Below, one piece after another: positions 1 to 37,749 of a stretch of DNA of 37,749 nucleotides (the stretch's first letter is position 1; each line of letters begins with the position of its first letter). The notes under the pieces were generated by a model. That model worked only from the letters and a program-made list of their open reading frames with translations, made no database searches and had not been told where the DNA came from. The DNA comes from Actinomycetes bacterium (GTDB lineage: Bacteria > Actinomycetota > Acidimicrobiia > IMCC26256 > Chersky-534). The stretch lies in contig JAODBH010000147.1 in the NCBI GenBank assembly GCA_025463865.1, positions 1 to 37,749 on the forward strand, in the 5' to 3' direction. The translations under genes were made by a program, and so were the position numbers.

Positions 1-30
1 TGCTCCCGGGACGCACGAAGATCCGGGATG
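1..30. repeat. Right half of a hairpin repeat (copy 0), cut by window edge
   Basis: The first 20 bases read as the right arm and flank of the hairpins at 15121-15167 and 7515-7568: a GACGCACGAAG core followed by a TCCGGG flank. The left arm would lie outside the window. Bases 31-160 before the first gene hold a short CGGGG/CCCCG stem (55-69) and otherwise nothing recognisable. Confidence 0.5.
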
Positions 31-160
31 GTGGTCAGACCCTCAGGCTATTCTCGGGGCTCTACCCCGGACCCGGTCGGCGACCGGTGCAGCCCCACCC
101 GAACGAAGCCGAGCTGATGGTCCCGACCCGCACGTCCAACCCTTTGAGCAGCACGGCCCG

Positions 161-913
161 GTGACGCCCGCCGACGGCATCCTCCTCGGTCTGGCCGGCT
201 TCGCCGCGGGTGGGGTCAACGCCGCGGCCGGTGGCGGAAGCCTGATCACCTTCCCCGCCCTGTTGGCGACAGGTCTGTCGCCGTTGTCGGCGAACGTCAC
301 CAACACGCTTTCGGTCTGGCCGGGCTACGTGGGCGGCACCTTCGGCTACCGCAAGGAGCTCGAGGGCCAGAAGTCGCGGGCCATCTGGCTCGGCGTCGTG
401 GCGGCGATCGGAGCCGTCGGCGGGTCCGTCGCGCTGCTCACGCTGTCGGCGGGTGTCTTCAAGGCGATCGTGCCGGTGCTGCTGCTCGTGTCGTCCGGAC
501 TGCTGCTGGTCCAGCCCCGGCTCGCGGCCCGGCTGAGGAACCAGCCCGCCGAGGCCCGGCAGAACAACCCGGTGCTCGTCATCGCGATGCTCGCCGCGGG
601 CGCATACGGCGCCTACTTCGGCGGCGGTCTCGGCGTGCTGATGCTCGGCGTGCTCGGGGGCCTCGTCCGCGATTCGCTGCAGCGGCTCAACGGCCTGAAG
701 GCGTTGCTCTCGCTCGTGATCAACACCATCGCGGCGATCGCGTTCATCTTCTACGGCCCGATCGACTGGGTGTCGGTCGCGGTCATCGCGCCGGCCAGCC
801 TGCTCGGCGGGTTCGCGGGTGCGTCGCTGATGCGCCGGCTCCCGCCCACGATCCTGCGTGCGGTGGTCGTGACCCTCGGTGTCGTCGTGGCGATCATCCT
901 GATCGTCAAGTAG
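161..913 (+). CDS. TSUP (TauE/SafE) family membrane permease
   Basis: A 250-residue integral membrane protein, the usual size for the TSUP family, which moves sulfite, sulfonates or other small organic anions across the cytoplasmic membrane. The N-terminus carries the glycine/alanine-rich first helix with GGVNAAAGGGSLITFPALL, a family hallmark, and a similar glycine-rich segment (AYFGGGLGVLMLG) opens the second half, reflecting the two-fold repeat. About eight hydrophobic helices are visible. The start is GTG at 161. The gene converges on the SDR gene at 906 and overlaps its 3' end by 8 bp. The substrate cannot be read from sequence. A sulfur role would fit the sulfite reductase and sulfatase elsewhere in the window, but they are far away. 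Confidence 0.88.
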   Translation: MTPADGILLGLAGFAAGGVNAAAGGGSLITFPALLATGLSPLSANVTNTLSVWPGYVGGTFGYRKELEGQKSRAIWLGVVAAIGAVGGSVALLTLSAGVFKAIVPVLLLVSSGLLLVQPRLAARLRNQPAEARQNNPVLVIAMLAAGAYGAYFGGGLGVLMLGVLGGLVRDSLQRLNGLKALLSLVINTIAAIAFIFYGPIDWVSVAVIAPASLLGGFAGASLMRRLPPTILRAVVVTLGVVVAIILIVK

Positions 914-1736
914 CCCGCAGATCGTCGCCGAGCTGGCGGGACGCGTACGCGCCCGACGCCTCGACGAACGCGCCGACGTCCTTGGCCCGGCGGGCGTACG
1001 TCACTTTGAACTCCTCGGGCACATAGATCTCGAACGTGCCCGCCTCGAGCTGATGCCTCACGGCCTCGGCGACATCGGACGCCGGGAGGCCGGTCATGCC
1101 CTCGTGCAACGCGTCGGGCTCGACGTCGTTGACCGTGATCAGCCCCGGATAGACGTTGTGCACGGTGACTCCGGTGCCCCACAGATCGGCGGCCGCGCTC
1201 TCGAAGAACGCGGTCAGCGCGGCCTTGGTGGCCCCGTACGTGCCCTGGGTCGGCGGCGACACCCGGGCCGCGACCGACGAGACGTTGAGGATCTGCCCCG
1301 ATCCCCGGGCCACCATCGCGGGGATGAACGCCAGCGACAGCCGGACCGGCGAGAGGTAGTTGAGCCGCATCAGCGACTCGACCTCGTCGAACGTGATCCG
1401 CGGGAGTGGCACCGAGGTCGCCACCCCCGCGTTGTTGACGAGCACGTCGGGCAGGCCGAAGTCGGCTTCGACCGTGCGCGCGAACGACTCGATCCCGTCG
1501 AGGTCGTCGAGGTCGACGGTCCAGGCCCGGCTGTCGGGTGACCACGCCCGGCACTCCTCGAGCACCGCGTCGAGCAGCGCGGTCCGACGCGCGCAGATCC
1601 CGACGACCGCGCCGGCGCCGGCGAGATCACGAGCGATCGCGGCACCGATCCCCGACGAGCCGCCCGTGATCAGGACCCGCTTCCCTTCGACGCTGCTCAC
1701 CCGTTCCCCTTCCGTCGCCCTCGCCGACGCCGTCAT
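906..1736 (-). CDS. SDR family NAD(P)-dependent oxidoreductase
   Basis: A classical short-chain dehydrogenase. It has the glycine-rich TGGSSGIG cofactor motif near the N-terminus, an NNAG motif, the catalytic serine in NVSSVAARVS and the YGATK active-site Tyr/Lys pair. It should oxidise or reduce a carbonyl/alcohol with NAD(P)(H); the substrate is unknown. The frame opens with an ATG at 1736, but a GTG at 1700 (protein starting VSSVEGKRVLITGG) sits behind a GGGGAACGG stretch and would remove 12 residues with no homology to the fold, so either start is possible. It lies 37 bp downstream of the siderophore-interacting protein gene on the same strand and is probably the last gene of the 6396-906 transcription unit. 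Confidence 0.9.
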   Translation of the reverse strand: MTASARATEGERVSSVEGKRVLITGGSSGIGAAIARDLAGAGAVVGICARRTALLDAVLEECRAWSPDSRAWTVDLDDLDGIESFARTVEADFGLPDVLVNNAGVATSVPLPRITFDEVESLMRLNYLSPVRLSLAFIPAMVARGSGQILNVSSVAARVSPPTQGTYGATKAALTAFFESAAADLWGTGVTVHNVYPGLITVNDVEPDALHEGMTGLPASDVAEAVRHQLEAGTFEIYVPEEFKVTYARRAKDVGAFVEASGAYASRQLGDDLRAT

Positions 1737-1773
1737 GTGTACCTCGCACGGACCTCGACTGCGTCCGCAACCA

Positions 1774-2574
1774 TCAGGCGTCGGCGGCCGGCTCGCCGTG
1801 GGTCGCGTTCGGACGCCCGACGCTCCAGTAGCCCTTGGCCGACATGCGATCGGGGGCGAAGCCGCGCGCCGCGAGCGTCGCCTTCAAGGCCTTCACCGTC
1901 TGGAGCTCGCCGTTGAGGTACGCGTACCCGGCTCCGGGCGGCAGCTCGGCGACGGCGAGGGCGTCATGCAGCAGGGTGGTGGTGCCGGGCTCGGCGTCGC
2001 CGCGGTGCAACCACCGCAGCCGGAGATCGGCGACCACCGCGCCGGTGGGCTGCTCGTCGAGCGGGCCGTCGACCTCGAGGAATGCGAGCGCCGGAACCCC
2101 GGCGTCGAGCGCCTCGACCATCGCGAACGTCGCCGGGATGGCCGACTCGTCGCCCGCGAACAGATGCCAGTCGACCTCGGGCTCGAGCACCACCTTCCCG
2201 CGCGGGCCGACGGCCTCGATCTCCGCACCGGGCTCGGCGCCCGCGGCCCAACGGGCGGCCGGACCGTCACCGTGGATCACGAAGTCGACGTCGACGACCA
2301 CCCGGGCGCGGTCGAAGCGCCGGATCGTGTAGCGACGTCGCACCGGCTCCGCCGCGGTAGGGATGAGGAACATCAGGTCCTGGCCCGCGACGTACCCGAA
2401 CCGGGCGAGGTCGGGGCCGGTGAACGACAGCCGGCGCACGCGCGGCGCGATCTCCGTCGCCTCCACCACCCGCAACGCCCAGGTCTCGGGCTGCGGGAGC
2501 CCGGGCGCCGACGGCGGGAGCCGCGGGCCGTCGCGACGGTTGGCGCCGGGCTCGTTCGGATTCCGATCGCTCAT
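1774..2574 (-). CDS. Siderophore-interacting protein (FAD ferric-siderophore reductase family)
   Basis: A 266-residue flavoprotein of the SIP/ViuB family, which reduces ferric siderophores in the cytoplasm to release iron. Visible signatures are the FAD-binding RRYTIR motif, DFVIHGDGPAARWA, the GDESAIPA motif of the nucleotide-binding half, and the C-terminal KGYWSVGRPNATHGE block. Its ATG overlaps the TGA of the ABC permease upstream (ATGA, 2571-2574), so translation is probably coupled to the transporter. No siderophore synthesis or TonB/SBP-type uptake gene is present, and the adjacent ABC-2 pair looks like an exporter, so an iron role is a family-level inference only. Confidence 0.9.
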   Translation of the reverse strand: MSDRNPNEPGANRRDGPRLPPSAPGLPQPETWALRVVEATEIAPRVRRLSFTGPDLARFGYVAGQDLMFLIPTAAEPVRRRYTIRRFDRARVVVDVDFVIHGDGPAARWAAGAEPGAEIEAVGPRGKVVLEPEVDWHLFAGDESAIPATFAMVEALDAGVPALAFLEVDGPLDEQPTGAVVADLRLRWLHRGDAEPGTTTLLHDALAVAELPPGAGYAYLNGELQTVKALKATLAARGFAPDRMSAKGYWSVGRPNATHGEPAADA

Positions 2575-3395
2575 GCGTCCCGCTTCATGAGGGGAATGGT
2601 GGCGAGAACGAGCGCGCCGACGACCCAGGCGAGGAACACGAGGCCGCCGGTGAGGGGCGACAGCTGATCACTGCGCCGGTGCACCACCGACAACATGCTC
2701 TGCCCGGCGTCGCCGGGCGCGTACTTCGCGAGGTGGTTCAGCCAGTCGAGCGGGATCACGTTCAGGATGATCGGCACGACGAAGATGACCCCGAACAGCG
2801 CGGTGATGGCCCCGGCCGTGCGTCGCAGCATGGTGCCGAGCGCAAGTCCGAGCAGTCCGATGCCGGTCAGGTAGAGCGGGGCACCGATCACGGCCCGGAG
2901 CACTCCCGGGTCGCCGAGGCTCGTGGCGGCAGGTGAGCCCATGAGGGCCTGGGCCGAGAAGAACGCGATGAACGCGGCGACCGCCGTGACGACGAAGACC
3001 GCGACGCCGAACGTGATGATCTTGGCGGCGAGCAGCATCCGGCGGCGGGGAACCGCGGCGAGGCTCGTGCGGATCATGCCGGTCGAGTACTCGGAGCTGA
3101 TGACCAGCACGCCGAGCACGCCGGTGGCGAGCTGGGCGAGGAAGATGCCGCTCAGGCTCGCCTGGGTGGGATCGAAGTCGCGGCCGGGCGCCTTGGAGTC
3201 GACGACCGCACCGAGCAGGATGCCGAACCCGATCACGAAGAAGACCGCAACCAACAACGTCCACATCGTGGAGCGCACCGACCGCAACTTGGTGAGCTCG
3301 GAGCGGAGCACGTTGGCGAAGCTGCGTCCGGTCGGCCGGGGTGGCACCTGCTCGCGGCCGGCGGTTGCGGGCCGGGTCGCCTCTGACGCGGTCAT
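2571..3395 (-). CDS. ABC-2 type transporter permease
   Basis: A 274-residue permease with a long polar N-terminus (about 25 residues), then SFANVLRSELTKLRSVRSTMW, the typical amphipathic entry helix of ABC-2 permeases, and six hydrophobic segments. The MIRTSLAAVPRRRMLLAAK segment after the second helix is characteristic of actinobacterial ABC-2 permeases. Its ATG overlaps the stop of the ATPase gene (ATGA at 3392-3395), so the two are translationally coupled and should form one complex. The exported substrate is unknown. Confidence 0.9.
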   Translation of the reverse strand: MTASEATRPATAGREQVPPRPTGRSFANVLRSELTKLRSVRSTMWTLLVAVFFVIGFGILLGAVVDSKAPGRDFDPTQASLSGIFLAQLATGVLGVLVISSEYSTGMIRTSLAAVPRRRMLLAAKIITFGVAVFVVTAVAAFIAFFSAQALMGSPAATSLGDPGVLRAVIGAPLYLTGIGLLGLALGTMLRRTAGAITALFGVIFVVPIILNVIPLDWLNHLAKYAPGDAGQSMLSVVHRRSDQLSPLTGGLVFLAWVVGALVLATIPLMKRDA

Positions 3396-4315
3396 TGCGC
3401 CGCTCCCGGGAACGCGCCCGTGGTGTATTCGGTCTGGTCCTTGGTCAGCTCGAAGAACGCCTCCTCGAGGGTCGGCGCCTTCGGCGTGAGCTCGTGCAGC
3501 GGAATGCCATGAGCGGCCGCGAGGTCGCCGACGCCCGCCGCGTCGAGGTCGGTGACGTCGAGCACGCCGGCGTCACCCCGCACGACGATCGCCTGTCGAG
3601 CCCCGAGCAGCACGGCGAGCTCGTCGGCCCGGGGCGACACGACCCGTACCGACGCGCCCTTGGCCGACGACGTGAGCTCGGAGACGGTGGTGTCGGCGAT
3701 GAGCTTGCCCTTGCCGATGACGATGAGGCGATCCGCGGTGAGCGCCATCTCGCTCATGAGGTGACTCGACACGAAGACGGTCCGGCCCTGCGACGCGAGC
3801 CACTTGAGCAGGTTGCGGATCCAGAGGATGCCCTCGGGGTCGAGGCCGTTGACCGGCTCGTCGAACATGAGGATCTCGGGGTCGCCGAGCAGCGCCGCCG
3901 CGATGCCGAGCCGTTGTCCCATTCCCAGCGAGAACTTGCCGACCCGCTTCTTCGCGACGTCGGTGAGGCCGACCAACCCCAAGACCTCGTCGACCCGCGA
4001 TTTCTGGATGCCGTTGCTCTGCGCGAGGCACAGCAGATGGTCGGACGCGCGGCGGCCGGGGTGCACCGCCTTGGCGTCGATGAGCGCGCCGACCTCGAAG
4101 AGCGGGTGCGACACCTCGGTGAACGGCTTGCCGTCGACCGTGACCGAACCCGCGGTGGGGTGATCGAGCCCGAGGATCATGCGCATCGTGGTCGACTTGC
4201 CCGCGCCGTTGGGCCCGAGGAAGCCGGTGACGTGACCGGGACGGACCTCGAAGCTGAGGTCGTCGACCGCGAGTTGGGAGCCGAAGCGCTTGCTGAGCCC
4301 GCGGGCTTCGATCAC
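3392..4315 (-). CDS. ABC-2 transporter ATP-binding protein
   Basis: A 307-residue ATPase. Walker A is GPNGAGKST, the signature region is SLGMGQRLGIAAALLGDP, Walker B is ILMFDEPVNGLDPEG, and the H-loop is SSHLMSEM. The C-terminal 80 residues are the accessory domain common in ABC-2/bacitracin-type ATPases. The frame stays open far upstream into the aldo-keto reductase gene. The real start is the GTG at 4315-4313, because homology begins at VIEARGLSKRFG and this GTG overlaps the TGA of the upstream gene (GTGA). It pairs with the permease at 2571-3395. Confidence 0.92.
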   Translation of the reverse strand: MIEARGLSKRFGSQLAVDDLSFEVRPGHVTGFLGPNGAGKSTTMRMILGLDHPTAGSVTVDGKPFTEVSHPLFEVGALIDAKAVHPGRRASDHLLCLAQSNGIQKSRVDEVLGLVGLTDVAKKRVGKFSLGMGQRLGIAAALLGDPEILMFDEPVNGLDPEGILWIRNLLKWLASQGRTVFVSSHLMSEMALTADRLIVIGKGKLIADTTVSELTSSAKGASVRVVSPRADELAVLLGARQAIVVRGDAGVLDVTDLDAAGVGDLAAAHGIPLHELTPKAPTLEEAFFELTKDQTEYTTGAFPGAAQ

Positions 4316-5364
4316 TGAGCGATCTCCCGCTTCTCGAGCGGGAGCCGCCGCCGGGTCACGTCGGTGATGTCGATCGGCGCGTAGGGGTTGTCGGCCACGG
4401 TGGCGTTGGTTCCGGGCGGGACCACCTGGTCGATGCGGTCCAGGGTGGCGTCGTCGAGCGCCACCGACACGCCCTCGAGCAGGTCGACGGTCTGCTCGAA
4501 CGTCCGGGGCCCGATGATCGCGGAGGTGACGGCGGGGTGGCTGAGCACGAACGCCATCGCGAGGTGGGTGAGCGAGACCCCGGCCTGGTCCGCGATCTCG
4601 ACGAGCTGCTCCACCAGGTCGAGCCGGTGCGCGTTGGCGGGCGTCTCCGGGTCGAAGCTCTCCGGGCGCAGTCGGGCCCGGCCGCTGGAGGTGTCGACGG
4701 GCTGTCCCTTGCGGTACTTGCCCGAGAGCCAGCCGCCGCTCAACGGGCTCCAGACGATCGCGCCCATGCCGTAGCGCGCGCAGGTGGGGAGCACCGATGC
4801 CTCGATGCCGCGGACGAGGATCGAGTACGGCGGCTGGTCGCAGCGGAAGCGCTCGTAGCCGCGGCGCACCGCGGCCCACTGCCCTTCGACCATCTCCTCG
4901 GCGGGGAACGTCGACTGCCCGATCGCCCGGACCTTGCCCGCGTGGACGAGATCGCTGAGCGCGCCGAGCGTCTCCTCGATGTCCGTGTCAGGGTCGGGCC
5001 GGTGGATCTGGTAGAGGTCGATGTAGTCGGTCTGCAGGCGGCGCAGGCTGTTCTCCACCTCTTCGATGATCCAGCGCCGCGAGTTTCCGGCGTGGAGGGG
5101 GTTGCTGCCCATCTGCCCGTGCACCTTGGTCGCGAGCACGACGTCGTCGCGCTTGCCCTTGAGCGCCTTGCCGACGATCTCCTCCGACTCACCCTGCGAG
5201 TACACGTCGGCGGTGTCGATGAAGTTGATGCCGTGGTCGAGTGAGTAGTCGACGATGCGGGCGCAGTCGTCGTGGTCGCGGTTGCCCCACAGGCCGAACA
5301 TCATGGCGCCGAGGCAATAGGGGCTCACCTTGATGCCGGTGCCACCCAGGGTGCGGAGTTTCAT
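4312..5364 (-). CDS. Aldo/keto reductase (first of three)
   Basis: A 350-residue NADPH-dependent aldo/keto reductase with a TIM-barrel sequence. The catalytic tetrad is visible as D50 and Y55 (INFIDTADVYSQG), K80 (VLATK) and H121 (LYQIHRPD). The C-terminal SAIIGPRTFEQ block is the NADP-binding segment of the voltage-channel-beta/YhdN-like branch. The ATG at 5364 follows a GAGGAGC ribosome site. The gene lies 36 bp after the Gfo/Idh/MocA gene and overlaps the ABC ATPase start by 4 bp, so it is in the middle of a co-transcribed run. Substrate unknown; sugars or aromatic aldehydes are common for the family. Confidence 0.93.
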   Translation of the reverse strand: MKLRTLGGTGIKVSPYCLGAMMFGLWGNRDHDDCARIVDYSLDHGINFIDTADVYSQGESEEIVGKALKGKRDDVVLATKVHGQMGSNPLHAGNSRRWIIEEVENSLRRLQTDYIDLYQIHRPDPDTDIEETLGALSDLVHAGKVRAIGQSTFPAEEMVEGQWAAVRRGYERFRCDQPPYSILVRGIEASVLPTCARYGMGAIVWSPLSGGWLSGKYRKGQPVDTSSGRARLRPESFDPETPANAHRLDLVEQLVEIADQAGVSLTHLAMAFVLSHPAVTSAIIGPRTFEQTVDLLEGVSVALDDATLDRIDQVVPPGTNATVADNPYAPIDITDVTRRRLPLEKREIAQ

Positions 5365-5400
5365 GCGGTGCTCCTCGAATCGGTCGCGAATGGGCTGGGA

Positions 5401-6396
5401 TCAGGTGCCGCGCGGCTTCATGCCCGCGGCGATGTAGGCGGCGTCGATGACCGTCATGTTGGCGATCGAGTCGGCCGGCGGCGTGAGGATCGGCGCACGC
5501 TCGCGCACCGCGGCGCAGAAGGCCTCGAGCTGGTACTCGTAGGTCGGCCGCTTCGCCGCACGCTCGCGGCGCTTGGTGCCGTTCGCCTTCACGGTCAGGC
5601 GGCCGAACATGTGCGGCGCGATCGGGTTGCGGACCCGCATCTCGCCCCGGTCGCCGCGCACCCGGGCCTCGACGTGCAGGAGCGAGGTCGACCACATCGA
5701 GCAGTTGATGCGACCGGTGGCGCCACTCGGGAACGTGACGTCGACCTTCATCGCCCGGTCGACGTCGGGACCGCGGCGCTTGGCCGTCGCGCCGGTCACC
5801 GTCGGCTCCCCGCCTGCGAGCAGTCGGGCGATGTGGGTCGCGTAACAGCCGGCGTCCATCATCGCCCCACCGCCCAGGTCGTAGCGGTAGCGGATGTCGT
5901 TGAACCGGAACAACGGGAAGGAGACCCACGTCTCGACGTGCTCGACCCTACCGAGCTCGGTACCCGCGGCGACGGCGCGCATCTGCTCCGCGAACGGGTG
6001 ATAGCGGTAGTGGAACGCCTCCATCACCACGAGCTCGGGCTTCGCCGCCGCGGCCTCGGCGACCATGCGCGCCTCGGCGGCGTTGTTGGTGAACGGCTTC
6101 TCGCACAGCACGTGCTTGCCCGCCGCGATCGCAGCCAGGGTCCATTCGGCGTGGAGCCCGTTGGGCAACGGGTTGTAGATGGCGTCGATGTCGGGCGACT
6201 CGATCAGGGCTTCGTAGCTGTCGAACACCTGCGGGATCCCGTGCTTGGACGCGAACTCCGTGGCGCGGGCCCGGTCGCGGGCCGCGACGCCGACGACCGT
6301 CGCCCCCTCGATGCGCCTCGCCGGCTTGGTGAGCGCCACGGGCGTGATGCGCGCGGCACCGAGCGTGCCGATGCGGACCGGGTCGCCTGCGGTCAA
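5401..6396 (-). CDS. Gfo/Idh/MocA family oxidoreductase
   Basis: A 331-residue NAD(P)-dependent sugar or polyol dehydrogenase. It has an N-terminal Rossmann fold (RIGTLGAARI, residues 8-17), the diagnostic EKP motif at 99-101 (CEKPFTNNAAEA) and a MDAGCYATH segment carrying the catalytic Asp/His of the C-terminal domain. The start is a TTG at 6396-6394, chosen because the Rossmann fold begins eight residues later and a GAGGAG site (6403-6408) lies 6 nt upstream. It is the first gene of the run that continues through aldo-keto reductase, ABC-2 transporter, SIP and SDR. It diverges from the aldo-keto reductase at 6514. Confidence 0.9.
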   Translation of the reverse strand: MTAGDPVRIGTLGAARITPVALTKPARRIEGATVVGVAARDRARATEFASKHGIPQVFDSYEALIESPDIDAIYNPLPNGLHAEWTLAAIAAGKHVLCEKPFTNNAAEARMVAEAAAAKPELVVMEAFHYRYHPFAEQMRAVAAGTELGRVEHVETWVSFPLFRFNDIRYRYDLGGGAMMDAGCYATHIARLLAGGEPTVTGATAKRRGPDVDRAMKVDVTFPSGATGRINCSMWSTSLLHVEARVRGDRGEMRVRNPIAPHMFGRLTVKANGTKRRERAAKRPTYEYQLEAFCAAVRERAPILTPPADSIANMTVIDAAYIAAGMKPRGT

Positions 6397-6402
6397 CGCG
6401 GT

Positions 6403-6408
6403 CTCCTC
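6403..6408 (-). promoter_or_regulatory. Ribosome-binding site deciding the TTG start at 6396
   Basis: GAGGAG on the minus strand, 6 nt before the TTG codon. It supports a TTG start where no ATG or GTG is near the beginning of the Rossmann fold. Confidence 0.6.
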
Positions 6409-6434
6409 ACGGTAGGACGGACGCTTTCCGGTAC

Positions 6435-6450
6435 CTGACGCACTCGTCAG
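6435..6450. promoter_or_regulatory. 16-bp palindrome, likely operator between divergent genes
   Basis: CTGACG (6435-6440), 4 bp, then CGTCAG (6445-6450): a perfect inverted repeat in the 117-bp region between the divergent Gfo/Idh/MocA (minus) and aldo-keto reductase (plus) genes. It has the TGAC-N6-GTCA form often bound by TetR-type dimers. The regulator is not in the window. Confidence 0.5.
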
Positions 6451-6513
6451 GCCGACGCCCCGCAGCCTAGGTTCAGGGACCGCATCCGAACGCCCCGATC
6501 GAGGAGCTATTTC

Positions 6514-7500
6514 GTGGAACTACGCCCATTTGGACGCACCGGGGTCAAAGTCTCCGAGCTGTGTCTCGGCACGATGACCTTCGGCAACGAGGCCGACGAG
6601 GCCACCAGCAAGGCGATGGTCGACCGCTTCCTCGACGCGGGCGGCAACTTCGTCGACACCGCCGACGTCTACAGCCACGGGCTCTCCGAGGAGATCACCG
6701 GTCGCGCGCTGAAGGGCCGTCGGGACGAGGTCATCCTCGCCACCAAGGTCCGCTTCCGGATGGGCCCGGGCCCGAACGACATCGGCTTGTCGCGCAAGCA
6801 CATCGAGATCGGGATCGAAGCATCCCTCCGCCGACTCGGCACCGACTACGTCGACCTCTACCAGGTCCACTGCTGGGACCCCCGCACCCCGCTCGAAGAG
6901 TCGCTCTCCACGCTCAACGACCTCGTGCGCGAGGGCAAGGTCCGATACATCGGCTGCAGCAACTTCGCCGCGTGGCAGCTCGCCAAGGCGCTGGGGATCT
7001 CGGCGCTCCGCGAATGGGAGCCGTTCGTCTCGCTCCAGCCCGAGTACTCGCTGATCACCCGCGACATCGAGCGCGAGCTCCTGCCGCTGTGCCTCGACGC
7101 CGGCCTCGCCGTCCTTCCTTGGAGCCCGCTCGCGGGCGGGATCCTGACCGGCAAGTACACGCGCGACGCGCCGTTGGAGTCGGGCACCCGAGGTGGGGAC
7201 ACCGAGAACGAAATCACCTTCACCTACCGGCTCGACGACCGGGCCTGGAAGGTGGTCGAAGCGGTGGTCGAGGTGGCCGAGAAGGCGGGCAAGACGCCGG
7301 CCCAGGTGGCGCTCAACTGGGTGCTGCACCGGCCGGGCGTCACCGCGCCGATCATCGGGGCCCGCAACCTCGAGCAGCTGAACGCCAACATCGACGCCAC
7401 CGGCTGGGAGCTCGACCCCGAGCTCGGCAAGTCGCTCACTTGGGCCAGCGCGTTCCGCAAGGGCTACCCGTACGAGTTCATCGAGTACGCCGACGCCTGA
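6514..7500 (+). CDS. Aldo/keto reductase (second of three)
   Basis: A 328-residue aldo/keto reductase with tetrad D48, Y53 ([11 protein letters not shown]), K78 (ILATK) and H119 (LYQVHCWDP). The C-terminal [15 protein letters not shown] segment is the NADP phosphate-binding region. The start is GTG at 6514 behind GAGGAG (6501-6506). It is transcribed away from the Gfo/Idh/MocA operon and shares its upstream palindrome, so both units may answer to one regulator. A long hairpin begins 15 nt after its stop. It resembles the 4312 gene product but the two are clearly diverged, not a recent duplication. Confidence 0.93.
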
Positions 7501-7514
7501 CCCTTTCGCCCCAT

Positions 7515-7568
7515 ACCTCCGTGCGTCGCTCACCTACCGAATAGGTAGCTGAGCGACGCACGGGAGGT
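7515..7568. terminator. Long hairpin 15 nt after stop codon (hairpin family copy 2)
   Basis: Arms 7515-7538 and 7544-7568 form a stem of about 24 pairs with one C-C mismatch (7533/7549), one bulged G (7564) and a 5-nt loop (GAATA). There is no T-tract, so this would be a hairpin-only terminator. The core GTGCGTC/GACGCAC and the downstream flank match the hairpin at 15121-15167. Confidence 0.6.
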
Positions 7569-7634
7569 TCGGGGCGCACCTGACCGCGCTCGCCGCGTGC
7601 AGCGCAGGTCCGGCCACGGCGTCGGAGGGTCGGA

Positions 7635-7640
7635 TATGGT
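7635..7640 (+). promoter_or_regulatory. -10 hexamer of a leaderless promoter (TATGGT)
   Basis: TATGGT followed by exactly 6 nt and the GTG at 7647, with no ribosome-binding site; transcription would start at the start codon. No convincing -35 is seen. Confidence 0.5.
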
Positions 7641-7646
7641 CCCGCG

Positions 7647-9008
7647 GTGATCGCCGGCGCATTCCCCGACTGGATCCGGCCGCCGCGCTGGTTCAAGGCG
7701 GGACTGCTCGGCACGTTCGCCACGGGGCTGCTCGTCCGGGTGCTCGTCGTGGTGTTCCACGACATCTCCGACAAGCCGGGCCTGTTCACCAACTACGACC
7801 CGATCTTCTACCACAAGTGGGCGAATCTGGTCGCGAACGGACGCGGCTACCTCGCGCCCTACCTCCTGACCGCGAATCTGCACGGCCGGGCGTCGCCGAG
7901 CGCGAACCACGGACCCGCGTTGAGCACCTTGCTCGCGCTGTTCTCGTGGCTCGGTCTCGACTCCTTCACCGACCATCGCGTGATCACCGCGGTGGTCGGC
8001 GCGCTGGCGGTGCCGGTCATCGGATACCTCGTCTACTGGCTCATGGGCCCGCGGGCCGGGCTGATCGCGGCCGGACTCGCGGCCGTGTATCCGAGCCTCT
8101 GGTTGAACGACGGCATGCTGATGCCGGAGAGCCTCTACGCCGTGGTCGTCGCCGGGATCCTGTTCGCGATGTACGCGATCCTCGCCGGTCGGCACCGAAC
8201 CGGCTGGTCGGTAGGGCTCGGCGCGTTGATCGGCCTGGCCATGTTGACGCGCGGCGAGGCCGTCCTGTTCGTCCCGATCCTCGTGCTGCCGCTCCTGGTG
8301 GCGCTCCGCAAGGAGCTCTTCACCCGTCGCCTCGCGGTCGTGGCGCTCGCGTTGCTGAGCACCGTGGTCCTGCTCCTGCCCTGGACCATCTACAACCTCA
8401 ACCGCTTCGAGCGGCCCGTCTACCTGTCGACGTCACTCGACACCACGCTCGACGGCGCGAACTGCGACACCACCTACTACGGCAAGGGCATCGGCTACTG
8501 GTCCGAGGCGTGCTTCGCCAACATCGCGAATCGCCACCTCGAGGAGTCGGTCGCCTCCCAGCTCGAGCGCAAGCAGGCCCTGCGCTACATCAGCACGCAC
8601 AAGCAGAAGCTTCCCGTCGTGGCTCTCGCCCGGTTCGGCCGGGTCTGGTACCTCTTCAAGCCCGGCGACTCGGTGACGCTCGACGCGCTGCAGTCCCGAC
8701 CCCAGTTCTGGTCGTGGGCCGGGATGGGGATGTTCTTCGCGATGATCCCGTTCGCCCTGATCGGGGTCTTCGCCCTCCGCCGCCGGCGCGTGCCGGTCTG
8801 GCCGCTCGGCTCGATGTTCCTCATGGTCAGCGTCGCCGTCGTCGTCTTCTACGGCAACACGCGGTTCCGCGTACCGGCCGACATCGCGCTCGTGGCCCTC
8901 GCCGCGTGCGGCCTGGAGTCCATCCTCCCCGGCGCCCGCAACCGCCCCCGCGCGGACGAGGCCGACGCGGAGCCGACCGACTCCGTCGTCGAGGACGCCG
9001 TCACTTAG
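7647..9008 (+). CDS. GT-C fold membrane glycosyltransferase (family 39/ArnT-like)
   Basis: A 453-residue polytopic membrane protein with about ten hydrophobic helices and the layout of lipid-linked-sugar glycosyltransferases (PMT/ArnT family). The first extracytoplasmic loop carries an acidic residue in [20 protein letters not shown], where the family has its catalytic Asp, followed by [13 protein letters not shown], resembling the PxHPP-type loop. It should move a sugar from a polyprenyl-phosphate donor to an acceptor on the outer face of the membrane; donor and acceptor are not readable. The GTG at 7647 sits 6 nt after a TATGGT hexamer, so the mRNA is probably leaderless. Its TAG overlaps the stop of the convergent gene at 9005. 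Confidence 0.8.
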
Positions 9009-9988
9009 ACGTTGATGCGGGCGAGCTGGTCGGGGGCGTAGCGTTCGCCGGCTGCGACACCCTTCGGGGCGACCTCGTCGATCGCGGCCAGGTCCTCCGG
9101 GGTCAGCTCGACGTCGAGCGCGGCGAGGTTGTCCTCCAGGTGCCCGCGGCTCTTGGTGCCCGGGATCGGCACGACGTCGTCACCCTGCGCGAGCACCCAC
9201 GCAAGGGCGAGTTGCGAGGGCGTCACGCCTTTGGCCTGCGCGAGCTGGCGGACCTTCTCGACCACCGCGAGGTTGCGGTCGAAGTTCTCGCCCTGGAAGC
9301 GGGGCGAGTGGCGGCGGAAGTCCTCCGGCGCGAAGTCGTCGGGGCTGGTGATGTCGCCGGAGAGGAAGCCCCGGCCCAGAGGGCTGTAGGGGACGATCCC
9401 GACGCCGAGCTCGCGCATCGTGTCGAGCAGGCCGTCTTCAGGATCGCGGGTGAACAGCGAGTACTCGTACTGGCCCGCGGCCACGGGGTGCACCGCGTGG
9501 GCACGCCGCAGGGTTGCCGGCGCCGCCTCACTGATGCCGAGGTACCGGACCTTGCCCGCGGCCACGAGCTCCGCCATCGCACCCCACGTCTCCTCCACCG
9601 GGACGGAGGTGTCGACCCGGTGCTGGTAGTAGAGGTCGATGTGATCGACGCCGAGGCGCTGCAGCGACGCGTCACACGCGCTGCGCACGTACTCGGGACG
9701 GCCGTTCACCACGCCGAGTCCTCCCTGAGGACCCCGCTGGTTGCCGAACTTCGTGGCGAGGATCACCTCGTCGCGCCGGCCCGCGATCGCCCGGCCGACG
9801 AGCGTCTCGTTGGCGCCGAGGCCGTAGACGTCGGCGGTGTCGAGGAAGTCGACGCCCAACTCGAGCGCCCGGTGGATGGTTGCCACCGATTCCTCGTCGT
9901 CACCGGGCCCGTACGACTGGCTCATGCCCATGCACCCGAGACCCAGTGCGGAGACCGTCAGACCCTGACCCAGCGTGCGTGACTCCAT
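9005..9988 (-). CDS. Aldo/keto reductase (third of three)
   Basis: A 327-residue aldo/keto reductase with tetrad D50, Y55 ([13 protein letters not shown]), K80 (ILATKFGNQ) and H123 (YYQHRVD). The [14 protein letters not shown] block near the C-terminus and the [12 protein letters not shown]-terminus place it in the AKR13 (YajO/pyridoxal reductase-like) branch, distinct from the other two reductases here. The ATG at 9988 follows a GAGGAG site. Transcribed alone; it ends tail to tail with the glycosyltransferase, sharing 4 bp. Confidence 0.93.
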
Positions 9989-10030
9989 GCGACCACTCCT
10001 CGGACCGGAAAGGTCGAACGTAGCCCGCGC

Positions 10031-11056
10031 TCAGGCGTGATCCGAAACCAGATCCGACCAGTGCTTCCGGGCGACGTCGGGATGGCTGCGCAGCCAACCC
10101 CGCAGCGCGTTCTCGCCGTATTCGGCGTGGATCACGTTGTCGGGATTCGGTGCGAAGTCGGGTCGCACGTCGGCCGCGAGCTCAGGCGGCAGGTCGATCG
10201 TCGGCACCCGGGCATCGAGGCGGGGCGCGAAGAAGTACGGCACCGACACCCGCGACGAGAGCTCCGGCGGACTGACCACCCGGTGGACCGTGGCGCGGTA
10301 GTAGCCACCCGACGCGATCTCGAACATCTCTCCGACGTTGAACACGAACGTGTTGGGGATCGCGGGCACGTCGACGAAGCCGTCCTCGGTCGCGACCTGC
10401 AGGCCACCGGTGCGGTCCTGGAGGAGCAACGCGAGGAACCCGTAGTCCTTGTGGGCGCCGACGCCCTGGTCGTTGCCGTCCGGACCGGGCGCCGGGTAGC
10501 GGATCATCTTCATGTGCGGAGCCGGCTCCGCAGCGAAGGTGGCGTCGAAGAGGTCGGCGGGCGCGCCGAGCGACGCGGCGAGCGCCCGGATCATGGTCAG
10601 CGACAGGTCCTGCATGACCGACATGTAGCGGAGCACGACCGCACGGAAGCCCGGCAGCGACCCGGGCCACTGGTTCGGGCCGAGCAACCGCAGGTAGGCG
10701 GGCTCGCCGGGCTCGGGGTCGTAGCTCGGCCGTTCGATGCCGAAGTCGAGCTGCTCCCGGCGGTCGGGCTTGCCGTTGGTGCGCTCCGAGCTCACCGGCG
10801 TGTAGCCGCGGAACTGGGCGCTCTTGACGTTCTCGATCTCGCGCCGCTGACGCTCGGGAAGCGCGAAGAAGTCGTGGGTGGCGACGATCATCTTCAGCTG
10901 CAGCCGGGGGTCGACGCCGTGGCCGGCGATGTAGGCGAAGCCGGGGCCGTGGGCGGCGTCCCGCAGCTCCTTCAGGAACCCGGCTGCGGCCGGGCTGGTG
11001 GGGTCGGAGCGGAAGGGGCTGAGGTCCAGCACCGGTAGGCAGGGGTTCTCGTTCAC
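10031..11056 (-). CDS. Isopenicillin N synthase-like 2-oxoglutarate/Fe(II) dioxygenase
   Basis: A 341-residue non-heme iron oxygenase of the IPNS/flavonol-synthase fold. The N-terminal DIOX_N domain begins at LPVLDLSPF. The iron triad is H202, D204 (AHKDYG) and H258 (TVHRV), and the 2-oxoglutarate-binding R269-V-S271 pair follows. These enzymes hydroxylate or desaturate small molecules with O2 and usually 2-oxoglutarate; the substrate is unknown. The frame is open well upstream, but the GTG at 11056 is preferred because it precedes the conserved domain by a few residues and lies 8 nt after a TAGTCT hexamer. It diverges from glyA over a palindrome at 11091-11110. Confidence 0.88.
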   Translation of the reverse strand: MNENPCLPVLDLSPFRSDPTSPAAAGFLKELRDAAHGPGFAYIAGHGVDPRLQLKMIVATHDFFALPERQRREIENVKSAQFRGYTPVSSERTNGKPDRREQLDFGIERPSYDPEPGEPAYLRLLGPNQWPGSLPGFRAVVLRYMSVMQDLSLTMIRALAASLGAPADLFDATFAAEPAPHMKMIRYPAPGPDGNDQGVGAHKDYGFLALLLQDRTGGLQVATEDGFVDVPAIPNTFVFNVGEMFEIASGGYYRATVHRVVSPPELSSRVSVPYFFAPRLDARVPTIDLPPELAADVRPDFAPNPDNVIHAEYGENALRGWLRSHPDVARKHWSDLVSDHA

Positions 11057-11064
11057 GTGGGACA

Positions 11065-11070
11065 AGACTA
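11065..11070 (-). promoter_or_regulatory. Candidate -10 hexamer for the dioxygenase (TAGTCT)
   Basis: Minus-strand TAGTCT ending 8 nt before the GTG at 11056; compatible with a leaderless or very short leader mRNA. Confidence 0.35.
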
Positions 11071-11090
11071 CGCGGGTCCGACCTCGAATC

Positions 11091-11110
11091 CGTTTCATCA
11101 GTATGAAGCG
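11091..11110. promoter_or_regulatory. Palindrome between dioxygenase and glyA
   Basis: CGTTTCAT (11091-11098), CAGT, ATGAAGCG (11103-11110): an inverted repeat with 7 of 8 pairs matching. It lies in the 171-bp divergent intergenic region just upstream of the dioxygenase -10, where a repressor could block that promoter. Confidence 0.4.
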
Positions 11111-11216
11111 GGGGCGGGTCGGCACGACCGGCGCGCGGCCGTCGAACTGTCCCCACCGGGGCGTCGCCCCGCGTAACCTCGGAGGTCCGGACGCGGCGTG
11201 GTCCGGGACCCGCCCG

Positions 11217-11222
11217 AGGAGG
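11217..11222 (+). promoter_or_regulatory. Strong ribosome-binding site of glyA
   Basis: AGGAGG 5 nt before the GTG at 11228. It fixes the start at VSEPIKSG rather than at the GTG 30 bp upstream. Confidence 0.75.
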
Positions 11223-11227
11223 AACCT

Positions 11228-12823
11228 GTGAGCGAACCGATCAAGTCCGGCGACTCCGTCGTCGCCCAGTACCTCGGCGGAGGCCGGGCCGAGCTGGATC
11301 CCGGAGCGCTGGCCTTCTTCGCCCAGATCGACGCGGTGCGCTCGGTCGATCCCGAGGTCGCCGCGTCGATCGTCCACGAGCTCGCCGACCAGCGGAGCAA
11401 CGTGAAGCTCATCGCGAGCGAGAACTACTCGTCACTCGCGGTCCAGGCGGCCCAGGGCAGCCTGCTCACCGACAAGTACGCCGAGGGCTTCCCGTACCAC
11501 CGGTTCTACGCCGGCTGCGAGAACGTCGACGTGATCGAGGACCGCGCCGCCCACCTCGCCAAGGATCTGTTCGGCGCCGACCACGCGTTCGTGCAGCCGC
11601 ACTCGGGCGCCGACGCCAACCTCGTCGCCTTCACCGCGATCCTCAAGGCCCGAGTCGAGGGACCCGCACTCGAGAAGCTCGGCACCACGAACCCCGCCGA
11701 CGCGTCGCCCGCCGACTGGATGCAGCTCCGCCACGAGCTCGGCAACCAGCGCATCCTCGGTCTCGACTACTACTCCGGTGGCCACCTCACCCACGGCTAC
11801 CGACAGAACATCTCGAGCTGGTTGTTCGACGCGCACTCCTACACCGTCGACCCCGAGACCAAGCTCATCGACCTCGACGCCCTCCGGACGCAGCTCCACG
11901 AGGTGCGCCCGCTGATCCTCCTCGCCGGATACAGCGCCTACTCCCGCCGCATCGACTTCGCCAAGATGCGTGAGCTCGCCGACGAGGTCGGCGCGGTGTT
12001 CATGGTCGACATGGCCCACTTCGCCGGGCTGGTCGCGGGCAAGGTCTTCACCGGCGACTTCGAACCCGTCGCGCACGCGCACGTGGTCACGTCGACCACC
12101 CACAAGACGCTGCGCGGCCCGCGCGGCGGTCTCGTGCTGTGCACCGAGGAATTCCGCGACGTCGTCGACAAGGCCTGCCCGACGGTGCTGGGCGGCCCGC
12201 TCGAGCACGTGATCGCGGCCAAGGCGCTCGCCTTCGACGAGGCCATGCGCCCTGAGTTCCGCGACTACGCGGCCCGTATCGTGGAGAACGCGCAGGCTCT
12301 GGCCGACGGCCTCCAGTCCAACGGCGTGCCCGTGCTCACCGGCGGGACCGACAACCACATCGTGCTCGCCGACGTGTTCTCCGGGTTCGGGCTCTCGGGC
12401 CGCCAGGCCGAGACGGCCTTGCGCGGCGCCCACATGACGCTCAACCGCAACTCGCTCCCGTTCGACCCCAACGGCCCCTGGTACGCGAGCGGGCTGCGGC
12501 TCGGCACCCCCGCGGTCACGACCCTCGGCATGGGTCCCGACGATCTGCGGGAGATCGCGGCCGTCGTCGGATCCGTCCTCCGCTCGATCCAGCCGATCCT
12601 GATCAACAAGAAGGACGGCAGCCGGGGACCCGGCGCCAAGTACGAGGTGACCGACGCCGACGCCCTCGAAGCCGCGAGCGCCCGCATCCGCGAGCTGCTC
12701 CGCGGGTTCCCCGTGTATCCCGAGATCGACATCGACGCGGTGCTCGCCACTCCCTGGGGCAACGAGACCCTCGGGAAGTGGGCGGCCGAATGGGGCGTCG
12801 GACCCGCCGAGGACGCGAAGTAG
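11228..12823 (+). CDS. glyA: Serine hydroxymethyltransferase, long form
   Basis: The enzyme converts serine and tetrahydrofolate to glycine and 5,10-methylene-tetrahydrofolate, the main one-carbon source. At 531 residues it is about 100 longer than the usual bacterial enzyme. Conserved blocks are NVKLIASENY, TDKYAEGFPYHRFYAGC, the PLP-lysine K293 in STTHKTLRGPRGG and DMAHFAGLVAG. Extra sequence includes residues 140-220, with a GNQRILGLDYYSGGHLTHG block as in the long SHMTs of chlamydiae and some other phyla, and an N-terminal extension of about 35 residues. The GTG at 11228 is preceded by AGGAGG. The dehydrogenase gene starts 10 bp downstream, suggesting co-transcription. Confidence 0.95.
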   Translation: MSEPIKSGDSVVAQYLGGGRAELDPGALAFFAQIDAVRSVDPEVAASIVHELADQRSNVKLIASENYSSLAVQAAQGSLLTDKYAEGFPYHRFYAGCENVDVIEDRAAHLAKDLFGADHAFVQPHSGADANLVAFTAILKARVEGPALEKLGTTNPADASPADWMQLRHELGNQRILGLDYYSGGHLTHGYRQNISSWLFDAHSYTVDPETKLIDLDALRTQLHEVRPLILLAGYSAYSRRIDFAKMRELADEVGAVFMVDMAHFAGLVAGKVFTGDFEPVAHAHVVTSTTHKTLRGPRGGLVLCTEEFRDVVDKACPTVLGGPLEHVIAAKALAFDEAMRPEFRDYAARIVENAQALADGLQSNGVPVLTGGTDNHIVLADVFSGFGLSGRQAETALRGAHMTLNRNSLPFDPNGPWYASGLRLGTPAVTTLGMGPDDLREIAAVVGSVLRSIQPILINKKDGSRGPGAKYEVTDADALEAASARIRELLRGFPVYPEIDIDAVLATPWGNETLGKWAAEWGVGPAEDAK

Positions 12824-12833
12824 CGCGCCCGGC

Positions 12834-13652
12834 GTGTCCGGCTCGGAGGAACGTCGCGACCGCATCGGCTTCGTCGGCGTCGGTTCGCAAGGCGGCCCGA
12901 TGGCGGAGCGGATCCTCGCGGCCGGCTTTCCGCTCACGGTCTACGCCCGTCGGCCCGAGGTGCTCGCCCACTTCGCAGAGCTGGGTGCGGAGATCGCGTC
13001 GTCGCCCGCAGACCTCGGGCGCAAGGTCGACGTCGCGTGCGTGTGCGTGTTCACCGACGCCCAGGCTCGGGAAGTGGTGCTCGGACCGGACGGCCTGCTG
13101 AACGGCCTCGCGCCCGGCAGCGCGCTGGTGAACCACACGACCGGATCGCCGCTGACCGTGCGGGAGATGGCCGCGATCGGCAGCGAGCGTGAGGTCGTCG
13201 TACTCGACGTGCCGGTGAGCGGCGGGGGAGCCAAGGCCGGCCAAGGCATCCTCACCGTGCTCGCGGCGGGTCCGGTGTCCGCGTTCGAACGCTGCCGGCC
13301 CGTCTTCGAGACCTACGGCAACCCGGTGCTCCACGTCGGCGACGTCGGCGACGGGCAGATCGTCAAGCTGCTCAACAACGCGCTGATGAGCGCGAACCTC
13401 AACGTCGCGGTCGACGCGCTCCGGCTCGGCGTCGACCTCGGGCTCGACCCCACGACCGTGGCCGCCGCGGTCGTGCACTGCAGCGGCCGCAGCTTCTCGA
13501 TGGAGCTCCTCGCAGGCGGCGCCGCCCCCGACGTGATCGTCGAGGCCTCCGGCCCGCTGCTCCGCAAGGACGTCGCCATGGTCGAAGAAGTTGCCGCGTC
13601 GCTCGGCGTCGACCTCGGCCTCCTCGGCCAGGTTGCCCGCCCACCCGCCTAA
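12834..13652 (+). CDS. NAD(P)-dependent 3-hydroxyisobutyrate dehydrogenase-type reductase
   Basis: A 272-residue member of the beta-hydroxyacid dehydrogenase family (HIBADH, tartronate semialdehyde reductase, imine-reductase relatives). It has the Rossmann motif GFVGVGSQGGPMA (G15, G17, G20), the substrate-binding DVPVSGGGAKAGQG block and the catalytic lysine K178 in GQIVKLLNN. It starts at GTG 12834, 10 bp after glyA, so it may be co-transcribed with it; a role in glycerate/serine-type metabolism is a guess from context. The protein ends about 20 residues short of typical members. Its TAA shares 4 bp with the stop of the convergent cytochrome gene. Confidence 0.88.
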   Translation: MSGSEERRDRIGFVGVGSQGGPMAERILAAGFPLTVYARRPEVLAHFAELGAEIASSPADLGRKVDVACVCVFTDAQAREVVLGPDGLLNGLAPGSALVNHTTGSPLTVREMAAIGSEREVVVLDVPVSGGGAKAGQGILTVLAAGPVSAFERCRPVFETYGNPVLHVGDVGDGQIVKLLNNALMSANLNVAVDALRLGVDLGLDPTTVAAAVVHCSGRSFSMELLAGGAAPDVIVEASGPLLRKDVAMVEEVAASLGVDLGLLGQVARPPA

Positions 13653-14311
13653 GAAGACTCTTGATCTTCGGGGTCGCCGACGACCGCCGCGTACCAGCGG
13701 GGCCGCTTCGACCGGGCCCAGGCTCGGGTGACGACGCCGCGGGTCATGCCGCGCAGGGCTTCGGAATCGTTGGTGGCCAGGAAGATGTGCCCGGTCACCG
13801 AGATCCAGATGCCGAAGGCCCACCAGTCGTGCACGAACGTCGCGCCGGTGCGGATGTCGTCGGGGAACGGCGCGAACCAGTGCATGATCGACCCGGTCCC
13901 GAGCATCACGAAGATCGCGGAGCCGAGGAACATGGCGTTGACCTTCTGCCCCGGGTTGAACTTTCCCAGCCGGATCGCCCGCCTCGCCTCGCCGGGCCGG
14001 AACCAGGAGCGCTCCCCGGGACCGAAGCGGGAGAGCCGGCCGAGATCCCGCCGGAGCAGCCGACCGCGTCGGAGCAGCACGCCCGCGATCAGCGGCACCG
14101 CGAGGAACAGCCCGGTGTACACGTGGATCGTGCGCACGATCTCCCGGTTGCCGACGATGACCTCGAGCTGGCCGATGTAGAGCACGGCCCCGGTCGCCAT
14201 GAGGATCACGAAGCACGCGGCCGTCGTCCAGTGCACCGCGCGCTCGAGCGGGTCGAAGCGCTCGATGACGTCGGTGGCCGCGGGGGCGCGGTCGGACCGG
14301 ACGGTGGCCAT
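13649..14311 (-). CDS. Membrane cytochrome b, formate-dehydrogenase-gamma-like
   Basis: A 220-residue four-helix cytochrome b. Candidate heme ligands are the histidines in ERAVHWTTA (helix 1), RTIHVYTG (helix 2), TFVHDWWA and VTGHIFLA (helix 4 region), the pattern of the FdnI/cytochrome b561-like family. The frame is open further upstream, but the ATG at 14311 (MATVRSDR) overlaps the stop of the molybdenum enzyme gene (TGATG), so translation is coupled. It should pass electrons between the quinone pool and the exported oxidoreductase encoded directly upstream. Confidence 0.85.
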   Translation of the reverse strand: MATVRSDRAPAATDVIERFDPLERAVHWTTAACFVILMATGAVLYIGQLEVIVGNREIVRTIHVYTGLFLAVPLIAGVLLRRGRLLRRDLGRLSRFGPGERSWFRPGEARRAIRLGKFNPGQKVNAMFLGSAIFVMLGTGSIMHWFAPFPDDIRTGATFVHDWWAFGIWISVTGHIFLATNDSEALRGMTRGVVTRAWARSKRPRWYAAVVGDPEDQESS

Positions 14312-15066
14312 CAGGTGGCGGTGTCGTCGCGACCGTTGGAGCGACCGACCCACCCGTCGACGTCGTACCCGAGGTGCTCCCAGTAGCCGGGGATCACGTG
14401 GTCGGTGACCTCGATGGTCTCGAGCCACTTGCACGACTTGTAGCCGTACATGGGCGCGACGTAGAGGCGGACCGGGCCGCCGTGCTCCGACGACAGTTGG
14501 CCGCCGTCGAGCTCGTAGGCGACGAGCACGTCGTCGCGGCGCGCCTGCGCGAGCGAGAGGCTCTCGGTGTACGTGCCGTCGAAGCTGGTGAAGCGCAGCG
14601 CCTTCCCTTCGGTCGTCACGCCCACGCGGTCGAGCACGTCGGCGAGCTTCACGCCCTTCCACTCGACGTCGTGCACGCGCCACCCGGTCACGCATTGGAA
14701 GTCCTTGTGGAGCGTGGTGGGCTTCATCGCAGCGAGATCGGCGTAGGAGAACGTCGTGGGCGTGGTCACCTTGCCGTGCACCTTCAACGTGTACTTGTCG
14801 CGTGCGCGGCTCGGTAGGTCGCCGGTCACCGAGTAGATGCGGAAGCGGCCGACGGGCAGGAAGGCCGAGAGGCCGGTGCCGTCGCGGGCGGTGATCGGTC
14901 CGAGGACCCGCTCCATCCAGTCGGCGACCTCGCGGCCGAACACGACGCCGGTGGCGCCGAGAGCCAGCAGGCCGAGGAAGACGCGCCGGCCGACGGGTGC
15001 CCCCCTGCCCGCGTCGCCGTCACCGACGACGGCCTCGCGGTCGGGATCCTCGTGCGGTGGCCGCAT
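14311..15066 (-). CDS. Exported molybdopterin-dependent oxidoreductase (sulfite oxidase/MsrP fold)
   Basis: A 251-residue protein with a twin-arginine-type leader (GRRVFLGLLALGATGVVFG, R27-R28), then a sulfite-oxidase-fold domain. C125 in KDFQCVTGWRVHDVEWKGV is the expected molybdenum ligand, and GGPVRLYVAPMYGYKSCKW is the conserved C-terminal block. It is probably exported folded with its cofactor by the Tat system and anchored or soluble outside the membrane. Coupled to the cytochrome b gene, it resembles MsrPQ (reduction of oxidised methionine), but the substrate cannot be assigned. ATG at 15066; a TACTGT hexamer 7 nt upstream suggests a leaderless mRNA. Confidence 0.87.
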   Translation of the reverse strand: MRPPHEDPDREAVVGDGDAGRGAPVGRRVFLGLLALGATGVVFGREVADWMERVLGPITARDGTGLSAFLPVGRFRIYSVTGDLPSRARDKYTLKVHGKVTTPTTFSYADLAAMKPTTLHKDFQCVTGWRVHDVEWKGVKLADVLDRVGVTTEGKALRFTSFDGTYTESLSLAQARRDDVLVAYELDGGQLSSEHGGPVRLYVAPMYGYKSCKWLETIEVTDHVIPGYWEHLGYDVDGWVGRSNGRDDTAT

Positions 15067-15073
15067 ACCCCGA

Positions 15074-15079
15074 ACAGTA
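15074..15079 (-). promoter_or_regulatory. -10 hexamer of a leaderless promoter (TACTGT)
   Basis: Minus-strand TACTGT, 7 nt before the ATG at 15066, with no Shine-Dalgarno in between. Confidence 0.5.
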
Positions 15080-15120
15080 CGGCCGCGTCACCCGGAACCG
15101 GACGCGGCCCTGAGCGCCCG

Positions 15121-15167
15121 TTCGTGCGTCCCCTGAGCACACATGTTGTGCTCAGGGGACGCACGAA
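15121..15167. terminator. Perfect 21-bp hairpin after the sulfatase gene (hairpin family copy 1)
   Basis: Arms 15121-15141 and 15147-15167 are perfectly complementary over 21 bp with a 5-nt loop. The hairpin starts 9 nt after the sulfatase stop (15177) and precedes the next minus-strand gene. There is no T-tract. It shares its GTGCGTC/GACGCAC core and right flank with the hairpin at 7515-7568 and with the first bases of the window. Confidence 0.7.
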
Positions 15168-15176
15168 GGTCCGGGG

Positions 15177-17462
15177 CTACTCCCGGTGGAGGGCGGCGCG
15201 GAGGGTGGTCTCGGGGTCGGGGCGGGGGGCGAACACGCTCTCGAGGATCACGCGGTCGATCCGGCCGGTGAAGGCGAACGGCGGCCGGTAGTCGTCGGTC
15301 ACCGGGAGCCCTCGGTCGCGGCCGATCATCAGGCCCGCGCTCCCGATCTGCCAGCGGAACGGGAGGTCGTGCGCGAGGTGGCCCTCGGCCGTGACGGCTC
15401 CGTCGATGCTCAAGCGCACCAGCCCACCGCCGGCGGGGTCGCGCGTGTAGTTCACGCCGACCCGGTGTGCGCCCGGTCCGACCTGGTCGACGCCGCGCAC
15501 GATGACCGGTGTGCTCAGGATCGAGAATGCTACGACCGGCCGCCCGTCGAGCAGGTAGGTGGCCCAACCGTTGTTGCGGTCGCCGAGCGAGGTGAGGATC
15601 CCGGAGGTCCCGACGGCATCGGCGTCGAGCTCGAGGTCGACGAACAGATCGAAGCCGGCGCCGAGCGGGGGCAGCGACTCCTCCGCGACCGGTCCGCCGC
15701 CGGGGCGGTACTCGGCCCGCAGCACCGGCCCCCATGGGTTCATGATCAGCGCGCTGAACCGGCCGAGCAGCTCGTCCTCGAGCGGCAGGACCTGGTTGCG
15801 CCCGGCCTCGGCCCACCACAGGCCTTCGAGCTTGCGGACGAGCTCCGGATGTTGCGCGGAGACGTCCTCCGACTCGCTGAAGTCGTGCTCCAGGTCGAAG
15901 AGCGCCCAGTGGTCGTCGTCGAAGGAGTGGCTCCCCGGCAGGGCCTCCCACTCGACCGTGAGCTGGCGGCCGACGTGATCGGTCGTGGCCTTCCAGCCGT
16001 CGTGGAAGATCGCGCGGGAGCCGAGCATCTCGAAGTATTGGGTGATGCGGCTCGGCGCGACGGGATCGGCGAACGACGGCACGAGACTCTCGCCCGCGAC
16101 CGGCTGCTGGGTCACACCGTCGACGACCGCGGGGAGCGGGAGCCCGATCGCGTCGAGCACGGTGGGCATGAGGTCGACGACGTGCGCGAACTGGCTGCGC
16201 ACCTCACCGCCGCCTTCGATGCCGCTCGGCCAGTGGACGATCAGGGGAGTACGCACACCCCCGAGCCACGTGAAGCGCTTCCAGAGTCGCAGCGGGGTGT
16301 TGCCCGCCCACGCCCAGCCCCACGGGTAGTGGTTGTAGCTGCGCTCGGTGCCGATGTCGTCGATGTGGGTGATGGTGTCGGCGACGACGTCGACCTCGTC
16401 GTGCACGAAGCGGTGCTCGTTGAGCGACCCGGTAGGGCCGCCCTCGGCGCTCGCGCCGTTGTCGGAGATCAGTAGGACGATCGTGTCGTCGAGCTGGCCG
16501 GTGGCCTCGAGGTGTTCGACGACCCGCCCGATCTGCGCGTCGGTATGGGTCAGGAACCCGGCGTAGACCTCCATCATGCGGGCGTAGAGGCGACGCTCGT
16601 CGGCCGGGAGCGTCTCCCAGTCGGGGACCCACGGCGGCCGGGGCGGCAGGACGGTGCCCTCGGGCACGACGCCCGCCTCGAGCTGCCGGGCGAAGGTCTC
16701 CTCGCGCCACTTCTCCCAACCCTGGTCGAATCGGCCGCGGTAGGGCTCGCTCCACTCCGGCGCGACGTGGTGCGGCGCGTGCATCGCGCCGGTCGCGAAG
16801 TAGAGGAAGAAGGGCTTGCCCGGCGTGGACTGCTGCTGGTCCTGCACGAAGCGGATGGCCCGGTCGGCCAGGTCCTCGGTCAGGTGGTAGCCCTCCTCGG
16901 GAGGCTTGGGCTGGTCGACGAAGCCGTTGTCGCTCACCAGCTCGGGCGCGTACTGGTTCGTGTCGCCGCCGAGGAACCCGTAGTAGCGCTCGAAGCCGAG
17001 GCCGAGCGGCCAGTGGTCGAACGGGCCCGAAGCGCTGAACTCCCAACGCGGGGTGAGGTGCCACTTGCCGACGGCGAAGGTGCTGTAGCCGGCGTCGCGC
17101 AACACCCGTGGGAGCGTGGCCGCGCTGCGGGGAATGCGGCCGTCGTAGCCGGGGAACCCGATCGGGACGTCGGAGAGGAAGCCCATACCGACCGCGTGGT
17201 GGTTGCGCCCCGTCAGGAGGGCGGCCCGGGTCGGAGAGCACAGCGAGGTGACGTGGAAGCGGTTGTAGCGGAGGCCGCCGGCCGCCAGCCGGTCGATCGT
17301 CGGCGTGTCGATGTCGGAGCCGAACGCACCGAGCTGGCCGAATCCGAGGTCGTCGAGGACGATGACGACGACATTGGGAGCGCCCTCCGGTGGCTTCCGC
17401 GGCTCCGGACGAACGGGCACCGACTCGCCGATCGTCAACCCGATGCGCGCCGCGTCCGCCAT
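15177..17462 (-). CDS. Arylsulfatase with C-terminal lectin-like domain
   Basis: A 761-residue type I sulfatase that hydrolyses sulfate esters. C75 in the CSPTR motif (LCSPTRAALLTGRN) is the cysteine converted to formylglycine. Metal-binding DD lies in VIVLDDLGFGQLGAFG (residues 33-48) and the DNGA metal/substrate motif in LLISDNGASAEGG. After the roughly 560-residue catalytic part, the last 200 residues (from GRFSALIMNPWGPVLRAEY) look like a concanavalin/LamG-type beta-sandwich. No signal peptide is visible, so it may be cytoplasmic, and no formylglycine-generating enzyme is nearby. The ATG at 17462 follows TAGGAGGAG. Transcribed alone, ending at a long hairpin. Confidence 0.94.
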   Translation of the reverse strand: MADAARIGLTIGESVPVRPEPRKPPEGAPNVVVIVLDDLGFGQLGAFGSDIDTPTIDRLAAGGLRYNRFHVTSLCSPTRAALLTGRNHHAVGMGFLSDVPIGFPGYDGRIPRSAATLPRVLRDAGYSTFAVGKWHLTPRWEFSASGPFDHWPLGLGFERYYGFLGGDTNQYAPELVSDNGFVDQPKPPEEGYHLTEDLADRAIRFVQDQQQSTPGKPFFLYFATGAMHAPHHVAPEWSEPYRGRFDQGWEKWREETFARQLEAGVVPEGTVLPPRPPWVPDWETLPADERRLYARMMEVYAGFLTHTDAQIGRVVEHLEATGQLDDTIVLLISDNGASAEGGPTGSLNEHRFVHDEVDVVADTITHIDDIGTERSYNHYPWGWAWAGNTPLRLWKRFTWLGGVRTPLIVHWPSGIEGGGEVRSQFAHVVDLMPTVLDAIGLPLPAVVDGVTQQPVAGESLVPSFADPVAPSRITQYFEMLGSRAIFHDGWKATTDHVGRQLTVEWEALPGSHSFDDDHWALFDLEHDFSESEDVSAQHPELVRKLEGLWWAEAGRNQVLPLEDELLGRFSALIMNPWGPVLRAEYRPGGGPVAEESLPPLGAGFDLFVDLELDADAVGTSGILTSLGDRNNGWATYLLDGRPVVAFSILSTPVIVRGVDQVGPGAHRVGVNYTRDPAGGGLVRLSIDGAVTAEGHLAHDLPFRWQIGSAGLMIGRDRGLPVTDDYRPPFAFTGRIDRVILESVFAPRPDPETTLRAALHRE

Positions 17463-17524
17463 CTACCTGCTCCTCCTACCACCACCGAGCCGTAACCCGA
17501 GAAACCCGATCGTAGAAGTCGGGA

Positions 17525-18562
17525 TTAGGGCGTGACGTTAGCCAGGTCGCGGGCGAGCGTGCCGAACTGGCGGAACCGCGCGCCGCGGGCGCCCCCCGCG
17601 AGGTACAGGACGACGCGTACGTCGTAGCCCGCAAGCGGCGCGACGCGGGTCTTGACCTTGCCCGGCAACTCGGCCCACGTGCCCTCGATGATGAAGTGCT
17701 CGAGGAGGTCGTCGTCGATGATCGCGGCCATGCCGGCGAGATCGCCCGACTTCTGTGCCGCGCGGAGCGCCTCGGTGGTGCCGGGCCGGCCGAGCTGCTC
17801 GAAGATGAACGCGTAGTTCGGGGTCGACCCGTAGAACGCGACCATTCCGCGGGTGCTCTCGCGCATCGCGGCCCGATCCTCGGGCGTGTCGCCGCCGACC
17901 GTGAACAGGGGAACGAAGAGCGTGAAGTCCTCGGCCGCGCGGCCGGCGCGTTCGCGACCGACGGCGAGGTTCGGCAGGAGGGTCTCCTCCAGATACGTGA
18001 TCGAGTTCATCGGGTGCACGTGCACGCCGTCGGCGACCTCACCCGCGGTGCGGAGCATCCAGGGGTTGACCGCGGCGAGGTCGAGCGGGGGATCGGGCAC
18101 GCTCAACGGCCCCGGGTTCCACATCGCGGGGAGCAAGGAAAGGTTGTAGTACTTGCCTTCGAAGTTCAGGGGCGCGTCGCCGCGGAACGCCGCGAAGCAC
18201 GCCCGCACCGCGAGCACGTACTCCTTCATCCTCGGTCCGGGCGGGTCGAACTCGACGCCGTACCGACGCACGACGTGGGCGCGTACCTGCGGGCCGAGAC
18301 CGAGCCGGAAGCGGCCACCCGTTGCGTCGGCGAGCTCCCAGGCGGTGACCGCGTGGACCATCGGGCTCCGGGCGAACGCGACCGACACACCCGTCGCGAG
18401 GTCGATGTCGACGCCGGTGAGGGCCGCCGCCGCGCACTGCAGGAACGGCGTGCGGCCCGACTCGGTGACCACGAGGCCCGAGAAGCCGACCTCGGCGCAG
18501 AGCTCGGTGAACTGCTGGAACTGCCGGAGCCCCTGGCCGCCGGTCATCACATCGACCTTCAC
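17525..18562 (-). CDS. F420-dependent LLM-class oxidoreductase (TIGR03617-like)
   Basis: A 345-residue luciferase-like TIM-barrel protein. The N-terminal VDVMTGGQGLRQF, GFSGLVVTESGRTPFLQ and GRFRLGLGPQVRAHVVRRYG blocks match actinobacterial F420-dependent oxidoreductases, which transfer hydride between F420 and unknown, often lipid or xenobiotic, substrates. The start is GTG 18562, overlapping the TGA of the phosphotransferase gene (GTGA); the upstream open frame inside that gene is a shadow. Coupled translation with the phosphotransferase suggests a shared pathway. Confidence 0.9.
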   Translation of the reverse strand: MKVDVMTGGQGLRQFQQFTELCAEVGFSGLVVTESGRTPFLQCAAAALTGVDIDLATGVSVAFARSPMVHAVTAWELADATGGRFRLGLGPQVRAHVVRRYGVEFDPPGPRMKEYVLAVRACFAAFRGDAPLNFEGKYYNLSLLPAMWNPGPLSVPDPPLDLAAVNPWMLRTAGEVADGVHVHPMNSITYLEETLLPNLAVGRERAGRAAEDFTLFVPLFTVGGDTPEDRAAMRESTRGMVAFYGSTPNYAFIFEQLGRPGTTEALRAAQKSGDLAGMAAIIDDDLLEHFIIEGTWAELPGKVKTRVAPLAGYDVRVVLYLAGGARGARFRQFGTLARDLANVTP

Positions 18563-19668
18563 GCCAGCAGCTCCCGCAGGATCCCCGCTGAGTCGAGGTC
18601 TTCCAGCGTCTGGGTCGAACGGGCCATGCCGCCGCGCCCGACGGCCGCGGTTTGCCACCGGTCACCCACCGCCGCGGTCGAGGTGGCCGAGACCCATGAG
18701 TACACCGCGAACAACCGGTACTGCGCTTCGATCGTCGCGGCGTCGATCTCGACGCCGTTCTCCGAGAGCAGCTCGCGGTACCGCACGAGCAGGTCGTCCT
18801 GCAGCGCGCGCCGCACGTCGGTGGGCACCGAGTTGCCGAGGAAGTAGGCGACGTCGCGCATGCCCGGAGAGTGGCTCGTCATCGCCCAGTCGAGGAAGCC
18901 GATCGCGGGCCCGTCGGTGAACAGGTTGCCCATGTGCGGGTCACCGTGGATCAGCGTGCGCTCGCCTTCGTCCCACAGGTCGAGCACGTCGGCGGTGCGC
19001 TCGACGTAGATCGTGCCGACGTCCATGAAGGCGGCCGGCATCTCGTCGCCGAAGAGATCGAGCGCCTTGCGGACGAAGCCGCCCGCCGCCCGCGCCATCT
19101 TCTTCGTGCTCTTCGGCTCGATGGGCCCGAAGCCCGCTCGGGTGGGCACCCAGCCGAGGTCGGTGTCGAAGCGCGGGCTCTCCCAGTACTGCGCGTGGAG
19201 CCGGGCGAGCCCCTCCACGACCTGGAGCGTGCGCTCGGCGACGTCGGGATCCTTGGCCGACGGGAACCGGCATCCCGACGGGACGAGGTCCTCGAGGATC
19301 ATCACGTAGCCGGTGCCGTCGTCGTGCGCGAGCCAGATCTCCGGCACCCGCATCGGCAGCTCGGCGCCGACGGTTGCGTAGAGGCGCGCCTCGGCGACGC
19401 CGATGCCGTTCTGCTCGATGAACTTCCGCTGCTCCGGGTTGAACGGCGCAAGCTTGACGAAGAACGACGACGGCACAGGAGACCCGTCGGCGTCGGCGGT
19501 GCCGGCGGTGTCGTCGGCGTACGTCACCGCGATCCGGGCCCGGCCGGTGGTGCCGGAGTGCGCGTCGAGCACGTCGACGGTCGCGACCTCGACGCCGGGG
19601 GCGCGCGCCTGCAATGCCTCGGTCAGCCACGCGGGTGTGAGCTCATCGACCTCGACGGGAATCAGCAC
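18559..19668 (-). CDS. APH-family phosphotransferase
   Basis: A 369-residue kinase-like protein of the aminoglycoside/choline/ecdysteroid kinase superfamily. The Brenner catalytic motif is HGDPHMGN (H241, D243, N248), followed by D260 in GFLDWAM, the metal-binding DFG equivalent; MILEDL lies in the hinge region. Such proteins in actinobacteria often occur with acyl-CoA or steroid degradation genes; the substrate is unknown. The GTG at 19668 is preferred, with AGGA 9 nt upstream; an in-frame ATG at 19698 would add ten residues including a rare TTA leucine codon and has no ribosome site. 187 bp upstream of this start show no gene or clear signal. Confidence 0.87.
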   Translation of the reverse strand: MLIPVEVDELTPAWLTEALQARAPGVEVATVDVLDAHSGTTGRARIAVTYADDTAGTADADGSPVPSSFFVKLAPFNPEQRKFIEQNGIGVAEARLYATVGAELPMRVPEIWLAHDDGTGYVMILEDLVPSGCRFPSAKDPDVAERTLQVVEGLARLHAQYWESPRFDTDLGWVPTRAGFGPIEPKSTKKMARAAGGFVRKALDLFGDEMPAAFMDVGTIYVERTADVLDLWDEGERTLIHGDPHMGNLFTDGPAIGFLDWAMTSHSPGMRDVAYFLGNSVPTDVRRALQDDLLVRYRELLSENGVEIDAATIEAQYRLFAVYSWVSATSTAAVGDRWQTAAVGRGGMARSTQTLEDLDSAGILRELLA

Positions 19669-19855
19669 GGCCCGGGATCCTAAGGGACAGAAGTCCATGC
19701 GAGCGCATACGATTGCGCGGCCGGGATCGGGGCTTGCGATGCGACGGGCGGGCGGTTCTGGCGACCGACCCGAGGGCGGGCGGCCGTCCCCGGGTGCGCG
19801 TCAGCCACTGCGACGAGCCCTCCGTCAGGCCTCTACGCAAACCTCGTCGGCGCGG

Positions 19856-20623
19856 CTACTTCGCTGGGAAACGGTTGCCGCCGTCGAGGCGGATGGTCTC
19901 GCCGTTGAGGTAGTCGTTCTCGATGATGTGCTGTGCGAGGGCGGCGAACTCCTCCGGCTCACCCATGCGCTTCGGCGAGGCGACGCTCGACACGAGGTGG
20001 TCCTGCATGGCCTGCGGCGTGAGGGCCATGACCGGGGTGAACATCGTGCCGGGGGCGATGGTGCACGTGCGCACGCCGACGGCGGCGAGGTCGCGGGCGG
20101 CGATGATCGTCATGCCCGCGATGCCGGCCTTCGACGCGCCGTAGGCGATCTGGCCGATCTGGCCCTCGAACGCGGCGATCGACGCGGTGTTGACGATCGC
20201 GCCGCGCAGACCGGAGTCGTTGGGCTCGTTGCGACTCATCGTGGCCGCGGCCAGCCGTAGGACGTTGAACGTGCCGACCAGGTTGAGCTCGATCACCCGA
20301 CGGAAGTCCTCGAGCGGGTGCGGCGTGCCGTCGCGCCCCAGCGTGCGGGCCGCGATCCCTGCGCCCGCGCAGTGGACGACGCCGACGAGCTGCCCGAGTC
20401 CCTCAGCGGCACCGAGCGCGGCGAGCACGTCGTCCTCGGAGCGCACGTCGGTCTTCACGAACCGGACCCGGTCACCCAGCTCGTCGGTGATCGCGGTGGC
20501 GCGCTCCTCGTTCAGGTCGCACAGGACGACCCGGGCGCCGACCTGCACGAGCCGACGCAGGCTCGCCTCGCCGAGCCCCGATGCGGCTCCGGTGACCAGG
20601 GCGACGTTGCCTTCGAGCTCCAC
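19856..20623 (-). CDS. SDR oxidoreductase, HSD10-like 3-hydroxyacyl-CoA dehydrogenase type
   Basis: A 255-residue short-chain dehydrogenase: TGAASGLGEA cofactor motif (residues 11-20), catalytic S148, Y161 and K165 (YGASK), and an aspartate after beta-2 (LCDLN) that favours NAD(H). Closest recognisable type is the HSD17B10-like 3-hydroxyacyl-CoA dehydrogenase, which acts in fatty-acid or steroid side-chain oxidation; that assignment is by resemblance. The start is GTG at 20623, behind GAGGAGGAG. It is separated from the ABC permease upstream by 118 bp containing a 17-bp tandem repeat. Confidence 0.9.
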   Translation of the reverse strand: MELEGNVALVTGAASGLGEASLRRLVQVGARVVLCDLNEERATAITDELGDRVRFVKTDVRSEDDVLAALGAAEGLGQLVGVVHCAGAGIAARTLGRDGTPHPLEDFRRVIELNLVGTFNVLRLAAATMSRNEPNDSGLRGAIVNTASIAAFEGQIGQIAYGASKAGIAGMTIIAARDLAAVGVRTCTIAPGTMFTPVMALTPQAMQDHLVSSVASPKRMGEPEEFAALAQHIIENDYLNGETIRLDGGNRFPAK

Positions 20624-20701
20624 GGGTGGCTCCTCCTCACGACGGGTATTGGCCGCCGCACGTTAGGGGAGCCGGCCGGCCCGTCGCATCCCGATGCTGT
20701 G

Positions 20702-20747
20702 GCCGCCTCAGGTGCTGTGCCGCCTCAGGTGCTGTGCCGCCTCAGGT
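20702..20747. repeat. 17-bp tandem repeat, about 2.7 copies
   Basis: Unit GCCGCCTCAGGTGCTGT at 20702-20718 and 20719-20735, then 12 bp of a third copy at 20736-20747; a GCTGT fragment at 20696-20700 may be the remains of another. The third copy includes the stop codon (20742-20744) of the permease gene. Confidence 0.85.
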
Positions 20748-21569
20748 CACGCGGCGGTACATCCGCACCGCGAGCGGAGCGCACACGATGACGATGCCGA
20801 ACGACCAGGCCAGCGAGGCGAGGACGTGGTGCAAGGTGGGGCCGCCGAGCACGAGCGCGCGGACCGCGCTGATCGTGACCGAGACGGGCTGGTTCCGGGC
20901 GAAGGGCTGCAGCCATGACGGCATGCTGGCCACGGGTACGAAGGCTGCCGACGCAAAGGTGAAGATCGCGAGCGGTGGGAACGAGGCGGCCTGCGCGGCC
21001 TCCGCGTTGCGGGACTTGAGGCCGATCATGGCGAAGATCCACGTGAGCGACCAGCCGAAGAGCAACATGACGCCGATGGCGGCGACGAAGGCCAGAGCGT
21101 TGGTGTGGACGCGGAACCCGACCGCGAAGCCGACGGCCGACATGAGCAGGATCACGAAGAAGTCGCGGACCAGGTCGGCGGTGGTGCGGCCGACCAAGAC
21201 CGCCGAGCGGGCCATCGGCAACGACCGGAAGCGCTCGATCAGGCCTTTGTGCAGGTCCTCCGACAAGCCGACGGCCGTGCTCACCGCACCGAAGACCACC
21301 GTCTGGGCGAAGATCCCCGGCATCAGGTAGTCGACGTAGGGGACGCCCGGGATCTTGATCGCCCCGCCGAAGACGTAGCGGAACATCAGGACGAAGACCA
21401 CCGGCTGGATCGTTGCGAACACCAGCAGCTGCGGGAGCCGCATGAGGGTGATCAGGTTGCGTTGGGTGATCGCGAGCGCGTCGCGGACCGTCCAGGTGAG
21501 ATTGACGTGGCGTGCCCGGTGGACGGCCGCGGTCGCCGGAGCGGGGATGGGACTCGTGGTCGCGGTCAT
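20742..21569 (-). CDS. ABC-2 permease, DrrB-like
   Basis: A 275-residue permease with six hydrophobic helices. The MPGIFAQTVVFGAVSTAVGLSED segment and the GLIERFRSLPMARSAVLVGR loop are the conserved features of the DrrB/daunorubicin-type exporter permeases. Its ATG overlaps the stop of the ATPase gene (ATGA, 21566-21569). Together they should form an efflux pump for a hydrophobic compound, under control of the divergent MarR regulator. The 3' end lies in a 17-bp tandem repeat. Confidence 0.92.
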   Translation of the reverse strand: MTATTSPIPAPATAAVHRARHVNLTWTVRDALAITQRNLITLMRLPQLLVFATIQPVVFVLMFRYVFGGAIKIPGVPYVDYLMPGIFAQTVVFGAVSTAVGLSEDLHKGLIERFRSLPMARSAVLVGRTTADLVRDFFVILLMSAVGFAVGFRVHTNALAFVAAIGVMLLFGWSLTWIFAMIGLKSRNAEAAQAASFPPLAIFTFASAAFVPVASMPSWLQPFARNQPVSVTISAVRALVLGGPTLHHVLASLAWSFGIVIVCAPLAVRMYRRVT

Positions 21570-22546
21570 CGGTCGTCTCCTGAGCTCTCGCGCGCTTCGG
21601 GCGTCGCCGGTTGCCCGGTGAGCGCGAGGAACACGTCGTCGAGGGTGGGCTCCCGGATCTCGAGGCCCGCCGGTTCGATCCCGCCGGCGTCGAGCGCGCG
21701 CACGACCGCGATCATCGCCTTCGGGCCGTTGTCGACCTGAAGCGCGACCCGCTCTCCGTTGTCGTGGATCGTGGCGGTCCCGAGCGGGCTGAGCGCGGCC
21801 TGCACCCGTTCGGCCAGGGCCGGGTCATTGGCGTCCACCTCGATGATGGTCTGCCCGAGCCGGGCCTTCAGCTCCGCCGCGGTGCCTTCCTCGACAACCT
21901 TGCCGCCGTTGATGACCACGATCTGATCGGCCAGACGGTCGGCCTCCTCGAGGTACTGCGTGGTGAGCAGGACCGTGGTGCCGTCGTTCACCAGCTCGCC
22001 GATGACGTTCCAGAGCTCGATGCGGCTGCGCGGATCGAGGCCGGTGGTGGGCTCGTCGAGGAACAGCACCGGCGGGTGGTTCACGAGGGAGCCGGCGAGG
22101 TCGAGTCGACGGCGCATGCCACCGGAGTACGTGCGCACCGGTCGGTTCTGCGCGTGCACGAGGTCGAAGCGCTCGAGCAGCTCGTCGGAGCGCTGGTCGA
22201 TCAGCTTGTTCTTGAGGTGGGTGAGCCGGCCGATGAGCTTCAGGTTCTCGCGGCCGGTCAGGTTCTCGTCGACCGCTGCGTACTGGCCCGCGAGGCCGAT
22301 GACCGTGCGCACCGCCTGCGGGTCGCGGGCGACGTCGATGCCGAGCACGGTGGCGCGGCCCGCGTCGGGCCGGATGATCGTGGTGAGCACGCGCACGATG
22401 GTGGTCTTTCCCGCACCGTTCGGGCCGAGGAGCCCGAGCACCGTGCCGGACTCGACGTCGAAGCTCACGCCGTCGACGGCAGGGACGTCGCCGAAGTGCT
22501 TGACGAGGTCGGTGACGACGATCGCAGGGTCGGCCATGCGCGCCAC
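21566..22546 (-). CDS. ABC transporter ATPase, DrrA-like
   Basis: A 326-residue ATPase: Walker A GPNGAGKTT, signature YSGGMRRRLDLAGSL, Walker B VLFLDEPTTGLDPRSR, H-loop LLTTQYLEEADRLAD, and the C-terminal DrrA domain ending in LEIREPTLDDVFLALTG. Two starts are possible: GTG at 22546, with AAGGA 11 nt upstream, or ATG at 22537. Only 66 bp separate it from the MarR gene, and that space carries two TTGA-N6-TCAA sites. Family members export anthracycline-like drugs or lipids; the real cargo is unknown. Confidence 0.93.
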   Translation of the reverse strand: MARMADPAIVVTDLVKHFGDVPAVDGVSFDVESGTVLGLLGPNGAGKTTIVRVLTTIIRPDAGRATVLGIDVARDPQAVRTVIGLAGQYAAVDENLTGRENLKLIGRLTHLKNKLIDQRSDELLERFDLVHAQNRPVRTYSGGMRRRLDLAGSLVNHPPVLFLDEPTTGLDPRSRIELWNVIGELVNDGTTVLLTTQYLEEADRLADQIVVINGGKVVEEGTAAELKARLGQTIIEVDANDPALAERVQAALSPLGTATIHDNGERVALQVDNGPKAMIAVVRALDAGGIEPAGLEIREPTLDDVFLALTGQPATPEARESSGDDR

Positions 22547-22560
22547 GCTCGCGCGAATCC

Positions 22561-22574
22561 TTGAAGGACGTCAA
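22561..22574. promoter_or_regulatory. MarR-type operator, site 1 (TTGA-N6-TCAA)
   Basis: Inverted repeat TTGA (22561-22564), AGGACG, TCAA (22571-22574), nearer the drrA-like gene. Its right part read on the minus strand is TTGACG, a possible -35 for the transporter genes. Confidence 0.6.
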
Positions 22575-22577
22575 CCG

Positions 22578-22606
22578 TTTACTTGATGAACTTCAAGGAC
22601 TAGTAT
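22578..22606 (+). promoter_or_regulatory. Leaderless promoter of the MarR gene
   Basis: TTTACT (22578-22583) as -35 (4 of 6 consensus bases), 17 bp, then TAGTAT (22601-22606) as -10, with the GTG start codon 6 nt later at 22613. Operator site 2 lies inside the spacer. Confidence 0.6.
22583..22596. promoter_or_regulatory. MarR-type operator, site 2 (TTGA-N6-TCAA)
   Basis: TTGA (22583-22586), TGAACT, TCAA (22593-22596). It sits between the -35 and -10 of the MarR promoter, exactly 22 bp (two helical turns) from site 1. The outer halves of the two sites also form a perfect 9-bp inverted repeat (22558-22566 with 22591-22599). Confidence 0.65.
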
Positions 22607-22612
22607 GCCGGC

Positions 22613-23062
22613 GTGCCGGCCAAGCGGAAGTCGGAGGTCGCAGCGGAGGTGTGGGCCTGCCTCGAGCAGGTGATCGACGTCTGGCGTGACGACTTCCTTG
22701 CGCTGGGCCGGGACCTCCACCTCACCCCGGGGGAGATGAAGGCGTTGTCGTCGCTCGATCCCGACGTGCAGAAGTCGATGCGCGAGCTCGCGGGGGCCTG
22801 GGTGTGCGACGCGTCCAACGTCACCTGGATCGTCGACCGCCTGGAAGCGCGCGGTCTCGTCGAGCGGCACGTGCTCGCGGCGGACCGCAGGGTGAAGACC
22901 GTGGTCCTCACACCGGAAGGCGACCGAATTCGCATGCTCGTGGTCGACCAGCTGCGCACCCCTCCCGCCGCGCTGCAGCACCTCACGCAACCCGAGCTCG
23001 AAGCGATGCGCGCGCTCGTCCAGCGCGTCGCCGCCGCCTGTCCGGGAGCAGACGTCGCGTGA
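22613..23062 (+). CDS. MarR family transcriptional regulator
   Basis: A 149-residue winged-helix repressor: LTPGEMKALSSL before the HTH, MRELAGAWVCDASNVTWIVDRLEARGLVERH as recognition helix region, and the wing in ADRRVKTVVLTPEGDRIR. It is divergent from the DrrAB-type genes and very probably represses both itself and the pump, being released by a ligand of the pump. The GTG at 22613 lies 6 nt after the -10 hexamer, so the transcript is expected to be leaderless. Next on the same strand is the methyltransferase gene at 23146. Confidence 0.92.
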   Translation: MPAKRKSEVAAEVWACLEQVIDVWRDDFLALGRDLHLTPGEMKALSSLDPDVQKSMRELAGAWVCDASNVTWIVDRLEARGLVERHVLAADRRVKTVVLTPEGDRIRMLVVDQLRTPPAALQHLTQPELEAMRALVQRVAAACPGADVA

Positions 23063-23109
23063 CGACGGCGGCGCGGTCTGATCAGATCTGTCTGTTCGTG
23101 CAACTTCGT

Positions 23110-23130
23110 GTTGGAGTCATGCGACTCAAC
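23110..23130 (+). promoter_or_regulatory. Hairpin upstream of the methyltransferase gene
   Basis: GTTGGAGTC (23110-23118), ATGC loop, GACTCAAC (23123-23130): eight pairs with one bulged G, ending a few nt before the TAGGAGG ribosome site. It could be a terminator for the MarR gene, an operator or a leader hairpin. Confidence 0.35.
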
Positions 23131-23145
23131 GGGTAGGAGGCAATC

Positions 23146-24405
23146 ATGAACCCTCAGGTGGCTCCGCTTCTGGAGCGCGTCCTCGGACCGGACCTTCCCG
23201 TGGCGATCCGGGCGTGGGACGGGAGCCGCACCGGCCCTGCCGACGCTCCGGCGACGGTGGTCCTCAAATCGCCGGTCGCGCTCCGCCGATTGCTGGGTGC
23301 GCCGAACGATCTCGGGTTCGGCCGCGCCTACGTCGCCGGCGACCTCGACGTCGAAGGCGACCTCTACGCGGTGCTCGAGCTCCGCGAGCACGTGCAGCAC
23401 CCGCACGTGGGGCCGAAGGAGATACGCGAGGCGGTGCAGATCCTGGGCAAGGACACCTGGAGCAAGCCCGAGCTCCCGCCGCAAGAGGTGCGCCTCAGCG
23501 GCCGTCGCCATTCGAAGTCGCGTGACGCGGCCGCGATCTCGTACCACTACGACGTCTCCAACGCGTTCTACCGGATGGTGCTCGGCCCGACGATGACGTA
23601 CTCGTGCGGGGTCTGGCCCGAGCCCGACACCACCCTCGACGAGGCGCAGTTCGCGAAGTACGAGCTCATCTCGCGCAAGCTCGGCCTGCAGGAGGGCATG
23701 CGCCTCCTCGATGTCGGCTGCGGCTGGGGCGGGATGCTGCTCCACGCGGCGAGGGAGCACGGCGTCAGCGGCGTCGGGGTCACGATCTCCACCCAGCAAG
23801 CTGACCTCGCGGCGAAGCGGGTCGCCGAAGCCGGACTCACCGACAAGATCAAGATCCGCGTGCAGGACTACCGCGACATCGACGACGGGCCGTTCGACGC
23901 CATCAGCTCCATCGGCATGTTCGAGCATGTTGGCGAGGCCAAGCTCGGCGGCTATTTCACCCGCATGAAGGAGCTCCTGGCCCCAGGCGGCCGGTTCCTC
24001 AATCACGGCATCAGCCAGGCGCCCCGGGGCAGGCGCCCGCTCGTCGGCCGGGCCGGGTTCGTGGGCCGCTACGTGTTCCCCGACGGCGAGCTGCTCGAGG
24101 TGGGCACCGTCGTCACCGCCATGCAGGAGAACGGGTTCGAGGTGCGCAACGTCGAGAACCTGCGCGAGCACTATGCGCGCACCCTCCGGGCGTGGGTGGA
24201 CAACCTCGAGGACAACTGGGACGACGCCGTGGCCGAGGTCGGCGAGGGCCGCGCCCGGGTGTGGCGCCTCTACATGGCCGGCTCGGCCGTCGGCTTCGAG
24301 GCCGGCGTGATCCAGATCCACCAGACCCTCGCGGTGCACCACGCGCCCGGGTCGAGCGGCCTGCCGGCGCGCCCCGACTGGGACACCACGCCGCTCGTGG
24401 GTTGA
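23146..24405 (+). CDS. Cyclopropane-fatty-acyl-phospholipid synthase family methyltransferase
   Basis: A 419-residue SAM-dependent enzyme of the CFA/mycolic acid cyclopropane synthase family, acting on unsaturated acyl chains of membrane lipids. Motifs: N-terminal lipid-binding domain (1-125), SYHYDVSNAFY (132-142), TYSCG (151-155), SAM motif LLDVGCGWGGM (187-197), SSIGMFEHVG with the active-site glutamate, and NHGISQAP. The ATG at 23146 follows TAGGAGG. Lying 83 bp after the MarR gene on the same strand, it may share regulation with the efflux pump, as a membrane-remodelling response, but a separate promoter is equally possible. Confidence 0.92.
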   Translation: MNPQVAPLLERVLGPDLPVAIRAWDGSRTGPADAPATVVLKSPVALRRLLGAPNDLGFGRAYVAGDLDVEGDLYAVLELREHVQHPHVGPKEIREAVQILGKDTWSKPELPPQEVRLSGRRHSKSRDAAAISYHYDVSNAFYRMVLGPTMTYSCGVWPEPDTTLDEAQFAKYELISRKLGLQEGMRLLDVGCGWGGMLLHAAREHGVSGVGVTISTQQADLAAKRVAEAGLTDKIKIRVQDYRDIDDGPFDAISSIGMFEHVGEAKLGGYFTRMKELLAPGGRFLNHGISQAPRGRRPLVGRAGFVGRYVFPDGELLEVGTVVTAMQENGFEVRNVENLREHYARTLRAWVDNLEDNWDDAVAEVGEGRARVWRLYMAGSAVGFEAGVIQIHQTLAVHHAPGSSGLPARPDWDTTPLVG

Positions 24406-24488
24406 TCCGTGCACGCCACGGCCTCCTCGTCCGTCAGGATGGGGCAGTGCCGCGGCGTTCCGCGGCCCCATCGGCGACAGGAGACCCC

Positions 24489-24707
24489 GTGAGCACGAAG
24501 CCAGGTGGCGCAGGCAAGCCCGACGCGGACAGGCCGGAACCCGAGGTCGAGGGCGACCCCGAGCACCCGCACCCGGAGCTCGACGAGTTCGGCCACAAGA
24601 TCACCGACGAGTGGGTCGACGACGAAGGTCGCGATGTCGTGTCGGGCGACTGGGAGCTCGAAGAGGACCAGAAGCGCGCGGGCGACATCCCCGACGACGA
24701 GCGCTGA
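24489..24707 (+). CDS. Small acidic hypothetical protein (72 aa)
   Basis: A 72-residue, highly acidic, proline- and aspartate/glutamate-rich protein with no cysteine, no membrane segment and an ending DIPDDER; it looks intrinsically disordered in its first third. A coherent stretch (HPELDEFGHKITDEWVDDEG) may fold. The GTG at 24489 follows AGGAGA at a good distance. The M20 peptidase gene begins 8 bp after its stop, so the two are likely co-transcribed. Function unknown; not recognised as a known family. Confidence 0.6.
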   Translation: MSTKPGGAGKPDADRPEPEVEGDPEHPHPELDEFGHKITDEWVDDEGRDVVSGDWELEEDQKRAGDIPDDER

Positions 24708-24715
24708 TCCGCCGC

Positions 24716-26167
24716 ATGACGAGCACTGCAACCGATGGGAACGGGCGCGAGCGCGGTGCCGCGCTGCACGCGACGGTCGAGGAGCTCTGGGCCGTCGACG
24801 TGATGGAGCCCCTCAGCGAGTTCCTGCGGATCCCCGACCTCTCACCCGCGTTCGATGCCGAGTGGGAAGCGCACGGTCACATTGCGGCCGCGGTCGACCT
24901 GATCACCGATTGGTGCCGCGCCCGGCCGATTCTCGGGTTGACGGTCCGCGTCCTGGAGATCGAGGGGCGTACGCCGGTGGTGGTGTGCGAGATCCCGGCC
25001 ACGCCCGGCGCCGAGGACGCGGGCACGGTCCTGCTCTACGGGCACCTCGACAAGCAACCCGAGATGACCGGCTGGCGCGACGGGCTGTCGGCATGGGCCC
25101 CGGTCCTCGACGGGGAGCGGCTCTACGGCCGCGGCGGGGCCGACGACGGCTACTCCGTGTTCGCCGCGCTCACCGCGATCACCGCCGTGCGCGAGCACGG
25201 CGGCGCGCACGCGCGGTGCGTCGTCCTCATCGAGGCGTCGGAGGAGAGCGGGAGCCCCGATCTGCCCGCGCACCTGGCCGAGATCGACGACGTGCTGGGG
25301 ACCCCGAGCCTGGTGGTCTGCCTCGACTCGGGCGCCGCCTCCTACGACCGCCTCTGGGTCACCACCTCGCTGCGCGGTCTGGTCTCCGGCCGGTTGCGGG
25401 TGCAGGTCCTGACCGAAGGCGTGCACTCGGGCGCCGCCGGCGGCGTCGTGCCGTCCGCGTTCGCGATCGTGCGCGAGCTCCTCGACCGGGTGCAGGACCC
25501 GCGCACCGGTGACGTGCTGGTCCCGGAGATGCACGTCGACATCCCGCCGGCCCGGGTCGCCGAGGCCCGGACCACGGGTGCCGAGCTCGGGGCTGACGTG
25601 GCGTCGGGCTTCCCGTTCGCCGGATCCACACGGCCGCTCACCGACGACCCGGCCGAGCAGCTGCTCGCCACCACCTGGCGCCCGGCGCTCGAGGTCATCG
25701 GGCTCGACGGCCTGCCCGCCACGGCCGACGCGGGCAACGTCGCGCGCCCCGAGCTCACGGTCTCGCTGTCGTTCCGCATCCCGCCGCGCTGCGATCCGGC
25801 CGCGGCGGGCGACGCGCTCCGAAAGGTGTTGGAGGCAGACCCGCCGTGGGACGCGTCGGTGTCCTTCGAGCTCGAACCGCTCGCCGCGGGCTGGGACGCC
25901 CCGCCCGAGGCCCCGTGGCTCACCCGGGCCCTCGACGCGGGTTCCGTCGCCGGCTTCGGGCTGGACGCCCGCCACTTCGGCGAGGGCGGGTCGATCCCGT
26001 TCATGGCCATGCTCGGTGAGCAGTTCCCCGACGCGCAGTTCGTGGTCACCGGCGTGCTCGGCCCGGCGTCCAATGCGCACGGCCCCAACGAGTTCCTCGA
26101 CCTGCCCACCGCGCGCGGCGTCACCACCGCCGTCGCCGTCGTCCTCGAGGCCCACGCCTCCCGCTGA
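24716..26167 (+). CDS. M20 family metallopeptidase/dipeptidase
   Basis: A 483-residue zinc-dependent hydrolase of the M20 (CNDP-like dipeptidase) family. Metal-site blocks are LLYGHLDKQPE, YGRGGADDG, EASEESGSPD (catalytic and metal-binding glutamates) and CLDSGA; the dimerisation domain begins at SGRLRVQVLTEGVHSG, and FGEGGSIPFM carries the last conserved part. The ATG at 24716 is chosen because it follows the acidic protein's stop and precedes the start of homology; the frame is open upstream only as a shadow. It should cleave dipeptides or related amides in the cytoplasm. Converges with the VOC gene at 26178. Confidence 0.9.
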   Translation: MTSTATDGNGRERGAALHATVEELWAVDVMEPLSEFLRIPDLSPAFDAEWEAHGHIAAAVDLITDWCRARPILGLTVRVLEIEGRTPVVVCEIPATPGAEDAGTVLLYGHLDKQPEMTGWRDGLSAWAPVLDGERLYGRGGADDGYSVFAALTAITAVREHGGAHARCVVLIEASEESGSPDLPAHLAEIDDVLGTPSLVVCLDSGAASYDRLWVTTSLRGLVSGRLRVQVLTEGVHSGAAGGVVPSAFAIVRELLDRVQDPRTGDVLVPEMHVDIPPARVAEARTTGAELGADVASGFPFAGSTRPLTDDPAEQLLATTWRPALEVIGLDGLPATADAGNVARPELTVSLSFRIPPRCDPAAAGDALRKVLEADPPWDASVSFELEPLAAGWDAPPEAPWLTRALDAGSVAGFGLDARHFGEGGSIPFMAMLGEQFPDAQFVVTGVLGPASNAHGPNEFLDLPTARGVTTAVAVVLEAHASR

Positions 26168-26177
26168 CCGCCGCCGG

Positions 26178-26624
26178 TCAGGCGGGTGGGAACGGGGGGA
26201 GCTTCTCGCGGAACGCGACGGGCAGCAGCTCGATCAGCTGGCCGTCCGGGTCCCGCACCATGATCGCGAGCTCGATGTCGGTCTCCTCGATCACCGTGCC
26301 GCCGAACTCCCGGACCTTGGCGCACGCGGCGGGGATGTCCTCGACGCTGACCGAGAGATGCGTGAGGCCCGGCATGTTCATCGTCCGCTCGACGAACGGC
26401 TCGGGCTCCGCGAAGCGCAGCAGCTCGAGCACGAACGCGCCCAGCCGCAGGTAGACCGCGTGCAGTCCGGGCTTGGGCAGCTGCAGCAGCTTGTCCGACA
26501 TCTCGTCGGGCGGGTACAGCTCGTACCAGTACTCGAAACCCAGCGCGCCTTCGTAGAAGCGGCGGGAGCGCTCCACGTCGGTGACACCCACGCCGACGTG
26601 GTTGAGGACCTCCGGTGACGTCAT
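26178..26624 (-). CDS. VOC family protein (glyoxalase/epimerase-like)
   Basis: A 148-residue vicinal-oxygen-chelate protein with two beta-alpha-beta-beta-beta modules. Candidate metal ligands are H9 (VLNHVGVGV), the glutamate in FVLELLRF, the histidine in LTHLSVSV and the glutamate in LIELLP, i.e. a complete H-E-H-E set as in glyoxalase I and methylmalonyl-CoA epimerase. Reaction not assignable. ATG at 26624, 7 nt after a TAAGGT hexamer. Downstream of map on the same strand but separated by a hairpin. Confidence 0.88.
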   Translation of the reverse strand: MTSPEVLNHVGVGVTDVERSRRFYEGALGFEYWYELYPPDEMSDKLLQLPKPGLHAVYLRLGAFVLELLRFAEPEPFVERTMNMPGLTHLSVSVEDIPAACAKVREFGGTVIEETDIELAIMVRDPDGQLIELLPVAFREKLPPFPPA

Positions 26625-26631
26625 GTCCCGG

Positions 26632-26637
26632 ACCTTA
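26632..26637 (-). promoter_or_regulatory. -10 hexamer of a leaderless promoter (TAAGGT)
   Basis: Minus-strand TAAGGT, 7 nt before the ATG at 26624. Confidence 0.5.
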
Positions 26638-26648
26638 GCGAGAGACCA

Positions 26649-26690
26649 AGGGCCTTCATAGAGCCCTCGTCGGGGGCGTCCTGAAGCCCT
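26649..26690 (-). terminator. Stem-loop after map
   Basis: Outer arms 26649-26658 and 26682-26690 pair with one bulge; inner GCCC (26663-26666) and GGGC (26674-26677) extend the structure. It starts 13 nt after the map stop, with no T-tract, like the other hairpins after genes here. Confidence 0.45.
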
Positions 26691-26703
26691 CGAGCGCTCG
26701 GGG

Positions 26704-27597
26704 TCAGTCCTCGAGGGTGAGGATCTCGTGGCCGTCGTCGGTGACGAGGATGGTGTGCTCGAACTGGGCGGTGAGCTTGCGGTCCTTGGTCACCGCGGTC
26801 CAGCCGTCGGGCCACTGGTCGAAGTCGTAGTCACCGAGGGTCAGCATCGGTTCGATGGTGAACGTCATCCCGGGCAGCATCACCGTGTCGGCGCGCGGGT
26901 CGTCGTAGTGCGGCACGACCAACCCGGAATGGAACCGGGTACCGATGCCGTGGCCGGTGAAGGAGCGCACGACGCCGAACCCGGCGGCTTCCGCGTAGCG
27001 CTGGATCGCGTAGCCGATGACGTTGATCCTCCGGCCCGGCTTCACCACCTTGATGCCCCGCATCATCGCGGCCTTCGTGGTCTCGACCAGGCGGCGCGCC
27101 TCGGGCGAGACGTCGCCCACGAGGAAGGTGGCGTTGCAGTCGCCGTGGACGCCTCCGATGTAGACGGTGACGTCGACGTTCACGATGTCGCCGTCGCGGA
27201 GGACCGAGCTGTCGGGGATGCCGTGGCAGATGACCTCGTTGACCGAGGTGCACACCGACTTCGGGAACCCGCGGTAGTTCAGCGGGCTGGGGTACGCGCC
27301 GTGGTCGACGATGTACTCGTGGGTGATGCGGTCGATGGAGTCGGTCGTGACCCCGGGGGCGACGGCTTCACCGCTGATCCGCAGGGTCGCCGCGGCGAGC
27401 TTGCAGGCCGCCCGCATCGCCTCGATCTGGGCGGGCGTCTTGACCTCGGTCTCGCCCCGGGCCGGCGGCCGGCCGTCGGCGTAGTCGGGGCGTTCGATCC
27501 CGGCGGGGACCGCGAGGCGCGGCGAGATGCTTCCGGGCCGGACCGATCCGTATTCGAGCGACTTGCCGGGTCGCACCCGGCGGGTCTTCGTGCGCAT
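26704..27597 (-). CDS. map: Methionine aminopeptidase, type 1c
   Basis: Removes the initiator methionine from new proteins at the ribosome. The 297-residue protein has a 55-residue N-terminal extension with proline-rich [17 protein letters not shown], the type 1c linker known from the mycobacterial enzyme, and then the pita-bread fold: [14 protein letters not shown], metal ligands in NVDVT and HGDCN, GHGIG, TIEPML and the last glutamate in AQFEHTIL. The frame is open much further upstream; the ATG at 27597 gives the proper length and follows TACACT by 7 nt. Divergent from the small membrane protein gene at 27685. Confidence 0.95.
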
Positions 27598-27604
27598 GCA
27601 CCCC

Positions 27605-27610
27605 AGTGTA
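27605..27610 (-). promoter_or_regulatory. -10 hexamer of the map promoter (TACACT)
   Basis: Minus-strand TACACT, 7 nt before the map ATG; no ribosome-binding site lies between, so the mRNA is probably leaderless. Confidence 0.5.
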
Positions 27611-27684
27611 CGGAGGACACACGGGGTATCGGCACCGGCGACCGCGTACGACACGGGGTCCGGGACGCGTGCGATGCTCGGGCC

Positions 27685-28101
27685 ATGTCCGACCTCCGGC
27701 AACGCTGCATCTATCTCGCCCGGGCCCGCTTCGTGCTCGGTCTCGGCCTGTTCGCCTTCCCGGGCCTCCTGGGCCGCGTCTGGGTCGGGCGCGGAGCCAA
27801 CGCACCCGCGGCCAAGCACCAGATGCGCGCCGCCGCCGTCCGGGAGATGGCGCTGGCGGCCGGTGCGTCCATCGCGCTGGGCGAGCGCGAGCACGGCGCC
27901 GACTGGCTCTCGATGCTCGCGGTGGTCGACGCCGGCGACGCGGTCAACGGCGTGATCAGCCGGCGTCTCCCGAAGCGGCTCAAGCTCGTGTCCCTCGTCG
28001 CCGCCGCGTCGGCCACCGGGCACATGCTCCTCGCCCGACAGGTCGCCGACACGACCGGCGCCCGCAATGCGGCCAGCGCGCCGATGCCCACCGACGGCTG
28101 A
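27685..28101 (+). CDS. Small membrane protein of unknown function
   Basis: A 138-residue protein with a basic N-terminus ([11 protein letters not shown]) and about four short hydrophobic segments ([62 protein letters not shown]). It resembles small actinobacterial DUF4267-type membrane proteins, but that match is by eye only. ATG at 27685; no ribosome site is obvious and a GATGCT hexamer lies 6 nt upstream. 40 bp separate it from the RraA-like gene on the same strand. Confidence 0.7.
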
Positions 28102-28141
28102 CCCTTCAACGACCGACCACCCCTGACCCGGAGGCCCCACG

Positions 28142-28771
28142 ATGCCCGAGACCGACGACCGGCGTGACGAGATCCTCCAGCTGGGGGCCGCGACGCTCGG
28201 CGAGACCGGCGGCCGCGCCATGCAGGCCCGCATGCGCGCGGCGTGGCCCGGGGCGACGGTCGCGGGTCCGGTGTTCACGGTCAGATGCTCGCCCGCCGAC
28301 AACCTGGCCATCCACGTCGCCGCGGCCACCGCCCCGTCGGGGTCGGTGTTGGTGGTGCAGATCGACGGCGAGCCCGAGCGTGGCTACTGGGGCGAGGTGC
28401 TGACCACCGCGGCCGAGTCGCGCGGCGTTCTCGGCCTCGTCATCGACGGGGGAGTGCGCGACTCCGCCGCGCTCGAGGCCCACGGTTTCCCGGTGTTCTC
28501 GACCATGCTGGCACTGCGTGGCGCCGACAAGAACCAGGTCGGCAGCGTCAACGAGGCGATCACCGTCGGCGACGTGACGGTCGAGCCCGGCGACTGGGTC
28601 GTGGGTGACGGCGACGGCGTCGTGGTCATCCCCGGCGGCTCGCTCGACGCGGTGCTCGCCGAGGGCAGGGCCCGCGCCGACAAAGAAGAGGCCTGGTTCA
28701 CCAAGCTGCGCGCGGGCACCACCACGGTCGAGCTGCTCGACCTCGACGTCAGCCCGATCCGCCGGGGCTGA
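28142..28771 (+). CDS. RraA-like aldolase/decarboxylase
   Basis: A 209-residue member of the RraA/HMG aldolase family. The [14 protein letters not shown] block carries the conserved Arg-Asp pair for substrate and metal, and [17 protein letters not shown] is the second conserved strip. Members split 4-hydroxy-4-methyl-2-oxoglutarate or 4-carboxy-4-hydroxy-2-oxoadipate and decarboxylate oxaloacetate; others bind RNase E, an unlikely role outside proteobacteria. ATG at 28142. Its 3' end overlaps that of the convergent coaA gene by 23 bp. Confidence 0.9.
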
Positions 28772-29585
28772 GTCGGGCCGCTCCCTCGGCGAGCCTGCCG
28801 GTCTGGTCGATCAGCCGCACCCGATGTGACGCGTCCTTCTCGATCACGACGTCGGCCGCGGCGCGGGTTGGCTGGATGTGCTGCGCGAGGTTGACCACGT
28901 TGATGTGCTGCCATGCCCCGGTGGCGAGGCCGTCGGCGTCGGCGCCGGAGAGATCGGACCACGCGTGGAAGAACGAGTCCGGGTCGTCGCGGGCCTCGAG
29001 CAGAAGCTTGCGGAACCGGGCCAGGTACCAGCTGAAGACCGCGTCGGGCGGGGCGTCGACGTAGACCCCGAGGTCCGCGAGCGTCGAGCCGTCGACGAGC
29101 GGAGCGAGCGCGTGCAGACCTTCGACGACGAGCAGATCGGCGGCCGGCAGCTCGGTGGAGGCGCCGGGGACGATGTCGTAGCGCTCGTGTGAATAGACCG
29201 GGACCCGGAGCCCGCGTTCGCCGGCACGCACCGCGGCCATGAACCGCAGGATCCCGTCGGCGTCGTACGACTCGGGGAAGCCCTTGCGAAGACTCAACCC
29301 CGCCGCGTCGAGCTCCGTGTTCCTGAGCAGAAACGAGTCGAGGCTGACGATGGCGACCTCCGGTCGCCCGGGCCCCGCGGCCGCGAACTCGCCGAGGACG
29401 CGGGCCACGGTCGACTTCCCGACCGCGACGCCTCCGCCGACCGCGACGACGTACGGCGCGGGCCGCGAACCACGCGACGTCGCACACGTGTTCAGCGCGC
29501 GGGCGAGTGGCGCGAGCGCCGCCAAGAAAGCGCGCTCGTCGGCTTCCACCGCCGAGGGTCCCGAGTCCGGGGGACTGCCGCTCAC
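28749..29585 (-). CDS. coaA: Type I pantothenate kinase
   Basis: Phosphorylates pantothenate, the first step to coenzyme A. The 278-residue protein has the P-loop GGGVAVGKST (50-59), VSLDSFLLRN, GFPESYD, PVYSHERYDIV and VEGLHAL, in family order. It is about 35 residues shorter than the enterobacterial and mycobacterial enzymes at the N-terminus. The GTG at 29585 lies 7 bp after the stop of the zinc-ribbon gene; the upstream open frame is that gene's shadow. Co-transcription with the zinc-ribbon protein is likely. Confidence 0.9.
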   Translation of the reverse strand: MSGSPPDSGPSAVEADERAFLAALAPLARALNTCATSRGSRPAPYVVAVGGGVAVGKSTVARVLGEFAAAGPGRPEVAIVSLDSFLLRNTELDAAGLSLRKGFPESYDADGILRFMAAVRAGERGLRVPVYSHERYDIVPGASTELPAADLLVVEGLHALAPLVDGSTLADLGVYVDAPPDAVFSWYLARFRKLLLEARDDPDSFFHAWSDLSGADADGLATGAWQHINVVNLAQHIQPTRAAADVVIEKDASHRVRLIDQTGRLAEGAARLSPGGSG

Positions 29586-29592
29586 AACCCCG

Positions 29593-29796
29593 CTACCAGT
29601 CGGCCGACGGCCGGTCGCCGGCGGCGGCCTCGTCGTCTTCGTCGGGGACGACGACGTCCCAACGGTCGACGCAATCCTCGCAGCGGTAGGCGACGATGTC
29701 GCCCGGCCGGAACGGGATCTCGTCGTCGCGGTGGGTGAGGAGGTGGCACTTCCCTCCGCAGTCGACGCACACGATGTTCTCCGGGACGTCGACCAT
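29593..29796 (-). CDS. Small zinc-ribbon protein
   Basis: A 67-residue protein with two cysteine knuckles, C10-x2-C13 (plus C17-H18) and C39-x2-C42, and an acidic tail (PDEDDEAAAGD). A four-cysteine zinc-ribbon fold is expected; function unknown. The ATG at 29796 is preferred to one at 29829 because it lies 6 nt after a TACCGT hexamer and the longer start would run into the divergent gene. It precedes coaA by 7 bp. Confidence 0.75.
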   Translation of the reverse strand: MVDVPENIVCVDCGGKCHLLTHRDDEIPFRPGDIVAYRCEDCVDRWDVVVPDEDDEAAAGDRPSADW

Positions 29797-29802
29797 CGGC
29801 CC

Positions 29803-29808
29803 ACGGTA
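29803..29808 (-). promoter_or_regulatory. -10 hexamer for the zinc-ribbon/coaA unit (TACCGT)
   Basis: Minus-strand TACCGT, 6 nt before the ATG at 29796; leaderless mRNA expected. Confidence 0.5.
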
Positions 29809-29815
29809 CCGGGGA

Positions 29816-29821
29816 TAGCGT
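29816..29821 (+). promoter_or_regulatory. -10 hexamer for the 29828 operon (TAGCGT)
   Basis: TAGCGT, 6 nt before the ATG at 29828. It lies only 7 bp from the oppositely oriented TACCGT, so the two divergent promoters interleave. Confidence 0.5.
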
Positions 29822-29827
29822 GCCGGC

Positions 29828-30790
29828 ATGTCACCGATCGCCGCGTCCGACGAGGGTCGTCACCCCAGCGGACCGGAGGCCCTCTGGGGCGAGTCGTGGT
29901 ACTTCGACTTCGCCGCGTCCGACGGCTCCTACGGTGGCTACGTCCGCCTCGGGCTGTACCCGAACCGCGGCGTGGCCTGGTTCTGGCTCGCGCTCGTGCA
30001 TCCCGACCGGCCGCTCGTGTTCATCCGCGATCACGCGGTACCCGTCCCGAACGGCGAAGCACTCGTGCTCGACGGGGGCGCCTACCGCGCCGAGATCCGG
30101 GCCGACCAGCCCCTCGAGCGGTGGAGCGTGGTCGTCCGGGGCGCGGCGCGATCGCGTGACGACCCGGCGGGAGCGTTCCACGACGCGCCGACCGCGTGGA
30201 CCGACGTCGACGTGCGGCTCGAGTGGGTGGCCGCTGCACCCGTGTTCGAGTACGCGCTCACGACGCGGTACGAGCAGACGAGCCACGTCACCGGCAGCTT
30301 CACGGTCGATGGCCGCACCACCGCGGTCGACGCGCCCGGGCAGCGCGACCACTCGTGGGGCGTGCGGGATTGGTGGGACAACCCGTGGTGCTGGTCGGCG
30401 GGCACCTTCGCCGACGGCCGCGCGTTCCACCTCCTCAACACGGTCTTTCCGGGCGGCGGGAGCTACACCACCGGATACACCGTCGCCGCGGTGCGCGGCG
30501 CCGAGGGCTGGACCGAGGTGACCGCCGGCGCGGTCGACGCCGTCCTCGACCCCGAGCTCCTCCCGACCACCGTCGGGCTCATGGTGGGGGACCTTGCCGT
30601 CACCGCCGCGCCCATCGCGCACGCACCCCTGCTGCTCGTGTCCGACGACGGCCGCGAGTCGCGCTTCGCGCGCACGCTCATGCACTACGTCGACGCCGAC
30701 GGCATCGAGGGCACCGGTTGGCTCGAGAGCAACTGGCCGCCGGGGACCGCGCCCGAAACCGCACCCACGGCCTCGCCCGCCGAGACATGA
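29828..30790 (+). CDS. CrtC/AttH-like lipocalin-fold protein (DUF7064 type, tentative)
   Basis: A 320-residue, beta-rich soluble protein without signal peptide. The conserved block GQRDHSWGVRDWW (171-183) with the following NPWCWSAGTFADGRAFH is typical of proteins related to hydroxyneurosporene synthase and AttH, two-lipocalin-domain proteins that bind or hydrate isoprenoid or steroid-like molecules. The N-terminal half (WYFDFAASDGSYGGYVRLGLYPN) matches the first domain of that group. Specific function unknown. It opens a four-gene operon in which every junction is a 4-bp overlap. Confidence 0.75.
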   Translation: MSPIAASDEGRHPSGPEALWGESWYFDFAASDGSYGGYVRLGLYPNRGVAWFWLALVHPDRPLVFIRDHAVPVPNGEALVLDGGAYRAEIRADQPLERWSVVVRGAARSRDDPAGAFHDAPTAWTDVDVRLEWVAAAPVFEYALTTRYEQTSHVTGSFTVDGRTTAVDAPGQRDHSWGVRDWWDNPWCWSAGTFADGRAFHLLNTVFPGGGSYTTGYTVAAVRGAEGWTEVTAGAVDAVLDPELLPTTVGLMVGDLAVTAAPIAHAPLLLVSDDGRESRFARTLMHYVDADGIEGTGWLESNWPPGTAPETAPTASPAET

Positions 30791-31275
30791 CGGCCGCGGA
30801 TCCCAAGCGAACCGGGCTCGACGACGCGCTGGCGCGGTGGCGGGCTGCGGGCGACGACCTTCAGCGCGCGCTCGAGGCCGCGGTCGCAGCGGGGGCGTCG
30901 CTCGCCGGGGTCGATCTCAACGGCGCGCTGCTCCGCGGGGCACGGCTCGGCGGTGCGCAACTTGCCGGTGCCGTGCTCGACGGCGCGTTTCTCGAGGGCG
31001 CCGACCTCCAAAGGGCCGACCTTCGCGGCGCGCAGCTCCACGCGGCCTTCCTGTGGGGAGCCCAGCTGGGCGACGCCGACCTCACCGACGCCGTGCTCCA
31101 CGGCGCAAACTTGCATGGCGTCGACGCGACCGGCGCGTGCCTGCGCAACGCGGATCTCACCGAGGTCATGGCGTTCAAGGCCGACTTCACCGGTGCCGAT
31201 CTCACCGGTGTCCGCCACGACTCGCTCACCCACTGGCCCGCGGGTTTCGCGGCCCCGACGCAGGAGACCCCATGA
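30787..31275 (+). CDS. Pentapeptide-repeat protein
   Basis: A 162-residue protein. After a helical N-terminus (1-35) come about 21 tandem A-[DNQ]-L-x-x pentads (37-142), for example GADLQRADLRGAQL, predicting a right-handed quadrilateral beta-helix; a short tail follows. Family members include DNA-mimic gyrase protectors (MfpA, Qnr) and many scaffold proteins. The electrostatics here are not strongly acidic, so DNA mimicry is not evident. The ATG overlaps the previous stop (ATGA, 30787-30790). Confidence 0.9.
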   Translation: MTAADPKRTGLDDALARWRAAGDDLQRALEAAVAAGASLAGVDLNGALLRGARLGGAQLAGAVLDGAFLEGADLQRADLRGAQLHAAFLWGAQLGDADLTDAVLHGANLHGVDATGACLRNADLTEVMAFKADFTGADLTGVRHDSLTHWPAGFAAPTQETP

Positions 31276-31652
31276 CCGAAGGGATCGGTTGGCTCCGCGG
31301 CGTCATCTTCGACGCCGAGGACCCCGAGAAGCTCGCCGCCTTCTGGCAGGCCGTGCTCGGCGTCGGCGTGGCCAAGCGGGTGCCTGGATGGATCGCGTTG
31401 GAGCCCGGCCGCACCGGCGTGCTGCTGGCGTTCCAGCCCGTCGACGAGGAACGGCCGAAGACGATCAAGGTGCGGCTCGACATCGTCGTCGAGGAGCTCG
31501 AGCACACCACCGAGCAGGTCGTGGCCCTCGGCGCCACCCTCGTCGACGTCGTGCACTTCAAGCCCGGGGAGGAGCACCGGGTGTTCACCGACCCGGAAGG
31601 CAACCAGTTCAACCTCGTGCTGCCCGAGCCGGAGGCGGAGCCCGTGTCATGA
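31272..31652 (+). CDS. VOC (glyoxalase-like) protein
   Basis: A 126-residue protein of the glyoxalase-like VOC type: GVIFDAEDPEKLAAFWQAVLG at the N-terminus and VFTDPEGNQFNLVLPE at the end. The usual first histidine is replaced (RGVIFDA), so the full metal set is not present and it may bind a ligand rather than catalyse. ATG overlaps the stop of the pentapeptide gene, and its own stop overlaps the next start. Confidence 0.85.
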   Translation: MTEGIGWLRGVIFDAEDPEKLAAFWQAVLGVGVAKRVPGWIALEPGRTGVLLAFQPVDEERPKTIKVRLDIVVEELEHTTEQVVALGATLVDVVHFKPGEEHRVFTDPEGNQFNLVLPEPEAEPVS

Positions 31653-32635
31653 GCGCGGTGTCGCCGCCCGAGTACCTCGTGATCGCGACGCGGGGCATCC
31701 TCGGCGCGCTCACGGCCGGTGGGACCACGCCGACCGAGCTGCAGCTCGACATCCTCGACACGCTCAACCGATCCGTGTTCGGCATCGAGGTCGACGTCGG
31801 CGGCCTCACGCCTCTCGGACCGACGGAGCTCGCGGCGATGCTGCCTGATCACCGGGTCCGGCGGGTCGTGATCCAATCGATGGTCGCGCTCGAGCTGATG
31901 CGGCACCCGCTCCCCGGTCCCGTCGCGAGCGCCACCAAGCTCTACGCACGCGCGCTGGGCATCGACGAGCCGATGGTCACCACGGCGCGCCGCTACGCAC
32001 ACCACCAAGTGGGGCTGATGTACGCCGACATCATCCGCAACGACTGGTACACCGAGGAGACCCGCCACGAGATCCTGCACGGCAAGATGCGGGAGCTGCT
32101 GCGCTCCAAGGTCGCCTACACGGGCATCGTCGAAGACCGCGCGATCGCGGCCAAGTGGCAGGGGCTCGGCGACTGCCCTCCCGGCAGCTGGGGCCGCGCC
32201 GTCTTCGACTACTACCGCGCGCACCAGTTCCCGTTTCCGGGCGAGAAGCGCGGGATCTACGAGATCGGAGCCCATCACGACTTCGTGCACGTGCTCACCG
32301 GCTATCCGCCCGACCCGGAGGGGGAGATCGACGTGTTCACCTTCATCGCGACCACGATGAAGGACCCGCGGGGCTTCACGCTCCTCGTCGTCACCCTCGG
32401 TCTCTTCCAGAACGCGAGCATCAAGCACGTAGCCGGCAAGAAGGTGCAGATCGCGCGCGCCGACACGCTCTCCGATCCCGGCGCGGTGGGCCGATTCGTC
32501 GATGCCCTCGAGCGCGGCATGTCGTGCAACGTCGACGTGATGGACGGCATCGACCACTTCGCGCTCGCCCCCGAGAACCTCGACGAGCTGCGGAAGCGGT
32601 TCGCCATCCCGCCGATCGCGTCGCCGCGGACCTAG
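31649..32635 (+). CDS. COQ4-like protein
   Basis: A 328-residue protein. Its middle carries HDFVH (210-214) followed after 11 residues by E226 (VLTGYPPDPEGE), the HDxxH-x11-E zinc motif of COQ4, which in eukaryotes and some bacteria acts at C1 of coenzyme Q precursors. Flanking YEIGAHHDFVHVLTG and the helical IDVFTFIATTM also fit that fold. Residues 1-200 are a helical N-terminal part that I do not recognise. A COQ4 role is family inference; actinobacteria generally use menaquinone. Last gene of the 29828 operon; its stop shares 4 bp with the convergent MFS gene. Confidence 0.7.
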   Translation: MSAVSPPEYLVIATRGILGALTAGGTTPTELQLDILDTLNRSVFGIEVDVGGLTPLGPTELAAMLPDHRVRRVVIQSMVALELMRHPLPGPVASATKLYARALGIDEPMVTTARRYAHHQVGLMYADIIRNDWYTEETRHEILHGKMRELLRSKVAYTGIVEDRAIAAKWQGLGDCPPGSWGRAVFDYYRAHQFPFPGEKRGIYEIGAHHDFVHVLTGYPPDPEGEIDVFTFIATTMKDPRGFTLLVVTLGLFQNASIKHVAGKKVQIARADTLSDPGAVGRFVDALERGMSCNVDVMDGIDHFALAPENLDELRKRFAIPPIASPRT

Positions 32636-34062
32636 CTCCCGGCGCGGCCGTTCGTACGGGCGATCATCGGCAACGTCACGCCGACCGCGGTGGCGACGGC
32701 CACGAACAACATGGTCGGACGCAGCGCGTGCACGAAGGCGGTCTCGCTGGACGAGCCCGCGGCGACGGTGTGGGAGGCGGCGCCGAACACCGCCCCGGTG
32801 ACCGCGAGGCCGAAGAGGCTTCCGAGCTGGCGCACCGCCGAGATCGCGCCCGACGCGACACCGGCCTTGTCGGTGCTGCACGCGTCCATGGCCGCGACGT
32901 TCGACACGTTGAACGCCAGGCCCTGGCCGAGCCCCGACAGCACGAGCCCCGTGAGCACGAGCGCCAGACCGTCGTCGGCACCCAACGCCGCGAAGCACGC
33001 GAACGACACTGCCAGCAACGCCATGCCCACGGCCATGAGTCGGACCGCGCTCCCGATCGCGAGCAGCCGGCCGATGAGCCGGGCCGTCAACGCGAGCGGG
33101 ATCGTGAACGCGAGGAGGATGACGCCGCTGGCGGCGGAGCTGCGGTGCTGGACCTCCTGGAGGTAGAGCGCCAAGTAGAACATCGCGGCCGCGAAGCCGA
33201 AGTTGGCGAACCACCCCACCGCCGCGGCGGCCGCGAACGCGCGGCTCCGAAACACGCGGAGGTCGACGAGCGGTGCGGCCCCGCGGCGCTCGACGGCGAC
33301 GAAGGTCACGAGGAGCGCGGCGCCAACGACGAGCCCGGTCACGACGTCGGGCCGACCCCAACCGGCACCGGGCCCCTCGAGCAGCCCGTACACGAGCAGC
33401 ACCAATCCGCCGGTGACGGTGACGAGTCCGGCGACGTCGAGCCGGCCCGACACCGTCGCGTCCCGACTCTCGCGCACACCTCGGACCGTCAGGAACGCGG
33501 CCACCAGGGTGAGCGGGAGGCTGAGGACGAAGAACCCGCGCCACGACCACACGTCGGCCACGACTCCGGCTACCAACGGCCCCACCGCCGAACCCACCGC
33601 GCCGGTGGCGCTCCAGATGCCGATCGCCGCCGCGCGCGCGCCGTCGGGGAACGCGTCGCTGACGATCGACAACGACGTCGCGGTCACCAGCGCGGCGCCG
33701 AGGCCCTGCAGGGTCCGTCCCGCGATCAGCATCCCGGTCGACGTCGAGAGCGCGCCGACGACCGACGCGCAGGCGAAGAGCCCGAGTCCGACGAGCGCAA
33801 CCCGCTTCCGTCCGAAGATGTCGCCGAGCCGGCCGGCCGCGAGCAGGCAGGCGGCGAGGCTGAGCATGTACGAGTTGGCGATCCACAGAAGCGTCGACTG
33901 GCTCCCTCCGAGATCGGCCCGGACGTGGGGGAGCAGGACGTTGAGACCGAAGAAGTCGACCGTCAGGGCGACGTTGGCCAGCGACATCGCGACCAGCGCC
34001 GCTCGGGGGGATCGGCGGGTCGGATCGCCCGCGGGCGGGGAGGTGGCGGCCTCGGTGTCCAT
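32632..34062 (-). CDS. MFS transporter, DHA2 (14-TMS) drug-exporter type
   Basis: A 476-residue transporter with about 14 hydrophobic helices. The loop motif LAAGRLGDIFGRKRVALVG (motif A) follows helix 2, and LQGLGAALVTATSLSIV is motif B; motif C-like sequence (ATGAVGSAVGPLVAGVV) marks an antiporter of the EmrB/QacA group. It should export toxic compounds using the proton gradient; substrate unknown. ATG at 34062. Divergent from cysI with a 123-bp gap in which no clear operator was seen. Confidence 0.93.
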   Translation of the reverse strand: MDTEAATSPPAGDPTRRSPRAALVAMSLANVALTVDFFGLNVLLPHVRADLGGSQSTLLWIANSYMLSLAACLLAAGRLGDIFGRKRVALVGLGLFACASVVGALSTSTGMLIAGRTLQGLGAALVTATSLSIVSDAFPDGARAAAIGIWSATGAVGSAVGPLVAGVVADVWSWRGFFVLSLPLTLVAAFLTVRGVRESRDATVSGRLDVAGLVTVTGGLVLLVYGLLEGPGAGWGRPDVVTGLVVGAALLVTFVAVERRGAAPLVDLRVFRSRAFAAAAAVGWFANFGFAAAMFYLALYLQEVQHRSSAASGVILLAFTIPLALTARLIGRLLAIGSAVRLMAVGMALLAVSFACFAALGADDGLALVLTGLVLSGLGQGLAFNVSNVAAMDACSTDKAGVASGAISAVRQLGSLFGLAVTGAVFGAASHTVAAGSSSETAFVHALRPTMLFVAVATAVGVTLPMIARTNGRAGS

Positions 34063-34173
34063 GCTGGTGCATCGTCGCCCATCAGCGGCGGGTACAGGCG
34101 GAAGCTCGGGCGGTCGATAGCTCCGGGATGCAGACCCCGGTCATTTCCGAGTGGATTCGTCAACTTTGGGTTG

Positions 34174-34179
34174 TAGGCT
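34174..34179 (+). promoter_or_regulatory. -10 hexamer of the sulfite reductase gene (TAGGCT)
   Basis: TAGGCT, 6 nt before the ATG at 34186, again with no ribosome-binding site; leaderless mRNA expected. Confidence 0.5.
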
Positions 34180-34185
34180 CGGTCC

Positions 34186-35955
34186 ATGCCTGAAGTCGCA
34201 GCACCCACCGCCGTCGAAGGCGTCAAAGAGGAGAGCCGGCACCTGCGCGGCACCCTCTTCGACGAGCTCGCGGAACCGGGCACGCCGTTCACCACCCCGG
34301 CCACCCAGCTGCTCAAGTTCCACGGGATCTACCAGCAGGACGACCGCGACGCCCGCCGCGAGCTGGCCAAGAAGAAGGAGCAGCTCGCCTACTCCTGCAT
34401 GGTCCGGACCAGCGTCCCCGGCGGAAGCCTCTCCGCCGACGAGTATCTCGCCCTCGACCGCGCCGCGGGCGCCCTCGGCGACGGCACGCTCCGCATCACC
34501 ACCCGCCAGGGCATCCAGTTCCACTTCATCGCCAAGACGAAGCTGCACGACCTGGTCCACGACCTCAACGAGTCGCTGATCACCACCCTCGGGGCCTGCG
34601 GCGACGTCGTCCGCAACGTCACGTGCTGCCCGGCCCCGATCGCCGACCGTCGCCAGCAGCACCTCCTCGAGACCGCCCGCGCGATCGCGCAGCGCTTCCG
34701 GCCCCAGACCAACGCCTACTTCGAGCTCTGGGTCGACGGCGAGAAGGCCGTCACCGCCGAGCTCCCGTTCCCTTCCGACCCGGCGGAAGAGCCGCTCTAC
34801 GGCGACACGTACCTGCCGCGGAAGTTCAAGATCGGCATCGCCTGGCCCGGCGACAACTGCATCGACGTCTACACGCAGGACATCGGCGTGATCCCGGTGA
34901 ACGACACCGAGGGCAACCCCGGTTACACGCTCGTCGTGGGTGGCGGGCTCGGCATGGGCCACGCGGACCCGGGCACGTACCCGCGGCTCGCCACGCCGCT
35001 CGGCTGGGTGCCGGTCGACGAGCTCGGCGAGGTCGCCGAAGCCATCGTCGCCGTGCAGCGCGACTTCGGTGACCGCACCGACCGCCGGTTCGCCCGCCTG
35101 AAGTACACGATCGACCGCAAGGGCGAGGCCTGGTTCCGCGCCGCGGTCGAGGGCAAGCTCGGCCGCGAGATCGCGCCGGCCATCGAGGTCCCGCCGTGGC
35201 TCGGCACCGACGACCACCTCGGCTGGCACGCCCAGCCCGACGGGCGCTGGTTCCTCGGCGTGCACGTCGACAGCGGGCGCGTCCGCGACGTCGAGCACGG
35301 CGGCCGTCTCCGCAGCGCGCTCCGCACGATCGTCTACCGCTACGAGACCGGAGTGCAGCTCACCGCGCTCCAGGACGTCCTGCTCACCGACGTGCGGTCC
35401 GAGGACCGCGCCGCGATCGAGACCATCCTGCGCGAGCACGAGGTCACGCTCTCCGACGACCTCGCGCCGCTGCGGCGCCACGCCCTCGCCTGCCCGGCCC
35501 TGCCCACGTGCGGCCAGGCGCTGGGCGAAGCCGAGCGGGTGCTGCCCACCGTGCTCGCCGGGCTCGACGCCGAGCTCGAGGCGGCGGGCCTCGGCGGCCA
35601 GTCGCTCCACGTGCGGATGACGGGCTGCCCCAACGGCTGCGCGCGTCCGTACACGGCCGAGCTGGGCATCGTCGGCCGCACCAAGACCCGCTACGACATC
35701 TGGGTCGGTGGCGCGGTCGACGGGAGCCGTCTCGCCGAGGTGCTCGTCACCGACGTGCCGCTCACCGAGGTGCCGAGCGTGCTGCGCCCGCTGCTCGACC
35801 GGTGGAAGCTCGAGCACCTCGACGCCGAGACCTTCGGCGACTGGTCGGTACGCGTCGGCGTCCCGGTGCTCGCGAGCGAGGTCCGCCGCCCTGCCCGCAC
35901 CCGCGGGACCCGGGCCGCGAAGCCCGACGCGGACGCGGACGACCTCGCCTCGTAG
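34186..35955 (+). CDS. cysI: Assimilatory sulfite reductase hemoprotein (siroheme/4Fe-4S)
   Basis: A 589-residue siroheme enzyme reducing sulfite to sulfide for cysteine synthesis. The cluster ligands are C436-x5-C442 (CPALPTC) and C481-x3-C485 (GCPNGC). The N-terminal [23 protein letters not shown] and [11 protein letters not shown] blocks match the NADPH/ferredoxin sulfite reductase beta subunit rather than nitrite reductase. No flavoprotein partner or other sulfur-assimilation gene is adjacent, so the electron donor (probably ferredoxin) is inferred. Likely leaderless start at ATG 34186. The last 20 residues are a charged tail. Confidence 0.9.
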
Positions 35956-36027
35956 CCTGACGGCACAGCCTGCGGAAGGCGTCCGCGCGGAATCGAAGTG
36001 GGCCGTCCGATGTTGGTGGCGGCGTCG

Positions 36028-36033
36028 TAGATT
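36028..36033 (+). promoter_or_regulatory. Candidate -10 hexamer for msrB (TAGATT)
   Basis: TAGATT in the 112-bp gap between cysI and msrB; the transcript would carry a leader of about 28 nt with a CTGGAGG ribosome site. Confidence 0.35.
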
Positions 36034-36067
36034 GACACCACCCACACTTCGCATCTGGAGGCACACC

Positions 36068-36475
36068 ATGGCCGACGAGAAGCTCGACCTCACCGACGAG
36101 GAGTGGCGCGCCCGGCTCACGCCCGAGCAGTACGCCGTGCTGCGTCAGGCCGGCACGGAGCGCCCGTTCACCGGGGAGTACGTCCACGAGCACACGCCCG
36201 GCGTCTACACCTGCGCCGCGTGCGGCGCCAAGCTCTTCGACGCGGACACCAAGTTCGATTCGGGCACCGGCTGGCCCAGCTTCACCGAGCCGTTGGTCGC
36301 CGAGGCAGTCGAGCTCATCAGCGACACGTCGCACGGCATGGTCCGCACCGAGGTCCGCTGCCGCAACTGCCACTCGCACCTCGGCCACGTGTTCCCCGAC
36401 GGCCCCGGCCCGACCGGCGAGCGCTACTGCATGAACTCGATCTCCCTGAAGCTGGAGCCCGAGCCCAAGTCCTGA
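36068..36475 (+). CDS. msrB: Peptide-methionine (R)-S-oxide reductase
   Basis: Repairs oxidised methionine in proteins. The 135-residue protein has the full MsrB set: zinc cysteines C49-x2-C52 and C98-x2-C101, [30 protein letters not shown] with catalytic C121. The ATG at 36068 follows CTGGAGG. It stands alone (cysI is 112 bp upstream, and the HD gene converges 8 bp after its stop). Together with the exported MsrP-like enzyme at 14311 it would cover methionine repair on both sides of the membrane, if that enzyme indeed acts on methionine sulfoxide. Confidence 0.96.
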
Positions 36476-36483
36476 CGCTGCGG

Positions 36484-37041
36484 TTACTCGGGGATGACGA
36501 AGCGGGGCTTGGCGAACAGCTCCCGCACGAGGGGCTCGAAGTGCGCGAGCGGCTCGGTGTCGTAGTCCGGGTCGAACGCAGTTTGGTCCCAGTCGTCCGC
36601 GAACTGCTCGGCGAGCGCGAAGAAGTCCTCGTCGCGGTGCTGCTCGCGCAGGTCGGGGTCCCCGCCGAAGTGGCCGTAGTAGTGCCGGCCTTGGAAGTCC
36701 TGGTGCACGCGGATCATGGCGGAGACCTCGTCCCGCACGTAGGGCCGCAGGATGGATGCCGCGATCTCGGGGTGGTTGGGGACCGAGATCGCCTTGCCGA
36801 TGTCGTGGCAGAGCGACGCGACGACGACCTCGTCGTCGGCCCCGGCGCGCTCGGCGCGCGTCGCCGTCTGCAGGGAGTGCGTGAGCTGGTCGACGGCGAA
36901 ACCGTCGGTGATCTCCTCGAGTGAGCGCAGGAGACCGAGGACGCGCTCCGCGACGCGGTCCTGGTGGGTCATCGTCTCGCTGCCGATGACGGCCCACTGC
37001 TCGGCGGTCGACTCGTCCATGCGGGTGAAGGTTGAGGCCAT
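36484..37041 (-). CDS. HD-domain protein, PhnZ-like diiron oxygenase candidate
   Basis: A 185-residue HD-domain protein. Beyond the HD pair (H79-D80 in LCHDIGK) it keeps the extra ligands of the mixed-valent diiron HD oxygenases: H55 (DQLTHSLQTA), H90 (VPNHPEIAA), H113 (IRVHQDFQGRHYYG) and D152 (DDWDQTAFD), the order H-HD-H-H-D found in PhnZ and myo-inositol oxygenase. PhnZ cleaves a hydroxy-phosphonate; the substrate here is unknown and no phosphonate gene is nearby. A hydrolytic HD role remains possible. ATG at 37041; 60 bp downstream of the partial gene. Confidence 0.78.
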   Translation of the reverse strand: MASTFTRMDESTAEQWAVIGSETMTHQDRVAERVLGLLRSLEEITDGFAVDQLTHSLQTATRAERAGADDEVVVASLCHDIGKAISVPNHPEIAASILRPYVRDEVSAMIRVHQDFQGRHYYGHFGGDPDLREQHRDEDFFALAEQFADDWDQTAFDPDYDTEPLAHFEPLVRELFAKPRFVIPE

Positions 37042-37101
37042 GGCGCATTCTCTCAGCCCCGCGCCCCCCGGTCGAGCCACCCGGCGACCCTCGAGGCCGG
37101 A

Positions 37102-37749
37102 TCAGAGCCGGTCGAGGCCCCGGCGGAGGAAGCCGAGGGCGATGGCCCCGGGATCCGGCGCGTCGAGCAGGTCGGCGTAGCCGAGGGACGCTCCCGCGAA
37201 CGCGCTCTCGTTCCAGAAGGTGTCGTCGTCGGGCCCGTTCCAGGGGGTCACGTAGAGATAGGGCTCGGGGTGCTGGGTGTCGCCCGGCGACGCTCCGAAC
37301 GTGCCCCGATGGTTCTCGCGGCCGGCGTCGAACGCGAGGTCGAAGTGCTCGGGCCAGAGCTGCATCGTCGACGGTGCCTCATCGTCGCTCAGGTGGGTGC
37401 GCAGCGACTCGAGGACTGCGCCGGACCAGCCGTACCAGTGCTCGATGAACTCCGCACTCCGCGTGTCGATGTTGAGCAGGGCGTCCGGATCCGGATGCGT
37501 GCTGGGAGGGTACGGGAAGGCGTCGGGAAGCTCGGGCTCGATCCCCGCGAGCGCAGCCGCGGCGCGCAGGGTCGCGAGGATTCCCCACTTCACGCGGCCG
37601 TCGCGGACGCTGACGAGGTTGACGCCCTCGACGCGCAGTTGGCGCTCCGATCCGTCGGCGTCGGTGAAGGTGGGGGTGCCGAATCCGTTGGGCGCGGGGA
37701 CGAGGCCGATGTGCCCGTCGGCCCGGAAGCGCGCCGCCCCGAGGACGTG
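37102..37749 (-). CDS. Unrecognised protein, 5' part beyond the window
   Basis: The frame is open from the right edge (37749) to the stop at 37102, giving 215 residues of a longer protein. An in-frame GTG at 37593 could be mistaken for its start, but the 52 codons upstream read as ordinary protein (for example GHIGLVPAPNGFGTPTFTD and ERQLRVEGVNLVSVRDGRV), continuous in style with the rest. Later blocks are TMQLWPEHFDLAFDAG and PEPYLYVTPWN. No family recognised. It lies upstream of the HD gene on the same strand and may be co-transcribed with it. Confidence 0.75.
   Translation of the reverse strand, partial: HVLGAARFRADGHIGLVPAPNGFGTPTFTDADGSERQLRVEGVNLVSVRDGRVKWGILATLRAAAALAGIEPELPDAFPYPPSTHPDPDALLNIDTRSAEFIEHWYGWSGAVLESLRTHLSDDEAPSTMQLWPEHFDLAFDAGRENHRGTFGASPGDTQHPEPYLYVTPWNGPDDDTFWNESAFAGASLGYADLLDAPDPGAIALGFLRRGLDRL

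Follow-up and report, generated by a model that had tools for sequence, protein, structure and literature searches.

In the 37,749-nt stretch of Acidimicrobiia DNA analysed here (the window, contig JAODBH010000147.1), a VOC gene and a COQ4-like gene at the end of a tightly packed four-gene run, together with a convergent MFS transporter gene, belong to a gene neighbourhood that is conserved in the Acidimicrobiia. The interpretation that we favour, tentatively and as coming close to being probable, is a cassette whose products bind, modify and export one lipophilic molecule, with the first two genes of the run as genus-specific additions. The features of the locus are:

29828-30790, plus strand: gene 1, two-lipocalin CrtC/AttH-fold protein with DUF7065 and DUF7064, 320 aa (Pfam and predicted structure)
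30787-30790, plus strand: ATGA overlap of genes 1 and 2, read from the sequence and kept in the sister species
30787-31275, plus strand: gene 2, pentapeptide-repeat protein of 162 aa with roughly 20 repeats (Pentapeptide E 2e-38; repeat register)
31272-31275, plus strand: ATGA overlap of genes 2 and 3, with AGGAG just 5′ of the overlap
31272-31652, plus strand: gene 3, VOC protein, Glyoxalase_6, 126 aa, core cassette member (E 2e-23; subfamily distribution)
31649-31652, plus strand: ATGA overlap of genes 3 and 4
31649-32635, plus strand: gene 4, predicted N-terminal TerB-like domain and C-terminal COQ4-like domain, 328 aa, core cassette member (motif, profile and fold)
32632-34062, minus strand: DHA2/EmrB-type MFS exporter, 476 aa, core cassette member (MFS_1 E 1.5e-52)

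Genes 1 to 4 lie in tandem and each overlaps the next. A sequence-only reading of the region had described a four-gene run with an ATGA at every junction; its coordinates are exact, and the same gene order with all three 4-bp overlaps is found in the one sister species compared for conservation (G001, an Acidimicrobiia MAG, contig JADGOM010000076.1). Between the two species the genes are 75, 75, 95 and 84% identical, respectively, with dN/dS values of 0.29, 0.31, 0.10 and 0.19. Since these values stay within 0.10–0.31 and both order and overlaps are kept, all four genes look real and under selection. They are probably co-transcribed as an operon; scanning for sigma-70 promoters and terminators gave no signal above chance. 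The MFS gene, whose stop overlaps that of gene 4, lies beyond the stretch covered by the sequence-only reading and, being convergent, is outside the operon in the window.

The neighbourhood was defined around close homologs of gene 4 (at least 43% identity), which occupy 15 loci, the window included, and form one clade in a FastTree tree, apart from distant paralogs. Within 5 kb of the close homologs we found a VOC gene at 13 of the 15 loci, a DHA2-type MFS gene also at 13, and a gene of an unannotated family, cl15, at 9, whereas each of the three was present at 0 of 18 loci with distant COQ4-like paralogs. The difference between 13/15 and 0/18 corresponds to a Fisher P-value of 1.8e-7 for VOC and equally for MFS, both of which are large families. 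Membership of the cassette is stable while gene order and strand vary among loci. The VOC and COQ4-like genes overlap by 4 bp in G038 and G034 and by 1 bp in G023, and 4-bp overlaps join the MFS and COQ4-like genes in G121 and in G695, the latter from another class. At loci without one of the members, the missing genes are on other contigs or the locus is at a contig end. In the split assembly of G038, VOC-COQ4 and cl15-MFS lie on separate contigs, the latter on C94; that of G044 keeps COQ4-cl15 together, with VOC-MFS on C12; and contig C473 of G029 carries a gene-4 fragment with MFS and cl15.

Co-occurrence across genomes gives the same picture. Close gene 4 has a patchy distribution, being present in 13 of 395 genomes of the class (~3%); the VOC subfamily occurs in 18 genomes, all 13 gene-4 carriers among them, and cl15 in 11, ten of which have close gene 4 while the eleventh is G029 with its gene-4 fragment. 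Hypergeometric P-values for the co-occurrence of the three range from 1e-16 to 1e-20, with VOC and cl15 profiles that were built partly from loci found via gene 4. When only genomes unused for the VOC profile were considered, 5/5 gene-4 carriers were recovered among 8 VOC matches. The cassette combines known families and one unannotated family in a new way; a search of the open-access literature returned no paper on COQ4 with VOC and pentapeptide proteins, nor on a ‘Coq4 family protein’ gene cluster.

The cl15 proteins (alignment A4) are about 300 aa long and share invariant EExxLH, TELxRR and GTxP motifs. Members include:

L036:11928-12803: cl15 family protein
L113:4833-5903: cl15 family protein

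The one member scanned had no Pfam match, and the family had no convincing NCBIfam or PDB match; cl15 is thus a conserved protein family newly defined here. It is absent from the draft assemblies of the window genome (93.5% complete) and the sister species.

Gene 4 had been called COQ4-like from its sequence. It scores 15.7 bits against Pfam PF05019, under the cut-off of 22.9, as its relatives also do, yet the call is supported by profile, fold and motif. The family profile matches PDB entries 3msq (E 3.5e-9) and 6e12 (E 3e-7), the structural model has the COQ4 fold (Foldseek match to 6e12, probability 1.0, E 2e-4), and the zinc motif HDxxHx11E is present at residues 210–226 (HDFVHVLTGYPPDPEGE), with H210, D211, H214 and E226 invariant across a set of 26 homologs. 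The first 115 or so residues make up a separate helical domain which, judging by its Foldseek match to 2h5n, may be TerB-like. Gene 4 therefore resembles COQ4 (PF05019; solved relatives Alr8543 6e12 and 3msq) in motif and fold, with a hydrophobic-ligand pocket to be expected, and differs from it in the putative TerB-like fusion, the sub-cut-off Pfam score and the adjoining VOC and MFS genes. COQ4 itself is a Zn-dependent C1 decarboxylase in vitro (PMC7615680) and is described in a review as an oxidative decarboxylase (PMC11495197). By analogy, the COQ4-like protein could perform decarboxylation- or hydroxylation-type chemistry; it is a remote relative, so its reaction may differ from that of COQ4.

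Gene 3 was correctly recognised as VOC: it reaches 83.5 bits against Glyoxalase_6 (PF18029, cut-off 23.6). Domain and length are those of other Glyoxalase_6 proteins, and the conserved linkage to a COQ4-like protein sets it apart. By eye, the usual VOC metal ligands appear not to be conserved in alignment A3, which makes ligand binding likelier than metal catalysis. The MFS protein is above the MFS_1 cut-off (179 bits) and below that of EmrB TIGR00711 (197.6 bits, cut-off 230.2); its best models are the drug exporters TcmA, LmrA, QepA and LfrA, with every specific cut-off missed. It is thus of the same family as these EmrB/DHA2 exporters and unlike them in its scores and in its linkage to COQ4-like and VOC genes. 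Cassette MFS proteins are only 30–44% identical outside the genus.

Under the binding, modification and export interpretation, the lipophilic molecule would be bound in the pocket of the TerB-COQ4 protein and undergo metal-dependent chemistry there, the VOC protein would bind or sequester the same molecule, and the DHA2 MFS protein would export it. Action on a single substrate and the outward direction of transport are presumed. Most other carriers also encode a cl15 protein, presumably as a further partner. In the genus of the window, the VOC-COQ4 pair has come to follow a hydratase/lyase-like gene of the CrtC/AttH fold and a gene for pentapeptide repeats within a single tight operon, where any role of the two preceding genes is likewise presumptive. 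The cassette may serve either biosynthesis or detoxification.

A dedicated resistance or self-protection function, in which the exporter, sequestration by VOC and modification by the COQ4-like protein clear a toxic lipophilic antibiotic or xenobiotic, is in our view unlikely. Drug exporters as the top MFS models and the distribution over 3% of class genomes would fit it, as would the VOC fold, which includes antibiotic-binding resistance proteins. In the genus, target protection by the pentapeptide protein (gene 2) could come on top, and its repeat region, which is acidic (net –7), points the same way. The pentapeptide-repeat assignment of gene 2 is correct. However, identity as an MfpA/Qnr topoisomerase-protecting protein was rejected, with scores far under the NCBIfam cut-offs (42 bits against 360, and 22 against 240), and our search of relatives revealed a clear ortholog in the sister species only and no clear one outside the genus. 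Also against this function, neither a regulator nor a biosynthetic gene is a constant neighbour among the loci compared. The PADLOC defence models gave no match either, and an anti-phage defence role was dropped.

The sequence-only reading had suggested that all four families could make up a single undescribed system modifying isoprenoids or quinones, at fixed stoichiometry; in the version weighed here, gene 1 would contribute the hydratase/lyase chemistry while gene 2 served as a scaffold. Conservation of the four genes and their overlaps between two species under purifying selection, at 75–95% identity, is in line with this, as are the COQ4 fold of gene 4 and the fold of gene 1. For the latter, the CrtC/AttH call proved right at the fold level: DUF7065 and DUF7064 score 54–56 bits, exceeding the cut-off, and the AlphaFold model (pLDDT 90.6) has the two-lipocalin fold, its top Foldseek match being the 25-phosphosteroid lyase 9fzn (E 1.8e-12), with AttH (2ich), kievitone hydratase and the Fsa2/Phm7 pericyclases also matched, among them enzymes of isoprenoid or steroid side chains and of polyketides. 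The likeness is one of fold (Foldseek probability 1.0), whereas identity to these proteins is 12–14% and gene 1 belongs to the DUF7065/DUF7064 family; against the Rv3169 family (NCBIfam NF053593) it reaches 42.7 bits, under the cut-off of 150.

Genomic context argues against a single pathway. Orthologs of gene 1 are widespread in the order (44–51% identity), and outside the genus they adjoin amidohydrolase, SnoaL, SDR, acyl-CoA dehydrogenase, PLP decarboxylase and BKACE genes. Only in one case elsewhere (G041) is gene 1 beside a COQ4-like gene, the latter being a distant paralog (31%), with two opposite-strand genes between. Neither gene 1 nor gene 2 occurs near any of the 13 close gene-4 loci outside the genus, where genes 3 and 4 have other partners. 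The four-gene set is therefore confined to this genus, close to the outcome that the sequence-only reading had itself named as its refutation. What stands of the proposed system is that VOC and COQ4-like genes share a conserved undescribed cassette; the CrtC-like and pentapeptide genes drop out, replaced by MFS and cl15. We consider the single pathway quite improbable, while the substrate may be an isoprenoid or a quinone. When relocation of gene 1 from the amidohydrolase locus was considered, the amidohydrolase beside its orthologs elsewhere gave 17 matches in the window genome. This amidohydrolase belongs to a large paralog family, with 16–17 matches per genome in G000 and G001.

The packing of the genes was compared with that of other junctions. 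Of the 26 junctions between codirectional genes in the window, 8 have overlaps of 4 bp (31%, by a simple gene caller); in related high-GC loci the figure is 56 of 310 (18%). The window also holds a second run of three consecutive junctions of this kind:

1774-5364, minus strand: SIP (siderophore-interacting protein), ABC-2 permease, ABC ATPase and aldo-keto reductase genes, with three successive 4-bp overlaps

The ATGA packing of the four-gene run is no more than ordinary for the window. Fixed stoichiometry had been deduced from such strict coupling; because these junctions are frequent and link unrelated genes as well, as in the second run, stoichiometry is unreadable from the overlaps, and we discarded coupling as evidence for it. 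Compaction without function, i.e. four unrelated genes sharing a promoter with the 4-bp overlap as default spacing, agrees with these frequencies, with the functionally mixed second run and with family f12, where the VOC-COQ4 pair sits behind a DUF3097 gene, likewise with a 4-bp overlap, and it may well be correct for genes 1 and 2, but it leaves the co-occurrence of VOC, COQ4, MFS and cl15 unexplained and is a quite improbable account of the whole.

Within the conserved-cassette interpretation a more specific proposal can be made, which we regard as possible although somewhat doubtful: that the patchy actinobacterial system of TerB-COQ4, VOC, DHA2 exporter and the new family produces or detoxifies, and also exports, a molecule that is prenylated or resembles a quinone; this would be a COQ4-type reaction outside ubiquinone synthesis. 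The host class of the gene-4 carriers is not expected to make ubiquinone. COQ4-like proteins occur in bacteria not thought to do so, and through the linkage to an exporter, a VOC protein and a new family there is now a handle on their partners and likely substrate class.

Among COQ4-like proteins outside the cassette, distant TerB-COQ4 paralogs are followed, with overlaps of 4 or 1 bp, by a gene for a weakly ABM-like protein of about 108 aa, a second conserved COQ4-like pair:

L042:10190-10516: weakly ABM-like gene
L043:145-465: weakly ABM-like gene
L045:11462-11794: weakly ABM-like gene
L047:7659-7985: weakly ABM-like gene
L053:3873-4202: weakly ABM-like gene

In family f13, COQ4-like copies are expanded per genome, with 7 matches each in G013 and G049.
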